DNA from: Cardiobacteriaceae bacterium TAE3-ERU3
GTDB taxonomy: Bacteria > Pseudomonadota > Gammaproteobacteria > Cardiobacteriales > Cardiobacteriaceae
DNA length: 64,000 bases
Assembly: GCA_019218315.1 (NCBI GenBank)
Contig: JAHUUI010000004.1
Span: 1-64,000, forward strand
Direction: 5' to 3'
Below the pieces are notes generated by a model that was not told where the DNA came from, searched no databases, and worked only from the letters and a program-made list of their open reading frames with translations. Numbering within the stretch: the stretch's first letter is position 1; every line of letters begins with the position of its first letter. Below, one piece after another: positions 1-64,000 of the stretch. A program made the translations under genes and the position numbers.

Positions 1-90
1 AGGTCACAAAACACCCGCACAAACTATCTTATTTTGTTGTTAAAGATCTGCTTCATTAGTGCCGCCTTAGTGGCCGCCCCGTGAAGCGAG
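1..90 (-). promoter_or_regulatory. Leader of an rRNA operon (boxA region), runs out of window
   Basis: Read on the minus strand this is a typical rrn leader. A boxA-like antitermination element (TCTTTAACA, complement of about 38-46) is followed by the run-in seen before 16S rRNA genes in gammaproteobacteria (AATAAGATAGTTTGTGCGGG). A GC-rich stem lies just after the transcription start. The 16S gene itself is off the left edge, so its presence is inferred. Transcription would leave the window at position 1. Confidence 0.75.
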
Positions 91-96
91 AGGCGT

Positions 97-124
97 ATTA
101 TAGACATTTCTCATGCCTACGCAA
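97..124 (-). promoter_or_regulatory. rRNA operon promoter
   Basis: On the minus strand a -35 box TTGCGT (119-124) and a perfect -10 box TATAAT (97-102) are separated by 16 bp. The discriminator that follows is GC-rich (ACGCCTC), as in rRNA promoters under stringent control. The boxA leader directly downstream supports the assignment. No second promoter was recognised. Confidence 0.75.
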
Positions 125-227
125 GCCCTTCACACAAAAAAATATCAAAACTTACATTACACCATGTTTCTGTTGCAATTTTATTTCGAAACACCAGCTA
201 ATTTTAGTGATTACACACAGCCAGAAA

Positions 228-260
228 CTAAAAAATGCGGCTAAAAGCCGCATTTTTTAG
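228..260. terminator. Bidirectional terminator between fadD and the rRNA promoter
   Basis: A perfect 15-bp stem (228-242 with 246-260) has a 3-nt loop and A-rich/T-rich flanks on both sides. It lies 21 bp past the fadD stop codon and would end fadD transcription before it reaches the rRNA promoter. Confidence 0.9.
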
Positions 261-281
261 TTAGTGTTGTATACAGGTTAA

Positions 282-1997
282 CTACTTTGAAGCTTCCTTC
301 TGATCATCTAGTTCACTCAACTTACGACGAAGAATCTTTCCAACGTTGGACTTAGGCAACTCATCACAAAACTGATAGTGCTTTGGTCGCTTATAACCAG
401 TCAGATTTTCTTTAGCGAATTTTTTGAGTTCATCAACTGATACCTTCTTACCTTTCTTCAGTACAATGTATGCTTTAACCGCTTCCCCTGTATCATCAGA
501 CGGGACACTGGCACACCCTACTTCAAGAATGGCTGGGTGCTCCATCAAGACACCTTCGACTTCTGTTGGGTAGACGTTGAATCCAGAGACAAGAATCATG
601 TCTTTTTTGCGGTCAACAATTTTGAACATACCGTGTTCATTCATTTTTGCCATATCGCCAGTTTTCAACCATCCATCTTCAGTGATGGAATTCTTATTTT
701 CTTGAGGTTGATTCCAGTAACCTTTCATTACCTGGGGACCACGCACCCACATTTCACCAGGCTCATCAATACCGACTGGATTACCCTCTTCATCACTGAG
801 CATAATTTCGGTAGATGGCAGCGGATAGCCAATACTGTCTGTATAGTGATCATTATAAAGCCAGTTCACACAAACTACTGGCGAAGTTTCTGTTAGGCCA
901 TATCCTTCAACCAAGACATTTCCCGTCACTTCTTGCCAATGTTGCGACACTACTTTTTCCAGTGGCATTCCGCCAGAAATAACAAATTGCAAAGTACTAA
1001 AATCAAGCTTATCAAAACCTTCCGCATGTAAAAGGCCTTTAAATAAGGTATTCACGCCTGTCATTACGGCAAATGGATACTTGCCAAGTGTTTTGACAAA
1101 GGACTTCATATCACGGGGATTGGTAATCAAAATACTGTGCATTGCTTTACCCGGAAACAGTAAGCAGTTCACAGTGCAGCAAAATATGTGATAAAGCGGC
1201 AAAGCTGTGATGAGGATCATACTTTCTTCGTTAACTTCATCCCCAATCCACAAATCAATTTGTTCGACATTAGCAAGAATATTACGGTGAGTCAGCATAG
1301 CGCCCTTAGCCACACCGGTTGTACCCCCTGTGTACTGCAACATAGCAACGTCATCTAATTCCAAGGCGACTTCATCAAGTGACAGTTTTCTACCTTTATC
1401 TATAACGACCTTATAATCGATGACTTCCGGCAGATAGTAGTTTGGGACGAGCTTTTTAATATGGCGAATAGCAAAATTTAAAGCAAAGCCCTTCAGGAAC
1501 CCAAGTTCATCACCAAATTTGGTCACAATAATATTTTTTAGGGCAGGCAACTGTGCATGAACATCAGCCAAAGTATGAGCAAAGTTTTCTGCGATAACGA
1601 TACCTTTTACTTCCGCATCATGCAGCTGATGCTCCAGCTCTCGCGCTGTATAAAGTGGGTTGACGTTTACAACTTCTACACCAGCAAGGATACAACCATA
1701 CATACAAACTGGAAATTGAATCAGGTTTGGCATCATAATCGCCAAACGATCCCCTTTCTTATAACCCAGCTCTTTTTGCAGATATGCTGCAAATGCTGAA
1801 GCAGCGTTTTCTATCTCACCAAAACTTTTAGTTACACCAAAATTTGTAAATGCCGGCAGCGTTTTATACTTAGAAAAAACCTCGCGTAAATACTCCGCCA
1901 GATTGTTGTAGCGAAATACTGGTATATCACCAGGCCTACCCTCGGGATAATTTTGTAACCACGGTCTATCCAGTGATGTTACTTTTTCTTCTTTCAT
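282..1997 (-). CDS. fadD: Long-chain fatty acid--CoA ligase
   Basis: This 571-residue enzyme activates long-chain fatty acids with ATP and CoA, through an acyl-adenylate, at the inner face of the cytoplasmic membrane. It feeds beta-oxidation and phospholipid recycling. Visible features are the adenylate-forming P-loop YTGGTTGVAKG near residue 220, the motif GYGLTETSPV, the hinge region DGWLKTGD, and the C-terminal catalytic lysine context KSNVGKILRR. Length matches FadD (about 560). The start is supported by an AGAGGAA ribosome site. It is a single gene, ended by the 228-260 terminator and divergent from the flavin reductase. No other beta-oxidation genes are in the window. Confidence 0.95.
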   Translation of the reverse strand: MKEEKVTSLDRPWLQNYPEGRPGDIPVFRYNNLAEYLREVFSKYKTLPAFTNFGVTKSFGEIENAASAFAAYLQKELGYKKGDRLAIMMPNLIQFPVCMYGCILAGVEVVNVNPLYTARELEHQLHDAEVKGIVIAENFAHTLADVHAQLPALKNIIVTKFGDELGFLKGFALNFAIRHIKKLVPNYYLPEVIDYKVVIDKGRKLSLDEVALELDDVAMLQYTGGTTGVAKGAMLTHRNILANVEQIDLWIGDEVNEESMILITALPLYHIFCCTVNCLLFPGKAMHSILITNPRDMKSFVKTLGKYPFAVMTGVNTLFKGLLHAEGFDKLDFSTLQFVISGGMPLEKVVSQHWQEVTGNVLVEGYGLTETSPVVCVNWLYNDHYTDSIGYPLPSTEIMLSDEEGNPVGIDEPGEMWVRGPQVMKGYWNQPQENKNSITEDGWLKTGDMAKMNEHGMFKIVDRKKDMILVSGFNVYPTEVEGVLMEHPAILEVGCASVPSDDTGEAVKAYIVLKKGKKVSVDELKKFAKENLTGYKRPKHYQFCDELPKSNVGKILRRKLSELDDQKEASK

Positions 1998-2184
1998 TTT
2001 AATGATTCCTCTGCATTTATTCGCTCAGCAGTTAGCTGCTTCAATCTATTATTACCGGTCGCAATAATACGCTGTACCATTATATTGACGCAAATTTTAA
2101 GCTTCCATTCATTTTTATCTGCGAGTATTTAATGTAACCTTGGCAGAATACAAAGCCCACAAATCATATATGGAGTGACTTAAA

Positions 2185-2661
2185 TTGATTAACGCAAATG
2201 AATTCAAGCAGAGCATGGCACGTTTTGCCAGCGGTATTACCGTTTTAACTTGGTATGAAGATCAATCTATCCAAGGCATTACTGTCAGTGCTTTTTCTTC
2301 GCTGTCTTTAGAACCACCATTGGTTTTATTTTGCATCGACCACAAGGCTTATGTTCATCCTTTGATCAGCGCCCGTGAAACACTGTGCATTAACATTCTA
2401 TCGGCCGATCAAACTCAACTCGCATATCAGTTCGCAGGTCCAGATCGTACTAACCTCGAGCAACACACACGACAGCACGCCGATTATTCATTACCGGCCA
2501 TAAAAGATGCGCACGCCAATTTAATTGTTCGTATTCGTGACAGCCATCGTCAAGGAGATCATGACATTTTCGTTGCTGAAGTATTAGATACACACCTGCC
2601 AGATACTAGCGAGCCTCTGCTCTACCATGACGGCCGTATTTTCAACCTGAAGCAATCCTAA
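2185..2661 (+). CDS. Flavin reductase family protein (FMN-binding split barrel)
   Basis: The 158-residue protein resembles the DIM6/HpaC flavin reductase family, which reduces FMN or FAD with NAD(P)H and often supplies a partner monooxygenase. The N-terminal FARFASGITVLT-type segment and the TVSAFSSLSLEPPLVLFCID segment (about residues 30-55) are the family hallmarks of FMN binding. The start is TTG at 2185, preceded by GGAGTGA at 2172-2178; the nearby ATG at 2170 leads straight to a stop. No monooxygenase partner is adjacent, so the substrate system is unknown. The Nudix gene follows after 17 bp on the same strand. Confidence 0.8.
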   Translation: MINANEFKQSMARFASGITVLTWYEDQSIQGITVSAFSSLSLEPPLVLFCIDHKAYVHPLISARETLCINILSADQTQLAYQFAGPDRTNLEQHTRQHADYSLPAIKDAHANLIVRIRDSHRQGDHDIFVAEVLDTHLPDTSEPLLYHDGRIFNLKQS

Positions 2662-2678
2662 AAACATCTTTAGCTCGT

Positions 2679-3560
2679 ATGTCTTTTCTTGAGCGCATTT
2701 ATCAAGCCAATAATGCTGTCTTGGAGGAATACCGTCCATTACTTTACACAAATCGGCAAATAGGACTTCTTTGGCAAAAGCAGATTGAGTTACTCCTCGA
2801 CTACGGAGTGCCTCTTCAGCAATACTATGATACATACATATTGGATAGTACTTTGGATTGCGAGACGCTTTCCGCATTATTGGCATCTCCAATTCGTAAA
2901 CTTTATGATGCAGGAATCGTGACTGGCTGGCGAAATGAGCTCTATCCACTGGCCGAAAGCCACCATTGCTCACCAGTCGCACTGATTGAGCGAGCCGCCA
3001 TGCCACTTTTTGGCGGCTGTGGCTACGGTGTACACGTCAATGGATTAACAAAGAAAAATAACCGTACTTATTTGTGGATTGCTCGCCGCGCTTGGAATAA
3101 ACCAACCGACCCAGGCAAACTTGATCAAATTGCTGCAGGTGGAATGCCTTTTGGTATTAGTGCTTTTAAAAACATGCAAAAAGAAAGTGCTGAAGAAGCC
3201 GCTATTTCCTTCGAACTTAGTGCTCAAGCAAAAGCAGTTAGTACGTCCAGCTATTTTTACCAAGTCGAGAATGGCATTCGGGCAGATGTCCTATTTAACT
3301 ATGATTTGTGGCTTCCCGATGATTTTGCACCGCATAATACTGATGGTGAAGTTGCTGAATTTAGCTGTTTACCCATTGAAGAAGTTATGGAAATCGTTGA
3401 AAAAACAGATCAATTCAAATTTAATGCCAATATTGTTTTGATCGATCTGTTTATTCGCCATGGCCACCTCACACCAGAGCACAAAGACTATGAAGAACTC
3501 TGCGGCATCCTCAATCCCCGCTTTTCTGTACTCAAATCAACTTTTAGCACTTTCAGATAG
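2679..3560 (+). CDS. Nudix hydrolase, DUF4743/thiamine-pyrophosphokinase-associated type
   Basis: This 293-residue protein has an N-terminal DUF4743-like half and a Nudix fold from about residue 110. The Nudix box near residues 153-175 is divergent: GGMPFG, then KESAEEA in place of the usual REUXEE. The distal glutamates that bind metal remain, while the first glutamate position of the box is replaced by Ile. This variant is normal for the family that includes the Nudix half of fungal Tnr3, which acts on damaged thiamine pyrophosphates. That substrate is a family inference only. It is probably co-transcribed with the flavin reductase. Confidence 0.75.
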   Translation: MSFLERIYQANNAVLEEYRPLLYTNRQIGLLWQKQIELLLDYGVPLQQYYDTYILDSTLDCETLSALLASPIRKLYDAGIVTGWRNELYPLAESHHCSPVALIERAAMPLFGGCGYGVHVNGLTKKNNRTYLWIARRAWNKPTDPGKLDQIAAGGMPFGISAFKNMQKESAEEAAISFELSAQAKAVSTSSYFYQVENGIRADVLFNYDLWLPDDFAPHNTDGEVAEFSCLPIEEVMEIVEKTDQFKFNANIVLIDLFIRHGHLTPEHKDYEELCGILNPRFSVLKSTFSTFR

Positions 3561-3595
3561 TTATCAGGAAAAACCAACTTTTTATCCTGCAAAGG

Positions 3596-3623
3596 TTGCA
3601 CCATGATAAAAAACTTATATAAT
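3596..3623 (+). promoter_or_regulatory. Promoter of the tRNA-Lys pair
   Basis: A -35 box TTGCAC (3596-3601), a 16-bp spacer and a perfect -10 box TATAAT (3618-3623) lie 20 bp upstream of the first tRNA. The discriminator after the -10 box is GC-rich, as expected for a stable-RNA promoter. Confidence 0.8.
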
Positions 3624-3643
3624 GTGCGCCTCTTGACGTGGAC

Positions 3644-3718
3644 GGGCTGTTAGCTCAGCGGTAGAGCAGTTGGCTTTTAACCAATTGGTCGAAGGTTCGA
3701 ATCCTTCACAGCCCACCA
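3644..3718 (+). tRNA. tRNA-Lys (anticodon TTT), copy 1
   Basis: A 75-nt cloverleaf with encoded CCA. The acceptor arms GGGCTGT and ACAGCCC pair, the T loop is GGTTCGAATCC, and the anticodon loop CTTTTAA gives anticodon TTT at 3676-3678. It closely resembles E. coli tRNA-Lys. It is transcribed with the second copy from the promoter at 3596-3623. Confidence 0.97.
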
Positions 3719-3734
3719 TTATTCAAGCTCAAAA

Positions 3735-3809
3735 GGGCTGTTAGCTCAGCGGTAGAGCAGTTGGCTTTTAACCAATTGGTCGAAGGTTCGAATCCTTCAC
3801 AGCCCACCA
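3735..3809 (+). tRNA. tRNA-Lys (anticodon TTT), copy 2
   Basis: Identical over all 75 nt to copy 1, after a 16-bp spacer. It is the second cistron of the same transcript. The perfect identity points to recent duplication or continuing gene conversion. Confidence 0.97.
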
Positions 3810-3840
3810 TCTTATCTTTTAGATAAATTCTCATATCGTG

Positions 3841-3846
3841 TACAAT
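3841..3846 (+). promoter_or_regulatory. Possible -10 box for the BCCT gene
   Basis: TACAAT lies 32 bp before the ATG at 3879, right after the second tRNA. No convincing -35 box was found, so read-through from the tRNA promoter could also contribute. Confidence 0.35.
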
Positions 3847-3878
3847 AAACGGCCTTTTTTAAACACTAAAGGTTCATT

Positions 3879-5468
3879 ATGTCGCGTCACTTCACCGTGC
3901 TCAATGTGGCCGGTACCCTTATTATTCTCATCACTGCACTCGGCTTAGCCGATCCTCAGGCCTTTGGCGCACAGGCCAATGCTATTTATAACTGGATTGC
4001 TTCTACCTTCGGCTGGGTATATATGCTCGCCGTATTTGTATTCGATATTTTCCTGATCGGACTTATTTTTACTCGCTACGGCAAGCTTAAACTCGGTCGC
4101 TACGATGAAGAGCCGGAGTTTAATACTTTATCGTGGATTGGCATGCTGTTTTCAGGCGGCTTAGGCGTCGGAATTGTATTTTGGGGCGTAGCCGAACCCA
4201 TGACCCACTTTAGCAACCCTCCCCTCCCTGGTATTGAAGCCAATACAGTAGAAAGTGCACGCCTTGCCATGGGTTATACTTATTTCCACTGGGGACTATC
4301 ACAATGGTCAATCTTTGCCATTGCCGGGCTCATTATCGGCTTATTCCAGTTCCGCCTGCGTAAAAATAGCCTCGTTTCAACCTCGCTTGAAACACTGTTC
4401 GGACATGAGTATCCAACCTTTTGGCGTCGCACCATAGATATTCTCGCTATTGTCGCCACCGTTATGGGCATCGCGACCTCTCTTGGGCTTGGCATTTTAC
4501 AAATCAACGGTGGACTCAGCCAAGTATATGGCCTGCCTGATAATGCAGGGTCACACGCTCTTATTACCCTGGCACTCGCCGTTATTTTTATCATTTCCGC
4601 AAGCTCAGGGCTTAATCGCGGCGTTAAATGGCTATCTAATCTCAACATGGGCATTGCCGCCGCATTAACAGTATTCGTATTGGTTTTAGGGCCAACTTCA
4701 ATCATATTTAAATCATTTGTTACCGGTATTGGCGATTATTTATCCCACTTCATTGACTACAGCCTGCGCCTCGATCCATTTCAAAAAGAAAATACATGGG
4801 TCGATAAATGGACGATCTTTTACTGGGCATGGGTTATCTCATGGAGCCCGTTTATCGGTGCATTTATCGCACGTATTTCACGCGGGCGTACGGTACGGGA
4901 GTTTGTCATCGGCGTATTGATTGTTCCGCCACTCATTTCATTCTTTTGGATAGCAGCTTTTGGTGGTAGTGCGATATATCAAGACCTCTATGCCAATGGC
5001 ACCATCGCACAATCTGTCGCGGCGGACTACACATCAGCTATGTTTGCATTTCTTGAAGGCTATCCTTTAACCCTTATTACATCGACTGCAACCATTGTAT
5101 TGATCGCAACGTTTTTGATTACATCCGCTGACTCTGCTACTTATATCCTTGCCAGCATGAGTAGTGATGGACGCATTGATCCCAAGTTCAGGATGAAAAT
5201 CATTTGGGGCGTACTGCTCACCGGCATTACCCTCTCGCTGTTGGTTGCCGGTGGCTTAAAGAGCTTGCAAGCGGGTTCAATAGTTGCTGGGCTACCTTTT
5301 ACCATCATCTTGATTATGATGATGTTTGCGATCATTAAAGTACTGCGTATTGAAGCGCATTTGGTTATCCCGGCACAAATGCCAACCAAGCGCCCCAATA
5401 ATGCAGAAGCAGAGCGCTACCATCGTGGAGAGGAAACAATTCCAACACACTTTCAGGAAGAAAAATAA
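3879..5468 (+). CDS. BCCT family transporter with altered aromatic cage
   Basis: A 529-residue carrier of the betaine/choline/carnitine transporter family with about 12 membrane helices in the inner membrane. The family signature is clear: FHWGLSQW in helix 4 (residues 136-143) and a YW..W.SPF..AFIARISRGRT segment from residue 315. Aligned to BetP, cage residues Trp189 and Trp194 are kept (W138, W143), Tyr197 is Phe (F146) and Trp374 is Val (V319). This suggests a substrate other than glycine betaine or choline. No long C-terminal osmosensor tail is present. The ATG at 3879 is the only sensible start. It is a single gene after the tRNA pair. Confidence 0.88.
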   Translation: MSRHFTVLNVAGTLIILITALGLADPQAFGAQANAIYNWIASTFGWVYMLAVFVFDIFLIGLIFTRYGKLKLGRYDEEPEFNTLSWIGMLFSGGLGVGIVFWGVAEPMTHFSNPPLPGIEANTVESARLAMGYTYFHWGLSQWSIFAIAGLIIGLFQFRLRKNSLVSTSLETLFGHEYPTFWRRTIDILAIVATVMGIATSLGLGILQINGGLSQVYGLPDNAGSHALITLALAVIFIISASSGLNRGVKWLSNLNMGIAAALTVFVLVLGPTSIIFKSFVTGIGDYLSHFIDYSLRLDPFQKENTWVDKWTIFYWAWVISWSPFIGAFIARISRGRTVREFVIGVLIVPPLISFFWIAAFGGSAIYQDLYANGTIAQSVAADYTSAMFAFLEGYPLTLITSTATIVLIATFLITSADSATYILASMSSDGRIDPKFRMKIIWGVLLTGITLSLLVAGGLKSLQAGSIVAGLPFTIILIMMMFAIIKVLRIEAHLVIPAQMPTKRPNNAEAERYHRGEETIPTHFQEEK

Positions 5469-5619
5469 GCACTAATTCAGTGCATCGGCTGCTACAGCAC
5501 TTACGAAGAAAATTTCACCTCGGTTGAGATTGGGCTTGTCAATGCTGTAGCAAGCTGAGCTGAAATAATCAGCACACCATCCATAACATTCTTCCTGCAA
5601 TATGCCGAAATAACCTCAG

Positions 5620-6162
5620 TTAATGATCTTTATTTGGGTAAGGCAAAGGGGGAATATCTTTTAGCTTTGCGACAATTTCATCCCACGACCACAAATCAAA
5701 ATTAGGGTGCGCATCAATACCTACATCCAATGCAGCACCGGGCATGCGCACTGAACCATGTGTATGCCCGTATAAATGCCAACAGCCTCTTTGTGCATTA
5801 CGCCACTGAGCAATTGGATAATGGAACATCACCACATCGCGTCCTTCTATGCGCTCTTCATGATAGTGCTTTATCCATGTAAAACGCTCACGCAGATAAG
5901 GATCAGCAATAACTTCATCATCATGATTGCCGACAATCAGGCAAATTTCTCCATTAAGCTCAGCTAAAAGTCGAAACGTTTCGGCAAGCCCCCCAAAAGA
6001 CACATCGCCAAGATGGTATACACGGTCTCCCTTAGCAACTTTTGCATTCCAACGCGATACAATATCCTGATTCATCGTATACATATCTTTGTAAGAACGA
6101 TCACAATATTTCAGTATATTAAGATGGAAAAAGTGCGTATCGGCGGTAAAAAAATATCGCAT
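5620..6162 (-). CDS. Calcineurin-like metallophosphoesterase
   Basis: A 180-residue cytosolic phosphoesterase carrying every metal-binding motif of the fold: TADTHFFH at the N terminus, GDRVYHLGDVSFGG, VGNHDDE, FHYPIAQW and LYGHTHGS. Small stand-alone members of this family act on varied phosphoesters; the substrate cannot be told from the sequence. The open frame extends upstream to 6285, but the ATG at 6162 begins directly at the conserved MRYFFTADTH strand and avoids overlap with the divergent gene at 6234. It is a single gene facing the BCCT gene. Confidence 0.85.
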   Translation of the reverse strand: MRYFFTADTHFFHLNILKYCDRSYKDMYTMNQDIVSRWNAKVAKGDRVYHLGDVSFGGLAETFRLLAELNGEICLIVGNHDDEVIADPYLRERFTWIKHYHEERIEGRDVVMFHYPIAQWRNAQRGCWHLYGHTHGSVRMPGAALDVGIDAHPNFDLWSWDEIVAKLKDIPPLPYPNKDH

Positions 6163-6233
6163 GGAGTCATAGTTCTCTGTGGTTGTTCCTGTATGATACC
6201 ACGCCTTATAAAAACTCAAGCCCAGGAACAACC

Positions 6234-6809
6234 ATGACCCAAATGAGCAGGAATGAACTGATCGCCCGTGAACGAAAGTTGGCAAAGTATGCCAATATGA
6301 TGGATAGCATGATTCGCATCCCTTTTACCCGCAAAGGTGTCGGGCTGGATGCTCTATTGTCTCTCGTTCCCGTTCTTGGTGACGCCGCAGGCTTTATTTT
6401 GACGCTCTACACATTCCGCCAAGCACGTGCAATGGGTTTACCAGCCAAGAAACTGACACCGGCATTAAGACTAGCCGTATTAGACGCATTCGTCGGCAGT
6501 GTTCCAGTCATTGGTACACTCTTTGATATATTCATCAAGCCAAGCCGTCGCACCCTCGAATTGGTACGCGATCACCTTGCGGAAAATGAAGGCATCACTG
6601 ATACAAGCCACATTGAGCATCCTTTCCTGCATGAAAAGCTGTCTGAAAAACAGAAAAAAAGTAAATTTTGGCGTAATCCTGTTGCGGCATGGGCATGGCT
6701 ACACATGAGTGATATATTGCTCGTCGTATTCATTGGCTTGGTTATTTTGCTCGCTTATGGCGGCTTTCAGCTACTATTGGCTATTATCGATATGGCAAGA
6801 ACAGCATGA
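6234..6809 (+). CDS. DUF4112 membrane protein
   Basis: This 191-residue protein of unknown function has the DUF4112 core: MDSMIRIPFTRKGVGLDALL, then VPVLGDAAGFILTLYTFRQA and a second LDAFVGSVPVIGTLFDIFIK repeat-like segment. A C-terminal hydrophobic helix (about residues 160-182) probably anchors it in the inner membrane. The ATG at 6234 is chosen because AGGAAC stands 4-9 bp before it and the upstream extension overlaps the divergent gene. Its stop overlaps the pncA start (ATGA), so the two are translationally coupled. Confidence 0.8.
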   Translation: MTQMSRNELIARERKLAKYANMMDSMIRIPFTRKGVGLDALLSLVPVLGDAAGFILTLYTFRQARAMGLPAKKLTPALRLAVLDAFVGSVPVIGTLFDIFIKPSRRTLELVRDHLAENEGITDTSHIEHPFLHEKLSEKQKKSKFWRNPVAAWAWLHMSDILLVVFIGLVILLAYGGFQLLLAIIDMARTA

Positions 6810-7411
6810 ACAAGAACACCGCATTACTTTTAATTGATATTCAAAATGGCTTTATGCCTGATGGGTCGCTCCCTGTCAGTGGTGGCGACGAAATAGTACC
6901 TCTCGTCAATCAAGTCATTGACGATTATCCGTTAGTTGTTGCCAGCCAAGACTGGCACCCGGCCAATCACGGTAGCTTCGCTGCTAATCACAGCGGAAAG
7001 CAGCCCTTTGACGTAATAGATTTCCACGGACTAGAACAAGTTCTATGGCCTGTACATTGTGTACAAGGTAGTGAAAGCGCTGAATTTCATCCTCAATTGA
7101 ATATCAAGCCTATCGCTGCTATCTTTCGTAAAGGCATGAATCCCGAGATAGACAGCTATAGTGCATTTTATGACAACGGGCATCGCCATAACACCGGCCT
7201 CGCTGATTACTTGCGCGCCCATCAAATCACCCATCTACACGTTGCAGGGCTTGCTGCTGACTACTGCGTCTATTTTTCAATTAAAGACGCATTAGATGAA
7301 GGCTTTCATGTCAGTTTGATTACAGAGGGAACTCGTGCTATTGATGCAGACCAACATAAAAAACAACTAAATGAACTCTGCCAAAACGGTAGCTTTGCTC
7401 TTATTGAGTGA
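6806..7411 (+). CDS. pncA: Nicotinamidase
   Basis: Hydrolyses nicotinamide to nicotinate and ammonia in NAD salvage in the cytosol. The 201-residue protein has the full catalytic triad, Asp11 (LLIDIQNGF), Lys109 (FRKGMN) and Cys154 (AADYCVYF), and the metal site DWHPANHGSF starting at Asp49. The first base of the ATG overlaps the DUF4112 gene by the ATGA junction. No other NAD-salvage genes are adjacent, so coupling to a DUF4112 membrane protein is the notable context. A bidirectional terminator shared with rho follows. Confidence 0.93.
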   Translation: MNKNTALLLIDIQNGFMPDGSLPVSGGDEIVPLVNQVIDDYPLVVASQDWHPANHGSFAANHSGKQPFDVIDFHGLEQVLWPVHCVQGSESAEFHPQLNIKPIAAIFRKGMNPEIDSYSAFYDNGHRHNTGLADYLRAHQITHLHVAGLAADYCVYFSIKDALDEGFHVSLITEGTRAIDADQHKKQLNELCQNGSFALIE

Positions 7412-7458
7412 TGAATAATAGTATTACTCATTCCACTACATAACCTTACTTTAGCTAC

Positions 7459-7488
7459 AAAAAATGCCGCAAATTGCGGCATTTTTTA
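7459..7488. terminator. Bidirectional terminator between pncA and rho
   Basis: An inverted repeat with core GCCGCAA and TTGCGGC (7466-7480) is flanked by A6 on the left and T6 on the right. It therefore works for both convergent genes. Confidence 0.88.
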
Positions 7489-7508
7489 TCAGTGGGCAAG
7501 GCTGTTAC

Positions 7509-8780
7509 CTAGCTACCTTTACCACCATTTTTCATCGAGTTATAGAACTCTTCATTGGTCTTGGTGTTTTTCAAGCGCTCAAGCAAGAATTCGATCGCCT
7601 GTAATTCATCCATCGGGTGGAGGATTTTGCGCAGAATCCAAATCTTTTGCAGCACATCAGGATCAACCATCAACTCTTCACGACGTGTACCAGATGGATT
7701 AATGTCAATCGCTGGGAAGATGCGCTTCTCGGCAATACGGCGGCTCAAATGCACTTCCATATTACCTGTGCCTTTGAACTCTTCGTAAATGACTTCGTCC
7801 ATTTTTGATCCGGTATCGACCAATGCGGTCGCGATGATCGTCAAAGAACCCGCTTCTTCTGTATTACGTGCCGCACCGAAAAAGCGCTTCGGACGCTGCA
7901 GAGCATTAGCATCAACGCCACCGGTCAGGATTTTGCCTGATGCAGGGCTGACGGTATTGTAAGCACGAGCCAATCGCGTGATTGAATCACAAAGAATGAC
8001 CACGTCTTTTTTGTGTTCAACCAATCGCTTGGCTTTTTCAATCACGATTTCTGCAACTTCAACGTGGCGCTTCGCCGGTTCGTCGAATGTAGAAGAAACA
8101 ACTTCACCGCGTACACTACGCTGCATTTCCGTTACTTCTTCTGGTCGCTCATCAATCAGCAAAACAATGAGATAACACTCAGGGTGATTTTGCGTGATCG
8201 ACTGCGCAATATTTTGCAGCATCACGGTTTTACCCGCTTTTGGCGGAGAAACGATCAAGCCACGCTGGCCTTTACCAATTGGCGAAATCATGTCAATCGT
8301 ACGTGCAGTGATGTCCTCACTGCTACCATTGCCGATCTCAAGCTTCAGGCGCTCGTCTGCGTGCAGTGGCGTCAGGTTTTCAAAAGGAATTTTGTGCTTG
8401 GCTGCTGCGCGTGGATCAAAATTGATGGTATCAATTTTGGTCAGTGCGAAATAGCGCTCGTTATCTTTTGGTGGGCGAATTTTTCCGCTGACCGTATCAC
8501 CGGTACGCAAGTTGCAACGGCGGATAAGGCTTGGAGAGACGTAAATATCGTCTGGCCCAGCCTGATAAGAATTCACTTCTGAACGCAAGAAACCATAGCC
8601 GTCGGGCAATAATTCCAGAACACCATCACCAGTGATTTCTTCACCACTTTTGGCATGGGCTTTGAGGATGGTAAAAATCAGGTCTTGCTTGCGCTTGCGG
8701 GAGATATCGTCAAGCCCCATTTCTTCAGCTAAAGCAAGGATTTTTTGGGGAGATTGTAATTTTAAATCGCTAAGATTCAT
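7509..8780 (-). CDS. rho: Transcription termination factor Rho
   Basis: A hexameric RNA-dependent ATPase that ends transcription at Rho-dependent sites. The 423-residue protein begins [12 protein letters not shown], has the N-terminal RNA-binding fold with GYGFLRS (about residue 62), the Walker A segment [10 protein letters not shown] near residue 180 and the Walker B region [16 protein letters not shown]. Length fits E. coli Rho (419). It lies 54 bp downstream of trxA on the same strand, the common gammaproteobacterial arrangement. No good ribosome site is visible before the ATG. Confidence 0.98.
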
Positions 8781-8834
8781 AGATGTATAGATCGTTGGTA
8801 AAGAGGCACCCGATTAAGGGTGCAATCTGAGGCA

Positions 8835-9161
8835 TTAGCCAAGATGTGGCTCGAGGAATTGCATCAGTTGAGATTTGGATGCGAGACCAATAATGGTATC
8901 GACGTGTTCGCCATTTTTAAACAGCATCAGTGTTGGGATAGAACGAATGCCGTATTGAGCAGCAAGATCATTGTTTTCATCAACGTTGATTTTGGCGATT
9001 TCTACTTTGCCATCAAGTTCGCTGGCGATTTCTTCAAGCATTGGCGCAATTGCACGGCAAGGGCCGCACCATTCTGCCCAAAAATCAACGAGCACTGGGC
9101 GCTCGGCATTAATCACTTTGCTTTGAAAATCCGCCTCTGATGCGGCAAATGGTTTGCTCAT
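8835..9161 (-). CDS. trxA: Thioredoxin 1
   Basis: A 108-residue cytosolic disulfide reductase with the active site WCGPC, Cys32 and Cys35 exactly as in E. coli thioredoxin, and the cis-proline segment IRSIPTLMLF. It donates electrons to ribonucleotide reductase and to PAPS and methionine sulfoxide reductases. The ATG has a strong AGGAGAT ribosome site. It precedes rho and probably shares transcripts with it. Confidence 0.97.
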   Translation of the reverse strand: MSKPFAASEADFQSKVINAERPVLVDFWAEWCGPCRAIAPMLEEIASELDGKVEIAKINVDENNDLAAQYGIRSIPTLMLFKNGEHVDTIIGLASKSQLMQFLEPHLG

Positions 9162-9663
9162 GAAAATCTCCTGAATGGATAACTTTAATGGATGAAGGAA
9201 AGAGCCAGCGCTGTTTGCGCGGCATTTAATCAGGTTTTGCCTTGTGCAGTATGGTATTTACGTAACGGCTTTCTCTGAAATATAAAACATCGATAATCGT
9301 GAATTTATCACGTCAAATAAATGCTAGTGCCAAGTATGATTTTGGCTTACAAAGTATTGCTGGGAAAACCAGCAGTGTTGGATGGCTGGCGAGTATAAGC
9401 CCCCCTATGATTAAATTCAATAGCACAGCGACAAATTATATTGATCTTATGATTTCCGTTACGCTAATTCCATCAACTTAAACCAATAAAAATGCAGATC
9501 TAATCCATATTTATCAGTCAAACTGTCAGAAAAGCATCTACGCAATAAGCAAGAAATTTCCAGCTATTACGTAGTAACCTACCTTCTCACGCAGTAAATA
9601 GGCGACGCATATAACCCACCAGCGTCACCATATTTATAACAATAACCGTTTTCTGGAATCCTG
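9162..9663. other. Gene-free stretch between pyrE and trxA
   Basis: About 500 bp, AT-rich, with no convincing gene. It must hold the trxA promoter, reading left. A small hairpin (TGCTGG with CCAGCA, 9358-9374) lacks a T-run and is not a terminator. A 60-codon open frame at 9299-9481 on the plus strand has no ribosome site or recognisable content. No clear terminator for pyrE was found. Confidence 0.6.
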
Positions 9664-10320
9664 CTATACCCCGAACTGCTCACGATAGGCTTGAAGCGCC
9701 GGGAAATAACGCTCTAGCTGCTCATCTTCACGTACGTAGGTGAGTAAATCATCAAGGCTCACAACTGCTTCACAATGTAACCCCTGCCCATCAGCCAAGG
9801 TTTGTAATGCAGAAGCTCCCTCACCGATGCGCTCTTGGCGATCAAGTGCCACGACAACACCAGTTGGTTTTGCTTCAATTTCACCTAATATCGCTAAAGC
9901 CTCACGAATGGCTGTACCGGCTGTCAGCACGTCATCAATGATCAACACCTGTAGTCCCGTCAAATCTGTACCAACCATAATGCCGCCTTCACCATGATCT
10001 TTCGCTTCCTTGCGATTAAATGCCCAAGGGACGTTCCAGCCATGCTCGGCTGCAAGTACCGTCGCAATTGCAGCAACCAATGGAATTCCTTTATAAGCAG
10101 GACCATAAAGTGCTTCAATTGTCATACCCTCATCACGTAATGCAATAATGCGTGCCGCATATGCACGTGCCAAGGTGAGTAAGGCGTCACCATCGCAAAA
10201 AGCACCAGCATTAAAAAAATAAGGACTAACTCTTCCAGACTTTAGCGTAAATTCGCCAAATTTCAGTGCATTGACGCGCAATGCCGTTTGCATAAAGGCT
10301 TTTTGATATACTGCCAACAT
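9664..10320 (-). CDS. pyrE: Orotate phosphoribosyltransferase
   Basis: Transfers phosphoribose from PRPP to orotate to make OMP in de novo pyrimidine synthesis. The 218-residue protein shows the PRPP-binding motif VLIIDDVLTAGTA (about residues 120-132) and the loop RKEAKDHGEGG that closes over the active site. Length matches bacterial PyrE (213). It stands alone and diverges from xthA across a 22-bp gap, so promoters must overlap coding sequence. Divergent starts this close usually mean weak constitutive expression of both. Confidence 0.96.
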   Translation of the reverse strand: MLAVYQKAFMQTALRVNALKFGEFTLKSGRVSPYFFNAGAFCDGDALLTLARAYAARIIALRDEGMTIEALYGPAYKGIPLVAAIATVLAAEHGWNVPWAFNRKEAKDHGEGGIMVGTDLTGLQVLIIDDVLTAGTAIREALAILGEIEAKPTGVVVALDRQERIGEGASALQTLADGQGLHCEAVVSLDDLLTYVREDEQLERYFPALQAYREQFGV

Positions 10321-10342
10321 TCTTTTATTTCCTTAAATCAGT

Positions 10343-11116
10343 ATGTTCAAGATTATTACATTTAATGCCAATGGCATTCGCGCTGCAGAGCGGAAAGGCT
10401 TTTTTGATTGGCTTGCCACGCAAGACGCAGATGCCGTCTGTATCCAAGAAACCAAAGCCCAACAAAGCCAACTTGACGGCAATCCTGCTTTTTTCCCACT
10501 CGCACACAACTACTATCACGACGCTGTCAAAAAAGGCTACAGCGGTACTGCATTGTACCTCAAGCACAAGCCCGATGAAGTCATTAAAGGCATTGGCTGG
10601 CCGGAAATTGACGAAGAAGGCCGCTATATTGAAGCGCGCTATGGTGACTTGCACATTATTTCCCTATATATGCATTCTGGGACCAGCGGCGATCATCGTC
10701 AGGTCAAAAAAGAGGCATTCATGGAAAAATTTATGCCATACCTACGTGAACGTGCGCAACGCGGTGACCGTATTATTTTGTGCGGCGACATCAACATTGC
10801 CCATACCGAGCGTGACATCAAAAACTGGAAAGGTAACCTAAAAAATTCCGGCTTTTTACCACACGAGCGTGCATGGCTGACGACTTTGTTTGCCAGCGGC
10901 TTTAAAGATGCCTTCCGCCTGGTCAATGATGAAGATCATCAATACACGTGGTGGTCACAACGCGGGCAAGCACGTGCCAACAATGTCGGATGGCGGATTG
11001 ACTATCACATCATCAGCGACAACCTCGCCCCAATGGTGCAAAGCGCAGAAATCTATACTGCTGAACGCCTATCCGACCACGCACCACTCATCCTGACCTA
11101 CGACGATCTACTGTGA
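10343..11116 (+). CDS. xthA: Exodeoxyribonuclease III
   Basis: The main AP endonuclease and 3' repair exonuclease of base excision repair. The 257-residue protein has the exonuclease/endonuclease/phosphatase fold with FNANGIRAA at the N terminus, the metal-binding glutamate in CIQETKAQ, GDINIAHTERDIKNW, the tail motif WRIDYHI and the catalytic SDHAPL. Length is close to E. coli Xth (268). dsbB begins 8 bp after the stop, so the two probably share a transcript. Confidence 0.95.
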   Translation: MFKIITFNANGIRAAERKGFFDWLATQDADAVCIQETKAQQSQLDGNPAFFPLAHNYYHDAVKKGYSGTALYLKHKPDEVIKGIGWPEIDEEGRYIEARYGDLHIISLYMHSGTSGDHRQVKKEAFMEKFMPYLRERAQRGDRIILCGDINIAHTERDIKNWKGNLKNSGFLPHERAWLTTLFASGFKDAFRLVNDEDHQYTWWSQRGQARANNVGWRIDYHIISDNLAPMVQSAEIYTAERLSDHAPLILTYDDLL

Positions 11117-11124
11117 GGCACACC

Positions 11125-11637
11125 ATGACACCAACCTACCGTAAACAACGCACCGTTTTATTGATTACTGGCATCATCTGCTGGTTAATGATTGCCTTTG
11201 CCTACTTCTATCTTGAGAAAACCCTGTATCTGAACCCATGCCCACTGTGCATGATGCAGCGCCTCGCCTTTGCCATTATTGGCACCGTCTTTATCATCAA
11301 TGCGCTATGGTACCCAACCGACGGGATCAAATTGGTCGTCATGAAGATCCTTAAATACCTCAGTATCTTTTTTGGTATTGGCTTGGCCGCGCGACACATT
11401 TATATCCAGAATCTGCCCGAGGGTAGCATAGGCTCATGTGGCCTGGATTTTTACGGCGTTATGTCGCAAAACTCATTCTTTTCCGGCCTGTGGCAATCCA
11501 TGCAAGGTACTGGCGATTGCGCTACCCGCGATCTATTCATGGGGCTAACCATTCCAACATGGTCAATGGGGTTATTCATCGTGGTACTGTTTGTCTCTAT
11601 ATTTACAGATCCAAAACCAAGCAAATACAACGACTGA
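11125..11637 (+). CDS. dsbB: Disulfide bond formation protein B
   Basis: An inner-membrane quinone reductase that reoxidises periplasmic DsbA. The 170-residue protein has four predicted membrane helices, the first cysteine pair in CPLCMMQR and the second pair in a periplasmic loop (Cys of GSCGLD and Cys of GDCATRD). The ATG at 11125 is preferred over the in-frame GTG at 11113 because GAGG lies at 11115-11118. No dsbA is nearby. A terminator at 11664-11693 closes the xthA-dsbB unit. Confidence 0.93.
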   Translation: MTPTYRKQRTVLLITGIICWLMIAFAYFYLEKTLYLNPCPLCMMQRLAFAIIGTVFIINALWYPTDGIKLVVMKILKYLSIFFGIGLAARHIYIQNLPEGSIGSCGLDFYGVMSQNSFFSGLWQSMQGTGDCATRDLFMGLTIPTWSMGLFIVVLFVSIFTDPKPSKYND

Positions 11638-11663
11638 CTTTTACATACCATTCTGTGTCACAA

Positions 11664-11693
11664 AAAAAGCGGTATCAAAAGATACCGCTTTTT
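11664..11693. terminator. Terminator after dsbB
   Basis: A 13-bp stem (11664-11676 with 11681-11693) with an AAAA loop, A-rich on the left and T-rich on the right. It can serve dsbB and the convergent DUF446 gene. Confidence 0.9.
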
Positions 11694-11721
11694 CATTACT
11701 CATATTCCAGCCTCATGCTAC

Positions 11722-12039
11722 TCAAGCACTATTCACCAGCCGATCAAGGCGAGCTACCAGCATCAGCAGCGGTGCTGTATCTTCTGAGCAACCTTGCCAC
11801 GCCTCCTGAGCAATCGGCAGCAAGCCACTATTATCCGGCAAACGGCCATGAAGCACGATAAAGCTGCGCATTTTGGGTATGTACACCCATTGCAGCCATT
11901 CACTAAACGTCATCGTATCGACGCAAAATGGCTCAGTTGACGCAAAAGTACTCGCATCAGGTGCATCTTCCCGCCACCAGCCGACCCTGCATAACTCATG
12001 CTCCAAATGGGTCAAGGTGATCATCATATCTTCTGTCAT
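11722..12039 (-). CDS. YqcC family (DUF446) protein
   Basis: A small protein (105 residues) of the YqcC/DUF446 family, of unknown function. Family features are the alpha-helical opening LEHELCRVGWW and the FCVDTMTFSEWLQWVYIPKM segment. The start at 12039 gives MTEDMMITL; a TTG at 12054 would add five residues. The start lies 4 bp past the stop of the MuiA-like gene, so the two are coupled. E. coli yqcC sits beside the tRNA pseudouridine synthase truC, which is absent here. Confidence 0.8.
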   Translation of the reverse strand: MTEDMMITLTHLEHELCRVGWWREDAPDASTFASTEPFCVDTMTFSEWLQWVYIPKMRSFIVLHGRLPDNSGLLPIAQEAWQGCSEDTAPLLMLVARLDRLVNSA

Positions 12040-12043
12040 ATCA

Positions 12044-13612
12044 TCACAACCCAATTAACCTTTTACCATCCGGATACTTGATATCAAAGCCGGTCTCAAT
12101 TTGCCATGTTTCTTTAGCTGTAAGACTTTTCTTCCACAATGTCAGCCCTTTGACGCCTTCCGTATTTTCTTCATTCGGCTTCGGTGACCAAACCGGGATA
12201 ACTTCGACCGACTCAGCTGTTGATACCGGTAAGCGTGAATAGATGTGCACATTTTTATCAACATTGGCATTGTTGGTGATCTTTACCACGCTGCGCTGAC
12301 TGAGCTCGTGTGACTTACTGATCAAACCGTGGTTTTCGGTATAGCCCGGAGGATTATCCATTTCGACCAACAGCTGAGGATCCTGTCCAAAGCTCAGCAC
12401 TTGTTTGCTACCTGCAGCCATCAAGCCATGAGACAACTCCGCCAGATAATTATTGTCGCGATACAAGGTCATTGTTCCCTTTAAGACATTGATACCATCA
12501 GGCATCGTCCATTCGGCGATCAGCAATGCTTTCTCCTTTGGCCACGACCAATCATAGACCGCAGAATAAACCGTTGCATCGATTTCATCCCGCCAATACG
12601 TCAGTGTATGCGTTGTCTTACTACTCTCTATATCATACGAGCCCGGCAACACCACTCTGAAATCAATACCACTCTCTTCAACCGTCGGCGTATTAGGCGC
12701 TGGCGCTGCATATTCTGCCATCGCCAGCGGCTGTATCAGATCATCAGCCGTAGATTTTTGCGCCATCAAGAGTGGCGGATTCTCCTGCGGATCTACAGCG
12801 CGAACAACCTGTGGCTCAAAGTTAGGCAAATAGAGGTAATCAGGCGGCACAATCGCCAAAGCCAATGTAGCATCCGTCCAATCCAGCCCTGTATTCTGCA
12901 CCAGATCTGCATGTGCACTGACAGATAAACGGCCAGTTGCGCTGTCCAGCGACCACTCACTGGACGACTGCCAATAAGCTTTTGCTGTGCGCGCCTGCCA
13001 CGTCAAAGAGACTTCTCCAGCCCTTTCAACATCCACATCAAACACCAGTGCCTGCCCTTCGAACAGCGAAGCCATGCTTGAGCCATCATTGCCTTGTTCT
13101 TGCCAAGCTTGCTGCTTCTGTAAATCCGTCAACTCACGTTGCCAAGTACTGCGTTGAAGCAATAGCTGGGCGTACTCTTTTTGCAGCGTAGCTTGTTGCG
13201 CCTGTACCTCGGTAAAAACACCTTCATGGCGCAAGCTTTCGGCCAAACCTTGCATCATGGCTTTTTTTATCGCAATTTCTTGCGCATTTAACTCAAGATT
13301 GAGCTCTAATTCACGAATCTGCTTTTGCAAAATAGAGTCATCAATATCCCAATCCGGTACTGCCGATACGCCGAGTAGCGTCGCGCCCTCAACCACAGGG
13401 CGAATATCGCTACCATCACTCGTTGCAATCATCTTGGGCACGATAATGCGCTGCAATCCTGTTTTGGGGATATTGACCTGCACGTGGCGGGTTACATCAG
13501 CCATATTGTGGTACACCACAGCTTCGGTAACTGGTGCATCAACGCGAAAATCGTCCGCTAAGGCTGAAGTTGTGGCTAGTGTGATGAACGCAGCCAACAA
13601 TGTCCGTTTCAT
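12044..13612 (-). CDS. DUF4139 (mucoidy inhibitor MuiA-like) exported protein
   Basis: This 522-residue protein has a cleavable signal peptide ending at about ALA-DD (residue 20). A DUF4140-like N-terminal beta domain follows, then a coiled coil (about residues 95-170, Q/E/L rich), and a large DUF4139 beta-sheet domain to the end. The family includes MuiA, first linked to mucoidy; the biochemical role is unknown. It would be periplasmic or surface-bound. Its start overlaps the 2-hydroxyacid dehydrogenase stop by the ATGA junction, giving a three-gene minus-strand unit. Confidence 0.82.
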   Translation of the reverse strand: MKRTLLAAFITLATTSALADDFRVDAPVTEAVVYHNMADVTRHVQVNIPKTGLQRIIVPKMIATSDGSDIRPVVEGATLLGVSAVPDWDIDDSILQKQIRELELNLELNAQEIAIKKAMMQGLAESLRHEGVFTEVQAQQATLQKEYAQLLLQRSTWQRELTDLQKQQAWQEQGNDGSSMASLFEGQALVFDVDVERAGEVSLTWQARTAKAYWQSSSEWSLDSATGRLSVSAHADLVQNTGLDWTDATLALAIVPPDYLYLPNFEPQVVRAVDPQENPPLLMAQKSTADDLIQPLAMAEYAAPAPNTPTVEESGIDFRVVLPGSYDIESSKTTHTLTYWRDEIDATVYSAVYDWSWPKEKALLIAEWTMPDGINVLKGTMTLYRDNNYLAELSHGLMAAGSKQVLSFGQDPQLLVEMDNPPGYTENHGLISKSHELSQRSVVKITNNANVDKNVHIYSRLPVSTAESVEVIPVWSPKPNEENTEGVKGLTLWKKSLTAKETWQIETGFDIKYPDGKRLIGL

Positions 13613-14559
13613 GACGCATCCTTTTTTTCGATAAAGTCGTTAACGAAACCGCATAGCTGATCCCATAGGCGCGCTTGGGCTTCCATGCTGGACCACGCAT
13701 TGTGTGGCGTGCAAATCACCCGAGGATGATCGGCATGCGCATAAAGTGGGTTATCACGCGCTGGTGGTTCAGGGCTAAACACATCGCTGGCAAAGCCACG
13801 CAAAGTCCCATTTTCCAGTGCATCAGCCACCGCCGCATCATCAACCACCGCACCACGCGCAAGATTCACCAACAGCGGCTTGCGCTTCATCAACGCCAAA
13901 GTCTCTTTATTAATGAGATGATGAGTATCATCAGTCAGTGGGCAATGCAGCGTCAGCACATCACTTTCTGCGAGCACTTGCTCAAACGCCGTGTAATCAC
14001 CATTGCGAGGCTCGCGCCCTTTGCGCTCAGCAAACAATACATTTACGCCAAAAACACGCGCAATTTCTGCCACACGGTTACCAATCTCACCCGTACCGAT
14101 AATACCCAGTGTTTTGCCTTTCAACTCGATAATTGGCAACGCGTTAAGGCAAAAGCGCCCATCATCCTGCCAACTGCCATCAACAGCTTGTTTCGCATAA
14201 CGTGGTAAACCGCGCATCGCTGCAAGAATGAACATCCATGTATGCTCGGCAACGCTATCAGTCGAATAACCAGCAACATTTTGCACAGCAACGCCATGTT
14301 GCTCACATGCCTGTTTATCGACGATATCTGTACCAGTCGCCGTCACTTGGATTAATTTGAGGTTTGGCAACTGCGACAACTCAGCCTCGCCAATCGGCAC
14401 TTTATTTAACACGGCAATATCCGCATCTTTCAAACGTGCAACTATTGTCGCCGTCTCATACTCCGTATTGTCGTGAACCGTCCACTCGCTGACCTTCTCA
14501 GGCTTAGGTAAATCAACATCCGGGGAAAATGTAGCTGCATCAAGAAAAACTGCGCGCAT
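13609..14559 (-). CDS. D-2-hydroxyacid dehydrogenase (glycerate/hydroxypyruvate type)
   Basis: A cytosolic NAD(P)-dependent dehydrogenase of 316 residues. The Rossmann motif GIIGTGEIGNRVA lies near residue 147. The catalytic Arg is in NLARGAVVDD, Glu in FSPEPPARDNPL and His in TPHNAW. Closest in style to glycerate dehydrogenases (HprA), but substrate choice within this family cannot be read reliably. An AAGGAG ribosome site supports the ATG at 14559. First gene of the unit with the MuiA-like and YqcC-like genes. Confidence 0.88.
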   Translation of the reverse strand: MRAVFLDAATFSPDVDLPKPEKVSEWTVHDNTEYETATIVARLKDADIAVLNKVPIGEAELSQLPNLKLIQVTATGTDIVDKQACEQHGVAVQNVAGYSTDSVAEHTWMFILAAMRGLPRYAKQAVDGSWQDDGRFCLNALPIIELKGKTLGIIGTGEIGNRVAEIARVFGVNVLFAERKGREPRNGDYTAFEQVLAESDVLTLHCPLTDDTHHLINKETLALMKRKPLLVNLARGAVVDDAAVADALENGTLRGFASDVFSPEPPARDNPLYAHADHPRVICTPHNAWSSMEAQARLWDQLCGFVNDFIEKKDAS

Positions 14560-14850
14560 AGGATACTCCTTATATTAAGCACAAAATATGACACAAAGCA
14601 TAGCAGCGCACGGCTTTCTCACCAAGCCCATCCAGATCAACTTTATGACTTGCCATGCATCACAATCATAAAAATGATCACAACCAATGCACCAATAACT
14701 ATAAGATTTCTTACCCTTGGTTAATGTTATCAACTTTGCTGCGATGCAGCATTTTATAATCCTATTCAAATTAATTATTAAGGTATTGTTTTTTATAAAC
14801 TTGAACACGATTATTATTTTTTACATTCTATACTTCCGTTTTATTTAACA
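14560..14850. other. AT-rich gene-free stretch upstream of the 2-hydroxyacid dehydrogenase
   Basis: Very AT-rich, holding the promoter region of the minus-strand dehydrogenase unit and the upstream flank of the candidate sRNA promoter. A short GCTGC...GCAGC hairpin near 14740-14752 lacks a proper T-run. A Cys-rich open frame on the minus strand (14575-14808) has no ribosome site and overlaps this control region. Confidence 0.5.
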
Positions 14851-14853
14851 GCA

Positions 14854-14882
14854 TTGACGCAATGCAGCATAAAGCATATAAT
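14854..14882 (+). promoter_or_regulatory. Strong sigma-70 promoter of the candidate sRNA
   Basis: TTGACG (14854-14859), exactly 17 bp of spacer, and TATAAT (14877-14882): one base away from the full consensus. The flanks are AT-rich upstream and CCCCG follows the -10 box. There is no coding sequence downstream before a strong terminator 54 bp later, so it appears to drive a short non-coding RNA. Confidence 0.85.
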
Positions 14883-14887
14883 TAGCC

Positions 14888-14965
14888 CCGACATCATCGA
14901 TGTTATCTCCTCTATATCCTCCTTTGGTGGTTGTTGGCCGAGTTTTAGAACTCGGCCTTTTTTTT
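14888..14965 (+). ncRNA. Candidate small RNA with two anti-Shine-Dalgarno motifs
   Basis: About 78 nt from the predicted start (near 14888) to the T-run. Seen in sequence: a 5' hairpin ACATC-ATC-GATGT (14891-14903), an unstructured CU-rich single-stranded segment with ATCTCCTCT and ATCCTCCTTT, then a 9-bp GC-rich terminator stem with TTAG loop and eight T. CCTCCTT is the same sequence as the anti-Shine-Dalgarno tail of 16S rRNA. The layout of hairpin, CU-rich seed and Rho-independent terminator matches Hfq-type trans-acting sRNAs that block ribosome sites. No known family was recognised. The minus strand of the same segment looks like a ribosome site for an 18-codon frame, which is the rival explanation. 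Confidence 0.65.
14936..14965 (+). terminator. Rho-independent terminator of the candidate sRNA
   Basis: Stem GGCCGAGTT (14936-14944) and AACTCGGCC (14949-14957), loop TTAG, followed by eight T (14958-14965). The T-run is on the plus strand only apart from a short A stretch, so it terminates rightward transcription. Confidence 0.92.
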
Positions 14966-15037
14966 GTGCAATACATCCCAGCGCCACATTAGCCCGAATA
15001 GATACACTCAAAAAAATATACCAATAGAAAATTGCGC

Positions 15038-15064
15038 AAAAAAACGGCGCCACAAAAGGCGCCG
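15038..15064 (-). terminator. Terminator of trpS
   Basis: Stem CGGCGCC (15045-15051) with GGCGCCG (15058-15064) and, on the minus strand, seven T (complement of 15038-15044). It lies 22 bp past the trpS stop codon. Confidence 0.9.
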
Positions 15065-15085
15065 ATCTTTTTATTTATCATACGA

Positions 15086-16096
15086 TCAACCGAGTCGTCG
15101 AATACCAATTGCCTCGCGTACCTCAGCTATCCGTGCCCTGCTCTCTTCACGTGCTTTTTCAGCACCGTGCTTCAAAATAGCCTCGATTTCTGCAGGATTT
15201 TCCATAAGCTCATGATAACGCTCACGGTGTGGTGCTAATTCAGCATTGATCAATTCGAACAATGCCTGCTTCGCTTCACCCCACGCGATACCATCAGCAT
15301 AGCGCTGGCGCATTTCAGCAATTTGTTCAGCATTGGCAAACGCGCGGTAAATATCAAATACTGTCGACTCATCCGGATTTTTCGGCTCACCAGGTTCTTG
15401 TGAATTGGTGACGATTTTCATAATCGCCTTGCGCAATTTCTTTTCAGTCTCAAACAATGGAATGGTATTACCATAGCTCTTGCTCATCTTGCGACCATCA
15501 AGGCCGGTGAGTAATGCCACGTTGTCATCAACCACAGCTTCAGGTGAGACGAAAATATCACGATAGCGATGATTAAAGCGCCCGGCGATATCCCGCGCCA
15601 TCTCGACGTGCTGAATCTGATCACGCCCAACCGGAATATGGGTCGCGTTGAACATCAAAATATCAGCTGCCATTAGCACCGGATAGCTGAATAATCCCAT
15701 CGAAATACCGTGATCAGGATCTGTATTGCCCTCAGCATTATTTGCATCAACTGCTGCTTTATAGGCATGCGCACGGTTCATTAGCCCTTTGGCACAGACA
15801 CAATCAAATACCCACGTCAGCTCGGGGATTTCAGGAATATCAGACTGACGATAAAAAGTCACTTGTTCAGGATCAAGCCCACACGCCAACCATGTCGCGG
15901 CAATTGCCAGCGTCGATTCATGAATATGTTCTGGATCATGGCACTTGATGATACCGTGGTAATCAGCAAGAAAGAGGAATGCATCATCATCACGGTTCTG
16001 TGTCGCTTGAATTGCCGGACGGATCGCGCCAACGTAATTGCCAAGATGCGGGATACCGGTTGTCGTAATACCGGTCAGTACGCGTTTCTTACTCAT
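15086..16096 (-). CDS. trpS: Tryptophanyl-tRNA synthetase
   Basis: Charges tRNA-Trp with tryptophan. The 336-residue class I synthetase has the HIGH-like motif PHLGNYVGA (residues 16-24), the KMSKS loop [10 protein letters not shown] near residue 202, and the DQIQHVE segment of the tryptophan pocket. Length matches E. coli TrpS (334). An AGAGAG ribosome site lies before the ATG. The next gene upstream on the same strand (yciO) ends 53 bp away. It ends at a strong terminator. Confidence 0.97.
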
Positions 16097-16149
16097 TTTT
16101 CTCTCTTACACTAAATAAATACAAAAAAATCACTACCGAATAGGCTCAA

Positions 16150-19556
<3,407 letters not shown>

Positions 19557-19559
19557 TAT

Positions 19560-20009
19560 CTATCTCCCTAAAATATCTTCAAGCCGCAGCATCAAGTAGT
19601 CATCGATTTCATGACCATCAGCTTCGCTGAGTGCAAAATGACAGACGCTACGACCACGGCGATGGACCATCTGCCGGTCACCACATTCCAAGTAGTGCCA
19701 CTCTCGTAAAGGCTTGCCCTCATGGCGCAAACGGTAGGCACAACTCGGCGGCAGCCAACCAAAATCGTCACGCGACAAATCGCGCAGATTAATACAATCT
19801 GGCACTTTCTTCTGGCGGCAATGATAATCGCTACATGACGCGGCTTCAATATCAAGGAGCTTACACGCGACACGGGAAAAGTAAACTTCTCCCGTATCAA
19901 TATCTTCCATTTTATTCAGACAACACAGTCCGCAACCATCGCAAAGCGCTTCCCATTGTACATCTGTAAGCGCATCAAGGGGTTTATCCCACCAACGGTT
20001 GTGGGACAA
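19560..20009 (-). CDS. YcgN family cysteine-cluster protein (UPF0260)
   Basis: A 149-residue protein of unknown function with the conserved cysteine cluster CDGCGLCCLNKMED near residue 25, followed by further cysteines (VACKLL, CSDYHCRQKKVPDC) and SCAYRL. The arrangement resembles Fe-S or zinc clusters of the CxxCxxCC protein family. Three bp separate its stop from the zipA start, and 2 bp separate it from the cytochrome c4 gene upstream, so it belongs to a tight minus-strand series. Confidence 0.9.
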   Translation of the reverse strand: MSHNRWWDKPLDALTDVQWEALCDGCGLCCLNKMEDIDTGEVYFSRVACKLLDIEAASCSDYHCRQKKVPDCINLRDLSRDDFGWLPPSCAYRLRHEGKPLREWHYLECGDRQMVHRRGRSVCHFALSEADGHEIDDYLMLRLEDILGR

Positions 20010-20011
20010 AA

Positions 20012-20677
20012 TCAGTTCAATCCCTGAATATAATAAGAAACGGCTTCAATTTGTTTTGGCGTCATATTGCCAGCAACGCCGCGCATCATCTGGTTTGGAT
20101 CATTGGCGCGCATTTTCAGTGCCGCTTTATTTGCATCACTGGCCAGGCCTTCTTCATGTGCGGCGCTGTGGAATGCCAACAGTTGTTTGCGGGTATATTG
20201 AGCATGCTGAGCAGAAACGCGTGGGAATGCTGCTGGAGCGATACCGGCACCGGTTGGGCCATGGCAAGCAGCACAAGCAGGAATACCGGCTTCCATATCA
20301 CCACCACGATAAATTGCTTGACCTAACGCCAGCATCTCATCAGGCTCATCGCCAACGCCGTTAGTCGCAGCTGGCGCTGGTTCTTGAGCGGAAAAATACG
20401 CAGCAAGATTTACCATATCTTCTTCAGTTAAGCCCGCAACCTGGCCCATCATGACCGGATCTTGGCGTTCGCCACTTTTAAAATCTTGTAACTGCTTCAA
20501 AATATATTGCGCACTCTGGCCGGCCAAATTTGGCCATTCAGGGTTAATACTGATGCCTTTCTGACCGTGGCAAGCCGCGCAAACAACGGCTTTTTCAGCG
20601 CCAGCCTCTATATTTCCTGCGGCCATTGCTGTGCCCACAGCGGACATTATTAGCATCGTCACTATGCCTTTTTTCAT
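20012..20677 (-). CDS. Cytochrome c4 (dihaem)
   Basis: A periplasmic electron carrier that delivers electrons to cytochrome oxidases. It has a signal peptide (MKKGIVTMLIMSAVGTAMAA) and two haem sites, VCAACHG near residue 33 and ACAACHG in the second half, each in a class I cytochrome c domain, with distal methionines visible in QDPVMMGQ and NQMMRGVAG. The ATG at 20677 has GGAG 7 bp upstream; upstream in-frame starts add no signal-peptide sense. Length 221. Divergent from engB, as in other gammaproteobacteria. Confidence 0.93.
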   Translation of the reverse strand: MKKGIVTMLIMSAVGTAMAAGNIEAGAEKAVVCAACHGQKGISINPEWPNLAGQSAQYILKQLQDFKSGERQDPVMMGQVAGLTEEDMVNLAAYFSAQEPAPAATNGVGDEPDEMLALGQAIYRGGDMEAGIPACAACHGPTGAGIAPAAFPRVSAQHAQYTRKQLLAFHSAAHEEGLASDANKAALKMRANDPNQMMRGVAGNMTPKQIEAVSYYIQGLN

Positions 20678-20759
20678 GATGTGCTCCATGACTGGATTTT
20701 TATGGTTTATCATATCTGCGTTTACACACAGATAATTTATCTAAATAGTTTACTATAAT

Positions 20760-21377
20760 ATGACCACATCTTACCAGCAATCCATGTTTGCTTTTTCAGC
20801 GAACCACCCAAAACAATTACCAGCAGATAGCGAAGTAGAAGTCGCTTTTGCGGGTCGATCCAATGCCGGAAAGTCCAGCGCACTCAACACGCTGACTAAT
20901 CAAAAAGCGCTTGCCCGCGTTTCCAAAACGCCCGGGCGAACGCAATTAATCAACTTTTTTTCCCTACCTAGAGAAAATATGTATTTGGTTGATTTGCCCG
21001 GCTATGGCTTCGCCAATGTACCGAGTGAAATTCGTGCGCACTGGGAAAAACTTCTCGGCGACTACCTCATCACCCGTGAGCAGCTCAAAGGCGTAGTGAT
21101 CATGATGGATATCCGCCATCCACTGAAAGACCTGGATATACGGATGCTTGAATGCTGCGCACAGCGCGGCTTACCGGCGCATATTCTGCTCACCAAAGCA
21201 GACAAACTAAAGCGTGGTGCACAACAAAAGCAGCTACATGCTGTTGAGCGTGAGTTAGATGGTTTCCCATCTCCCGTAACCATTCAAACGTTCTCGAGCT
21301 TGAAAAAGCAAGGCGTCGACAAGCTGGTCCACCGCCTCGACCAATGGACTGGATTAAATGTACCAATGGGTGACTAA
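20760..21377 (+). CDS. engB: Ribosome biogenesis GTPase EngB (YihA/YsxC)
   Basis: An essential TRAFAC GTPase for 50S subunit assembly. The 205-residue protein has G1 GRSNAGKSS near residue 33, G3 DLPGYG, G4 TKADK and G5-like FSSLKKQG. The N terminus aligns with E. coli EngB (SYQQSMFAFSA), so the ATG at 20760 is right although no Shine-Dalgarno is visible and TATAAT (20754-20759) abuts the ATG. An in-frame stop lies 16 bp upstream, so no longer form is possible. The TSUP gene follows with no gap. Confidence 0.96.
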   Translation: MTTSYQQSMFAFSANHPKQLPADSEVEVAFAGRSNAGKSSALNTLTNQKALARVSKTPGRTQLINFFSLPRENMYLVDLPGYGFANVPSEIRAHWEKLLGDYLITREQLKGVVIMMDIRHPLKDLDIRMLECCAQRGLPAHILLTKADKLKRGAQQKQLHAVERELDGFPSPVTIQTFSSLKKQGVDKLVHRLDQWTGLNVPMGD

Positions 21378-22127
21378 ATGATTGAGTTGCTGATAATTTT
21401 ACTTGCAGTCGGCGTGTTTGCTGGATTTGTTGATACGCTTGCAGGTGGCGGCGGTATGATCACACTGCCCGCACTGCTGATGAGTGGGCTGACGCCAGAA
21501 GCAGCGCTCGCAACCAACAAGCTACAAGGCAGCTTCGGCACTGTATCAGCCAGCTGGTATTTTATCCGCCGCGGTGAACTGCATTGGGCAAATATTCGCT
21601 TCGGCGTGCTCAGTACCGCAATCGGCGCAGCTTGCGGCACATTGGCCGTTCAATTCTTGCCTAATGTATGGCTACAAACCATCATTCCCGCCCTACTCAT
21701 TGGCGTGGCATTTATTTTCTTATTCATGCCAAACGTTGGAGAAATTGACCGCGAAGCACGCCTTTCTTTTCCCCTGTTCGCAACTGCTGCTGCGTTTCCC
21801 ATTGCTTTTTACGATGGTTTTCTCGGCCCAGGTACAGGGAGCTTTTTTCTACTCGCATTGATTGCTTTGCGTGGCAAATCCCTGCGCAATGCGACCATTG
21901 AGGCAAAAGCCTACAATGCCACGACCAACGTTATCTCACTGCTTGTATTTATGTTTGGCGGTCACATCGTTTGGGCATACGGCTTGAGTATGGCCGCAGG
22001 ACAATTGATTGGCGCTCGATTGGCGTCACGCATGATCATGACCAAGGGCAACCGCCTGATCCGTCCGATGGTTATTATCGTTTCACTGATCATGAGTTGT
22101 GTACTTGCTTACCGCTATTGGTTTTAA
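21378..22127 (+). CDS. TSUP family (YfcA/TauE-like) membrane permease
   Basis: A 249-residue inner-membrane protein with about 8 helices of the sulfite exporter TauE/SafE (TSUP) family. The N-terminal repeat carries GFVDTLAGGGGMITLPALL and the second half carries FYDGFLGPGTGSFF, the paired family signatures. E. coli YfcA is the nearest named relative. Members move sulfur-containing organic anions or similar; the substrate is unknown here. The ATG follows the engB stop directly, so it is probably co-translated with engB. Confidence 0.9.
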   Translation: MIELLIILLAVGVFAGFVDTLAGGGGMITLPALLMSGLTPEAALATNKLQGSFGTVSASWYFIRRGELHWANIRFGVLSTAIGAACGTLAVQFLPNVWLQTIIPALLIGVAFIFLFMPNVGEIDREARLSFPLFATAAAFPIAFYDGFLGPGTGSFFLLALIALRGKSLRNATIEAKAYNATTNVISLLVFMFGGHIVWAYGLSMAAGQLIGARLASRMIMTKGNRLIRPMVIIVSLIMSCVLAYRYWF

Positions 22128-22171
22128 ATCAAACAGCCACTTCAGCAGCGATACTCAGCTTGCGAAAGTAA

Positions 22172-22933
22172 TCACTTCCGCAAGCGCCCTGGGGTATTCA
22201 TCAACGTTAATGCCCAATACGTCAAACCAGTGCAGAGCAAAATTAAAAAACCAAACGTCTGCCATAAAGGCACATCACTGATGCCGAGAAATCCGTAGCG
22301 GAAGCCTGTGACCATATAAAGAATTGGGTTGAGCTGCGACACGCCTTGCCAAAATGAAGGCAGTACGCTGATTGAATAGAACACCCCACCTAGGTATGTC
22401 AATGGCGTCAGCACAAACGTCGGTACAATCGCCGCATCATCAAAGCCTCGTGCATAAATTGCATTAACGAATCCGCCGACTGAAAATGCAACAGCGGTCA
22501 GCAGCAATACCGCCAGCGTCACCAACGGATGCTCAATGTGAATATCGGTAAAAAACATCGCCACAATAGTCACAAACCCACCAACAATGCAGCCACGCAG
22601 CACACCAGCAAAAACATAGCCTGACAAAATCATCGCATTCGACATCGGCGAAATCAGCATCTCTTCGACTGAATTATTAAAGCGCGCACTGTAAAACGAC
22701 CCGACCACATTGCCGTAAGTATTGTTGATCACCGTCATCATGATTAAGCCTGGTGCAATAAAAGTCGCATACGGATAGCCTTCAAAATCACCAATGCGCT
22801 TACCTATCAATTCACCAAAGATCAAAAAATACAGCGTTGACGTCACCACTGCTGGCAATAATGTTTGCGTCCAGATCCGTAAAAAACGGCGAATTTCTTT
22901 GCGTACTAACGTCGCAAAAGCATGTAATTGCAT
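22172..22933 (-). CDS. ABC-2 type transporter permease (YadH-like)
   Basis: A 253-residue permease with six predicted helices and the ABC-2 membrane fold. It closely follows the YadH pattern: VRKEIRRFLRIWTQTLLPAV at the N terminus, SVEEMLISPMSNAMIL in the middle and FWQGVSQLNPILYMVTGFRY near the end. Such permeases export drugs or envelope polymers with a separate ATPase (YadG). No ATPase gene is next to it, so the partner must be encoded elsewhere. It stands alone, convergent with the TSUP gene. Confidence 0.87.
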   Translation of the reverse strand: MQLHAFATLVRKEIRRFLRIWTQTLLPAVVTSTLYFLIFGELIGKRIGDFEGYPYATFIAPGLIMMTVINNTYGNVVGSFYSARFNNSVEEMLISPMSNAMILSGYVFAGVLRGCIVGGFVTIVAMFFTDIHIEHPLVTLAVLLLTAVAFSVGGFVNAIYARGFDDAAIVPTFVLTPLTYLGGVFYSISVLPSFWQGVSQLNPILYMVTGFRYGFLGISDVPLWQTFGFLILLCTGLTYWALTLMNTPGRLRK

Positions 22934-23052
22934 AATATTCCTTTTCTATAATCCGTCTCGTTCAAAATTTGTTTTACCCAAATTGCACATGAGACAAGCG
23001 ATCTGTGACATCGCCTCGCTACTGGGTTAAGATGGCGCTTTTTGGAATGACC

Positions 23053-23364
23053 ATGAGCGAGCATTTTACGCCATCTCCTGAACTGTTGGCACTGCGCGAA
23101 AAAATTGACGCCCACGATCAACAACTCGCACGCATGATGTGCGAACGCCTGCTACTCATCATGCAAGCTGCACCACTCAAGCCGCGCTTTGAGGACGTTC
23201 GCCTCGAAGACCGCATCGAAGACATCATTGCCAAAGTAATCCCCATTGCCGATGAGTACGGTCTCGACCGCGACTACCTCGAAGCTGTTTACCGCAAAAT
23301 GATGGATGAATCCATTGACCGTGAAGGCAAGCGCTGGCAACAGCTAAACGAAAGTGAACAATAA
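23053..23364 (+). CDS. AroQ-type chorismate mutase-fold protein
   Basis: A 103-residue all-helical protein with the AroQ pattern: LLALREKIDAHDQQLARMM in helix 1, then CERLLL, a later lysine, DRIEDI, and YRKMMDESI in helix 3. Aligned to E. coli chorismate mutase, Arg11, Arg28, Lys39, Arg51 and Ser84 have counterparts, Gln88 is Glu, and catalytic Glu52 is Ile. It could be a chorismate mutase, an isochorismate pyruvate lyase relative or a regulatory fold. The ATG at 23053 is chosen for GGAATG spacing; ATGs at 23032 and 23047 are alternatives. It is convergent with uvrA. Confidence 0.7.
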   Translation: MSEHFTPSPELLALREKIDAHDQQLARMMCERLLLIMQAAPLKPRFEDVRLEDRIEDIIAKVIPIADEYGLDRDYLEAVYRKMMDESIDREGKRWQQLNESEQ

Positions 23365-23440
23365 GCCTTCCCTGAATAATGCACTCGGAGAAGGCTCACC
23401 AATGTCGCATCTCATATACACGATGCTGTGCAACCACACC

Positions 23441-26263
23441 TCACTTCTGCGCAAGCATCGGCTTGAGGTAATAACCTGTGTAACTGCCTTCGGTTTCTGC
23501 GACCTGCTCCGGCGTACCGGTGGCGATAATTTTACCACCGCCGCTGCCGCCTTCCGGACCTAAGTCAACAATCCAATCCGCGGTTTTGATCACATCGAGA
23601 TTGTGCTCAATGACGACTACGGTATTACCTTGATCGCGTAGACGATGCAATACCGCGAGCAACTGCTTGACGTCGTGAAAGTGTAAGCCTGTCGTTGGTT
23701 CGTCGAGGATATACAGCGTACGACCGGTATCGCGCTTGGATAACTCGCGTGCAAGTTTGACCCGCTGCGCCTCACCGCCAGACAGCGTTACTGCATTTTG
23801 CCCGAGCTGGATATAGCTCAAGCCAACATCGAGCAAGGTTTGCAGCTTGCGCTGCACGGCGGGAATGTTTTCAAAAAATTCGTGCGCCTCTTCGATACTC
23901 ATCGACAGCACTTCGTGGATATTTTTGCCTTTATAGGTAATATCCAAAGTTTCGCGGTTGTAGCGCTTGCCTTGGCATACATCGCAGGCAACAAACACAT
24001 CCGGCAAAAAGTGCATCTCAACCTTGATTACCCCATCGCCTTGGCATGCTTCACAGCGCCCGCCTTTGACGTTAAACGAAAAACGCCCCGGCTTGTAGCC
24101 GCGTGCGCGTGCTTCCTGCGTACCGGCAAACAACTCGCGTACACCGGTAAAAATACCGGTATAGGTTGCCGGATTCGAACGCGGTGTGCGCCCAATCGGG
24201 CTTTGGTCGATATTGACTACTTTGTCAAAATGGTCCATACCCTCAACGCTTTTATACGGCGCAGGATTATTGCTCGCGCGATTGAGTTCGGTCGCGGCGA
24301 TCTTGTAAAACGTTTCGTTAATCAGGGTCGATTTACCCGAACCGGATACACCGGTAATGCAGGTTAACAGCCCTACCGGTAAGGTAAGGTCAACATTCTG
24401 CAAATTGTGCCCGCTTGCGCCGAACAGGCGCACCACGCGGTCATCTGCGGGCGTACGCTCAGGTATGTCAATCTTTTCACGTCCAGACAGGTATTTTCCG
24501 GTCAGTGAATCCTTGCTCTTTTCAATCTGCTTGGGCGTACCTTGGGCAATGATTTCACCGCCATGCGTACCGGCACCGGGACCAATATCGACGACATAAT
24601 CCGCAGCGCGGATTGCATCTTCATCGTGCTCGACAACAATAATCGTATTACCCAAATCACGCAGGCGAATCAGCGATTGCAACAGGCGGTCATTATCGCG
24701 TTGATGCAGACCAATTGATGGCTCATCAAGCACATACATCACCCCGACCAAACCCGCGCCGATCTGAGACGCCAAGCGAATGCGTTGTGCTTCACCGCCG
24801 GACAAGGTTTCTGCACTGCGCGCAAGGGTCAAATAATTCAGGCCGACATTGACCAAAAAGCCCAGTCGTTCGCGAATCTCCTTAAGGATCTTCTCGGCAA
24901 TTTCGCCTTTGCTGCCGTCAAGTGACAAAGAAGACGCCCACTCCTCGGCCTGCCCAATTGACCAGCTGTTGATTTCCGGCAAGGTTTTATCTGCGACGAA
25001 CACATGGCGTGCGGCACGGTTCAAACGCCCACCTTCACAGCTCGGGCAAATACGGTTATTCAAAAAGCCGCTGATTTCGTCGCGTACACGGTCACGATCC
25101 GTTTCGTGATAACGGCGGGTCATAGTCGTGATCACGCCCTCATAAGTCGTCTCGCGCCATTTCTTTTTGCCAAAGCGACCAATGCTCGGCAATTTGATTT
25201 TTTCTTTACCTGAGCCGTAGAGAATCACGTCCTGAATTTTTTTCGGCAATTCTTCAAATGGCGTTTCTTCGAGGTCAAAATCATAATGCGCGGCAAGCGC
25301 TTCCATCTGCGGGTAAAAATACGGTGTTTTGCGATCCCAGCCACGCACCGCACCGCTGGCAATCGGCAAATACGGATGCACGACCACACGCTTGGGATCA
25401 ATAAACACATTGACACCCAAGCCATCACAATCAGGGCAAGCACCATGTGGATTGTTAAATGAGAACAGGCGCGGCGCGAGTTCGTTCAGCGAGTAACCAC
25501 ACTGCGGGCATGCATATTTAGCGGAAAACGTTTCATCTTCACGGCTACCGTCCATCGACACAATTTGCACCACGCCATCGGCCAAATCCAGCGCAGTTTC
25601 CAGCGATTCAGCGAGGCGTTGCTCAATGCCTTCACGTACCACGAAACGATCGACGACGATGCCAACATCATGCTTACGCTTGGGATCAATAGTCGGCAGG
25701 CTGTCCATGTCGTACACTTCGCCGTCAATACGCACGCGCACAAAGCCCTGTTGCTGCATATCGGCAAGCAGCTTGACGTGTTCGCCCTTACGCCCCATCA
25801 CCAACGGCGCGATCAGCATCATCTTGCTGCCTTCCGGCAAGGCCATGATTTTATCGACCATTTGGCTAATGGTTTGTGCATTCAGCTCAATATCGTGCTC
25901 TGGGCAGTGTGGCGTACCGACACGGGCAAATAGCAGGCGCAGATAGTCGTGGATTTCCGTAATTGTGCCCACAGTCGAGCGTGGATTATGGCTAGTTGAT
26001 TTCTGCTCAATAGAAATTGCCGGAGACAATCCTTCAATGTGATCAACATCCGGCTTATCCATCATCGAAAGAAATTGCCGCGCATATGCTGATAGCGATT
26101 CAACGTAACGGCGCTGACCTTCTGCATAAATCGTATCAAACGCCAACGACGATTTGCCCGACCCTGATAGCCCTGTGACGACAATCAGCTTGTCGCGCGG
26201 CAAATCAATGTCGATGTTCTTCAGGTTGTGCGTGCGTGCACCGCGAATGGCAATGGTATCCAT
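23441..26263 (-). CDS. uvrA: Excinuclease ABC subunit A
   Basis: The damage-recognition ATPase of nucleotide excision repair. With ATG at 26263 ([17 protein letters not shown]) the product has 940 residues, the exact E. coli length. Two ABC modules are present: Walker [17 protein letters not shown] and [13 protein letters not shown], each with a signature [13 protein letters not shown]. Zinc-finger cysteines are seen in CPQCGYS/CPDCDG, CPSCEGG and CEACQGDG. An upstream in-frame ATG would add nine residues without homology. No LexA box was recognised in the upstream 250 bp. Single gene, divergent from the ankyrin gene. Confidence 0.98.
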
Positions 26264-26537
26264 AAAATTCCGTGGCGAAACAAAACCCAATATTCTAACT
26301 CAAACCCTTATTTGATGCAGTGGTTGCCACTCAAATCTTCACTTGCATGAACGGTATACACCTGAAATATGAACTAATAACCCACTACATCAACGACGCC
26401 TTATCATAAATTAAGAAAGTTAATTATTAATTTAATTTTGTTACAAAAAACGGTAATAGCAATTTCATCGTATGATCCATTGAGGCCATTATAATGGCGG
26501 CTTTCAAGGTTCATAACTAACTAGAGAGGAAGACACC
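26264..26537. promoter_or_regulatory. Divergent intergenic region, uvrA and ankyrin gene
   Basis: 274 bp, strongly AT-rich in the middle (26405-26450). TATAAT occurs at about 26499 on the plus strand, 39 bp before the ankyrin ATG, but no good -35 box accompanies it. AGAGAGGA at about 26523-26530 is a strong ribosome site for the ankyrin gene. No SOS operator was seen. Confidence 0.4.
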
Positions 26538-27266
26538 ATGCGCATCAGCATTTCCATGCTCGCTCCCATCATAGCAGCGGGATTTTTCTTGCAAAATACC
26601 CCCGCTGCCGAATCAACAGACGATTTCCGCTTCAGCTTGGAAGAAATGCAAGATATTGCGAACCCGCACAAACTATCATGGCGTATTTTTTACGATGAGC
26701 CATCCAAAGGGCCTGATGCAGCATGGTTTGATGCAGTCAAGCGTGGCAATCTTGAGGCGGTCCAAGATATGGTCGAAAACGGACAAAACATTGAAGCAAC
26801 CGATGATGAAAGCCTTGGGCAAACTGCGCTGGGCTGGGCTGCTTTTATCGGCTATGAAGATATGGTTGACTACCTCATCGCCCAAGGTGCAGATTTGCAC
26901 GCCAAAGACCGCGGTGATGTGTTCAATGCGCTTAAATCAGCAGTCTTAGGCAAGAATACCGATATCGTCAAAAAGCTCTACGCACTGCTTGAAGACGAAA
27001 CCGATATCAACAACCAAACCCTCGACAGCCAAGGCGAAACCATGCTGATGATTGCCGCGAGCAATAACCGCCTCGAAACTGCTGAATACTTGCTCTCACT
27101 CGGTGCTGATCCAAACCTCGTAACGACAATCAGACGAAAAAACAATCCGGCCTACGACCAAAGTGCCTTGTCTTACGCTTGTGATCGCGGCTACCCGGAT
27201 ATGCAAAAGCTACTCATCGAGCACGGTGCAATCAATCACCGTACCGGCACGGCAAGCTGCGAATAA
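26538..27266 (+). CDS. Exported ankyrin-repeat protein
   Basis: A 242-residue protein with a signal peptide (hydrophobic residues 5-20, cleavage near TPAAES) and about four ankyrin repeats. Clear ones are WFDAVKRGNLEAVQDMVENG, TALGWAAFIGYEDMVDYLIA, TMLMIAASNNRLETAEYLLS and SALSYACDRGYPDMQKLLIE. A periplasmic location is inferred. Periplasmic ankyrin proteins in proteobacteria often pair with catalases, but no catalase is adjacent, so its partner is unknown. A strong ribosome site and a terminator at 27289-27319 make it a monocistronic gene. Confidence 0.85.
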   Translation: MRISISMLAPIIAAGFFLQNTPAAESTDDFRFSLEEMQDIANPHKLSWRIFYDEPSKGPDAAWFDAVKRGNLEAVQDMVENGQNIEATDDESLGQTALGWAAFIGYEDMVDYLIAQGADLHAKDRGDVFNALKSAVLGKNTDIVKKLYALLEDETDINNQTLDSQGETMLMIAASNNRLETAEYLLSLGADPNLVTTIRRKNNPAYDQSALSYACDRGYPDMQKLLIEHGAINHRTGTASCE

Positions 27267-27288
27267 GCTCCCACAGTAGACCCAACAC

Positions 27289-27319
27289 AAAAATGCCGCT
27301 AGACAATAGCGGCATTTTT
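27289..27319. terminator. Terminator after the ankyrin gene
   Basis: A 13-bp perfect stem (27289-27301 with 27307-27319), 5-nt loop, A5 before and T5 within the right arm. It can act in both directions and so also serves ppk2. Confidence 0.9.
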
Positions 27320-27345
27320 GCTAAGCAACTTTTAAATAATGCCAA

Positions 27346-27374
27346 GGGAAATTGGCAAAAGGGAAATTGGCAAA
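27346..27374. repeat. Short tandem duplication
   Basis: GGGAAATTGGCAAAA (27346-27360) is followed directly by a second copy lacking its last base (27361-27374). It lies in the convergent gap between the ankyrin gene and ppk2 and looks like replication slippage. Confidence 0.8.
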
Positions 27375-27400
27375 TCGAACTGAGAAATCACTTCGCCAGT

Positions 27401-28216
27401 TTATTCCACCTCTTTTGGCCAACCGCTTGTATCCACTTTTGGATAGCGCAAATCCATGGATTTTAATGTGTGGATGAGCAGCTGAATAATAACCAAATTA
27501 CGTGACGACTTGGAATCTGCAGGAATCACATACCACGGTGCGTGATCCGTGCTGGTTGCATTGAGAACACGCTCATATTGCTTCTGATAGTCATCCCACA
27601 GCGCACGATCATCGAGGTCACCGAGGTTAAACTTCCAATTTTTGTCTTCGCGGTCGAGGCGCTCTTGCAAGCGTTCGCGTTGTTCTTCTTTGGAAATATG
27701 CAAGAAGCACTTGATGATCGTCGTGCCCGTTTCACTCAATAAGCGCTCGAAGTCGTTGATTTGCTTTAAACGGCGCTCTTCTTCCTCTGAGCTGATCCAA
27801 CCGCGAACTTTTGTAATCAAGACGTCTTCATAATGGCTACGGTTAAAAATCACCAGCTCGCCTTTACGCGGTACTTGCTGGTGAATACGCCATAAATAAT
27901 CGCGCGCTAACTCGTTTTCAGATGGTGCTTTAAATGCCGCCACACGAATACCAAGCGGATCGCAATTTTGGAAAACATGACGAATAGTGCCGTCTTTACC
28001 TGCTGTGTCAGTACCTTGCAGCACCAGCAGCACTTTACGCTCACCTTCAGCGTGTAATATTTCCTGTAGCTCATCCAGCGTCGGGCCAAGTACGGCCAAA
28101 GCCTCATTACGCCCCTCTTTACTGTCTGGCAAAAAGTCTTTACTGCTTGGGTCTCTCGCTTGCAGGTCAAGCTTCCCCGAGTTTACGCGATAGTGTTTTG
28201 GGTCGAAATCACTCAT
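27401..28216 (-). CDS. ppk2: Polyphosphate kinase 2 family protein
   Basis: A 271-residue cytosolic phosphotransferase that moves phosphate between polyphosphate and nucleotides. It has Walker A QGTDTAGKDGTIRHV (about residue 66), Walker B-like FNRSHYEDVLITKVRG, and the lid-region DREDKNWKFNLGDLDDRALW. Single-domain size and these motifs fit the class III/class I group used in nucleotide phosphorylation rather than polyphosphate synthesis. Direction and nucleotide choice are inference. Its ATG overlaps the yheT stop by 8 bp, so the two are co-translated. Confidence 0.9.
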   Translation of the reverse strand: MSDFDPKHYRVNSGKLDLQARDPSSKDFLPDSKEGRNEALAVLGPTLDELQEILHAEGERKVLLVLQGTDTAGKDGTIRHVFQNCDPLGIRVAAFKAPSENELARDYLWRIHQQVPRKGELVIFNRSHYEDVLITKVRGWISSEEEERRLKQINDFERLLSETGTTIIKCFLHISKEEQRERLQERLDREDKNWKFNLGDLDDRALWDDYQKQYERVLNATSTDHAPWYVIPADSKSSRNLVIIQLLIHTLKSMDLRYPKVDTSGWPKEVE

Positions 28217-29186
28217 CCATGTTCCTTTGTATTTTATTAAAAAAGGTCAGTACCGTTTCTGGTACCCAATCAATATGCCCTAAACCACGACCACTGACAA
28301 AGCCAATATGACCACCATGATCAGGCTGACACAAAGCCACAGCATCACTAACTTGCGCTTGGTCAGGTAGTGCCGAAGCGGCTAAAAACGGATCATTTTT
28401 AGCATTAAGAATCAGCGTTGGCACAGTAATTTGCGGCAATACCGATAATGCCGAACAGCGCGCATAATAGTCAGCGACATCATTAAAGCCATACAATGGA
28501 ACCGTCACAGCCGCATCAAACTCTGGCAGGGTTTTGCAGTGCAGCTCACGATCTAGCCCTAACTCAGGGAAACGCGTTGCTACCGCCCGTGCTTTTTGAC
28601 ACATCGGACGCATAAAATAAGGATTGTACAATGCTGAAGCAATCAAGCTGCTATTGATCGACTCAGCACTGACCGCCAGATCAAGCGGAGCCGACAGCAC
28701 AGCAGCAGCGCATGGCAGTACCGCATTTTTCTGCTCACCAAGATAACGCGCAAGCATATTGCCACCGAGCGAGACACCAACGGCATAAATCGTATGATAT
28801 TGCTTAGCCAACTCAGCCAGCACAAATGCCACTTCATGACTGTCTCCAGCGTGATAGGTCAACGGAGCAGTATTTTCTACCCCACCACAGCCGCGATAAT
28901 GCGCAACAACGCCATGCCAACCGCGCTTTTGTACCGCCTCCATCAATGCGCGCGCATAATGGCTACTGCTCGACCCTTCAAGGCCGGTAAAGAGCACAAC
29001 TAGCGGTGCATGCGTATCACCAGCATCTATAAAATCGTAAGCAACTTGCGTCTGCCCACTGCTGTCAAGATGTAATTCTCGGCGGTAGTCGGGTAATGGC
29101 GGCTGGCGCAACTTGGCATAAACCGTTTCACTGTGCGCACCAAGTAACCACCATAGTGGCTTAAAAGTATTTCGTGGTTCATTCAT
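28209..29186 (-). CDS. yheT: YheT family alpha/beta hydrolase
   Basis: A 325-residue serine hydrolase of the YheT/ABHD1-3 family. The nucleophile elbow is GVSLGGNMLARYLGE, the oxyanion region is LFTGLEGSSSSHYAR, the acid is in NAKNDPFL and the catalytic His in DHGGHIGFV. The ATG at 29186 gives MNEPRNTFKPLWWLLGAHSE, the usual family start. A frame extension to 29276 is discounted. TATAAT lies 6 bp before this ATG on the minus strand and there is no Shine-Dalgarno, so a leaderless transcript is possible. Substrate unknown. Confidence 0.88.
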   Translation of the reverse strand: MNEPRNTFKPLWWLLGAHSETVYAKLRQPPLPDYRRELHLDSSGQTQVAYDFIDAGDTHAPLVVLFTGLEGSSSSHYARALMEAVQKRGWHGVVAHYRGCGGVENTAPLTYHAGDSHEVAFVLAELAKQYHTIYAVGVSLGGNMLARYLGEQKNAVLPCAAAVLSAPLDLAVSAESINSSLIASALYNPYFMRPMCQKARAVATRFPELGLDRELHCKTLPEFDAAVTVPLYGFNDVADYYARCSALSVLPQITVPTLILNAKNDPFLAASALPDQAQVSDAVALCQPDHGGHIGFVSGRGLGHIDWVPETVLTFFNKIQRNMDE

Positions 29187-29318
29187 TTGAATATTATAGC
29201 GACCAATAACGCTCGCCCCTATGCGACTTGGCAAATGAATTTCACTTTTTTCATAACACCAACATTGCAAATTCACATAATTATCCTAGACTAGATGCTT
29301 TTGATCGCAAGCACACCC

Positions 29319-30395
29319 ATGTCTTTACCCATTCAAAGCGAATTACACAATCTCAACATTGAGTCGCAAACACGTCTGCTCAGCCCAAGAGCATTAGCCA
29401 GACGCTACCCGGTAACCGCTACCGCAAAAATGACCATCTTGCACGCACGCCAGACCATACGCAACATCCTAGACCGCAAAGATCCACGTAAAATTGTGGT
29501 TGTCGGCCCATGCTCCATTCACGACACCAAAGCAGCGCTCGACTATGCGCGTCGGCTTCAAGTACTTGCCCATGACATTGCCGATGAGTTTTTTGTCGTC
29601 ATGCGAGTCTATTTTGAAAAGCCGCGCACTACCGTAGGCTGGAAAGGGCTCATCAACGACCCTGACCTCGACGATACATTTGATATCGAAAAAGGACTAC
29701 ACATTGCCCGCGAATTAATGATCCACATCAGTGAGATGGGGCTTCCGATTGGCACAGAAGCACTCGACCCAATCTCACCACAATACATTGGCGATTTAGT
29801 TAGCTGGACGGCAATCGGTGCGCGCACCGCGGAGTCCCAAACCCACCGTGAAATGTCCAGCGGCTTATCAACGCCTGTTGGCTTCAAAAACAGTACTGAT
29901 GGCTCACTGGAAGTCGCCATTAATGCCATTGAGTCAGCTTCACGTGAACACAGCTTCCTTGGCATTGATTCAGACGGCTATACCGCTATCACTCGTAGCC
30001 GAGGTAACCCTTATGGCCATATCGTCCTGCGTGGCGGCAACAGCGGACCAAACTACGACAGCGTCAATATCGCCATTTGTGAAGAGATCCTGCGCAGTAA
30101 AAACATGCCAGCCAATTTGATTGTCGACTGTTCACACGCCAATTCCAGCAAAGATCCACAGCGTCAACCGTTGGTATTCCAGAACTGTATCCATCAAATC
30201 ACTGAAGGGAACCAGTCAATTGTCGGCATGATGCTCGAGAGCAATATCAACAGTGGTAATCAGAAGCTTGAAAAAGACCTCAGTACCCTCAAATACGGCG
30301 TCTCAATCACTGACGGCTGTATCGACTTCACTACTACCGACACGTTACTGCGTGAAGCACGAGAACAAATTAAGCGCTACCGGAGCAAATCATGA
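29319..30395 (+). CDS. 3-deoxy-7-phosphoheptulonate synthase (DAHP synthase, class I)
   Basis: The first enzyme of the shikimate pathway, condensing phosphoenolpyruvate and erythrose 4-phosphate. The 358-residue protein has GPCSIHD near residue 65, MRVYFEKPRTTVGWKGL, the SGLSTPVGFKNSTDG segment, and metal ligands in DCSHANSSKDP and SITDGCID. It is of the AroF/AroG/AroH type; which feedback class applies cannot be told. The ATG at 29319 matches the family start; 29295 would add eight residues. Neither has a good ribosome site. rsmD overlaps its stop by 4 bp. Confidence 0.93.
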   Translation: MSLPIQSELHNLNIESQTRLLSPRALARRYPVTATAKMTILHARQTIRNILDRKDPRKIVVVGPCSIHDTKAALDYARRLQVLAHDIADEFFVVMRVYFEKPRTTVGWKGLINDPDLDDTFDIEKGLHIARELMIHISEMGLPIGTEALDPISPQYIGDLVSWTAIGARTAESQTHREMSSGLSTPVGFKNSTDGSLEVAINAIESASREHSFLGIDSDGYTAITRSRGNPYGHIVLRGGNSGPNYDSVNIAICEEILRSKNMPANLIVDCSHANSSKDPQRQPLVFQNCIHQITEGNQSIVGMMLESNINSGNQKLEKDLSTLKYGVSITDGCIDFTTTDTLLREAREQIKRYRSKS

Positions 30396-30973
30396 GCAAG
30401 CAACGCAATCCGCAACATCTCACTGGTGTACGTATTATCGCGGGCAAACACCGCGGCAGAAAAATAGATGTGCTTGACCGCCCTGGTCTACGCCCCACCC
30501 CAGACCGAGTTCGTGAAACTGTTTTTAACTGGCTGCAATTTGAACTACCAGACGCTCATGTATTAGATGCTTTTGCCGGTAGTGGTGCCATGGGCTTAGA
30601 GTGCCTGTCACGAGGTGCGGCCAGTGTCCACTTTATCGAACAAGACAGTGAAACCGCTGAACACATCAGCGAAACCCTGCAACAATGGGGCGAGCGCCAT
30701 GCTCGTGTGCAGATAGCAGACGCACTACGCCAAAGCCAGCCTCATAGCGCCTATGATGTTATTTTTATTGACCCACCGTTTGCCGAGAACCTGCACCAGC
30801 AAGCTATTGACCACTTTTGCCAACCCACATGGCTCAAACCACATGGATTGCTTTATATAGAAACTCCCCACAAACTCGATACACTCAAACTACCGGAAGG
30901 CTACCAGTGGCAAAAGAACCGCCAAGCTGGTCGGCTGCATTTTGGGCTAATCGGTCGTAGCATTGATGAATGA
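30392..30973 (+). CDS. rsmD: 16S rRNA (guanine966-N2)-methyltransferase
   Basis: Methylates G966 of 16S rRNA in the assembled 30S subunit. The 193-residue SAM enzyme shows VRIIAGKHRGRKI, the RPTPDRVRETVFNWL block, the SAM loop LDAFAGSGAMGLE and the catalytic DPPF. The ATG overlaps the DAHP synthase stop (ATGA), and coaD overlaps its end by 8 bp. The rsmD-coaD pair is a widespread arrangement; linkage to an aromatic-pathway gene is the local feature. Confidence 0.96.
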   Translation: MSKQRNPQHLTGVRIIAGKHRGRKIDVLDRPGLRPTPDRVRETVFNWLQFELPDAHVLDAFAGSGAMGLECLSRGAASVHFIEQDSETAEHISETLQQWGERHARVQIADALRQSQPHSAYDVIFIDPPFAENLHQQAIDHFCQPTWLKPHGLLYIETPHKLDTLKLPEGYQWQKNRQAGRLHFGLIGRSIDE

Positions 30974-31454
30974 GCGTAGCGCAATATACCCAGGCACTTT
31001 TGACCCGATAACCGTTGGTCACCAAGATATTATCACTCGTGCCAGTCGGCTGTGCGACAGGCTTTATGTCTGCATTGCAGTGGGACACCATAAAAAAACT
31101 CGCTTCAATCTAGAAACGCGCAGTGAAATGGTCACAGCCGTCATCAAAACACTTGATTTGGCTTGCCCCGTTGAAGTTGTACCATTCTCGGGGCTACTCA
31201 TCCAAACATGCCAAAAGTACCATGCACATACGATCATTCGCGGTTTACGCAACAACGCAGACTACGAATATGAACGCCAACTTGCGCTCATGAACCGCCA
31301 TCTAGCCCCCTCCATCGAAACCGTTTTCCTCAATACCAGTGAGCATCTCTCCTATATCTCATCGACCATGATTCGTGAGATTGCCCAACTTGGTGGTGAG
31401 CTTGATGGCTTAGTACACCCAATTGTTAAGCAAAAATTAATTGCCAGACATTGA
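30966..31454 (+). CDS. coaD: Phosphopantetheine adenylyltransferase
   Basis: Joins 4'-phosphopantetheine with ATP to make dephospho-CoA in CoA synthesis. The 162-residue protein has the nucleotidyltransferase motif YPGTFDPITVGHQDII at the N terminus, IIRGLRNNADYEYE in the middle and the SYISSTMIREIA ISSTxxR motif. The ATG at 30966 is used; a TTG one codon upstream is also in frame. It starts inside the rsmD end. Length is usual for the family. Confidence 0.97.
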   Translation: MNERSAIYPGTFDPITVGHQDIITRASRLCDRLYVCIAVGHHKKTRFNLETRSEMVTAVIKTLDLACPVEVVPFSGLLIQTCQKYHAHTIIRGLRNNADYEYERQLALMNRHLAPSIETVFLNTSEHLSYISSTMIREIAQLGGELDGLVHPIVKQKLIARH

Positions 31455-31480
31455 TTATCCTTAAAAGATTTGTGTATGAT
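31451..31480 (+). promoter_or_regulatory. Promoter of the small lipoprotein gene
   Basis: TTGATT (31451-31456), an 18-bp spacer and TATGAT (31475-31480), overlapping the coaD stop codon. The predicted leader is about 34 nt with AAGGAG at 31508-31513, as expected for an abundant lipoprotein. Confidence 0.65.
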
Positions 31481-31520
31481 GACCGAGAACTTACATCATG
31501 TTCACTTAAGGAGTTATCTT

Positions 31521-31754
31521 ATGAAGAAATCACTGAAAATTGCTGCTGTTTCAGCAATGGCACTCGTTTTTGCTGGTTGCGCAAGCGACAACCAAAAAGT
31601 TGCAAACTCTGACATGGCTGACCTGAAAGCCTCTGTTGAAGAAGCACGTGCTGCTGCTGTTCAAGCAAATCAAAATGCTCAGGCTGCCTATGAGTTGGCT
31701 TCTCAGAATGCTGAGAAAATCAACCGTGCATGGCGCAAGTCTCAGCTCAAGTAA
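31521..31754 (+). CDS. Small alanine-zipper lipoprotein (Lpp/OprI-like)
   Basis: A 77-residue outer-membrane lipoprotein precursor. The signal peptide ends in VFAGC with the lipidated cysteine near residue 20. It is followed by a heptad-patterned, alanine-rich helix (ASVEEARAAAVQANQNAQAA) that should form a trimeric coiled coil. The C terminus ends in Lys (RKSQLK), as in Braun lipoprotein, which is joined to peptidoglycan through that lysine; this is inferred here. AAGGAG stands 7 bp before the ATG, and the gene has its own promoter and terminator. Confidence 0.88.
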   Translation: MKKSLKIAAVSAMALVFAGCASDNQKVANSDMADLKASVEEARAAAVQANQNAQAAYELASQNAEKINRAWRKSQLK

Positions 31755-31778
31755 TTGCTTCGGCAAACACTTGAACGA

Positions 31779-31804
31779 AACGGACACTTCGGTGTCCGTT
31801 TTTT
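31779..31804 (+). terminator. Terminator of the lipoprotein gene
   Basis: Stem AACGGACAC (31779-31787) and GTGTCCGTT (31792-31800) around a TTCG tetraloop, followed by T-rich sequence. TTCG-capped stems are very stable and typical of highly expressed genes. Confidence 0.92.
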
Positions 31805-31933
31805 ATATATACACAACCTAAGTTAAATAGCCACCACGCACACCAGCAGATGCTTTGCCCGTTCATCAGAAACACCCACCATCCATAAACGATAAAAAAC
31901 TGCTACTGCCCTTCCCTTTTCGCCATAAATCCG

Positions 31934-31939
31934 TACAAT
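31934..31939 (+). promoter_or_regulatory. Possible -10 box for the rpsP operon
   Basis: TACAAT lies 40 bp before the rpsP ATG, between a pyrimidine-rich upstream segment and a T-rich leader. No strong -35 box was found. CGAGGA at about 31969-31974 is the ribosome site. Confidence 0.4.
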
Positions 31940-31978
31940 AGCCCTCTTTTTTAAGCAAATTCATTTTTCGAGGATATT

Positions 31979-32233
31979 ATGCTAGCTATTCGTCTTGCCC
32001 GTGGCGGCTCTAAAAAACGCCCTTTTTATCATGTTGTTGCAACTGACAGCCGCAATGCGCGTGATGGTCGTTTCATCGAACGTTTGGGCTTCTTCAACCC
32101 ACTGGCTCGTGGTCAAGAAGAAGAACTTCGCTTAGATATCGACCGCATCGATTACTGGGTTAGCCAAGGCGGCCAAGTCAGCGATCGCGTCAAGAGCTTG
32201 ATCAAGCAGCACAAAAAAGCTCAACAAGCCTAA
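31979..32233 (+). CDS. rpsP: 30S ribosomal protein S16
   Basis: An 84-residue ribosomal protein of the 30S body, recognised over its full length ([20 protein letters not shown] at the start, [11 protein letters not shown] near the end). First gene of the classic rpsP-rimM-trmD-rplS operon, with 10 bp to rimM. Confidence 0.98.
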
Positions 32234-32243
32234 GTTTATCTAT

Positions 32244-32774
32244 ATGCCTGAGCAAACCGCCCTTATCTACCTCGGGCGGATTAATGGCGTACACGGTGTT
32301 CGCGGCTGGGTCAAAATCCATTCGGACTGTCGGCCGCGAGAAACCATCTTCAGTTATTCCACTTTTATTGCCAAGCGTGGCAGCCGTAGTTCGAGCGAAC
32401 TTAAGCTGACTGACGGCCGTACACAGGGCAAAGGCCTTGTGGCAAAATTTGAAGGCATTGATGATAGGGACAGCGCTTATGCACTCAATGGGCTATCTCT
32501 TTATGTCCCGCGCAGCGCACTGCCTGAACCAGATGAAGATGAATTTTACTGGGCTGACCTTATAGGCCTTACCGTCATCAATCAAACTGGCGAAACACTC
32601 GGAGAAGTTAAAGAACTTTTCGAAACAGGCGCAAATGATGTGATGATTGTACGTAGCCCAAACAATAAAGAAATATTGATCCCTTTTGCTGTACCTGAAT
32701 ACGTACTCGAAGTTGACTTTGAGCGTAATGTCATGACCGTTGATTGGTCACTTGATTGGCTTGAAAATGAATAG
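32244..32774 (+). CDS. rimM: 16S rRNA processing protein RimM
   Basis: An assembly factor for the 30S head that binds S19. The 176-residue protein has the N-terminal RimM beta barrel (LGRINGVHGVRGWVKIHS) and a C-terminal PRC-barrel (FYWADLIGLTVI, then LIPFAVPEYV). Second in the rpsP operon, 2 bp before trmD. Confidence 0.97.
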   Translation: MPEQTALIYLGRINGVHGVRGWVKIHSDCRPRETIFSYSTFIAKRGSRSSSELKLTDGRTQGKGLVAKFEGIDDRDSAYALNGLSLYVPRSALPEPDEDEFYWADLIGLTVINQTGETLGEVKELFETGANDVMIVRSPNNKEILIPFAVPEYVLEVDFERNVMTVDWSLDWLENE

Positions 32775-32776
32775 TC

Positions 32777-33529
32777 ATGCGCTTTGATGTAGCTTCAATC
32801 TTTCCCGACTTAATCAGCCATTGGTTCACCAAAGGTGTCGTCGGGCGCAGTATCGACCAGGGTAAGTTGACACTGCATAACTGGAATCCTCGTGATTACA
32901 GCACTGATAAGCATCAGCGTGTCGATGACAGACCTTTTGGTGGCGGACCAGGAATGGTGATGCAGTACGCACCACTCGCTGCAACTGCAAGCGCCATTGA
33001 GGCCGCAGATCCACATCCTGTATTCAATATACTACTCAGTCCACAAGGCGAACACTTCAACCAAAGCCTCGCTTCTACGCTTGCAGCAGAGAAGCCACGC
33101 ATCGCGCTTTGGTGCGGACGCTACGAAGGAATGGATCAACGATTTATCGATCAACACATTGATTTAGAAATATCTCTTGGTGATTATGTCCTCTCGGGAG
33201 GAGAGATTGGTGCAGCAATCATCATTGATGCTGTCGCACGATTTATCCCTGGAGTATTAGGCGATATTAATTCAGCCTATGAAGACTCATTTCAAAATCA
33301 TTTATTTGACCACCCACACTATACACGCCCTGAAATTGCTGGTAGAATCCCCGCCCCTGAAATTCTGCTCAGTGGCGACCATGCGCGCATAGCAAAATGG
33401 CGCCTGAAACAAGCGCTGGGTAGAACCTTTTTACAACGCCCCGACATGATCGACCGGCTTAATCTCAATAAAGAGCAGGAAGCGTTGTTAGCTGAATTTT
33501 TGCAAGAATATCAAATCGGAGAGCCGTGA
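32777..33529 (+). CDS. trmD: tRNA (guanine37-N1)-methyltransferase
   Basis: Makes m1G37 next to the anticodon of tRNAs reading CNN and GNN-type codons, preventing frameshifts. The 250-residue SPOUT enzyme carries [13 protein letters not shown], the trefoil-knot SAM loop [12 protein letters not shown] and GDYVLSGGE. It begins 2 bp after rimM and its stop overlaps the rplS ATG by one base. Confidence 0.98.
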
Positions 33530-33894
33530 TGAGCAACATTATTGATACATTAGAACAAGAGCAGTTCAAGAAAGACCTGCCCGAATTCAACCCTGGCGAC
33601 ACCATCGTTGTACAGGTAAAAGTCCGTGAAGGAAACCGTGAACGTTTACAGGCTTTTGAAGGCGTTTGCATCGCTAAGCGCAACCGTGGCATTGGTTCAT
33701 CGTTCACTGTGCGTAAAATCTCACACGGTGAAGGTGTAGAGCGTGTATTCCAAACGCACAGCCCACTGGTTGACTCAATCCAAGTCAAGCGCCGTGGTGA
33801 CGTTCGTCGCGCCAAACTTTACTACCTGCGCGGTTTGGAAGGCAAGGCTGCACGTATCAAAGAAAAGCTGGTTAGCAAGAAAAAATCGGCTTAA
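33529..33894 (+). CDS. rplS: 50S ribosomal protein L19
   Basis: A 121-residue ribosomal protein at the subunit interface, recognised along its length ([51 protein letters not shown]). The ATG at 33529 has GGAGAG at 33518-33523; a GTG one codon earlier is also in frame. Last ribosomal gene of the operon; cysQ follows after 3 bp. Confidence 0.98.
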
Positions 33895-33897
33895 TCC

Positions 33898-34770
33898 ATG
33901 CTGGACGATCGCGATCAGTTATTGATTGCGCAATTAACCGCGCTGTGTCGTAAGACGAGCGCGGTTATTTTGTCTTATTACGGTGATCAGGAGCGCTTGG
34001 ACATCCAAACCAAAGCGAATGACACACCGCTCACACAAGCAGATCTTGCTGCTCATGACTTACTGATCACTAATTTACCGTCTATCATTGATCTACCGGT
34101 TATTAGTGAGGAGTCCGATGGCCAATCTCAACTACGCCGTCACTCTGATTACTGGCTGATTGATCCTATCGATGGCACACGTGAGTTTATCGAGCAAACT
34201 GATGGTTTCTGTATTGCCATCGCTAGAATCGTTAACCACCGCCCTGTTCTTGGCTATATTTTTTCACCAACCAGTAATGAGTTTTGGTTTGCGTTAAATG
34301 GAAAAGGTGCATACAAAGGCATCTATCCAAAGACCTCAGCCGACAAGCACCCAATAGCGCAAGCTTATACCTTTGAAAAACTACGATGCCGGCCTATCCA
34401 TACCCCGATTACCATCATCACAGCACGCCGTACATTACGCAAAAGAATGGAAGCATATCTTGAGCGTTCTTTTGGAGAATACCAGCATAAGACTGCAGGG
34501 AGTGCACTCAAATTTTGTCACATCGTTGAGGGATATGCAGACATTTATCCCAAAACCTCTGCAGCAACCAGTGAATGGGATATTGCCGCTGGCGATATTT
34601 TATTGCACGAAGCAGGAGGTGGACTACGCCTTGCTGATGGTAGTATTCCACGTTATGGCTATAACGACACTACACTTAATCCCCCTTTTCTTGCCTATGG
34701 TGCTGAGCTCTCCGAAGATACAATTAAACACTATTGCGCCCTTCTGCGCGATGCCATCACTCAAACCTAA
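33898..34770 (+). CDS. cysQ: 3'(2'),5'-bisphosphate nucleotidase CysQ
   Basis: A Mg-dependent phosphatase of the inositol monophosphatase superfamily that removes 3'-phosphate from PAP, a by-product of sulfate assimilation. The 290-residue protein has ISEESDG (metal Glu pair), DPIDGTREF near residue 89 and the C-terminal WDIAAGDILLHEAGGG. The ATG lies only 3 bp past rplS, so it appears to have been captured into the ribosomal operon. No ribosome site is evident, suggesting coupling to rplS translation. Confidence 0.92.
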   Translation: MLDDRDQLLIAQLTALCRKTSAVILSYYGDQERLDIQTKANDTPLTQADLAAHDLLITNLPSIIDLPVISEESDGQSQLRRHSDYWLIDPIDGTREFIEQTDGFCIAIARIVNHRPVLGYIFSPTSNEFWFALNGKGAYKGIYPKTSADKHPIAQAYTFEKLRCRPIHTPITIITARRTLRKRMEAYLERSFGEYQHKTAGSALKFCHIVEGYADIYPKTSAATSEWDIAAGDILLHEAGGGLRLADGSIPRYGYNDTTLNPPFLAYGAELSEDTIKHYCALLRDAITQT

Positions 34771-34785
34771 CCCGGTAGAATAATA

Positions 34786-35331
34786 ATGCACGACTTTAAA
34801 CGCCCAAGTGACAGCGAAATACAACTCGGTTTATTGATGCAACCAGAGCACGCCAATCATGGTGGCAATATTTTTGGAGGCTACTTACTCTCCCTGATGG
34901 ATCAGGCTGCTTTTGCCTGTGCGAGTAAGCACGCACAATGCTACTGTGTGACAGCTTCAGTTAATACAGTTAACTTTCGCACTCCAATCAATGTCGGAGA
35001 CTTCCTTACCCTAAAAGCGCGTGTTAACTACACAGGAAGTACCTCAATGGTCATTGGTATGCGTGTTGAAGCTGAAAACCTGATTGAAGGCAGCGTTCGC
35101 CACAGTAACTCTAGTTACTTCACCATGGTCGCAAAGGATGAAGATGGCAACCCAACCAAAATCCCGGGGCTAATTCTCGAGCAAAAAGATGACATACGCC
35201 GCTTTGTGCGTGCCTATGAGCGGCGTGAAGATCAAAAGCGCCGCATGAATCGCTTCAATGATAAGAAGTTTGTACTGGACGATGAAACGATAGAATGGTG
35301 CCGTAAGCAGAATGTTAAGCTAAAAATTTAA
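34786..35331 (+). CDS. Acyl-CoA thioesterase (hotdog fold, YciA/BFIT-like)
   Basis: A 181-residue cytosolic hotdog-fold protein that hydrolyses acyl-CoAs. It has the helix HGGNIFGGYLLSLMDQAAF (about residues 25-43, with the catalytic Asp), then VNFRTPINVGDFLTLKARV and a charged C-terminal extension rich in Arg and Lys (residues 145-170). It follows cysQ by 15 bp and may be read from the same transcript. Chain-length preference cannot be told. Confidence 0.9.
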   Translation: MHDFKRPSDSEIQLGLLMQPEHANHGGNIFGGYLLSLMDQAAFACASKHAQCYCVTASVNTVNFRTPINVGDFLTLKARVNYTGSTSMVIGMRVEAENLIEGSVRHSNSSYFTMVAKDEDGNPTKIPGLILEQKDDIRRFVRAYERREDQKRRMNRFNDKKFVLDDETIEWCRKQNVKLKI

Positions 35332-36181
35332 CAAAAATATAAGCCGACAAGATAGCGCATACTTAACTACACCCTCACATTTATCTACAGATACATTCCA
35401 AAAACAAACTATCCATTGTGTTTGTACCCTAATAAATAGCACCGTCTTATCTATAAAAAGATAGACAAGCGTTAAGAATGGATATGCCCGAGAATAAACC
35501 AATGCGCTATCGTCGGCTATCCTAAAATACTCTCAGGGAGTAAAAGTCAGTCCTTGAGAATCTGTCTCGGCCAGCACTATGGATAATCATTTAGCACCCT
35601 ACTGGCCAAGTTCATACATAGCGTCTTAATTCAAAGTCTATAGTAATGGTTTCGACGAGTATCTAAAGTCAGCCTCCATAAGCAATAGTATTTTTTCTAA
35701 TTGTTTCCAGAGTGTTCCACGCACTAAAAGTACTTCCCAAACAAATGCTGACTAAATTAGTTGCTGTTTTAGGTATCTGCCGACTTTGCCTTCAAAGATA
35801 GTGTATCCAAGCTTTATCAGCTTACTACTGAAAATTTAGTTCTCATTCAAGCCCACTGACCCGGTAAAATTGATAGAATTTACCACGCCACTTCCCAAGC
35901 AAATTATTTATAACCATCCACCAGCTATTCTATGTGCAAAAAGCAGCACATTATTTTTTAGCTCAAGCTAATCAACGTAACGATCTCACAACAGTGAAAT
36001 GTGTAGAGATAGAAGAAGTGCAGCAAATTTCCAGGCTATCACTATGCGGCACAATCTGTTTTTACCACACTCAAATAGATGAACACAGTCACAATTTTGA
36101 TCTGTGATATTCGATCAAAAGTCATCTATTTTAGTGTGATCCGTATAAAAAATTTAAAAACTCAAAATTGCTGACCCACAG
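35332..36181. other. Decayed gene-free zone, possible IS30-type remnant
   Basis: 850 bp with no intact gene between two unrelated genes. On the plus strand near 35480-35570, two short frames read MRYRRLS and, in another frame, ILSGSKSQSLRICLGQHY. These resemble the N-terminal helix-turn-helix of IS30-family transposases (YRRLS..ER, then ALLKSG.SQ..IA..LG). Stops and frame breaks are frequent and no terminal repeats were found, so this is a weak case. Further right an open stretch (35878-36107) encodes about 75 codons ending in HSHNFDL with no good start. The rest shows nothing. Confidence 0.35.
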
Positions 36182-36970
36182 CTAAGGCATCATCACATAA
36201 CGTTGATAATGCGTTGACCAGTGTGCATTAAGTTCAATGCCATAAGCCTCATCAAGTGCTAGCTCAGAGGCCAATTGCTCAGGGATAAAATGCCCCACCA
36301 TTGCGCCATCTTTTAGCAAGACAAGCGTATCTGCGTTATTGAGTGCCAAAGCAATATCATGTAAGACGCATACAATCGTCAACCCACGAGACTTCAATTG
36401 CTGCAATAAAGCCATCAAGCTGTACTGATGGCGCACATCCAAATGGTTAGTTGGCTCATCGAGAAATAAAACCTTGTCCTGTAGCGACATATCCGGTTCA
36501 GCCAAAATTTGTGTAAGTATGCGGGCAATATGCGTCCGGTGTTGCTCTCCACCAGAAAGTTGCTGATAGTTTTTCTTAGCCAGGTGGGTTATGTCCAACC
36601 ACGACATTGCTTGATCAATGACTACATCATCAAAGCAATTAGCCGCATCTTGTCGATAGACGTCACGACCAAAGGCAACAATGTCACGCACACTCATTGC
36701 AAAAGGTAAAGCAGCTGTCTGCGGCAATACAGCTCGTCGCCTGGCCAACTCAATTTTTGAATACGTAGATAGAGATTTATCAGCAATACTAACTTGACCA
36801 TTCATGTCGGGGAGGTCCCCACACAAGCACTTCAATAACGTCGACTTTCCCGCACCATTTGGCCCTAGAAAGACATGAAACTGCCCTGCATTCATCTGCA
36901 ATCGACCAACAGCAATCAACTGCTTATTCGACCTTGGAGTATGGTAGCTCAACCCATTAACAGAAATCAT
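36182..36970 (-). CDS. hmuV: Haem ABC transporter ATP-binding protein
   Basis: The cytoplasmic ATPase of the haem importer. The 262-residue protein has Walker A GPNGAGKSTLLK (about residue 36), the signature LSGGEQHRTHIARIL, Walker B VLFLDEPTNHLD and the H-loop VLHDIALALN. Overlaps the hmuU stop by 4 bp. Last gene of the hmuT-hugZ-hmuU-hmuV unit. The adjacent HugZ and TonB genes favour haem over vitamin B12 or ferric siderophores. Confidence 0.9.
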   Translation of the reverse strand: MISVNGLSYHTPRSNKQLIAVGRLQMNAGQFHVFLGPNGAGKSTLLKCLCGDLPDMNGQVSIADKSLSTYSKIELARRRAVLPQTAALPFAMSVRDIVAFGRDVYRQDAANCFDDVVIDQAMSWLDITHLAKKNYQQLSGGEQHRTHIARILTQILAEPDMSLQDKVLFLDEPTNHLDVRHQYSLMALLQQLKSRGLTIVCVLHDIALALNNADTLVLLKDGAMVGHFIPEQLASELALDEAYGIELNAHWSTHYQRYVMMP

Positions 36971-37995
36971 ACATTGCCCCGTGCGACATTACGCCATACC
37001 AGCCACCCCAAAAATGGTGCGCCAATAATGGCAGTTACAATGCCTATTGGCAACTCCGCAGGTGTAATCACGATTCGGGCAAACAAATCGGCTAACATCA
37101 ATAATAATGCCCCACACAATGCACTGGCCGGTAACAGCCAGCGATGGTTCGCACCTACAATACTGCGCATCATATGTGGTACAACCAATCCAACAAAAGC
37201 AATACTTCCGGAAAATGCTACGCATACCCCTGAGAGTAACGCAACCAGCAAAATTAACCGTCTTTTGCTCTTACCCATTTCAAAACCAAGATGACCAGCA
37301 ACATGCTCACCAAGCATCATGGCATTTAAAGCCCTCGCCTCTCCATACAATAGTGGTAATGTAAAAAGTAATACAACAAATAAAATCGATAGTTTAATCC
37401 AATCAAATGAAGCCAATGATCCCATACTCCAGAACGTCAAAGACCGAATTTGTTGATCATCAGCCATATAGGTTAATAACCCTGTCATCGCACCGGCAAA
37501 AGCGGCCAATGCAATTCCCATCAAAAGCATAATTGCAATATGTAATTGACCATTTTGCTTAGATAAGCGATAGAGCAGCATCGTGCTACACCAGCCGCCA
37601 ACAAATGCACTGATTGGCAAAGCATAACTGGCATCAAATGGTAGTGTGGCCAGTACGCCCACAGGTAATAAAACAATCGTCAGTGACACGAATAAAGCTG
37701 CACCACTCATGATGCCAACGATACCCGGATCAACCAAAGGATTGCGGAATAACCCTTGCATTGCAGCACCAGTTAAAGCCAAAGAAGCACCAACCAACAT
37801 TGCTGCGAGGGTTCTGGGCAAACGGATATACAACAAAATATGCTGTAAACTACGTGCTTGTACTGTCTCGTCAGACCACAATACAGATACAGGGATATCA
37901 ACCGCACCGTAAAAGACGCTTAGTAGAAAGCACAGCACCAAAGCCAATGATAGTGCAAAGAGTACAATTACTGGCATACTACGAAGATTATTCAT
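36967..37995 (-). CDS. hmuU: Haem ABC transporter permease
   Basis: A 342-residue inner-membrane permease of the FecCD family with about 10 helices. It shows LLYIRLPRTLAAMLVGASLALTG split around GAAMQGLFRNPLVDPGIVG, and the coupling region FVGLVVPHMMRSIVGANHRW. It forms the channel of the haem importer with HmuV. It starts 34 bp after the hugZ stop and overlaps hmuV. Confidence 0.91.
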   Translation of the reverse strand: MNNLRSMPVIVLFALSLALVLCFLLSVFYGAVDIPVSVLWSDETVQARSLQHILLYIRLPRTLAAMLVGASLALTGAAMQGLFRNPLVDPGIVGIMSGAALFVSLTIVLLPVGVLATLPFDASYALPISAFVGGWCSTMLLYRLSKQNGQLHIAIMLLMGIALAAFAGAMTGLLTYMADDQQIRSLTFWSMGSLASFDWIKLSILFVVLLFTLPLLYGEARALNAMMLGEHVAGHLGFEMGKSKRRLILLVALLSGVCVAFSGSIAFVGLVVPHMMRSIVGANHRWLLPASALCGALLLMLADLFARIVITPAELPIGIVTAIIGAPFLGWLVWRNVARGNV

Positions 37996-38029
37996 TCACA
38001 GCACCGTTAACAATAACATTGTTGCCAGG

Positions 38030-38800
38030 TCAACTTTTCGCCATTGCCACCAAGGCTTTTCGTACAGCCATAGCATCCTGTGGCTCATCTTCAAAAGGAA
38101 TAAAGTGCAGTGACTTTCCATGACGCAAAACAAAGCCATATTGATGCAAGTCAGTCATAACAACATCATCACTATCTTGGACTTCAATACCCGCTGCTCT
38201 TAAATAACGGCGCATAGCATCAACATGATCATCATTCATATGTGTCAACATGCGCATTTTATCCGCTTCAGTAAATGGGCAAGACGTAAAAGGCGCATAG
38301 CCAGCAACCCAGCGAATATCACCAAATCCCATGATGACACGATATTTTTGAACCTCTAAGCGAAAGAAATGAAAATCGTGCATACTGTCAAAGTGCCGTG
38401 CATTTGGATAATGAGCGAAATATTTCTCCCCAACTGCAGCTATTTCATCTTCCGGTACAGCCAGTAAATCTCCAATCATACAAATACGCCATTGGGTTTG
38501 AACGTCCCCGCCGACTACTGGTTCACGCAAAAAAATGGATGCTTTAGGATTGGCAATGGCATTGCCAGTATGCTCAGCAATATTTGCAATCAGTATGACT
38601 GGCCTAAATTGATCATCTAGCATAAAAGGGACAACCGAGCTTACCGGATAACCTGCGAGAGGATGATCATTACGACAAATCGTCGCCAAGCTACCTGAAA
38701 AGCTCGCACAAACTTTCGCACGGACATCAGCCATAGCCTGTTTTGTCGTATAGTTATTGGCACGTAATGCCTCGCGGTCTTTATTATGGGATTGGCTCAT
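38030..38800 (-). CDS. hugZ: HugZ/HutZ family haem-utilisation protein
   Basis: A 256-residue cytosolic protein. The N-terminal split-barrel domain is of the pyridoxamine phosphate oxidase type (SLATICRNDHPLAGYPVSSV), and the C-terminal DUF2470 domain carries LTHMNDDHVDAMRRYL. HugZ and HutZ bind imported haem and help release its iron; the oxygenase activity is known from the family. Its position between hmuT and hmuU supports this role. An upstream charged N-terminal extension (MSQSHNKDREALRAN) is typical. Confidence 0.9.
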   Translation of the reverse strand: MSQSHNKDREALRANNYTTKQAMADVRAKVCASFSGSLATICRNDHPLAGYPVSSVVPFMLDDQFRPVILIANIAEHTGNAIANPKASIFLREPVVGGDVQTQWRICMIGDLLAVPEDEIAAVGEKYFAHYPNARHFDSMHDFHFFRLEVQKYRVIMGFGDIRWVAGYAPFTSCPFTEADKMRMLTHMNDDHVDAMRRYLRAAGIEVQDSDDVVMTDLHQYGFVLRHGKSLHFIPFEDEPQDAMAVRKALVAMAKS

Positions 38801-38811
38801 TTAGTAATACC

Positions 38812-39666
38812 TCACTTTTCTTTTTTAATACAAGGTGTAATTTTTTCCGCAATTTCTTGCGCCGTAGCAGCTGTATCAGGGCCAAAGCCAAGTGTTTTCA
38901 TAATATTGACCTGAAAGACACAACCATCTTGCATGGCTGGATGGCTATCAAGTACTTCGTAGCGCCCTTCAGCCAACGGCTTGATGATACTTGAATCATC
39001 ACTTTCATTACGCAATGCAACCAATACAGCATCTGCATTATTCAAAGCCAAAATTTCATTAGACATTGGCTTCATACCTTCAAAGTCAAGAGATAAATCT
39101 CCCCCTAAGATATTTGCTATATGCTCACCCGCACTGTTTTTTCCCAAGCCAAAGATCCCACTTCCCGTATCGAGCAATACAACCAACTCAGGCAAACGAG
39201 GATACGCAGCTTTACTGACATCAAGTGCTTTTTCTTCATCAAGTTGCTGAGCAACGAGTTCTTGTGCCTGCGTCATTCGATCAAGTACTTCACCTAGCCG
39301 GATAATGTCATCATTGATCCCATCCAAAGTCTGCTCATCTTTTATATAAAACAAAGGTAATCCAGAGTTTTCCAATTGTTTCACTACTGCTGGAGGGCCC
39401 GCATCAGGAGCAAGAATTACGAGATCAGGTGCCATCGACAAAATACCTTCTGCAGAGAGATGACGGCGATAACCTATTTTAGGTTTATTTTGCATTACTT
39501 CGAAAGGCAATAAACTGGTTGTATCGACTGCAACCAGATTTTCAGCTAAGCCCAAGCGCACCACTACTTCTGAAGCATTACCGCTGGTAGAAACGATACG
39601 TTGAGGACTTTCGGCAGATGCGGCTAAACTCAGAGTAAGCATCAAACACAACACAGATTTTTTCAT
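38812..39666 (-). CDS. hmuT: Haem ABC transporter substrate-binding protein
   Basis: A 284-residue periplasmic binding protein of the helical-backbone class. It has a signal peptide (MKKSVLCLMLTLSLAASA), the RIVSTSGNASEVVVRLGL opening strand, GYRRHLSAEGILSMAPDLVI and GEHIANILGGDL. HmuT proteins bind haem through a Tyr or His; the Tyr in GYRRHLS is a candidate ligand (inference). First gene of the haem-import unit, divergent from exbB across a region with a Fur-like hexamer array. Confidence 0.9.
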   Translation of the reverse strand: MKKSVLCLMLTLSLAASAESPQRIVSTSGNASEVVVRLGLAENLVAVDTTSLLPFEVMQNKPKIGYRRHLSAEGILSMAPDLVILAPDAGPPAVVKQLENSGLPLFYIKDEQTLDGINDDIIRLGEVLDRMTQAQELVAQQLDEEKALDVSKAAYPRLPELVVLLDTGSGIFGLGKNSAGEHIANILGGDLSLDFEGMKPMSNEILALNNADAVLVALRNESDDSSIIKPLAEGRYEVLDSHPAMQDGCVFQVNIMKTLGFGPDTAATAQEIAEKITPCIKKEK

Positions 39667-39807
39667 CGGAACTCCTAATTATTCTGCCTGATTTAACAAC
39701 GAACAATAACAAAAAATATTTTTACAACAGCAACGTAGCAAATAAATAGACACCACGAAACACTATGAATTTAAGTTAATCTCGCGATAATAAACTATAA
39801 GATAAAG

Positions 39808-39831
39808 AATAACAATATTTATAACGATAAT
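39808..39831. promoter_or_regulatory. Fur-like hexamer array in the hmuT-exbB divergent region
   Basis: Four adjacent hexamers (AATAAC, AATATT, TATAAC, GATAAT) match the GATAAT unit of the Fur box at 4, 4, 4 and 6 of 6 positions. Further GATAAT/GATAAA units lie at 39786-39791 and 39801-39806. Position between hmuT and exbB, both iron-uptake genes, fits shared iron control. The region is AT-rich anyway, so chance matches are possible. Confidence 0.5.
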
Positions 39832-39889
39832 GGTTTACATTGAATACACATATATTTATAGTACAAACCTCAGCCTTGTGGAGTACATC

Positions 39890-40336
39890 GTGAGTTATCT
39901 AGAATTAATAAAAACCAATCTTGATTTGGTTATTTTTGCTGTTCTGGGCTTAATGAGCATCATTATGTTATGGAAAACAATAGAGCGTTACTGGTTTCTC
40001 AGCCAGATTAACCTCGATAACTATAAAGACATTCATCTTCTGGATAATGATCTAGAAAAGGGGCTTAACCCGATTTACACCATTGGCGCGAATGCACCCT
40101 ACGTAGGCCTACTTGGTACAGTTATCGGTATTCTGATTACCTTTTATGATATGGGTCAAGCTGGTGGTGACATTGATGCAGGTGAAATTATGATTGGACT
40201 TGCACTGGCTTTAAAAGCAACGGCATTAGGTATATTAGTCGCCATTCCTTCTGTAATTTTTTACAACATGTTATCACATAAAGTCTCTGTTAGACGCAAC
40301 CAATGGCTGTCAAAGCAAGCACAGAAAACACCGTAA
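39890..40336 (+). CDS. exbB: TonB-system energiser ExbB
   Basis: A 148-residue MotA/TolQ/ExbB proton-channel protein with three membrane helices. It shows LIKTNLDLVIFAVLGLMSII, then the conserved APYVGLLGTVIGILITFYDM and ALALKATALGILVAIPSVIFYN. GTG at 39890 is chosen because GGAG lies 6 bp upstream and gives the family start MSYLELIKTN. The frame is open to an ATG at 39830 without a ribosome site. Size fits the compact ExbB of TonB2-type systems. Leads exbD and tonB. Confidence 0.9.
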   Translation: MSYLELIKTNLDLVIFAVLGLMSIIMLWKTIERYWFLSQINLDNYKDIHLLDNDLEKGLNPIYTIGANAPYVGLLGTVIGILITFYDMGQAGGDIDAGEIMIGLALALKATALGILVAIPSVIFYNMLSHKVSVRRNQWLSKQAQKTP

Positions 40337-40348
40337 GATGATAATTAC

Positions 40349-40735
40349 ATGAAAAAATTCGACCAGATCAACGTCATTCCCTTCATTGATATCATGCTGG
40401 TACTGCTTGCAATTGTCTTGATGACAGCAAGCTTCATCTCGCAGGGTAAAATTAAAGTTAGTGTTCCTGAAGCTGAAACAGCTACAGCTGTCACTGCAGA
40501 TGATATAAGTGGCCACTATATTACTGTAACAAGTGAAGGCATTTATTATCTCAACGATTTAGCTACTGATATCGAATCACTAAGTACCGATATGGCAACA
40601 TGGTCACAAACTTCGCCTGTAACACTCAAAATAGACGCTAATGCCGTATTTAATGAGTTCATACAAATTAGCGACTTACTTAGAAAATATCAGCTCAATA
40701 ATGTACAAGTCATCACCTTGCCTAAAGCAGAATGA
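40349..40735 (+). CDS. exbD: TonB-system protein ExbD
   Basis: A 128-residue inner-membrane protein with one helix. The start MKKFDQINVIPFIDIMLVLL carries the proton-path aspartate of the ExbD/TolR family (VIPFIDIMLVLL), followed by a periplasmic domain ending in NNVQVITLPKAE. It completes the motor with ExbB. Twelve bp from exbB, and its stop overlaps the tonB ATG by 4 bp. Confidence 0.93.
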   Translation: MKKFDQINVIPFIDIMLVLLAIVLMTASFISQGKIKVSVPEAETATAVTADDISGHYITVTSEGIYYLNDLATDIESLSTDMATWSQTSPVTLKIDANAVFNEFIQISDLLRKYQLNNVQVITLPKAE

Positions 40736-41862
40736 TGCGTAATTTTGTATCCTTTCTTCTCTCGCTAATCATCAATCTAATAATCATTGGTGGGATTTAT
40801 TTACTTTCAAATCAACCAATGCCTGATAAAACCGACCTCGGCGAAGCCATGTTAACTTGGGAGTGGATTACTGAACCTGAGCCAGTTATTGAACCTTCCC
40901 CTATTGCAGAGAAGCCTGAGCCAGAATCTGAACCGGTTGTAGAACCGGAACATAAACCTGAGTCTGAATTTCCACCCAAAGAAGTTATTAAGCAACCGAA
41001 GTGTGCACCGGAATTATCAGCATCTGAGGCAGAGAAAAAAGCATTTAACCCTGATCCTGACTGCCCTCCGGATATTATCGCTGAATACGAACAAAAACGC
41101 TTAGAGCAGAAGCTCGAGAGCGAGCGGCTGCAGAAGCTTGAACGTGAGAGACAGCAGAAGCTTGAGCGTGAGCGACAGCAGAAGCTTGAGCGTGAGCGAC
41201 AGCAGAAGCTTGAGCGTGAGCGACAGCAGAAGCGTGAGCGACAGCAGAAGCTTGAGCGTGAGCGACAGCAGAAGCTTGAGCGTGAGCGACAGCAGAAGCT
41301 TGAGCGTGAGCGACAGCAGAAGCTTGAGCGTGAGCGACAGCAGAAGCTTGAGCGTGAGAGACAGCAAAAGCTTGAGCGTGAAAGCCAAGCTCAACAACAA
41401 TCAACGTCAAACGTAAATCCTTTTGGTAATCTTGACTATGCCACATCAGGCAGCGCTGTTAATTCATCTGGCACTCTGGGTCAAAGTGGCCAAGGCCAAA
41501 GCGGCAAGGCAGGTGGCACACCTCAAGGAACAGGAACTCGCAATGGAGGCGGCAGTGGTCAATCTAAAGGAACATCTGCTAACACTATCGCATCTTATAC
41601 AAATGGGCTACGTGCTGCCATTGAACGCAACCAACGATACCCAAGACGTGTTCAACGCATGGGTATTACTGGACAAGCTGTAGTAAGCTTTACGGTACAG
41701 CCTAATGGATCTTTAACTAATGTTCGCCTCAGCCGTTCCTCTGGGAATAGCTCGCTAGATCAAGAAGCAGTAGATACAGTAAAACGTACCGGGCAATATA
41801 AACCAACGCCAACAGGCAATGCGATGCCCCTGTCAATTCCAATCAATTTCACGCTAAGATAG
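40732..41862 (+). CDS. tonB: TonB with tandem-repeat helical rod
   Basis: A 376-residue energy transducer from ExbBD to outer-membrane receptors. In order: N-terminal membrane helix (residues 5-25), a Pro/Glu-rich segment (about 40-85), an E/R/K/Q rod made of the 8-residue unit KLERERQQ (about 134-220), a Gly/Ser/Thr linker (about 230-285), and the TonB C-terminal domain (IERNQRYPRRVQRMGITGQ to the end). The charged rod replaces much of the usual proline spacer and resembles TolA. No TonB-dependent receptor is in the window. The repeat is DNA-level tandem and could vary in length. Confidence 0.9.
   Translation: MMRNFVSFLLSLIINLIIIGGIYLLSNQPMPDKTDLGEAMLTWEWITEPEPVIEPSPIAEKPEPESEPVVEPEHKPESEFPPKEVIKQPKCAPELSASEAEKKAFNPDPDCPPDIIAEYEQKRLEQKLESERLQKLERERQQKLERERQQKLERERQQKLERERQQKRERQQKLERERQQKLERERQQKLERERQQKLERERQQKLERERQQKLERESQAQQQSTSNVNPFGNLDYATSGSAVNSSGTLGQSGQGQSGKAGGTPQGTGTRNGGGSGQSKGTSANTIASYTNGLRAAIERNQRYPRRVQRMGITGQAVVSFTVQPNGSLTNVRLSRSSGNSSLDQEAVDTVKRTGQYKPTPTGNAMPLSIPINFTLR
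41131..41393 (+). repeat. 24-bp tandem repeat inside tonB
   Basis: About eleven units of CAGAAGCTTGAGCGTGAGCG plus CAGC-type spacer sequence (24-bp period, each with a HindIII site AAGCTT). Four full copies come first, then one unit shortened by 6 bp (encoding KRERQQ, at about 41230), then six more, with the last diverging. Copies differ by very few bases, so the array is young. Both deletion and units are multiples of 3, so the frame is kept. Confidence 0.95.
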
Positions 41863-41992
41863 GTAAACCAAGCAAACCCAATATTACTTAATCACTCGCA
41901 CTTCATTGACTCCTGAAGATCTATGCGAAACACAACTTCTGATATCTAAAGCCTTTGGTTTGTGCTGTCTAGCTAAGCTCATGCTGAGCTGT

Positions 41993-44038
41993 TTAAAACA
42001 ATGGCTCACTAAAGTCATATTCAAAGCTATCCACCGCACTAACCATACCTTCACCCTGGAGTAATTGTAAATCATAAGGCCACACGCGGGAAAGCTGTGC
42101 TGGTGATTCCATATAATCGACAATAATCGTTTGCCCATATTCTTCAGCATGATTTTTAACGGCAGCCATGAAGCGCTCTTCTTCTTCATCTTCAAAGGTA
42201 TCAATTTCGCGCATATCAAGCTTAAGCACATCAGGCCCAATTTTTTCCAATAGCTCTTTCACATCATCATCAAAGCGACCAATTTCGGTTATTGCCACAT
42301 GGCTGCCATATTTACGCATATTGTTAGTAAAGTTTAGGGCTCCACTAAATGTGTTCAACGCTGTGTCGAGAGTGATTTCAAAAGTAGCTTGTTCTGGGGC
42401 AATGCCCGTCTGTTTGAATTGGCTAATCAGCCAGTCAACGAAAGTTTGGTCTTGAACTGATGAAGAAGTCAACCCGATATAACCATTAATAGCGCGTTGA
42501 TTTCCATCAAAACAAAGAACATCTTGAATAAATGCATTTACTTTAAGTTCATCAAGTACTTTACTCATATTTTGCCGCTCAGCTACAGCAACCAAACTAT
42601 CTAATTCAAAATCATCCCCCTGATCGGCATCTAACTCCACATCTAACTCAACACCAAAGCGTGGCACACCATCTGCTTCAAGATGACTAATAGGTAAATA
42701 TTTAACTTTCAGCCTTTGATCATCAATAATTTTTTGCAACTGCAATATCTTTCGTTCATCATTACGCGACAGTTTATTGGTATTTCCTGTCGTCAAATGG
42801 TCTTGACTCTGGCTCATTGATAGAGCCTTAACCGCCCTAAAACTGCTAGACAATAGCTGGCTATCCGTCATTTCAGGAGAAACCGTATCAACTAATGTAT
42901 AGACTTCCGGATGCACCATTCGATCAATACCTTCTGGAATTTCTCCTTGTAATTGAGTAATCAACTTTTCCATACGCTCAATCGCTACATGGCGTTCTCC
43001 TTGAGCCAATAGGATTAGGCAGTCGTCATTAAAACGTGTTGCAATAGTTGACGGTGGCATAAAACGTGTGACGCTTTTAGCAACACTATGCATTAATAGC
43101 TCAGCAGCATCATAGCCATCTTGCCCCCAAATCTCTCTATAATTTTCTAGCCACAAAAAAATCCAAATACCGAGTGACTCAGCAGATTTATTATCTTTAC
43201 GCTGATTCGCCAATAATTGTTGTATGGCACTAAAGCCCATCAAACCTGTTGTTCTATCAGTACTAACAGCTACCCCACCAGCTTGGTTTACTTCCCTCCA
43301 ATTGAGTTGAACAGCTTCTTCTCCATAAAAATTAACCTGACTCGCAGTACACTGTAACGTTTTTTTTGTACCACTTTGGGTTTGGATCTCAAAAGAATCA
43401 CTGGCACTCAAATTATGTCCCGATGCCGTCTTTAATAATATCTTTAAGGCTTTCTCTGACTTTGGTGTCACTAAGCTTAGCAACGTCAAATCATCAAGTT
43501 CCGACTTATCTTTAATCGCAAAGCAATCTAAAAACGCTTTATTTGCATCTATAAACAACCCATCTTGAATATAGCAAAGAGGATCAGGTGAATATTGGTA
43601 TAAAGCATTGTTTAATTGTGACAAAGCATCACATTGACATTTCAATTCATCAATTTTTTTTAGACGTTTATTGTCTTCAATAACTTGTACTGTGTGTTTA
43701 ACAGCACTTAATATATCTACTGGTTTTATACAGTAGTCCGCACCCGCTTTGATAAAATCGTTACAATTTTTTTCAGTCACAGCCAATATTGGAATATTGG
43801 CTGATACATTAGCATTTTGTTTTTTTAGTTTTAATACATTCTCAGCTTCATTACCCACCATGATGAGAATATCAGGAATGTCTTTTTTTAGTAGGTCTTT
43901 AACCTGCCAAACTTGATCACAAGTTTGCTCTTCCACTACATATTCACTTTTCAGATTCCGAAAGAAAATATGGTTCCATTCCATATTCTGGCTAACAAGA
44001 ATAATTTTGCAGTGTTCCAAAGTTCCGTATGAATTCAT
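41993..44038 (-). CDS. fimX: FimX-like degenerate c-di-GMP protein (REC-PAS-GGDEF-EAL)
   Basis: A 681-residue cytosolic protein with a receiver-like domain (10-120), a PAS domain (about 140-250), a degenerate GGDEF domain (about 265-400) and a degenerate EAL domain (about 440-681). The GGDEF site reads NDDCL after RF, and the EAL site reads VEL after RFG, so neither cyclase nor phosphodiesterase activity is expected. Size and order match Pseudomonas FimX (691), a c-di-GMP receptor for type IV pilus assembly. Pilus involvement here is inferred; no pilus gene is nearby. It starts 30 bp after ampG on the same strand. Confidence 0.8.
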   Translation of the reverse strand: MNSYGTLEHCKIILVSQNMEWNHIFFRNLKSEYVVEEQTCDQVWQVKDLLKKDIPDILIMVGNEAENVLKLKKQNANVSANIPILAVTEKNCNDFIKAGADYCIKPVDILSAVKHTVQVIEDNKRLKKIDELKCQCDALSQLNNALYQYSPDPLCYIQDGLFIDANKAFLDCFAIKDKSELDDLTLLSLVTPKSEKALKILLKTASGHNLSASDSFEIQTQSGTKKTLQCTASQVNFYGEEAVQLNWREVNQAGGVAVSTDRTTGLMGFSAIQQLLANQRKDNKSAESLGIWIFLWLENYREIWGQDGYDAAELLMHSVAKSVTRFMPPSTIATRFNDDCLILLAQGERHVAIERMEKLITQLQGEIPEGIDRMVHPEVYTLVDTVSPEMTDSQLLSSSFRAVKALSMSQSQDHLTTGNTNKLSRNDERKILQLQKIIDDQRLKVKYLPISHLEADGVPRFGVELDVELDADQGDDFELDSLVAVAERQNMSKVLDELKVNAFIQDVLCFDGNQRAINGYIGLTSSSVQDQTFVDWLISQFKQTGIAPEQATFEITLDTALNTFSGALNFTNNMRKYGSHVAITEIGRFDDDVKELLEKIGPDVLKLDMREIDTFEDEEEERFMAAVKNHAEEYGQTIIVDYMESPAQLSRVWPYDLQLLQGEGMVSAVDSFEYDFSEPLF

Positions 44039-44068
44039 GTCGTACCTAAGCGTTATTATTCACTAAAA

Positions 44069-45388
44069 TTATTGTTGAAATTGATCTCGCATAAACCATA
44101 GCAAGATCAGCGAAGGCACAGCCATAACAGCTGTTAAGACAAAGAAAATTGTCCAACTTCCGCCCAACCAATGATCAAGCACAAAACCGCTGGATGAAGC
44201 GAGTAACATACGAGAAAAACTTGCGGTAGAGGCTAATAGCGCATACTGCGTGCCGGTAAACTTCCGATCTGAACATACTGTCGATATAAAGCCAACGAAT
44301 GCAACGGTCGAAAACGCAGTTGTAATGTTATCTGCCACAACGGCAAAGGCCAAAAACCATGTTTGCGGGCCGATAATAGCAAGTACAGAATAAAGCAGAT
44401 TAGTCGATGCCATGGCAATGCCACCATACATAAGCGCCTTCCAGCTTTTCATCTGCCCAGCAATAATACCACTGACCAATGCAAGTATCATTAAAGACAC
44501 CCAACCAAAGATTTTTGCGTAACGGCTAATTTCTTGATCACTAAAGCCAATATCTTTATAAAACAGAATGGCTGAGCGACCCAAGAATGCTTCACCAAGT
44601 TTAAACAAAAATACAAATGCAAGCAGTATCAAGGCAAATTTAGCGCCACGAGATTGAAAAAGAGATCTAAATGGCGCAATAACCACCTGTTCAAACCACC
44701 CACCAGCACTCTGAACAGATTCATCAGTCACCTCAACACCAAGTACTTTTCGGTGGATTGGTCGATAAATAAGCCAAGTCAAGATAATGGCAAGTACAAA
44801 AAACACGCTGAGATACAAATATACCTGCTGCCAAGCAGCATTGGCATCTATCGCATGGTCTTTTAAATAGCCAACAATTTCTAGCCCTAGAGCACCACCC
44901 AGGCTAAAGCCCGTCCACCATCCAGCTGTTGCAAAGCCCGCTCCCATCGATAGCAGCTCACTATGCCCCGGTGGTGTAATTTCAATACGCAACGCATCTA
45001 TCGCTACATCTTGTAACGCAGATGCAAATGTAAGTACCAATGTCGCGCCGACCAAAAGCCACAGGCTCGATGCAACGTCAACGCGACTCGCAGCCAAGCA
45101 AGCAACGAGCATCAAGCTTTGCATTGCGATAATCCAGAAACGGCGACGATCAAGCCCCAACCCACGATAGCGATCTAGCAGTGGCGCCAATAACCAGTTA
45201 AATGCGTATAAGATGGCGATTGCACCAAAAGCCGTTATTGCACTGCGTGAATAACCAGTATCTTTGAGCCATACAGTAACTAATGAGAAAACAAAGATTT
45301 GAGGGTAGCCACTCATGACACCCAATAGAAAAACCTTTGCCATCAATGGCCACTTTTTAACAGCAGGAGAAGGGGCTGAATGCTGCAT
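44069..45388 (-). CDS. ampG: AmpG family muropeptide permease
   Basis: A 439-residue MFS-type inner-membrane protein with about 12 helices. It imports GlcNAc-anhydro-muropeptides for cell-wall recycling. The N-terminal pattern LLGVMSGYPQIFVFSLVTVWL, APLLDRYRGLGLDRRRFWI and SALQDVAIDALRIEI are AmpG hallmarks. Size is below E. coli AmpG (491), lacking the last helices as in many relatives. Upstream of the fimX-like gene. Role in beta-lactamase signalling cannot be assessed as no ampR or ampC is present. Confidence 0.88.
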   Translation of the reverse strand: MQHSAPSPAVKKWPLMAKVFLLGVMSGYPQIFVFSLVTVWLKDTGYSRSAITAFGAIAILYAFNWLLAPLLDRYRGLGLDRRRFWIIAMQSLMLVACLAASRVDVASSLWLLVGATLVLTFASALQDVAIDALRIEITPPGHSELLSMGAGFATAGWWTGFSLGGALGLEIVGYLKDHAIDANAAWQQVYLYLSVFFVLAIILTWLIYRPIHRKVLGVEVTDESVQSAGGWFEQVVIAPFRSLFQSRGAKFALILLAFVFLFKLGEAFLGRSAILFYKDIGFSDQEISRYAKIFGWVSLMILALVSGIIAGQMKSWKALMYGGIAMASTNLLYSVLAIIGPQTWFLAFAVVADNITTAFSTVAFVGFISTVCSDRKFTGTQYALLASTASFSRMLLASSSGFVLDHWLGGSWTIFFVLTAVMAVPSLILLWFMRDQFQQ

Positions 45389-45546
45389 GCAAAAGTCCTA
45401 ATTAAAAGAGGGAGGTATTATCATACTTTAATAATCATCTGCCAAGAGGTTATTATTTGCTTTCCAACTTAGCTTGCTCACCTAAAGGACAGATGAGGCT
45501 AAAACATTAGTATATAATTGACGCACATTTTTTACTTAAAGCCATT

Positions 45547-46560
45547 ATGTCTGGATTAAGCAACGCACTTACCAAACTTACGCAAACCAACCAGCCGATT
45601 TGGCAAGCACCGCTGCCATTTGATCTAATTCCTGCACATGTAGCTGGAACAATCAGTGCGCACGGCGCATTGGGCGCAATAAGAATTGGTGAGCATAGTA
45701 ACAAGAATGATCTAACAGCAGCTATCGAAGCTTATAAACTACATCACAACCACCCTGCTTTCTGCTTCGCTCATGCCCTACCCAATACTGATACTGCCTT
45801 AGCTAACCAAGATGAATATCAGCACCTTTTCGCACAAGCGGGATTGGAAACATCGCAAATTGGTCAGCCTGATACATTTTCAGAACTACTCGAGATAGCG
45901 ATTAACAGCCAACCTCGCGCTATTGGCTTTGCTCAAGGTCTTCCCCAAAGACACGACTTGGAACGTATCCGTACAGCATCAATACTCACATTTGCCATTT
46001 GCCACAGTGTTGCCGAAGCTGTTGTCGCAGAAGATCAGGGAATAGATATCGTTGTTCTGCAAGGTGATGAAGCGGGAGGCTTACACAGCCACTTCCCAAA
46101 TACATTACCGCAACAACCACAAAACGTATTGACTTTGCTCAAGCAAGCCCGCGAACTTGTCTCCTGCCCGCTTGTTGTATGGGGTGATTTCCCTCAAGGC
46201 CGAGATATTGTCGCAGCAATCATTTCTGGAGCCCAAGCGGTTATGATTGATCGACCACTGCTTTCTTGTAATGAAATAGAGCTAAATGAATCCCAGCGCA
46301 CCCAACTACAAACTCAGAATGAAACACAAAGTCTCATCAGTGATCAATTCAGCACGCTTCCCATGCGCTTACTGCCTAACCCATTGACGGAACGCTTACA
46401 CAGCGACCACCCTCAGCGTGAAATCATTTTGCATGAGATTCTACGCCGCAGACCGGAGTGGCGTCCGTTATGTGTTTCCCCAACACTATGTAAGCAGTAT
46501 TCAACCATCAGTGACTGCTTCAATGCCTACCAGCAGGATATCGCACAATACCTCGCCTAA
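45547..46560 (+). CDS. Nitronate monooxygenase-like flavoprotein
   Basis: A 337-residue TIM-barrel FMN protein of the nitronate monooxygenase/2-nitropropane dioxygenase family. Seen are IVVLQGDEAGGLHSHF (family GxEAGGH region, about residue 180) and CPLVVWGDFPQGRDIVAAI followed by GAQAVMIDRPLL, the phosphate-binding strands. The N-terminal half is divergent and short of the standard nucleophile context, so enzymatic activity on nitronates is uncertain. Its stop overlaps the mnmC ATG (TAATG), so the two are coupled. Divergent from ampG; a TATAAT lies upstream at about 45512. Confidence 0.75.
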   Translation: MSGLSNALTKLTQTNQPIWQAPLPFDLIPAHVAGTISAHGALGAIRIGEHSNKNDLTAAIEAYKLHHNHPAFCFAHALPNTDTALANQDEYQHLFAQAGLETSQIGQPDTFSELLEIAINSQPRAIGFAQGLPQRHDLERIRTASILTFAICHSVAEAVVAEDQGIDIVVLQGDEAGGLHSHFPNTLPQQPQNVLTLLKQARELVSCPLVVWGDFPQGRDIVAAIISGAQAVMIDRPLLSCNEIELNESQRTQLQTQNETQSLISDQFSTLPMRLLPNPLTERLHSDHPQREIILHEILRRRPEWRPLCVSPTLCKQYSTISDCFNAYQQDIAQYLA

Positions 46561-48428
46561 TGCCAACGCACCAACTCTCACCTGCTGAGCTTGAATGGCG
46601 TAATGGTGCGCCATTTAGCATCCACTATGGTGATATTTTTTACAACCCGGAAGACGGCTTTGCAGAAAGCGACCACACTTTTATTAATGGCAATGATCTA
46701 GCTCGGCGCTTTAGCGAGCTCAACACCAATGGATTATTTACCATCGGTGAAATTGGCTTCGGCAGTGGGCTCAACTTCATTAATACTTCTGCAAAATTTC
46801 TTCAGTGGGCACCACCACACAGCCATCTATATTACATCAGTACCGAGAAGCACCCGTGGCAATGTGCTGACTTACAAAAACTACATCAAAACTGGCCACT
46901 AGCTGAAATACGCCAAGCGTTGTATCGCCAGTATCCAGATTGCGCGCCCGGCTTTCATCAATTAAAGCTCCACTCACGCGTAACATTATTACTGCTTTGG
47001 GGCGACGTTGCTGAAACCTTGCCAGAATTGCAGGCAAAGGTTGATGCATGGTTCCTAGACGGCTTTGCACCGGGGAAAAATCCACAATGTTGGACGCCTG
47101 AGTTATGTGCACATTTAAGCCGTTGCAGCCATCCACAAACCACTGCAGCGACATTCAGTGCTGCACGTGCTGTGCGCGAAGCATTAACCCAGGCCGGCTT
47201 CAAGATTGAAAAAAGCAAAGGCTTTGGGCGCAAACGCGACATGCTTACCGCCACCTGTACCACACCCAATAGTGATCACCCTTTTTGGACTGACTTACCC
47301 CCCTTACATCCTGTCACCAAAATTGCAGTCATCGGTGCCGGCATTGCAGGCAGCACTACCGCACGAGCACTTGCCGAAAGTGGGCATCAAGTCACTATTT
47401 TTTCAACACCGGAGCATACTGCGGGCAGCGCCGTGCCACTCGCAGTTCCGTACTTACAGCCATCCACTAACGACACACCACAACGCCGCTATCAATTAAA
47501 TGCTTGGCATAGTGCCATGCGCTACTACTTAAATCATGATGAACACATCACTAAAATGCCTGTGGTTCGCCATGGCGACGCACAAAAACATCATATAATT
47601 TACGATCAAAAGCTGCTCAGTGATCAAGAGTGGCAACTTGATCCCAAAGGCAACCTTGTATTTAACAATATTGGTGCTATCCACCTACCAAACCTCTGCC
47701 ACGAACTGCGCCAACACCAAAACATCAACTATGCAGTCTCATCGCTAAAAGCACTACAGCAGCAAGAAAATGGCTGGCTTATTGGCAACGAACTATATTC
47801 ACACGTCATCATATGCACTGGCTGGCAAACAGAACTCGTGCCAGAAAAGAACCTGCACCGCGCCATTCGACCTTTGCGAGGCCAAGCCACACTGTTTAAC
47901 AGCGAGACATTACCAGCACACATCACTTGTGCCGACCACACCATCATTCCAGACATACGCCAATCACGAATTTATTGTGGTGCCAGCTACGATCCTAATG
48001 ATGCCGAACTCAGGCCAAGAGCTACTGACGATGCTGACAATTTAAGCGCATTACAGAGACACTATCCGGAGCTGGAATTAAAACAATGTGATCATTTTGT
48101 CGCTATCCGTGGCGCCACTCGCGACTACCTACCATTGGTTGGGCCAATAGCAACCACAGCCAGCGCCCTACATCATTATGCAAAATGGGCTCACGATGCA
48201 CGCAAACCCATTCATGCCACGCTTGAGCATTATCCCGGCCTATACATTCACGCAGGGCTCGGCTCAAAAGGCTGCACTCATGCCTTTCTCAATGCTGAAC
48301 TAATTACCGCCATGATCAATGCCGCACCACTACCACTGCCACGCAGCTTGCTTACCCATTTACTACCAGCGCGATTCACAATTCGCGCCATTATCCGGCG
48401 TCAATATCTCAACCCTATAGATTACTGA
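46560..48428 (+). CDS. mnmC: Bifunctional tRNA wobble-uridine modification enzyme MnmC
   Basis: Completes mnm5s2U at tRNA position 34. The 622-residue protein has an N-terminal SAM methyltransferase domain (GEIGFGSGLNF near residue 63; DGFAPGKNPQCW) and a C-terminal FAD oxidoreductase domain (AVIGAGIAGSTTARALAE near residue 260). The FAD half removes the carboxymethyl group and the other half methylates. Length is a little below E. coli MnmC (668). It follows the flavoprotein gene with overlap and ends at a strong terminator. It will act on tRNA-Lys TTT, encoded twice in this window. Confidence 0.94.
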   Translation: MPTHQLSPAELEWRNGAPFSIHYGDIFYNPEDGFAESDHTFINGNDLARRFSELNTNGLFTIGEIGFGSGLNFINTSAKFLQWAPPHSHLYYISTEKHPWQCADLQKLHQNWPLAEIRQALYRQYPDCAPGFHQLKLHSRVTLLLLWGDVAETLPELQAKVDAWFLDGFAPGKNPQCWTPELCAHLSRCSHPQTTAATFSAARAVREALTQAGFKIEKSKGFGRKRDMLTATCTTPNSDHPFWTDLPPLHPVTKIAVIGAGIAGSTTARALAESGHQVTIFSTPEHTAGSAVPLAVPYLQPSTNDTPQRRYQLNAWHSAMRYYLNHDEHITKMPVVRHGDAQKHHIIYDQKLLSDQEWQLDPKGNLVFNNIGAIHLPNLCHELRQHQNINYAVSSLKALQQQENGWLIGNELYSHVIICTGWQTELVPEKNLHRAIRPLRGQATLFNSETLPAHITCADHTIIPDIRQSRIYCGASYDPNDAELRPRATDDADNLSALQRHYPELELKQCDHFVAIRGATRDYLPLVGPIATTASALHHYAKWAHDARKPIHATLEHYPGLYIHAGLGSKGCTHAFLNAELITAMINAAPLPLPRSLLTHLLPARFTIRAIIRRQYLNPIDY

Positions 48429-48440
48429 GTCACAAACCAT

Positions 48441-48465
48441 AAAAGGCGCCTATAAGGCGCCTTTT
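48441..48465. terminator. Terminator between mnmC and lldD
   Basis: Stem AAAAGGCGCC (48441-48450) and GGCGCCTTTT (48456-48465), 5-nt loop. Symmetric, so it serves both convergent genes. Confidence 0.88.
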
Positions 48466-48486
48466 ATTCTCGGTGAGAACAGTTAT

Positions 48487-49710
48487 TTACACACTACGTT
48501 CACTGTGTTTCGATCCAACAGCATTTTCCGTGTACAAATCTGCCGTTGGGAACGTACCCGGCTGTAAAATAGACGAATCAACATCGTGGATATTGGTGTG
48601 ACCACAAAATGCCATAGTCACATCCAACTCATTATGGATCAGGCTCAAGGCTTTCTCCACGCCTTCACGACCATAAGCACCAAGACCATACAAGAATGAA
48701 CGGCCAATCATCGTACCGCGTGCGCCCAAAGCCCAAGCTTTTAGTACGTCTTGTCCGCTGCGAATACCGCTATCCATCCATACTTCGATATCACTACCAA
48801 CCGACTCAACAATCTGTGGTAACTTATCGATTGTCGGTGGCGCGCCATCAAGCTGACGACCGCCATGGTTAGAAACGATCAATGAATCCGCACCACTTTT
48901 CACCGCCAGTTCGGCATCTTCCGGCTCCATAATCCCTTTAATAATGATCTTACCACCCCAGCGATCCTTGATCCGAGCAACGTCATCCCACGACAAACGC
49001 GGATCAAACTGCTCAGCAGTCCAAGAAGACAGTGAACTCAAATCACTGACGTTTTTTGCGTGCCCAACGATGTTCCCGAAGCTGCGACGCTTGGTTTGTA
49101 ACATATTCCAGCACCAGTAAGGCTTGGTTGCCAGATTGAGCATATTCTTTATGGTTGGCTTTGGCGGTGTAGACAAACCATTCTTAATATCCTTATGACG
49201 CTGACCAAGCACCTGCAAATCAAGTGTGATCATCAATGCTGAGCAATTTGCCGCCTTGGCACGATCAATAATATTGTTGAGGAACTCTTCGTCTTTCATC
49301 ACATAAAGCTGGAACCAGAACGGCTTACTGGTATGCTTCGCAATATCCTCAATTGAGCAGACACTCATTGTAGAGAGTGTAAAAGGTACGCCAAACTTTT
49401 CTGCCGCTTGAGCCGCGAGAATTTCTCCATCAGCGTGCTGCATACCAGTCAGTCCTGTTGGCGCAATGGCAACGGGCATGGCAACATCTTCACCGATCAT
49501 TTTGGTTTTGGTCGAACGGTTAGACATATCAACCGCGACACGCTGGCGTAACTTGATATCGGCAAATGCTTTTTCATTATTGCGATATGTAGTCTCAGTC
49601 CATGAGCCTGAATCAGCATAGTCGTAAAACATATTCGGTACGCGATGCTTGGCTACTTTGCGCAAGTCTTCAATACAGGTGATTTTGTCAATGGGGGGTG
49701 CAAATAACAT
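48487..49710 (-). CDS. lldD: L-lactate dehydrogenase (FMN-dependent, alpha-hydroxyacid oxidase family)
   Basis: A 407-residue flavoenzyme that oxidises L-lactate to pyruvate and passes electrons to the quinone pool. It has FYDYADSGSWTE (N-terminal FMN/substrate Tyr), PVAIAPTGLTGMQHADGE, and SNHGGRQLDGAPP with the catalytic His and Arg. The substrate within the alpha-hydroxyacid family is inferred from overall similarity to LldD. AAGGAGCG precedes the ATG and a TATAAT on the minus strand lies about 35 bp upstream. It stands alone, without lldP or lldR. Confidence 0.88.
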   Translation of the reverse strand: MLFAPPIDKITCIEDLRKVAKHRVPNMFYDYADSGSWTETTYRNNEKAFADIKLRQRVAVDMSNRSTKTKMIGEDVAMPVAIAPTGLTGMQHADGEILAAQAAEKFGVPFTLSTMSVCSIEDIAKHTSKPFWFQLYVMKDEEFLNNIIDRAKAANCSALMITLDLQVLGQRHKDIKNGLSTPPKPTIKNMLNLATKPYWCWNMLQTKRRSFGNIVGHAKNVSDLSSLSSWTAEQFDPRLSWDDVARIKDRWGGKIIIKGIMEPEDAELAVKSGADSLIVSNHGGRQLDGAPPTIDKLPQIVESVGSDIEVWMDSGIRSGQDVLKAWALGARGTMIGRSFLYGLGAYGREGVEKALSLIHNELDVTMAFCGHTNIHDVDSSILQPGTFPTADLYTENAVGSKHSERSV

Positions 49711-49993
49711 CTAAACGCTCCTTATTTATGGTTTGATCAATTATACGCCCATATAGCTTTTTATAAAAAAATATCACTATAGCTAAACATTTTTCACATT
49801 CATACAGCGATATATCGCCTTACTATACTGGTTATACTACTTGCCCAATGTGGGCATTCACAAAATACGCTGGTATTTTGCTGCAGAATTCTAGCGCCTC
49901 ATATGCAATTTAAAATTCCCCAGCCATATAAAAACGCTATCAAAATGCAATTATTTGTCTGTATAATTGTTAACTTTTTGCGAGGACAACCTG

Positions 49994-51283
49994 ATGCTGG
50001 AAAAGCTTTTCCAACTGCGCGAGCACTGCACTAATATTCGTACTGAAGTCATAGCTGGGTTCACAACCTTCCTGACCATGGCTTATATACTATTTGTTAA
50101 CCCCGATATCCTCAGTCAAGCCGGCATGGACTTTGGGGCAGTCTTTATGGCAACGTGCCTTGCAGCAGCGATTGGCTGTTTCATCATGGGCTTTTTCGCT
50201 AATCTGCCTATCGCTCTTGCACCTGGCATGGGTCTCAATGCATTTTTTACCTATACCGTCGTCCTTGATATGGGGCACAGTTGGCAAGTCGCACTCGGCT
50301 GCGTTTTCTTGTCCGGTATTGCATTCGTTTTAATCAGTATTTTCAAAATTCGCGAATGGTTGATTAACGCCATTCCGCACACGCTCAAAAAAGCTATTGC
50401 AGCTGGCATTGGTGCCTTCCTCGCCTTTATTGCCTTGAAAAGCGCCGGCATTATCGTGTCCAACCCTGCGACCTTTGTCGGCTTGGGCGACATCACTGCC
50501 TACGCACCGGCCATGATGATTGCCTGCTTTTTCCTGATCATCTTTTTCGAGCGCTTCCGCGTACCGGGCGGTGTCATGCTCGCCATCTTGCTGATTTCTA
50601 TTGTTGGTCTATTTACCGGTCACACTGAGTATCACGGTATCGTTTCCGCACCGCCATCAATTGCTCCCACATTTTTGCAGCTTGATATTGCTGGTGCCTT
50701 TGACGCAGCGATGATCAGCGTTATTTTTGCCTTCTTCTTCGTCGACTTGTTCGACACTACCGGCACCATCATCGGCGTGACCGAAAAAGCCGGACTCACC
50801 CAAAATGGCAAAATTCCTAACCTCAAAAAAGCCCTGCTTGCAGACAGTGGTGCGACTATTGTTGGCGCAGGTCTCGGTACATCAAACACCACCAGCTTTA
50901 TCGAAAGTACTGCTGGCGTTGCCGCAGGTGGACGCACTGGTCTAGTTGCCGTGGTCGTTGGTATTTTATTCCTGCTCAGCATGTTCTTCTCGCCATTGGC
51001 GGGCATGGTGCCGGGTTATGCTACAGCTGGCGCGATCTTCTACGTCGCTGTATTAATGATGTACACCCTTGCCCATATTGACTGGACGGATTTAAGCGAA
51101 GCTGCTCCAGTCGCGGTGACTTTCCTCATGATGCCACTCACCTTCTCAATTGCAGAAGGGATCACGCTTGGCTTTATCACCTTTACCGCGGCCAAACTTG
51201 TCACTGGTCGTTGGCGTGAACTCAATATCGCAGTTTGGGTATTGACCCTAGTGTTATTGGCTCGCCTCGTATTTATGGGCTAA
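49994..51283 (+). CDS. NCS2/AzgA family purine permease
   Basis: A 429-residue inner-membrane transporter with 12-14 helices for adenine, guanine or hypoxanthine. Family motifs are RTEVIAGFTTFLTMAYILFV at the start, LAPGMGLNAFF (about residue 75), FVDLFDTTGTIIG and TSNTTSFIESTAGVAAGGRTG. ATG at 49994 has GAGG 8 bp upstream; an earlier TTG at 49967 overlaps the TATAAT (49962-49967) and is rejected. No purine riboswitch or PurR box was recognised upstream. Its terminator hairpin overlaps the pbpC start. Confidence 0.9.
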   Translation: MLEKLFQLREHCTNIRTEVIAGFTTFLTMAYILFVNPDILSQAGMDFGAVFMATCLAAAIGCFIMGFFANLPIALAPGMGLNAFFTYTVVLDMGHSWQVALGCVFLSGIAFVLISIFKIREWLINAIPHTLKKAIAAGIGAFLAFIALKSAGIIVSNPATFVGLGDITAYAPAMMIACFFLIIFFERFRVPGGVMLAILLISIVGLFTGHTEYHGIVSAPPSIAPTFLQLDIAGAFDAAMISVIFAFFFVDLFDTTGTIIGVTEKAGLTQNGKIPNLKKALLADSGATIVGAGLGTSNTTSFIESTAGVAAGGRTGLVAVVVGILFLLSMFFSPLAGMVPGYATAGAIFYVAVLMMYTLAHIDWTDLSEAAPVAVTFLMMPLTFSIAEGITLGFITFTAAKLVTGRWRELNIAVWVLTLVLLARLVFMG

Positions 51284-51299
51284 CTGACATAACCCATCT

Positions 51300-51347
51300 A
51301 AATGGCGCAGCTTAAATACATATATATGTATAAGCTGCGCCATTTTT
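51300..51347 (+). terminator. Terminator of the purine permease, overlapping the pbpC start
   Basis: A perfect 15-bp stem (51300-51314 with 51331-51345) with T-run to 51348. The loop itself contains the palindrome TACATATATATGTA (51317-51330), which extends the hairpin past a 2-nt bulge. The hairpin begins 17 bp after the permease stop. Both possible pbpC ATG codons (51302 and 51326) lie within it. Confidence 0.85.
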
Positions 51348-53344
51348 TCAAAAAAAGCTTAACCACCTGCCTACTTGGCTGCACGACCATCTGCGCAATA
51401 CTCTTATTGCTTGACCATCTTTATCCGCTAAACCTCAGCCGTTACCACGATCAATCAACCCAAATACAAGACCACAACGGCAATCTCTTACACGTTTCAC
51501 TCAGTAAAGACCAGCAATGGCGACTCCCTGCACAACAGCTGCCTGCGCACTACCTCGACCTGCTCATCCACTACGAGGATCGCTATTTCTACCAGCATCC
51601 CGGCATCAATCCGATTGCCATTATCCGTGCAGCCATACAAAATGCTGCTAGTGGTCGCACCGTCTCCGGCGCGTCGACACTGACCATGCAAACAGCACGC
51701 CTGCTTGAACCGCATCCTGAACGCAGCTTAAAGGCGAAAATTCGTGAAGCATTACGCGCACTACAACTCGAATGGCATTTCAGCAAAGCAGAGATTCTCG
51801 ATATATATGCCACGCTGGCACCAATGGGCGGCAACCATGAAGGTGTTAATGCCGCCGCATGGCACTACTTCAACAAACCGGCATATAACTTAAGCCTTGG
51901 TGAAACTGCATGGCTGGTCGTGCTACCGCAATCACCAAACAGGTACATACGCCCAGAATACGCGATTAATGCGCGAAATAAAGTACTCAATCGCGCAGAA
52001 TCTGCTGGCATCATCAATTCAGTAGAAGCGAATCACGCCCGCAAACAGCCTCTCAATATTGGTGATTATTCCTTACCGCGGCATGCATCACATTACGTCC
52101 GTACCTTAGACAAATCATCCCACCATATCACCACCAGTATTGATGGTCAGCTACAGCGTGACGCTGAAAAGCTATTCCAACATGCAGCACAACAACTCCC
52201 CGAACCAGCGACACTTGCTGCTGCGATTATCGACAACAGCAGTAGTGAATATCTACTCTACATCGGTTCGGCAATGCCTTATTCTCAATCCAGGCTCGGC
52301 TACGTGGACATGCTGCAAGCTATCCGCTCACCGGGATCAACCCTGAAACCTTTTATTTATTTATTTGCATTCGATTGGCTCAACTATCACCCACTGAGCA
52401 GCATCGCCGACACACCAATCAGTCAGCAATCTTACCGTCCTTCCAATTACGACGGACTCTTTCTCGGTAACATCACCATGCAGCAAGCACTGAGCCGCTC
52501 ACGCAACGTACCCGCCGTACGTTTACTTGCTGAAATTGAAGCTGATTATTTCGCCACAGCATTATGCAAGCACGGATTAACCCTACATTTTCCAAATAAC
52601 GCCACAGCAAATCTGTCTCTTGCGCTTGGGGGCGTCGGTATTCGTGCAACAGAACTACTGCAACTCTATCGCCAACTTGCCAACTGCACTTTTCAGCCAT
52701 CATCAACACTCGCTGAACAAACAGCATGCACCAACGTCACCCGTATTCTACAACAAAGCGCCAACCTGAATTACGATGGTGAAGCGATGGCGGTCAAAAC
52801 CGGTACTGCGTATGGATGGCGTGACCGCTGGGTAATGGCATATAGCCGTGATTACACATTACTGCTTTGGGCCGGTCGGGCTGATGGTGGCTATAGCGAG
52901 CAGCGCAGCAGCGCCGAAGCCCTACTGCCGCTTGCGCAGCAATTAATCAATTTGCTTCCTCCACACGACACGCCGATAACCCGCTTACCGCCATTGAAGC
53001 GTCACATTGCTGCACAAAGGATCAGTTTGCAATCACAACATAATCCAATAGAGACCCAAGCATTCACCGTCACCACCCCCCTGAATAACAGCCAAATAGA
53101 CTGGCAACAAAATCGCGCCCTACAACTCAGCGTCAAAGGCGGACAACCGCCCTATCTGTGGCTGATCAACGATCAATACCTTACCAGCAGCAATACCAAC
53201 CACATCAGCTACCAAGCAGATAGCAGCGGTCATTATCACTTAAGCGTGATTGATCAAAACGGACAAACAGCAAACAGTTATTTTGTCTTGCAGCAGGCTC
53301 AGAGCGACAGCAAGCCTACCGTGACCCTACAAAGAACCGAATAA
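51326..53344 (+). CDS. pbpC: Penicillin-binding protein 1C
   Basis: A 672-residue class A PBP. In order: short basic tail and membrane anchor (residues 10-30), glycosyltransferase domain (HYEDRYFYQHPGINP, SGASTLTMQTARLL), transpeptidase domain with SPGSTLKPF (active Ser), SRN and VKTGTAYGWRD, and the C-terminal BiPBP_C domain. It polymerises and may cross-link peptidoglycan; PBP1C transpeptidase activity is weak in E. coli. Start is uncertain: ATG at 51326 (MYKLRHFFKK) fits the family, and ATG at 51302 adds eight residues. Neither has a ribosome site, and both are in the terminator hairpin. Confidence 0.9.
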   Translation: MYKLRHFFKKSLTTCLLGCTTICAILLLLDHLYPLNLSRYHDQSTQIQDHNGNLLHVSLSKDQQWRLPAQQLPAHYLDLLIHYEDRYFYQHPGINPIAIIRAAIQNAASGRTVSGASTLTMQTARLLEPHPERSLKAKIREALRALQLEWHFSKAEILDIYATLAPMGGNHEGVNAAAWHYFNKPAYNLSLGETAWLVVLPQSPNRYIRPEYAINARNKVLNRAESAGIINSVEANHARKQPLNIGDYSLPRHASHYVRTLDKSSHHITTSIDGQLQRDAEKLFQHAAQQLPEPATLAAAIIDNSSSEYLLYIGSAMPYSQSRLGYVDMLQAIRSPGSTLKPFIYLFAFDWLNYHPLSSIADTPISQQSYRPSNYDGLFLGNITMQQALSRSRNVPAVRLLAEIEADYFATALCKHGLTLHFPNNATANLSLALGGVGIRATELLQLYRQLANCTFQPSSTLAEQTACTNVTRILQQSANLNYDGEAMAVKTGTAYGWRDRWVMAYSRDYTLLLWAGRADGGYSEQRSSAEALLPLAQQLINLLPPHDTPITRLPPLKRHIAAQRISLQSQHNPIETQAFTVTTPLNNSQIDWQQNRALQLSVKGGQPPYLWLINDQYLTSSNTNHISYQADSSGHYHLSVIDQNGQTANSYFVLQQAQSDSKPTVTLQRTE

Positions 53345-53780
53345 CCACCCATGACGCCCTCAGTAAACACAGCTTTTATCTTTAAAAATATAATGAACGC
53401 GATAAATCACCTGAAATAGACAAAAAAAAGAGGCGCTGATTAACTTGTCGAGCAAGTCCAAGTACAAGGCGTCGCAACGCAGCGAGTAGCACACAACGCA
53501 GTAATTGGACTACGCGGTCAGTTAAGCAGTGTTTCTAAAAAACCAATAATCATTTGACTAATTCCCTCACTACTGTATAGTTCGCCCCCTTGACGACATC
53601 GTCCGCGATCCAAGCTTGAACAGCCGCCCGTGAATCACCCACGTTCTATTGATTGTTGCCGATGATTTTATGCATAGCGCTTTAAGCCATGCTTTATTAA
53701 CGGCAACACCATCTAAATACGTATACTTTGCTCTACGCGAAGCAACGGTCGTCTGTGGTGTGCAAAAATATGGACACACC
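53345..53780. other. Gene-free stretch upstream of the DEAD-box helicase
   Basis: 436 bp. The left part holds a MITE-like palindrome (53430-53535). The right part should be a long leader or promoter region of the helicase; TATACT at 53722-53727 is a possible -10 box with no good -35 box. The helicase frame is open up to 53649 but that extension has no family similarity. Long leaders are common for cold-induced helicases; cold control is not shown here. Confidence 0.5.
53430..53535. repeat. MITE-like imperfect palindrome
   Basis: About 106 bp. The left arm (53432-53473) and the reverse complement of the right arm (53491-53534) align over about 40 bp, sharing CTG.TTAACT, AGTCCAA and TTAC/GTAC-GCGT blocks. 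The centre is GC-richer (GTCGCAACGCAGCGAG). It lies in an AT-rich gap and has no coding content. Structure fits a dispersed palindromic repeat or MITE. No second copy was noticed in this window. Confidence 0.65.
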
Positions 53781-55100
53781 ATGACTGATACTAAAAAAAC
53801 AGAAACAACTTTTAACCAACTCAACCTTGCAGAACCTTTGCTTAAAGCACTGCATGCGAGTGGTTACACCAAACCAACCCCAATTCAAGCACAAGCAATT
53901 CCACCAGCAATGGCCGGCCGTGATTTGTTGCTTTCAGCACAAACTGGCAGTGGTAAAACAGCTGCTTTTGTATTACCGGTACTTGATCGCCTGATCAAAG
54001 ACACCAGCCACAGCAAAAAGCCACGCGCATTGATTTTGACCCCTACCCGTGAACTCGCGCAACAAGTCAACGACAGCGTTCGCCGTTACGGCAATGAACT
54101 GCGTTGGTTGTACAGCGTGCCACTGGTCGGCGGCGCACCTTATGGCGGTCAAATCCGCGCACTTAAAAAAGGCGTGCAAATCATCATCGCCACGCCTGGT
54201 CGCCTGATCGACCACATGCGTGACGGTCGCGTTGACCTTAGTGAACTCGAAATCCTTATCCTCGACGAAGCTGACCGTATGCTCGATATGGGTTTTGCTG
54301 ACGACATCAAAGCCGTCATGAGTGCCGCACCAGCTAACCGCCAGACCATTATGTGCTCTGCAACATGGGACGGACCAGTTGGCAAAATTGCTGCAAGCTT
54401 CACCAAAAATCCTGAGCGTGTAGACATCAAAGCAGAAACCAAGCACATTGAAGAAAGTGTTTACTACTGCGATGACCACGGTCATAAAAACAAAATCCTT
54501 GAGCGTCTTGTCTGCCAGCCAGAATTCACCCAGACCATCGTCTTTACCGCAACCAAGCGTAGCAGTGAAGAAATCTCTGACACATTACGTGACAACGGCC
54601 ACCGTGCTCGCTTCCTGCATGGCGACCTGCCACAGCACAAGCGTAACCGCATCGTTCAAGACTTACGCGACGGCAAATGTGACATCCTCGTTGCTACTGA
54701 TGTTGCTGCACGTGGTATCGATATCCCGGCCATCAGCCATGTTATTAACTATGACCTCCCACGTCAGGTAGAAGACTACGTTCACCGTATTGGTCGTTCG
54801 GGTCGTGCTGGTCGTACCGGTAACGCAGTTAACCTGTGCAGCCTGCCGGATCGTGCACAATTTGCAGCCATTACTCGCTACCTCAAGCGTGATATTGACG
54901 AAGAACAGCTCGAAGGCCTTGAGCCACGCAAAACTGCGGCACACGTTGCACGCAAAAAGCCAGGTAACAAATTCCGCGGCAAGCCTAACAAGCGTGGTGC
55001 AAATGGCAATGGTGGCTATAAAGGCCGTGGCAATGCCAATGGCAAATCAGCATATGCCGGCAAAAAGCCTAGTGCTCGCCGCCGCCCTAATGCTTCGTAA
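53781..55100 (+). CDS. DEAD-box RNA helicase (RhlE/DbpA-like)
   Basis: A 439-residue ATP-dependent RNA helicase. Motifs are FNQLNLAEPLLKAL with the Q motif PTPIQAQAIP, AQTGSGKTAAF, PTRELAQQ, TPGRLIDHM, DEAD, SAT, then VATDVAARGID and HRIGRSGRAGR. A basic, Gly/Asn/Lys-rich tail (residues 385-439) should bind RNA. It could act in ribosome assembly or mRNA decay. Start at 53781 (MTDTKKTETTFNQL) matches the family; the frame is open upstream without similarity. Monocistronic, ending at a terminator. Confidence 0.9.
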   Translation: MTDTKKTETTFNQLNLAEPLLKALHASGYTKPTPIQAQAIPPAMAGRDLLLSAQTGSGKTAAFVLPVLDRLIKDTSHSKKPRALILTPTRELAQQVNDSVRRYGNELRWLYSVPLVGGAPYGGQIRALKKGVQIIIATPGRLIDHMRDGRVDLSELEILILDEADRMLDMGFADDIKAVMSAAPANRQTIMCSATWDGPVGKIAASFTKNPERVDIKAETKHIEESVYYCDDHGHKNKILERLVCQPEFTQTIVFTATKRSSEEISDTLRDNGHRARFLHGDLPQHKRNRIVQDLRDGKCDILVATDVAARGIDIPAISHVINYDLPRQVEDYVHRIGRSGRAGRTGNAVNLCSLPDRAQFAAITRYLKRDIDEEQLEGLEPRKTAAHVARKKPGNKFRGKPNKRGANGNGGYKGRGNANGKSAYAGKKPSARRRPNAS

Positions 55101-55124
55101 TTCATCAATAACAACCTATTGATC

Positions 55125-55150
55125 AAAAGGTCGGACTTCCGGCCTTTTTT
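55125..55150 (+). terminator. Terminator of the DEAD-box helicase
   Basis: Stem AAAAGGTCGG (55125-55134) and CCGGCCTTTT with one T-G wobble, 4-5-nt loop, followed by T6. It begins 25 bp after the stop codon. Confidence 0.88.
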
Positions 55151-55456
55151 ATATTGAAGCTATTACCAATTAAGTACTTCTTTAGCATGGACCATCATTT
55201 AATATTTGAATACTTTGTTCCATCATTACCAAAGTAAAACCGTTCGCAGCTATAGCATCTGGCAGCCAAACAACCTAAACAAGGCCAAATTACGCTTAAA
55301 AATAAACAACATAAATTTTAATCCATACTATTCAGTGGCTTACATTGTCAAATTCAATGGATTTCACTACTTAAATTTCCTTGTATTTTGAAATATATGG
55401 TATTTTTTGTTAGAGTGCGGCGCCCTTATCCATTTCTTAACCAATAGGATTTATTC
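55151..55456. other. AT-rich intergenic stretch before the BetT-type gene
   Basis: About 305 bp of AT-rich sequence. A 61-codon open frame at 55206-55391 begins with TTG, lacks a ribosome site and has no recognisable content. The promoter of the BetT-type gene is expected here, with TATGGT near 55399 as a weak -10 candidate. The ribosome site is AGGAT at 55448-55452. Nothing else was seen. Confidence 0.5.
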
Positions 55457-57427
55457 ATGAGCGATCCCAAGCCACACTTGAAGCCTGGGATGAATCCGAC
55501 CGTGTTTTTTTCTTCGGTCGTGATTATCATCTCAATCACATTATTTGCATTTATTGCCCCCGATTATGCTGGTAATCTCTTTAAAACCATCCAAGGTCAC
55601 ATCATCGACTTTGGCGGGTGGTTCTACATCCTTTCTGTAGCCATTATTCTGATTACCATTGTTTATCTCGGGTTTTCTCGCTTTGGTACTATCAAGCTTG
55701 GCCCAGATCACGCAACCCCTGACTACAGCAACCTAACTTGGTTTGCAATGCTGTTCTCGGCGGGCATGGGCATTGGCTTGATGTTTTATGGCGTTGCCGA
55801 GCCGGTCATGCACTTGCTTACCCCTCCTACGGCCGAACCTGGCTCTTTAGCCGCTGCGCGCCAAGCAATGAATGTCACCTTTTTCCACTGGGGACTTCAT
55901 GCTTGGTCCATTTATGCCATCGTTGCCTTGATCCTCGCCGTTTTCTCATATCGTCACGGCCTTCCATTAAGTATGCGCTCTGCATTGTACCCACTGATTG
56001 GTGACCGCATTTATGGCAAAATCGGCGATGCTGTCGATATTTTCGCCATCATTGGCACATTATTTGGTGTCGCAACATCACTCGGCCTAGGCGTCAGCCA
56101 GGTAAACGCTGGCCTGAGCCACATATTCCCTGTTATTCCCAATAACCAAACCAGCCAAATGGTGCTAATCGCACTTATTACCCTGTTTGCTACCATATCA
56201 GTAGCCAGTGGTCTTGAAAAAGGCATCAAATTACTCTCAGAAATCAACCTGGGCTTTGCTGCACTGTTAATGATCTTTGTACTTATTGCTGGACCTACGG
56301 TATATCTGCTTCAAGCATTGACGCAGAATATGGGTGATTACATATCTGGTATCGTACAAAAAACATTTAACCTCTATGCTTACAACAAAACAGAGTGGAG
56401 CATTGGCGGCTGGACATTGTTCTACTGGGGCTGGTGGATCGCTTGGTCACCATTCGTTGGTATGTTTATCGCACGCGTATCTCGCGGCCGCACCATTCGT
56501 CAGTTCATCGCTGGTGTATTGCTGATCCCAACCGGATTCACTCTAGTTTGGATGACAGTGTTTGGTAACACAGCAATTGATCAAATCATTAACAAAGGCA
56601 ATCAGGGTTTGGCTGACATGGTGTCAAATGACGTCTCAGTCGCCTTATTCTCTTTCCTTGAAGCCCTTCCATTCTCAAGCATTACAACCATCTTGGCTAT
56701 GGTCATGGTTGTTGTATTCTTTGTTACCTCCTCTGACTCAGGATCATTGGTCATCGACATCCTCTCTTGTAACGGCTCGGATAATAATCCTTTGTGGATG
56801 CGTGTATTTTGGGCAACAAGTGAAGGTATTGTTGCGATCGTCCTGCTGCAAACAGCAGATGGCCTTGGTGCACTTCAAACCATGACCATTGCCAGTGCGC
56901 TGCCATTTACGATTATCCTGCTGTTTTCTATGTACGGCTTGATAAAAGTACTGAGGGTAGATCTCTATAAGCAAGATTCACTCGCATTTACTGCACACCA
57001 ACCTCAAATGACAAATTCTGGAAAAGGCTGGAAATCCCGCCTACAAAATATCGTTGATTTCCCAAGCCAAGAAAGAGTTCGTCGGTTCATTAACGAAAAC
57101 GTCGAAACGGCCATGAACACCGTCGCTGAGGAAATTCGTGAAACAACGCAATTAGAGGCCAATGTAGAGCACCTTGATGACGACCATTTGCGCTTGCACA
57201 TCCGCCATGGTGAAGTTGATGACTTCGTCTATGAAGTACATAATGCTGAGCATACAGCACCAGCTCTGGACAACACACTGGCTGGCCATACATACTACCG
57301 TGCAGAAGTACATCTTAATGAGGGTGGTCAGGATTACGACATCATGGGTTGGAGTGAAGAAGCCGTCATTCATGACATTCTCAACCAATACCACAAGCAT
57401 ATGCACTTCTTGCATCGTTTAACCTAA
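55457..57427 (+). CDS. betT: BetT-type choline/betaine (BCCT) transporter
   Basis: A 656-residue BCCT carrier with 12 helices and a C-terminal cytosolic domain of about 140 residues (from about 515), as in BetT. The substrate cage is complete: W145, W150 and Y153 in FFHWGLHAWSIY, and W326, W327 and W330 in YWGWWIAWSPF. This fits choline or betaine uptake for osmoprotection. The tail is acidic and ends in HKHMHFLHRLT; BetT tails modulate osmotic activation. No betA, betB or betI genes are near, so choline conversion is not supported locally. Own terminator follows. Confidence 0.88.
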   Translation: MSDPKPHLKPGMNPTVFFSSVVIIISITLFAFIAPDYAGNLFKTIQGHIIDFGGWFYILSVAIILITIVYLGFSRFGTIKLGPDHATPDYSNLTWFAMLFSAGMGIGLMFYGVAEPVMHLLTPPTAEPGSLAAARQAMNVTFFHWGLHAWSIYAIVALILAVFSYRHGLPLSMRSALYPLIGDRIYGKIGDAVDIFAIIGTLFGVATSLGLGVSQVNAGLSHIFPVIPNNQTSQMVLIALITLFATISVASGLEKGIKLLSEINLGFAALLMIFVLIAGPTVYLLQALTQNMGDYISGIVQKTFNLYAYNKTEWSIGGWTLFYWGWWIAWSPFVGMFIARVSRGRTIRQFIAGVLLIPTGFTLVWMTVFGNTAIDQIINKGNQGLADMVSNDVSVALFSFLEALPFSSITTILAMVMVVVFFVTSSDSGSLVIDILSCNGSDNNPLWMRVFWATSEGIVAIVLLQTADGLGALQTMTIASALPFTIILLFSMYGLIKVLRVDLYKQDSLAFTAHQPQMTNSGKGWKSRLQNIVDFPSQERVRRFINENVETAMNTVAEEIRETTQLEANVEHLDDDHLRLHIRHGEVDDFVYEVHNAEHTAPALDNTLAGHTYYRAEVHLNEGGQDYDIMGWSEEAVIHDILNQYHKHMHFLHRLT

Positions 57428-57504
57428 TCAGGTTCTAAAGCCAATTTGCTACTACCATGTGACCATAGCGACCTGCTTGGTCACAGCACATTAGCAATTT
57501 TTAT

Positions 57505-57530
57505 AAACCCGCCGTTATGGCGGGTTTTTT
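57505..57530 (+). terminator. Terminator of the BetT-type gene
   Basis: Stem AAACCCGCC (57505-57513) and GGCGGGTTT (57519-57527), GTTAT loop, then T3. It lies 78 bp after the stop codon. Confidence 0.9.
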
Positions 57531-57615
57531 ACGCTATTACGACAAATATTTGCATGTATTCCCATGCCCAATTTCGCTATAATGAATATGAGTATCACAA
57601 CCTAAAGGAGCACTC

Positions 57616-57837
57616 ATGTTTCATGAATACCGCGACCTCATTTCAGAACTGAAACAAAGTAACAACCACTTTGCCAGATTGTTTCAAGAGCACAACGAAC
57701 TCGATGAAGAGATCGATAAGCTAGAAAAAGATCCAGCAGCACCTAACCATCACGACGAAATTGAACAGAAAAAGCGCAAAAAGCTCAAAATCAAAGATGA
57801 GATCCATGCAATCTTGAAGCAAGAAAGCAACAAATAA
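57616..57837 (+). CDS. YdcH family (DUF465) small protein
   Basis: A 73-residue charged helical hairpin protein of the DUF465/YdcH family, of unknown function. It begins MFHEYRDLISELKQSNNHF and carries the conserved LFQEHNELDEEIDKLE segment and a Lys-rich second helix (KKRKKLKIKDEIHAIL). The ribosome site AAAGGAG at 57603-57609 is strong. TATAAT near 57579 is a probable -10 box. Monocistronic with its own terminator. Confidence 0.9.
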   Translation: MFHEYRDLISELKQSNNHFARLFQEHNELDEEIDKLEKDPAAPNHHDEIEQKKRKKLKIKDEIHAILKQESNK

Positions 57838-57854
57838 AAGCCTAACGATATGAT

Positions 57855-57883
57855 AGCCCTCGCAGTTTCTGTGAGGGCTTTTT
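57855..57883 (+). terminator. Terminator of the YdcH family gene
   Basis: Stem AGCCCTCGCAG (57855-57865) and CTGTGAGGGCT (57869-57879), TTT loop, then T-rich sequence. Confidence 0.88.
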
Positions 57884-57887
57884 ACTG

Positions 57888-57928
57888 GTAACACACCACC
57901 CAATCCGCTAAAATAGGTTGTGTGTTGC
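57888..57928. repeat. Inverted repeat upstream of the porin promoter
   Basis: GTAACACACCACCC (57888-57901) and AGGTTGTGTGTTGC (57915-57928) are complementary at 11 of 14 positions with a 13-nt centre. It lies about 50 bp before the porin -35 box and could be an activator site. There is no T-run, so it is not a terminator. Confidence 0.45.
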
Positions 57929-57976
57929 AAAAAAACCACAAGTTTTTTCTTTTTTCGTTTTTCCGCAACAAAAGTG

Positions 57977-58005
57977 TTGCACAGATACAAAAAACCCAGT
58001 ATGAT
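57977..58005 (+). promoter_or_regulatory. Porin promoter
   Basis: TTGCAC (57977-57982), a 17-bp spacer and TATGAT (58000-58005). The predicted start near 58012 opens with the hairpin CGGATT-AGGC-AATCCG (58012-58027), a 5' stem that may stabilise the mRNA as in ompA leaders. Confidence 0.78.
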
Positions 58006-58061
58006 TGACCTCGGATTAGGCAATCCGCGAATTACACATTAGCTATTGCTAGGAGACTCAC

Positions 58062-59033
58062 ATGAAAAAATCACTGATCGCATTGGCTGTTGCTGCCGGC
58101 TCTATCGCTGCTGCACAAGCTGATACTACTACCCTTTACGGCTCAATCGGCTTCTCATCTACTATTGCTAAGTCAGAAATTAACACTGACGGCAGCGCTT
58201 GGAAGAACACCACTCAAGGCGTTAAAGACTCACTGAAGTCTGTTAAAGAAAACCATTGGAACATTAAGCAAGACCGTGCACGCCTTGGCGTTAAAGGTAC
58301 TGAAGACCTGAGCAATGGCTTGCAAGCTATCTTCCAGTTTGAAGTACAAGCTGGTGAAGGCAACAACGGTATTGACGGTACTCGTGACGTCTTCGTTGGC
58401 CTGAAAGGTGACTTCGGTACAGTAACTATCGGCCGCCAAGGTTCTACTTGGAATACTGATGAAGACTACTTCAAGACTTCTTCTCCTTACAAAGAAGTTT
58501 GGGCTCCAGGTCGCGAAAGCAAGACCATCAAGTACACTACTCCTGACTTCGGTGGTTTCAAAGTTGCAGCTCGCGCTGTAGCAGATAATGCTAACCCTGC
58601 AAGCAAAGGTGCTGACCAGTGGGATACTTCATTAGCATATGAAGCTAATGGCTTTATGGCTTCTGCAGCTTACGGCAAGAAGCTTGACACTAACCCACAA
58701 AATGCAACCATCAGCAACGGTTCTACTGAAGCTATGGGTCTGCAAGTTGGCTACGAAAATGATCAGTTCGGTGTTGTTGGTAATGCTCAGCATGAATCAA
58801 GCGCTAACACTGTTTACAACGTACATGGTAAGTACATGTTCGACGCTAACGAAATCCGTGGTGGTATTGGCTTCACTGACGCTAAAGGCGGCAACGATGA
58901 AGTTGCTTACGGCCTTGGCTACCAGTACAACTTCAGCAAGCGTACCAAGACTTGGGTTGAAGGTGTATACAACACTGTTAAGCACGGCGACAACGACTTC
59001 ACTGCAAGCGTTGGTATCCGTCACGACTTCTAA
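58062..59033 (+). CDS. Outer membrane porin
   Basis: A 323-residue trimeric-porin type protein of the Gram-negative porin family (Neisseria/Bordetella-like). The signal peptide MKKSLIALAVAAGSIAAAQA is followed by mature DTTTLYGSIGFSS. Beta-strand patterns and the family segment RLGVKGTEDLSNGLQAIFQFE and VGLKGDFGTVTIGRQ are seen, and it ends in aromatic HDF for outer-membrane insertion. Codon use is noticeably uniform (GGC, GCT, AAC, ACT), suggesting very high expression. Ribosome site AGGAGA is strong. Likely the main porin of the cell. Confidence 0.93.
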   Translation: MKKSLIALAVAAGSIAAAQADTTTLYGSIGFSSTIAKSEINTDGSAWKNTTQGVKDSLKSVKENHWNIKQDRARLGVKGTEDLSNGLQAIFQFEVQAGEGNNGIDGTRDVFVGLKGDFGTVTIGRQGSTWNTDEDYFKTSSPYKEVWAPGRESKTIKYTTPDFGGFKVAARAVADNANPASKGADQWDTSLAYEANGFMASAAYGKKLDTNPQNATISNGSTEAMGLQVGYENDQFGVVGNAQHESSANTVYNVHGKYMFDANEIRGGIGFTDAKGGNDEVAYGLGYQYNFSKRTKTWVEGVYNTVKHGDNDFTASVGIRHDF

Positions 59034-59053
59034 TCTAATTTCAGATTACAGTC

Positions 59054-59081
59054 AAAAAAGCGAGCTTCGGCTCGCTTTTTT
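59054..59081 (+). terminator. Porin terminator
   Basis: Stem AAAAAGCGAGC (59055-59065) and GCTCGCTTTTT (59070-59080) around a TTCG tetraloop. Confidence 0.93.
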
Positions 59082-59177
59082 ATTGTAACGACACTTTAAC
59101 TAGGCAAACGCTAAAGTGCATCCTTTCTTCACTCTGTATTCTTTCGCAATAATCTACCATTAGATTAAAGGCTTCCT

Positions 59178-60269
59178 ATGACTGTTTCAGCCCTATACCT
59201 TAGCGGCGGTGGCGCGCGTGCGGCTTATCAAGTAGGTATTCTTCGCGCTGTAAATGATGTTATGCAAACGCAATACTGCCCTTTCGATCTCATTTGCGGT
59301 GCATCAGCTGGTGCGTTTAACGCCGCAGCTGTTGCAATGGACGCTGACAGCATGGACCTAACCATAGAGCATCTTGATTACGTCTGGGGCAACTTCACGC
59401 CTGACCAAGTAATTCAAACTCACCTTGGCCAATTGATTGGTACCAATCTACGCTTTTTAGGTGCTTCTTTATTTGGAGCCAAAGGTGCTATTGCACCAAA
59501 GTCTCTACTTAATAATCGACCATTACGCCGCTTAATGGCCAGACATATTGATTTCAACAAAATCACCAACAATTTAAGCGAAGGGTATCTTCGTGCATTC
59601 AGTATTACCGCGACAGATTATGGCACTGGCCGTTCGACCAGTTTTTACCAGTCAGGTGAGCCCATTGAGACATGGGAGCGCAATAAACGTATTGGTGTTA
59701 ATGAAACAATCACGCTTGACCATTTAATGGCATCTTCAGCCATTCCATTTGCCTTTCCTGCTGTTTCACTCAATGATACTTATTATGGTGATGGCGCAAT
59801 TCGCGAGTTTACACCACTTTCCACACCTATCCACCTCGGTGCAGACCGCATCATGACCATTGGCCTCAATAACGCTGCAGCCACATCCAAACCACTGAGT
59901 GAATACCCAAAGCCTGGGGCACTTGCCGAATTCCTAATGGACAGTGTATTTATGGATACGATTGATGGAGACATCGAGCGTGCACAAAGAATTAACGAGA
60001 TGTTAAAAATTTGCTCCGAATTGCCTATGCGCCACATCAAAACTTTGTGTATCCGCCCGCAGCACGACTTTGCCAAGATTGCCCAAGATTACATGACTGA
60101 TTTACCAATCAGTATGCGTTACTTACAGTACGTTACAGGCGGGAGTAAAAGCAGCGGTTTGATCAGCTATTTACTTTTTCATGCACCATTTACGCGCCGC
60201 CTGATGGCACTTGGCTACGAAGACGGCATGAACCAAGCCAAAGACATAGAAGATTTTTTCCGAGACTGA
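59178..60269 (+). CDS. Patatin-like phospholipase
   Basis: A 363-residue serine acyl hydrolase. The catalytic dyad is Ser43 in GASAGAF and Asp205 in YYGDGAI; the oxyanion loop is GGGARAAYQVG at residues 10-20. No signal peptide is seen, so it acts in the cytosol or is secreted by another route. Extra C-terminal segment after residue 250 is of unknown use. Probable substrate is phospholipid or fatty acyl ester; this is from the family only. Convergent with the AsmA-like gene. Confidence 0.88.
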   Translation: MTVSALYLSGGGARAAYQVGILRAVNDVMQTQYCPFDLICGASAGAFNAAAVAMDADSMDLTIEHLDYVWGNFTPDQVIQTHLGQLIGTNLRFLGASLFGAKGAIAPKSLLNNRPLRRLMARHIDFNKITNNLSEGYLRAFSITATDYGTGRSTSFYQSGEPIETWERNKRIGVNETITLDHLMASSAIPFAFPAVSLNDTYYGDGAIREFTPLSTPIHLGADRIMTIGLNNAAATSKPLSEYPKPGALAEFLMDSVFMDTIDGDIERAQRINEMLKICSELPMRHIKTLCIRPQHDFAKIAQDYMTDLPISMRYLQYVTGGSKSSGLISYLLFHAPFTRRLMALGYEDGMNQAKDIEDFFRD

Positions 60270-60284
60270 TTAAGCGCTTTAGCG

Positions 60285-62282
60285 CTACTCAATAACAGCG
60301 CCATCACTTTCAGCAGCAGCCTTAAGCCGCGCTAGCAGCTCATCCCAATCAACTTTATGCCCATAGCCGATGATATCAAGATGAGGCAAGCCACGACCTT
60401 TGACCAAATAATAACCACCATTGGGTGCTGGTTCGACACCATTTAAATTGAGTACTCCACCTGTGAGTAGCGCATGTACACCCAATTTTTCATATGGAAA
60501 CTGGTTAAGCATTTCCACAAAACTACCCACAACTTCACTACCACCACCAGCTTCGGACAAATATTGCACAGCTTCATGGCTGATTTGGCGTCGTCCTGCA
60601 TTCTGTTTTGGCGTCTCCAATGCCGCATCAAACTGTTGCGGTTGCCAATTAAGCAATGCAACATCACGTACAAAACCACTTAAGCGCCCTTGAATCTCAC
60701 CGACTTGCAAGGCGTGAGTTAAGCGCTGTAAATCAATATGATCTATAGCTATATCAAAATAGAGCAGTGGCGAGCCGCTGAACAAACCGGCAATGCGGAA
60801 ATCACGTACCTCAACATTACCATCAAATAGGCGCAAATAAATCGGTGCACCGATAAACATTTGATCCTTATTAATCCGTATGTTGGGAAATTCTCCAGAA
60901 ACCTCGCCTTGAAATGGCAATAAATCCAGCGCTTGAGCAATCTGCGCAATATCAATAGGCTCAATACGTGCACTCATCTGGTAACCATTTTTCTCAACTG
61001 GCCTGAGGTCCGTCAAAATCAATGCTCCATCAAACAGCGGAATACGCCAAGGTTTGAGTAATTCAACGCCCTTTTCATCCCATGTGAAATACATGCTAGA
61101 TACTCCAAGCGGCAGCCCTCTCCACTGAATTGGGCCAAAGCGTAGCACTGAGGGATTTGTATGGTCACCTTTGCCGAACTGGCCATCAATATCACTGATC
61201 TTAAAACGTGACTGCTTATCTTCTATGCTTACATGATTGAACACTACCGCCACATCGCCCAGCTTGCCAAACTGCCAGTCAAATGCTGCAAACACCACTC
61301 CACTGACCTCTGCATCATCCAATAATGTATCGCTTAAAAATGGTTGTACGTAGCGTGTATAAATAACGCCAGCATCACCACTTAACTCATTGACGTGTAG
61401 CTTCGCCAGGCTACTGCTGCTACCGTCATAGGTAAGACCAAAGTGGGCACTCACCCCTTCATCAATCATTTCTGCATCACTGATAGACAACCCCCCCGCT
61501 TGCCAATCAAAGTTACCACGCAGACGCTTGGCCAGCTGGTTAAGATTAAAATACAATGGCGTCGCTAATGCCTCACCGTCATCGAGCTTAACATCTATAC
61601 TACCTCGCCATGATTGCCCAACACCGCTGACATCTAGCATCAATCGTCCACCCAGCTTTTCTACCGCATATAGTGCGTCCGCATTACTCCAATTAACCCC
61701 TCTAAACCCTACATCTCCTCTGATATGAAATCGCCCACGTTTATAAGTCACACTTAGATTAGGAGTCAGCGTCCCCGTCACATCCAGCCCAGCAGCCTTT
61801 AGTGCTTCATGTAACCACGCTTGTGGTATCGTACCGTCCAGCGTACTACTCAAAATCTGATCTGAATATTTACCTTGTGCCTTAATTCCTCGCCCATCAG
61901 CACTGAATTGCACAGCCATACCTTCAGGCCATGCAAATTGCCCCGTCATCAAACCTTTGAACAGTAAAGATTCTGCATCAAGACCAAGTAACGTATCACG
62001 CCAACGCCCACTGATTTGTACGGACTGCAGATCAAAGTCCCCTTGCTCAATCACCGCTGTTGCAAAAATTTTTGCATCAACAAATCGCTCACCTTGATAG
62101 TGCAGCGCATCAGCGCTACCTTCGAGTTGCCAATGGCGATAATGTTCATCACCTTTTACTACTGCCGTAAATCCGTCAATACTGTTGCCGAGCATTTGCC
62201 CATTATCGATCGATACGCGCAACGTCAGTGCACTCGCGCACGGCACCAGAATAAAAAGGAGTATAGCGATCACATTTTTCAT
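60285..62282 (-). CDS. AsmA/YdbH-like exported repeat protein
   Basis: A 665-residue protein with a signal peptide (MKNVIAILLFILVPCASA) and an almost all-beta remainder. Repeated patterns such as LDGTIPQAWL, LEGSADAL and IRGDVGFRGVNW are typical of the AsmA/YdbH/DUF3971 group that forms a long lipid-bearing groove between inner and outer membranes. A conserved C-terminal block includes GGVLNLNGVEPAPNGGYYLV. Role in phospholipid transport is inferred. It is a bit shorter than YdbH (879) and lacks an N-terminal membrane anchor beyond the signal. Single gene divergent from grpE. Confidence 0.65.
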   Translation of the reverse strand: MKNVIAILLFILVPCASALTLRVSIDNGQMLGNSIDGFTAVVKGDEHYRHWQLEGSADALHYQGERFVDAKIFATAVIEQGDFDLQSVQISGRWRDTLLGLDAESLLFKGLMTGQFAWPEGMAVQFSADGRGIKAQGKYSDQILSSTLDGTIPQAWLHEALKAAGLDVTGTLTPNLSVTYKRGRFHIRGDVGFRGVNWSNADALYAVEKLGGRLMLDVSGVGQSWRGSIDVKLDDGEALATPLYFNLNQLAKRLRGNFDWQAGGLSISDAEMIDEGVSAHFGLTYDGSSSSLAKLHVNELSGDAGVIYTRYVQPFLSDTLLDDAEVSGVVFAAFDWQFGKLGDVAVVFNHVSIEDKQSRFKISDIDGQFGKGDHTNPSVLRFGPIQWRGLPLGVSSMYFTWDEKGVELLKPWRIPLFDGALILTDLRPVEKNGYQMSARIEPIDIAQIAQALDLLPFQGEVSGEFPNIRINKDQMFIGAPIYLRLFDGNVEVRDFRIAGLFSGSPLLYFDIAIDHIDLQRLTHALQVGEIQGRLSGFVRDVALLNWQPQQFDAALETPKQNAGRRQISHEAVQYLSEAGGGSEVVGSFVEMLNQFPYEKLGVHALLTGGVLNLNGVEPAPNGGYYLVKGRGLPHLDIIGYGHKVDWDELLARLKAAAESDGAVIE

Positions 62283-62333
62283 CCGCGCATTATCCTCAAT
62301 ATAGCTGCAACGTGCGAGCAGTAAAGCGGCAGC

Positions 62334-62361
62334 CTTGAAAAATAATTCACAGGCCTCATAT
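62334..62361 (+). promoter_or_regulatory. Sigma-32 promoter of grpE
   Basis: CTTGAA (62334-62339), a 14-bp spacer and CCTCATAT (62354-62361), one base from the CCCCATNT consensus. It lies 35 bp before the grpE ATG. Confidence 0.82.
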
Positions 62362-62396
62362 CAATACCAGTCAAATACAACATTGAAGAGGACATC

Positions 62397-62990
62397 ATGC
62401 AAGAAGAGCACAAAGCGAATCAGCCAGAGGCACAAAATGAAGCTGACGAAACGCTCGACCAAGGACAAACAGAAGATCAGCAGATAGAAGATCAAGCCGA
62501 GCTTGAAGAAGCAGGCACTTTAGAAGCAGAAGTTGAGAAGCTCGGCAAACAAGTTTCTGCCCTAAAAGATCAAGTCATGCGTGAGCGCGCAGAAAACGAC
62601 AACCTTCGTAAGCGGCAGGAACGTGAATTGCAAAGTGCGCATAAATTCGCCACTGAACGCCTAATCAAAGATCTTATTCCGGTACTCGATTCCCTTACGC
62701 TAGGCATAGATGCTGCGCGTAACAATGAAAACAACTCCGCAGCACTAGAGCAATTTATTGAAGGATCAGAAATGACCCTCAAGCTACTACGCGAGACGCT
62801 CGCCAAGCATGGCGTCGAGGAATTAAATCCGGAAGGAGAGAAATTCAACCCTGAATTACACGAAGCGGTAACTGCTCTACCAAATAATGATGTCGCACCC
62901 AATACCGTGCTGCACGTTGCACAAAAAGGATATGCATTAAATGGTCGAGTTATCCGTGCAGCGCAAGTGATCATTTCCAAAGCAGATTAA
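62397..62990 (+). CDS. grpE: Nucleotide exchange factor GrpE
   Basis: Releases ADP from DnaK in the heat-shock chaperone cycle. The 197-residue protein has an acidic N-terminal tail (residues 1-50, with EDQQIEDQAELEEAG), the long coiled coil with ERAENDNLRKRQERELQS, and the C-terminal beta domain ending in NGRVIRAAQVIISKAD. It is followed by dnaK after 81 bp, with a second heat-shock promoter between. Confidence 0.95.
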   Translation: MQEEHKANQPEAQNEADETLDQGQTEDQQIEDQAELEEAGTLEAEVEKLGKQVSALKDQVMRERAENDNLRKRQERELQSAHKFATERLIKDLIPVLDSLTLGIDAARNNENNSAALEQFIEGSEMTLKLLRETLAKHGVEELNPEGEKFNPELHEAVTALPNNDVAPNTVLHVAQKGYALNGRVIRAAQVIISKAD

Positions 62991-63004
62991 TCATTGTTAA
63001 GGGG

Positions 63005-63032
63005 CTTGAAAAATTCATCACTTGCCCCATTT
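63005..63032 (+). promoter_or_regulatory. Sigma-32 promoter of dnaK
   Basis: CTTGAA (63005-63010), 14 bp, and CCCCATTT (63025-63032): a perfect match to the heat-shock consensus. GGGGC at 63001-63005 and GCCCC at 63024-63028 also form an inverted repeat around it. It lies 40 bp before the dnaK ATG. Confidence 0.9.
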
Positions 63033-63071
63033 AAACAACATCAGTTTTAAAATTATTGTAAAGAGGAAATT

Positions 63072-64000
63072 ATGGGAAAAATTATCGGAATTGACTTAGG
63101 TACTACTAACTCATGTGTTGCCGTAATGGATGGTGATAAGCCACGCGTTATTGAAAATGCTGAAGGTGCACGTACCACCCCATCAATCGTTGCATTCACT
63201 GAAGATGGTGAAGTACTTGTAGGTCAGCCAGCCAAGCGTCAGGCTGTCACCAACCCGAAAAACACACTGTATGCAATCAAGCGCCTGATCGGACGTCGCT
63301 TCGACGAGCAAGCTGTCCAGAAAGACATTGATCTCGTACCTTACAACATCGTCAAAGCAGACAACAATGACGCATGGGTCGAAGTCAACGGCAAGAAAAT
63401 GGCACCACCAGAAATCTCTGCACGCGTATTGCAGAAGATGAAGAAAACTGCTGAAGACTACCTCGGTGAAAAAGTCACTGAAGCAGTCATCACTGTACCT
63501 GCATACTTCAACGACAGCCAGCGTCAAGCAACTAAAGACGCCGGTAAGATTGCTGGTCTCGAAGTCAAGCGTATTATCAACGAACCAACTGCAGCAGCTC
63601 TTGCCTACGGTATGGATCGCAAAGCAGAAGACGCAAAAATTGCAGTTTATGACTTAGGTGGCGGTACATTCGATATTTCTATCATCGAAATTGCTGACCT
63701 CGATGGTGAGCACCAGTTCGAAGTACTTTCTACCAACGGCGACACGTTCCTTGGTGGTGAAGACTTCGACGGCCGCATCATCGACTACCTCGTAGCTGAA
63801 TTCAAGAAAGACAGCGGCATTGACCTTTCTAAAGACTCACTCGCGCTGCAACGCCTGAAAGAAGCTGCAGAAAAAGCGAAGATTGAGCTGTCATCAAGCC
63901 AGCAGACCGAAATCAACCTGCCATACATCACTGCAGATGCTTCTGGCCCTAAACACCTCAACATCAAGTTGAGCCGTGCTAAGCTTGAGTCTTTGGTAGA
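63072..64000 (+). CDS. dnaK: Molecular chaperone DnaK (5' part, cut by window end)
   Basis: The Hsp70 chaperone; only the first 309 codons, most of the ATPase domain, are in the window. Seen are the phosphate-1 loop [13 protein letters not shown] at residues 5-17, [19 protein letters not shown], the phosphate-2 loop [11 protein letters not shown] near residue 195 and the start of the adenosine region. Frame is open to position 64000. AAGAGGAAAT precedes the ATG. grpE lies just upstream; dnaJ is expected to the right but is not visible. Confidence 0.98.

Follow-up and report, generated by a model that had tools for sequence, protein, structure and literature searches.

A conserved gene for a predicted small RNA with two anti-Shine-Dalgarno motifs in the Cardiobacteriales

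The window analysed here, a stretch of 64,000 nt from Cardiobacteriaceae bacterium TAE3-ERU3, contains on its plus strand, with trpS and a D-2-hydroxyacid dehydrogenase gene as neighbours, a compact element that begins with a sigma-70-type promoter. This promoter consists of TTGACG (14854-14859) and TATAAT (14877-14882), separated by 17 nt, and matches the consensus at 11 of 12 positions. It is followed by a G+C-rich discriminator segment (14883-14889) and by a predicted small RNA (sRNA) of about 76 nt (14890-14965), which has a putative start site and is supported by the promoter/terminator geometry, the RNA fold and the conserved unit. The 5' end of this transcript would form a stem-loop, SL1 (GACAUC-AUC-GAUGUU, 14890-14904), which appears both in the minimum free energy structure and in RNAalifold predictions. 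Next comes a CU-rich middle, in which ATCTCCTCT (14905-14913) and ATCCTCCTTT (14916-14925) can be read, and which is largely covered by the core TCTCCTCTATATCCTCCTTTGGTGGTT (14906-14932), with 26 of its 27 positions invariant in Cardiobacteriales. The core carries a first anti-Shine-Dalgarno (anti-SD) motif, UCUCCUC (14906-14912), which ensemble folding predicts to be accessible in the window RNA; a second one, UCCUCCUUU (14917-14925), near-invariant class-wide and located within or beside the loop of a second stem-loop, SL2; and a GGUGGUU clamp (14926-14932), able to pair with either motif and thus to generate two SL2 folds. The element ends at an intrinsic terminator, SL3 (14936-14965), with a 9-bp stem (14936-14957) and a U8 tail encoded by eight T (14958-14965).

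The initial annotation had described a near-consensus promoter, two anti-SD motifs in a CU-rich middle and a U8 terminator at this place, and all of them are indeed there. It had also equated one motif with the 16S rRNA anti-SD tail. The 3' end of the organism's own 16S rRNA was looked for in the genome stretches examined and was not found, and the agreement of the sRNA motif with it is presumed from the conserved CCUCCU tail of 16S rRNA. The GGUGGUU segment could itself form seven pairs, two of them G-U, with GAUCACC, located at the 16S 3' end beside the anti-SD. In the surroundings of the element, ATGCAGCAT is present twice, upstream (14740-14775), near a TATAAT-like TTTTATAAT (~14744), and within the sRNA promoter (~14864); this repeat may reflect a promoter duplication or mark a site for a regulator. 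Downstream, a further bidirectional terminator hairpin, CGGCGCC...GGCGCCG (15045-15064), presumably ends trpS from the opposite strand.

Taken singly, the consensus matches are at chance level, with 5 promoter-like sites against 7.1 expected and 6 terminator-like sites against 4.3 expected, so that no single motif goes beyond chance. It is conservation, and not these motifs, that lifts the status of the element to that of a gene. A 121-bp unit was found in all 12 genomes searched of the family of the window (Cardiobacteriaceae) and in 17 of the 18 searched of a second family of the order; across the order, 29 of 32 genomes retain the gene as one clear copy. Matches obtained by blastn have E values of 1e-20 to 1e-32 in the 11 other Cardiobacteriaceae genomes (11/11) and of 1e-8 to 1e-14 in the second family; by pattern scan, the carriers include Cardiobacterium hominis, C. 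valvarum, Dichelobacter nodosus, Rappaport israeli, Ignatzschineria and Wohlfahrtiimonas. A fortuitous meeting of sequences resembling a promoter, a CU-rich stretch and a terminator, each of which would by itself be expected by chance, can be rejected, since the whole is conserved across two families and beyond.

The way in which the unit is conserved is also informative. The promoter is kept in the 24 loci of relatives examined (9-12 of 12 consensus matches, spacing 16-17), the terminator is maintained in relatives despite a differing stem sequence, and the flanks of the unit do not align between relatives. The core reads TCTCCTC[T/C]ATATCCTCCTTTGGTGGTT, its only variable position being T or C at position 8, as counted on the 23-sequence alignments A1 and A2 (23 distinct sequences). 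Neighbouring genes differ between genera, being trpS, fumarase-like, SerA-like or fabI, and, because of this, the sRNA is considered to act in trans and not on a neighbour, and cis-regulation of a flanking gene was ruled out. No second copy exists in the genome of the window, where weak RF02278 matches at other places correspond to different RNAs. A kept promoter, a near-invariant core, rebuilt stems and varying neighbours are, at the level of comparative sequence, the marks of an sRNA gene that is autonomous and acts in trans, and this conservation identifies the locus as a real conserved RNA gene. The features of the dual anti-SD kind of sRNA (own promoter, intrinsic terminator, non-coding character, conserved seed and variable context) are all present. 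As for the discriminator, it is G+C-rich (at least five of eight positions) in 11 of 12 family loci, the exception being G001 (AAAAATCG), of the same genus and the closest relative, and it is not G+C-rich in the second family; this gives a weak hint of stringent or growth-rate control, as for NmsRA.

The initial annotation had seen no coding frame between promoter and terminator, and no credible one is present, the open reading frames of both strands being mechanical and that of the minus strand lacking conservation. It had also offered, as an alternative, an 18-residue peptide encoded on the minus strand, with two SD-like motifs. In the family of the window, GGAGG...GGAGA does precede an ATGATG, and an MM start is found in 12 of 12 loci. 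However, the putative product may have as few as 11 residues or as many as 50 or more, the frame is broken by 1-nt indels in four members (L016, L017, L018 and L019), and the second family has no ATG at the site. Moreover, the residues that are shared can be accounted for by the plus-strand promoter and SL1. Taking into account that conservation does not track the peptide, this alternative is discarded.

The predicted fold of the transcript has an energy of -22.7 kcal/mol (z -3.9; none of 200 shuffles as good), an advantage that is due mostly to the terminator, and places a CU-rich core with little structure between the 5' stem-loop and the terminator. RNAalifold consensus folds were made for each family separately, because the joint alignment A2 fails at the terminator, which is misregistered by MAFFT. 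In the second family, the stem of SL1 is rebuilt by compensatory changes, with pairs 3, 4, 5, 7 and 8 switching type among G-C, A-U and C-G. This stem is 100% paired, compared with 89% when the 3' arms are shuffled, and 100% was reached in 1.2% of the shuffles. Terminator stems likewise vary from genus to genus by compensatory change. Thus, the layout of a plus-strand trans-acting sRNA of 75-80 nt, put forward earlier from a single sequence, gains from the comparison with relatives a covarying structure and a near-invariant seed.

Pairing of GGUGGUU with the first anti-SD motif exposes the second one in a loop, as in NmsR, whereas in the alternative fold it is the second motif that is paired. 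The window RNA would slightly prefer this alternative (-2.9 kcal/mol, against -1.9 kcal/mol for the form with the first motif paired), and the second family prefers the loop-exposing fold. Ensemble prediction leaves both motifs of the window RNA largely unpaired, with most of their letters at least half-accessible. Outliers at class level keep SL2 with other letters, for instance ACCAUC/GAUGGU in L039, and these pairs, read by eye, support the loop-exposing form.

The element also has relatives outside Cardiobacteriales. With R1, a sequence model of the core, matches at E <= 1e-3 are obtained in 73 of the 369 genomes sampled from the class, here GTDB Gammaproteobacteria, with the former Betaproteobacteria included. 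In a phylum-wide sample, only 6 of 398 genomes match at E <= 1e-4, all of them in GTDB Gammaproteobacteria. Carriers outside the order include Chromatiales, Thioalkalivibrio, Thiogranum, Thiohalobacter, Plasticicumulans and Thiotrichaceae. A second model, R2, trained on the family of the window only, recovers the 28 class-level loci tested (28/28; E 9e-9 to 0.06) and the four tested from the second family (4/4), and gave no match on 22 background loci of the window's genome. The Plasticicumulans locus, which reaches 51.9 bits with this model, retains SL1 (ACAUCC-AAU-GGAUGU), and the anti-SD core is near-invariant across the class. In most loci outside Cardiobacteriales, the element precedes rplM-rpsI by 140-460 bp in the same orientation, and several loci are near coq7. 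In the loci read, the element has its own promoter-like sequence upstream; a terminator separates it from rplM, and further promoter-like motifs, seen by eye, lie between the two. No such element is found upstream of rplM in the genome of the window, the Cardiobacteriales gene not adjoining rplM. Some members of the class, G099 and G332, carry three to five copies, and the spacing between some of these is about 150-280 bp, an arrangement that recalls the tandem siblings of NmsR.

With regard to possible partners, Hfq is encoded in the genome of the window (PF17209, E 1e-29). In a target scan covering most of this single genome, ribosome sites matching the anti-SD were very numerous, in keeping with the nature of such a motif, and the real core pairs at -14 kcal/mol with the ribosome-binding sites of 249 genes, compared with 177 +/- 26 for 40 scrambled-tail controls; since the maximum among these controls is 246, the excess is modest. 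The top long-duplex predictions included a periplasmic binding protein, RbsD, an SSF symporter, a nucleoside-gate protein, CydB and HemB. Three were checked across genomes and none offered a convincing conserved target site: the gene of the periplasmic binding protein, the best-scoring candidate, was found in none of the 11 other genomes at E 1e-20, the site predicted in hemB is not conserved in relatives, and that of cydB is conserved only partly and is confounded by the end of an overlapping upstream gene. Exact extended matches (AAGGAGGATAT and similar) were absent from the ribosome sites of this genome. Outside the window, the same genome contains two sibling candidate sRNAs, G000:C1:477762-477814 (+) and G000:C5:75208-75260 (-), each considered together with about 90 bp upstream. 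They have a promoter region with Fur-box-like GTTATCATTA/GCATTATCATTA, a common body GCGAAAGCAATCTGTCACATTGCCTCATGATGATTT and a terminator, and no Rfam family named them; their TGTCACATTGC resembles the RyhB/PrrF-type seed.

On the whole, it is quite probable that the locus specifies a single-copy trans-acting sRNA of about 76 nt, probably Hfq-assisted, which blocks the ribosome sites of several mRNAs. By analogy with related RNAs, we infer its expression, its dependence on Hfq, the blocking of ribosome sites and the class of its targets. Thus, the gene would be transcribed independently from its own promoter, and the conserved core of the transcript would expose two anti-SD copies, which could base-pair with the purine-rich ribosome-binding sites of several mRNAs. 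Hfq, bound at the U8 tail, would probably help in this process, and translation start would be blocked and the mRNA destabilised, in a mode like that of NmsR/NgncR_162-163, S17 and bdhR1. Metabolic and nutrient-uptake genes are the probable targets.

Two other roles have to be weighed against this sRNA acting on a set of mRNAs. The RNA might be a general brake on translation, mimicking the 3' tail of 16S rRNA, so that its level sets the competition for ribosome sites, and tied to ribosome supply through its location at rplM-rpsI. The near-invariance of the anti-SD core across the class, the fact that most loci outside Cardiobacteriales precede rplM-rpsI, the abundance of anti-SD-matching ribosome sites in the genome and the growth inhibition reported in E. 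coli upon overexpression of RF02278 RNAs (PMC5688073) agree with such a role. Nevertheless, E. coli grew almost normally when S17 was overexpressed (PMC11722255), the mRNAs regulated by NmsR and S17 form defined sets, and in Cardiobacteriales the gene is not beside rplM, making a general brake unlikely. Less probable still is that the element was, in its ancestral setting, a leader or attenuator of rplM-rpsI, with the sRNA as a by-product. The orientation, the upstream position and the intervening terminator would fit an attenuator, but the promoter-like motifs lying between that terminator and rplM in the loci read by eye argue against it, as does the free-standing condition of the gene, with its own near-consensus promoter, in the order of the window.

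Returning to the autonomous sRNA, its origin can be approached tentatively. It is possible, though we would not regard it as the probable outcome, that an ancient sRNA gene at the side of rplM-rpsI, widespread in GTDB Gammaproteobacteria but missing from Rfam, was relocated in Cardiobacteriales and gave rise there to the window RNA. The anti-SD output of this gene would couple the supply of ribosomal proteins to the repression of strong-SD mRNAs, and NmsR, RF02278 and S17 would be branches of the same family. Nothing relevant on sRNAs of Cardiobacteriales or upstream of rplM was found in the literature searched. The dual anti-SD sRNAs of Neisseria, Burkholderia and Bordetella have so far been regarded as unconnected peculiarities, and the promoter-driven, near-invariant version of Cardiobacteriales and of Chromatiales/Thioalkalivibrio-type bacteria is covered by no Rfam family at gathering score. 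If the proposed function holds, several global metabolic regulators would have one testable origin and a common core, and in Cardiobacterium, Dichelobacter, Ignatzschineria and Wohlfahrtiimonas the gene would be a candidate for a main metabolic sRNA.

The claim of the initial annotation that no known family fits is correct at Rfam gathering thresholds, which neither the window RNA nor the class-level loci tested reach, but below them a kinship with NmsR, RF02278/bdhR1 and S17 is evident. Among Rfam families, RF02278 comes closest (35.7 bits, E 1.6e-5, gathering score 50); its cut-off is passed by none of 96 relatives, the best class-level one obtaining 48.5 bits. With NmsRb (RF02877), whose gathering score is 52, the window RNA obtains 23.9 bits. 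SorX, SorY and mmgR (RF02784, RF02651 and RF00519), from Alphaproteobacteria, score 20-24 bits, well under their thresholds, and their resemblance is limited to a CU/C-rich anti-SD-like motif and a terminator.

The Neisseria sRNAs NmsRA/NmsRB, also named RcoF or NgncR_162/163, have in common with the window RNA SL1, a CU-rich strand with the first anti-SD, SL2 with the second and the terminator. In NmsR, the first motif is located between SL1 and SL2 and the second in the SL2 loop, and mutation of either abolishes the repression of all tested targets except GltA, both motifs being needed for most of its TCA-cycle targets (PMC5362039). NmsR represses TCA-cycle and related mRNAs and is controlled by RelA. 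NgncR_162/163 govern amino-acid uptake and central metabolism (PMC9973317). The window RNA likewise has three stem-loops, with the first anti-SD between SL1 and SL2 and the second in SL2; the NmsRb core, UCUCCUCUAU..CUCCUUU in the Rfam alignment, is nearly identical to its own, and NmsRA and most Cardiobacteriaceae loci are alike in their G+C-rich discriminator. By contrast, the NmsR genes are tandem siblings between dsbB and lrp and their SL2 clamp is GUAGA, whereas the window sRNA is single-copy, lies elsewhere and has GGUGGUU. A dsbB gene is present in the window (11113-11637), 3.2 kb from the sRNA; this nearness is probably a coincidence, since neighbours vary in relatives.

The RF02278 toxic sRNAs of Burkholderia (bdhR1, ncS03, ncS05, ncS27 and ncS62) are described as growth-attenuating double-hairpin RNAs (PMC5688073). 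They share with the window RNA the single strand UCUCCUCC and a U-tailed terminator, and in them the loop of the first hairpin exposes a second anti-SD (CCUCC). The window RNA has both motifs, but its SL2 is weak, shorter and mismatched, with two alternative folds, of which the second family prefers the loop-exposing one; it carries SL1 as an extra 5' hairpin and exists in one copy, compared with three to five in Burkholderia. S17/S17S of Bordetella pertussis has a fully conserved 27-nt dual-site core beside coq7, and represses transporters and regulators through the two anti-SD sites (PMC11722255). RNase E releases S17 from a 190-nt precursor, whereas in the window the promoter lies directly at SL1, and the source paper describes S17 only for Betaproteobacteria (PMC11722255). 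The coq7 vicinity that S17 shares with class-level loci suggests, without proving it, a common descent. Thus, judged from its sequence, the window RNA is a clear relative of the dual anti-SD sRNAs NmsR, RF02278/bdhR1 and S17, and belongs to a gammaproteobacterial branch unlisted in Rfam.
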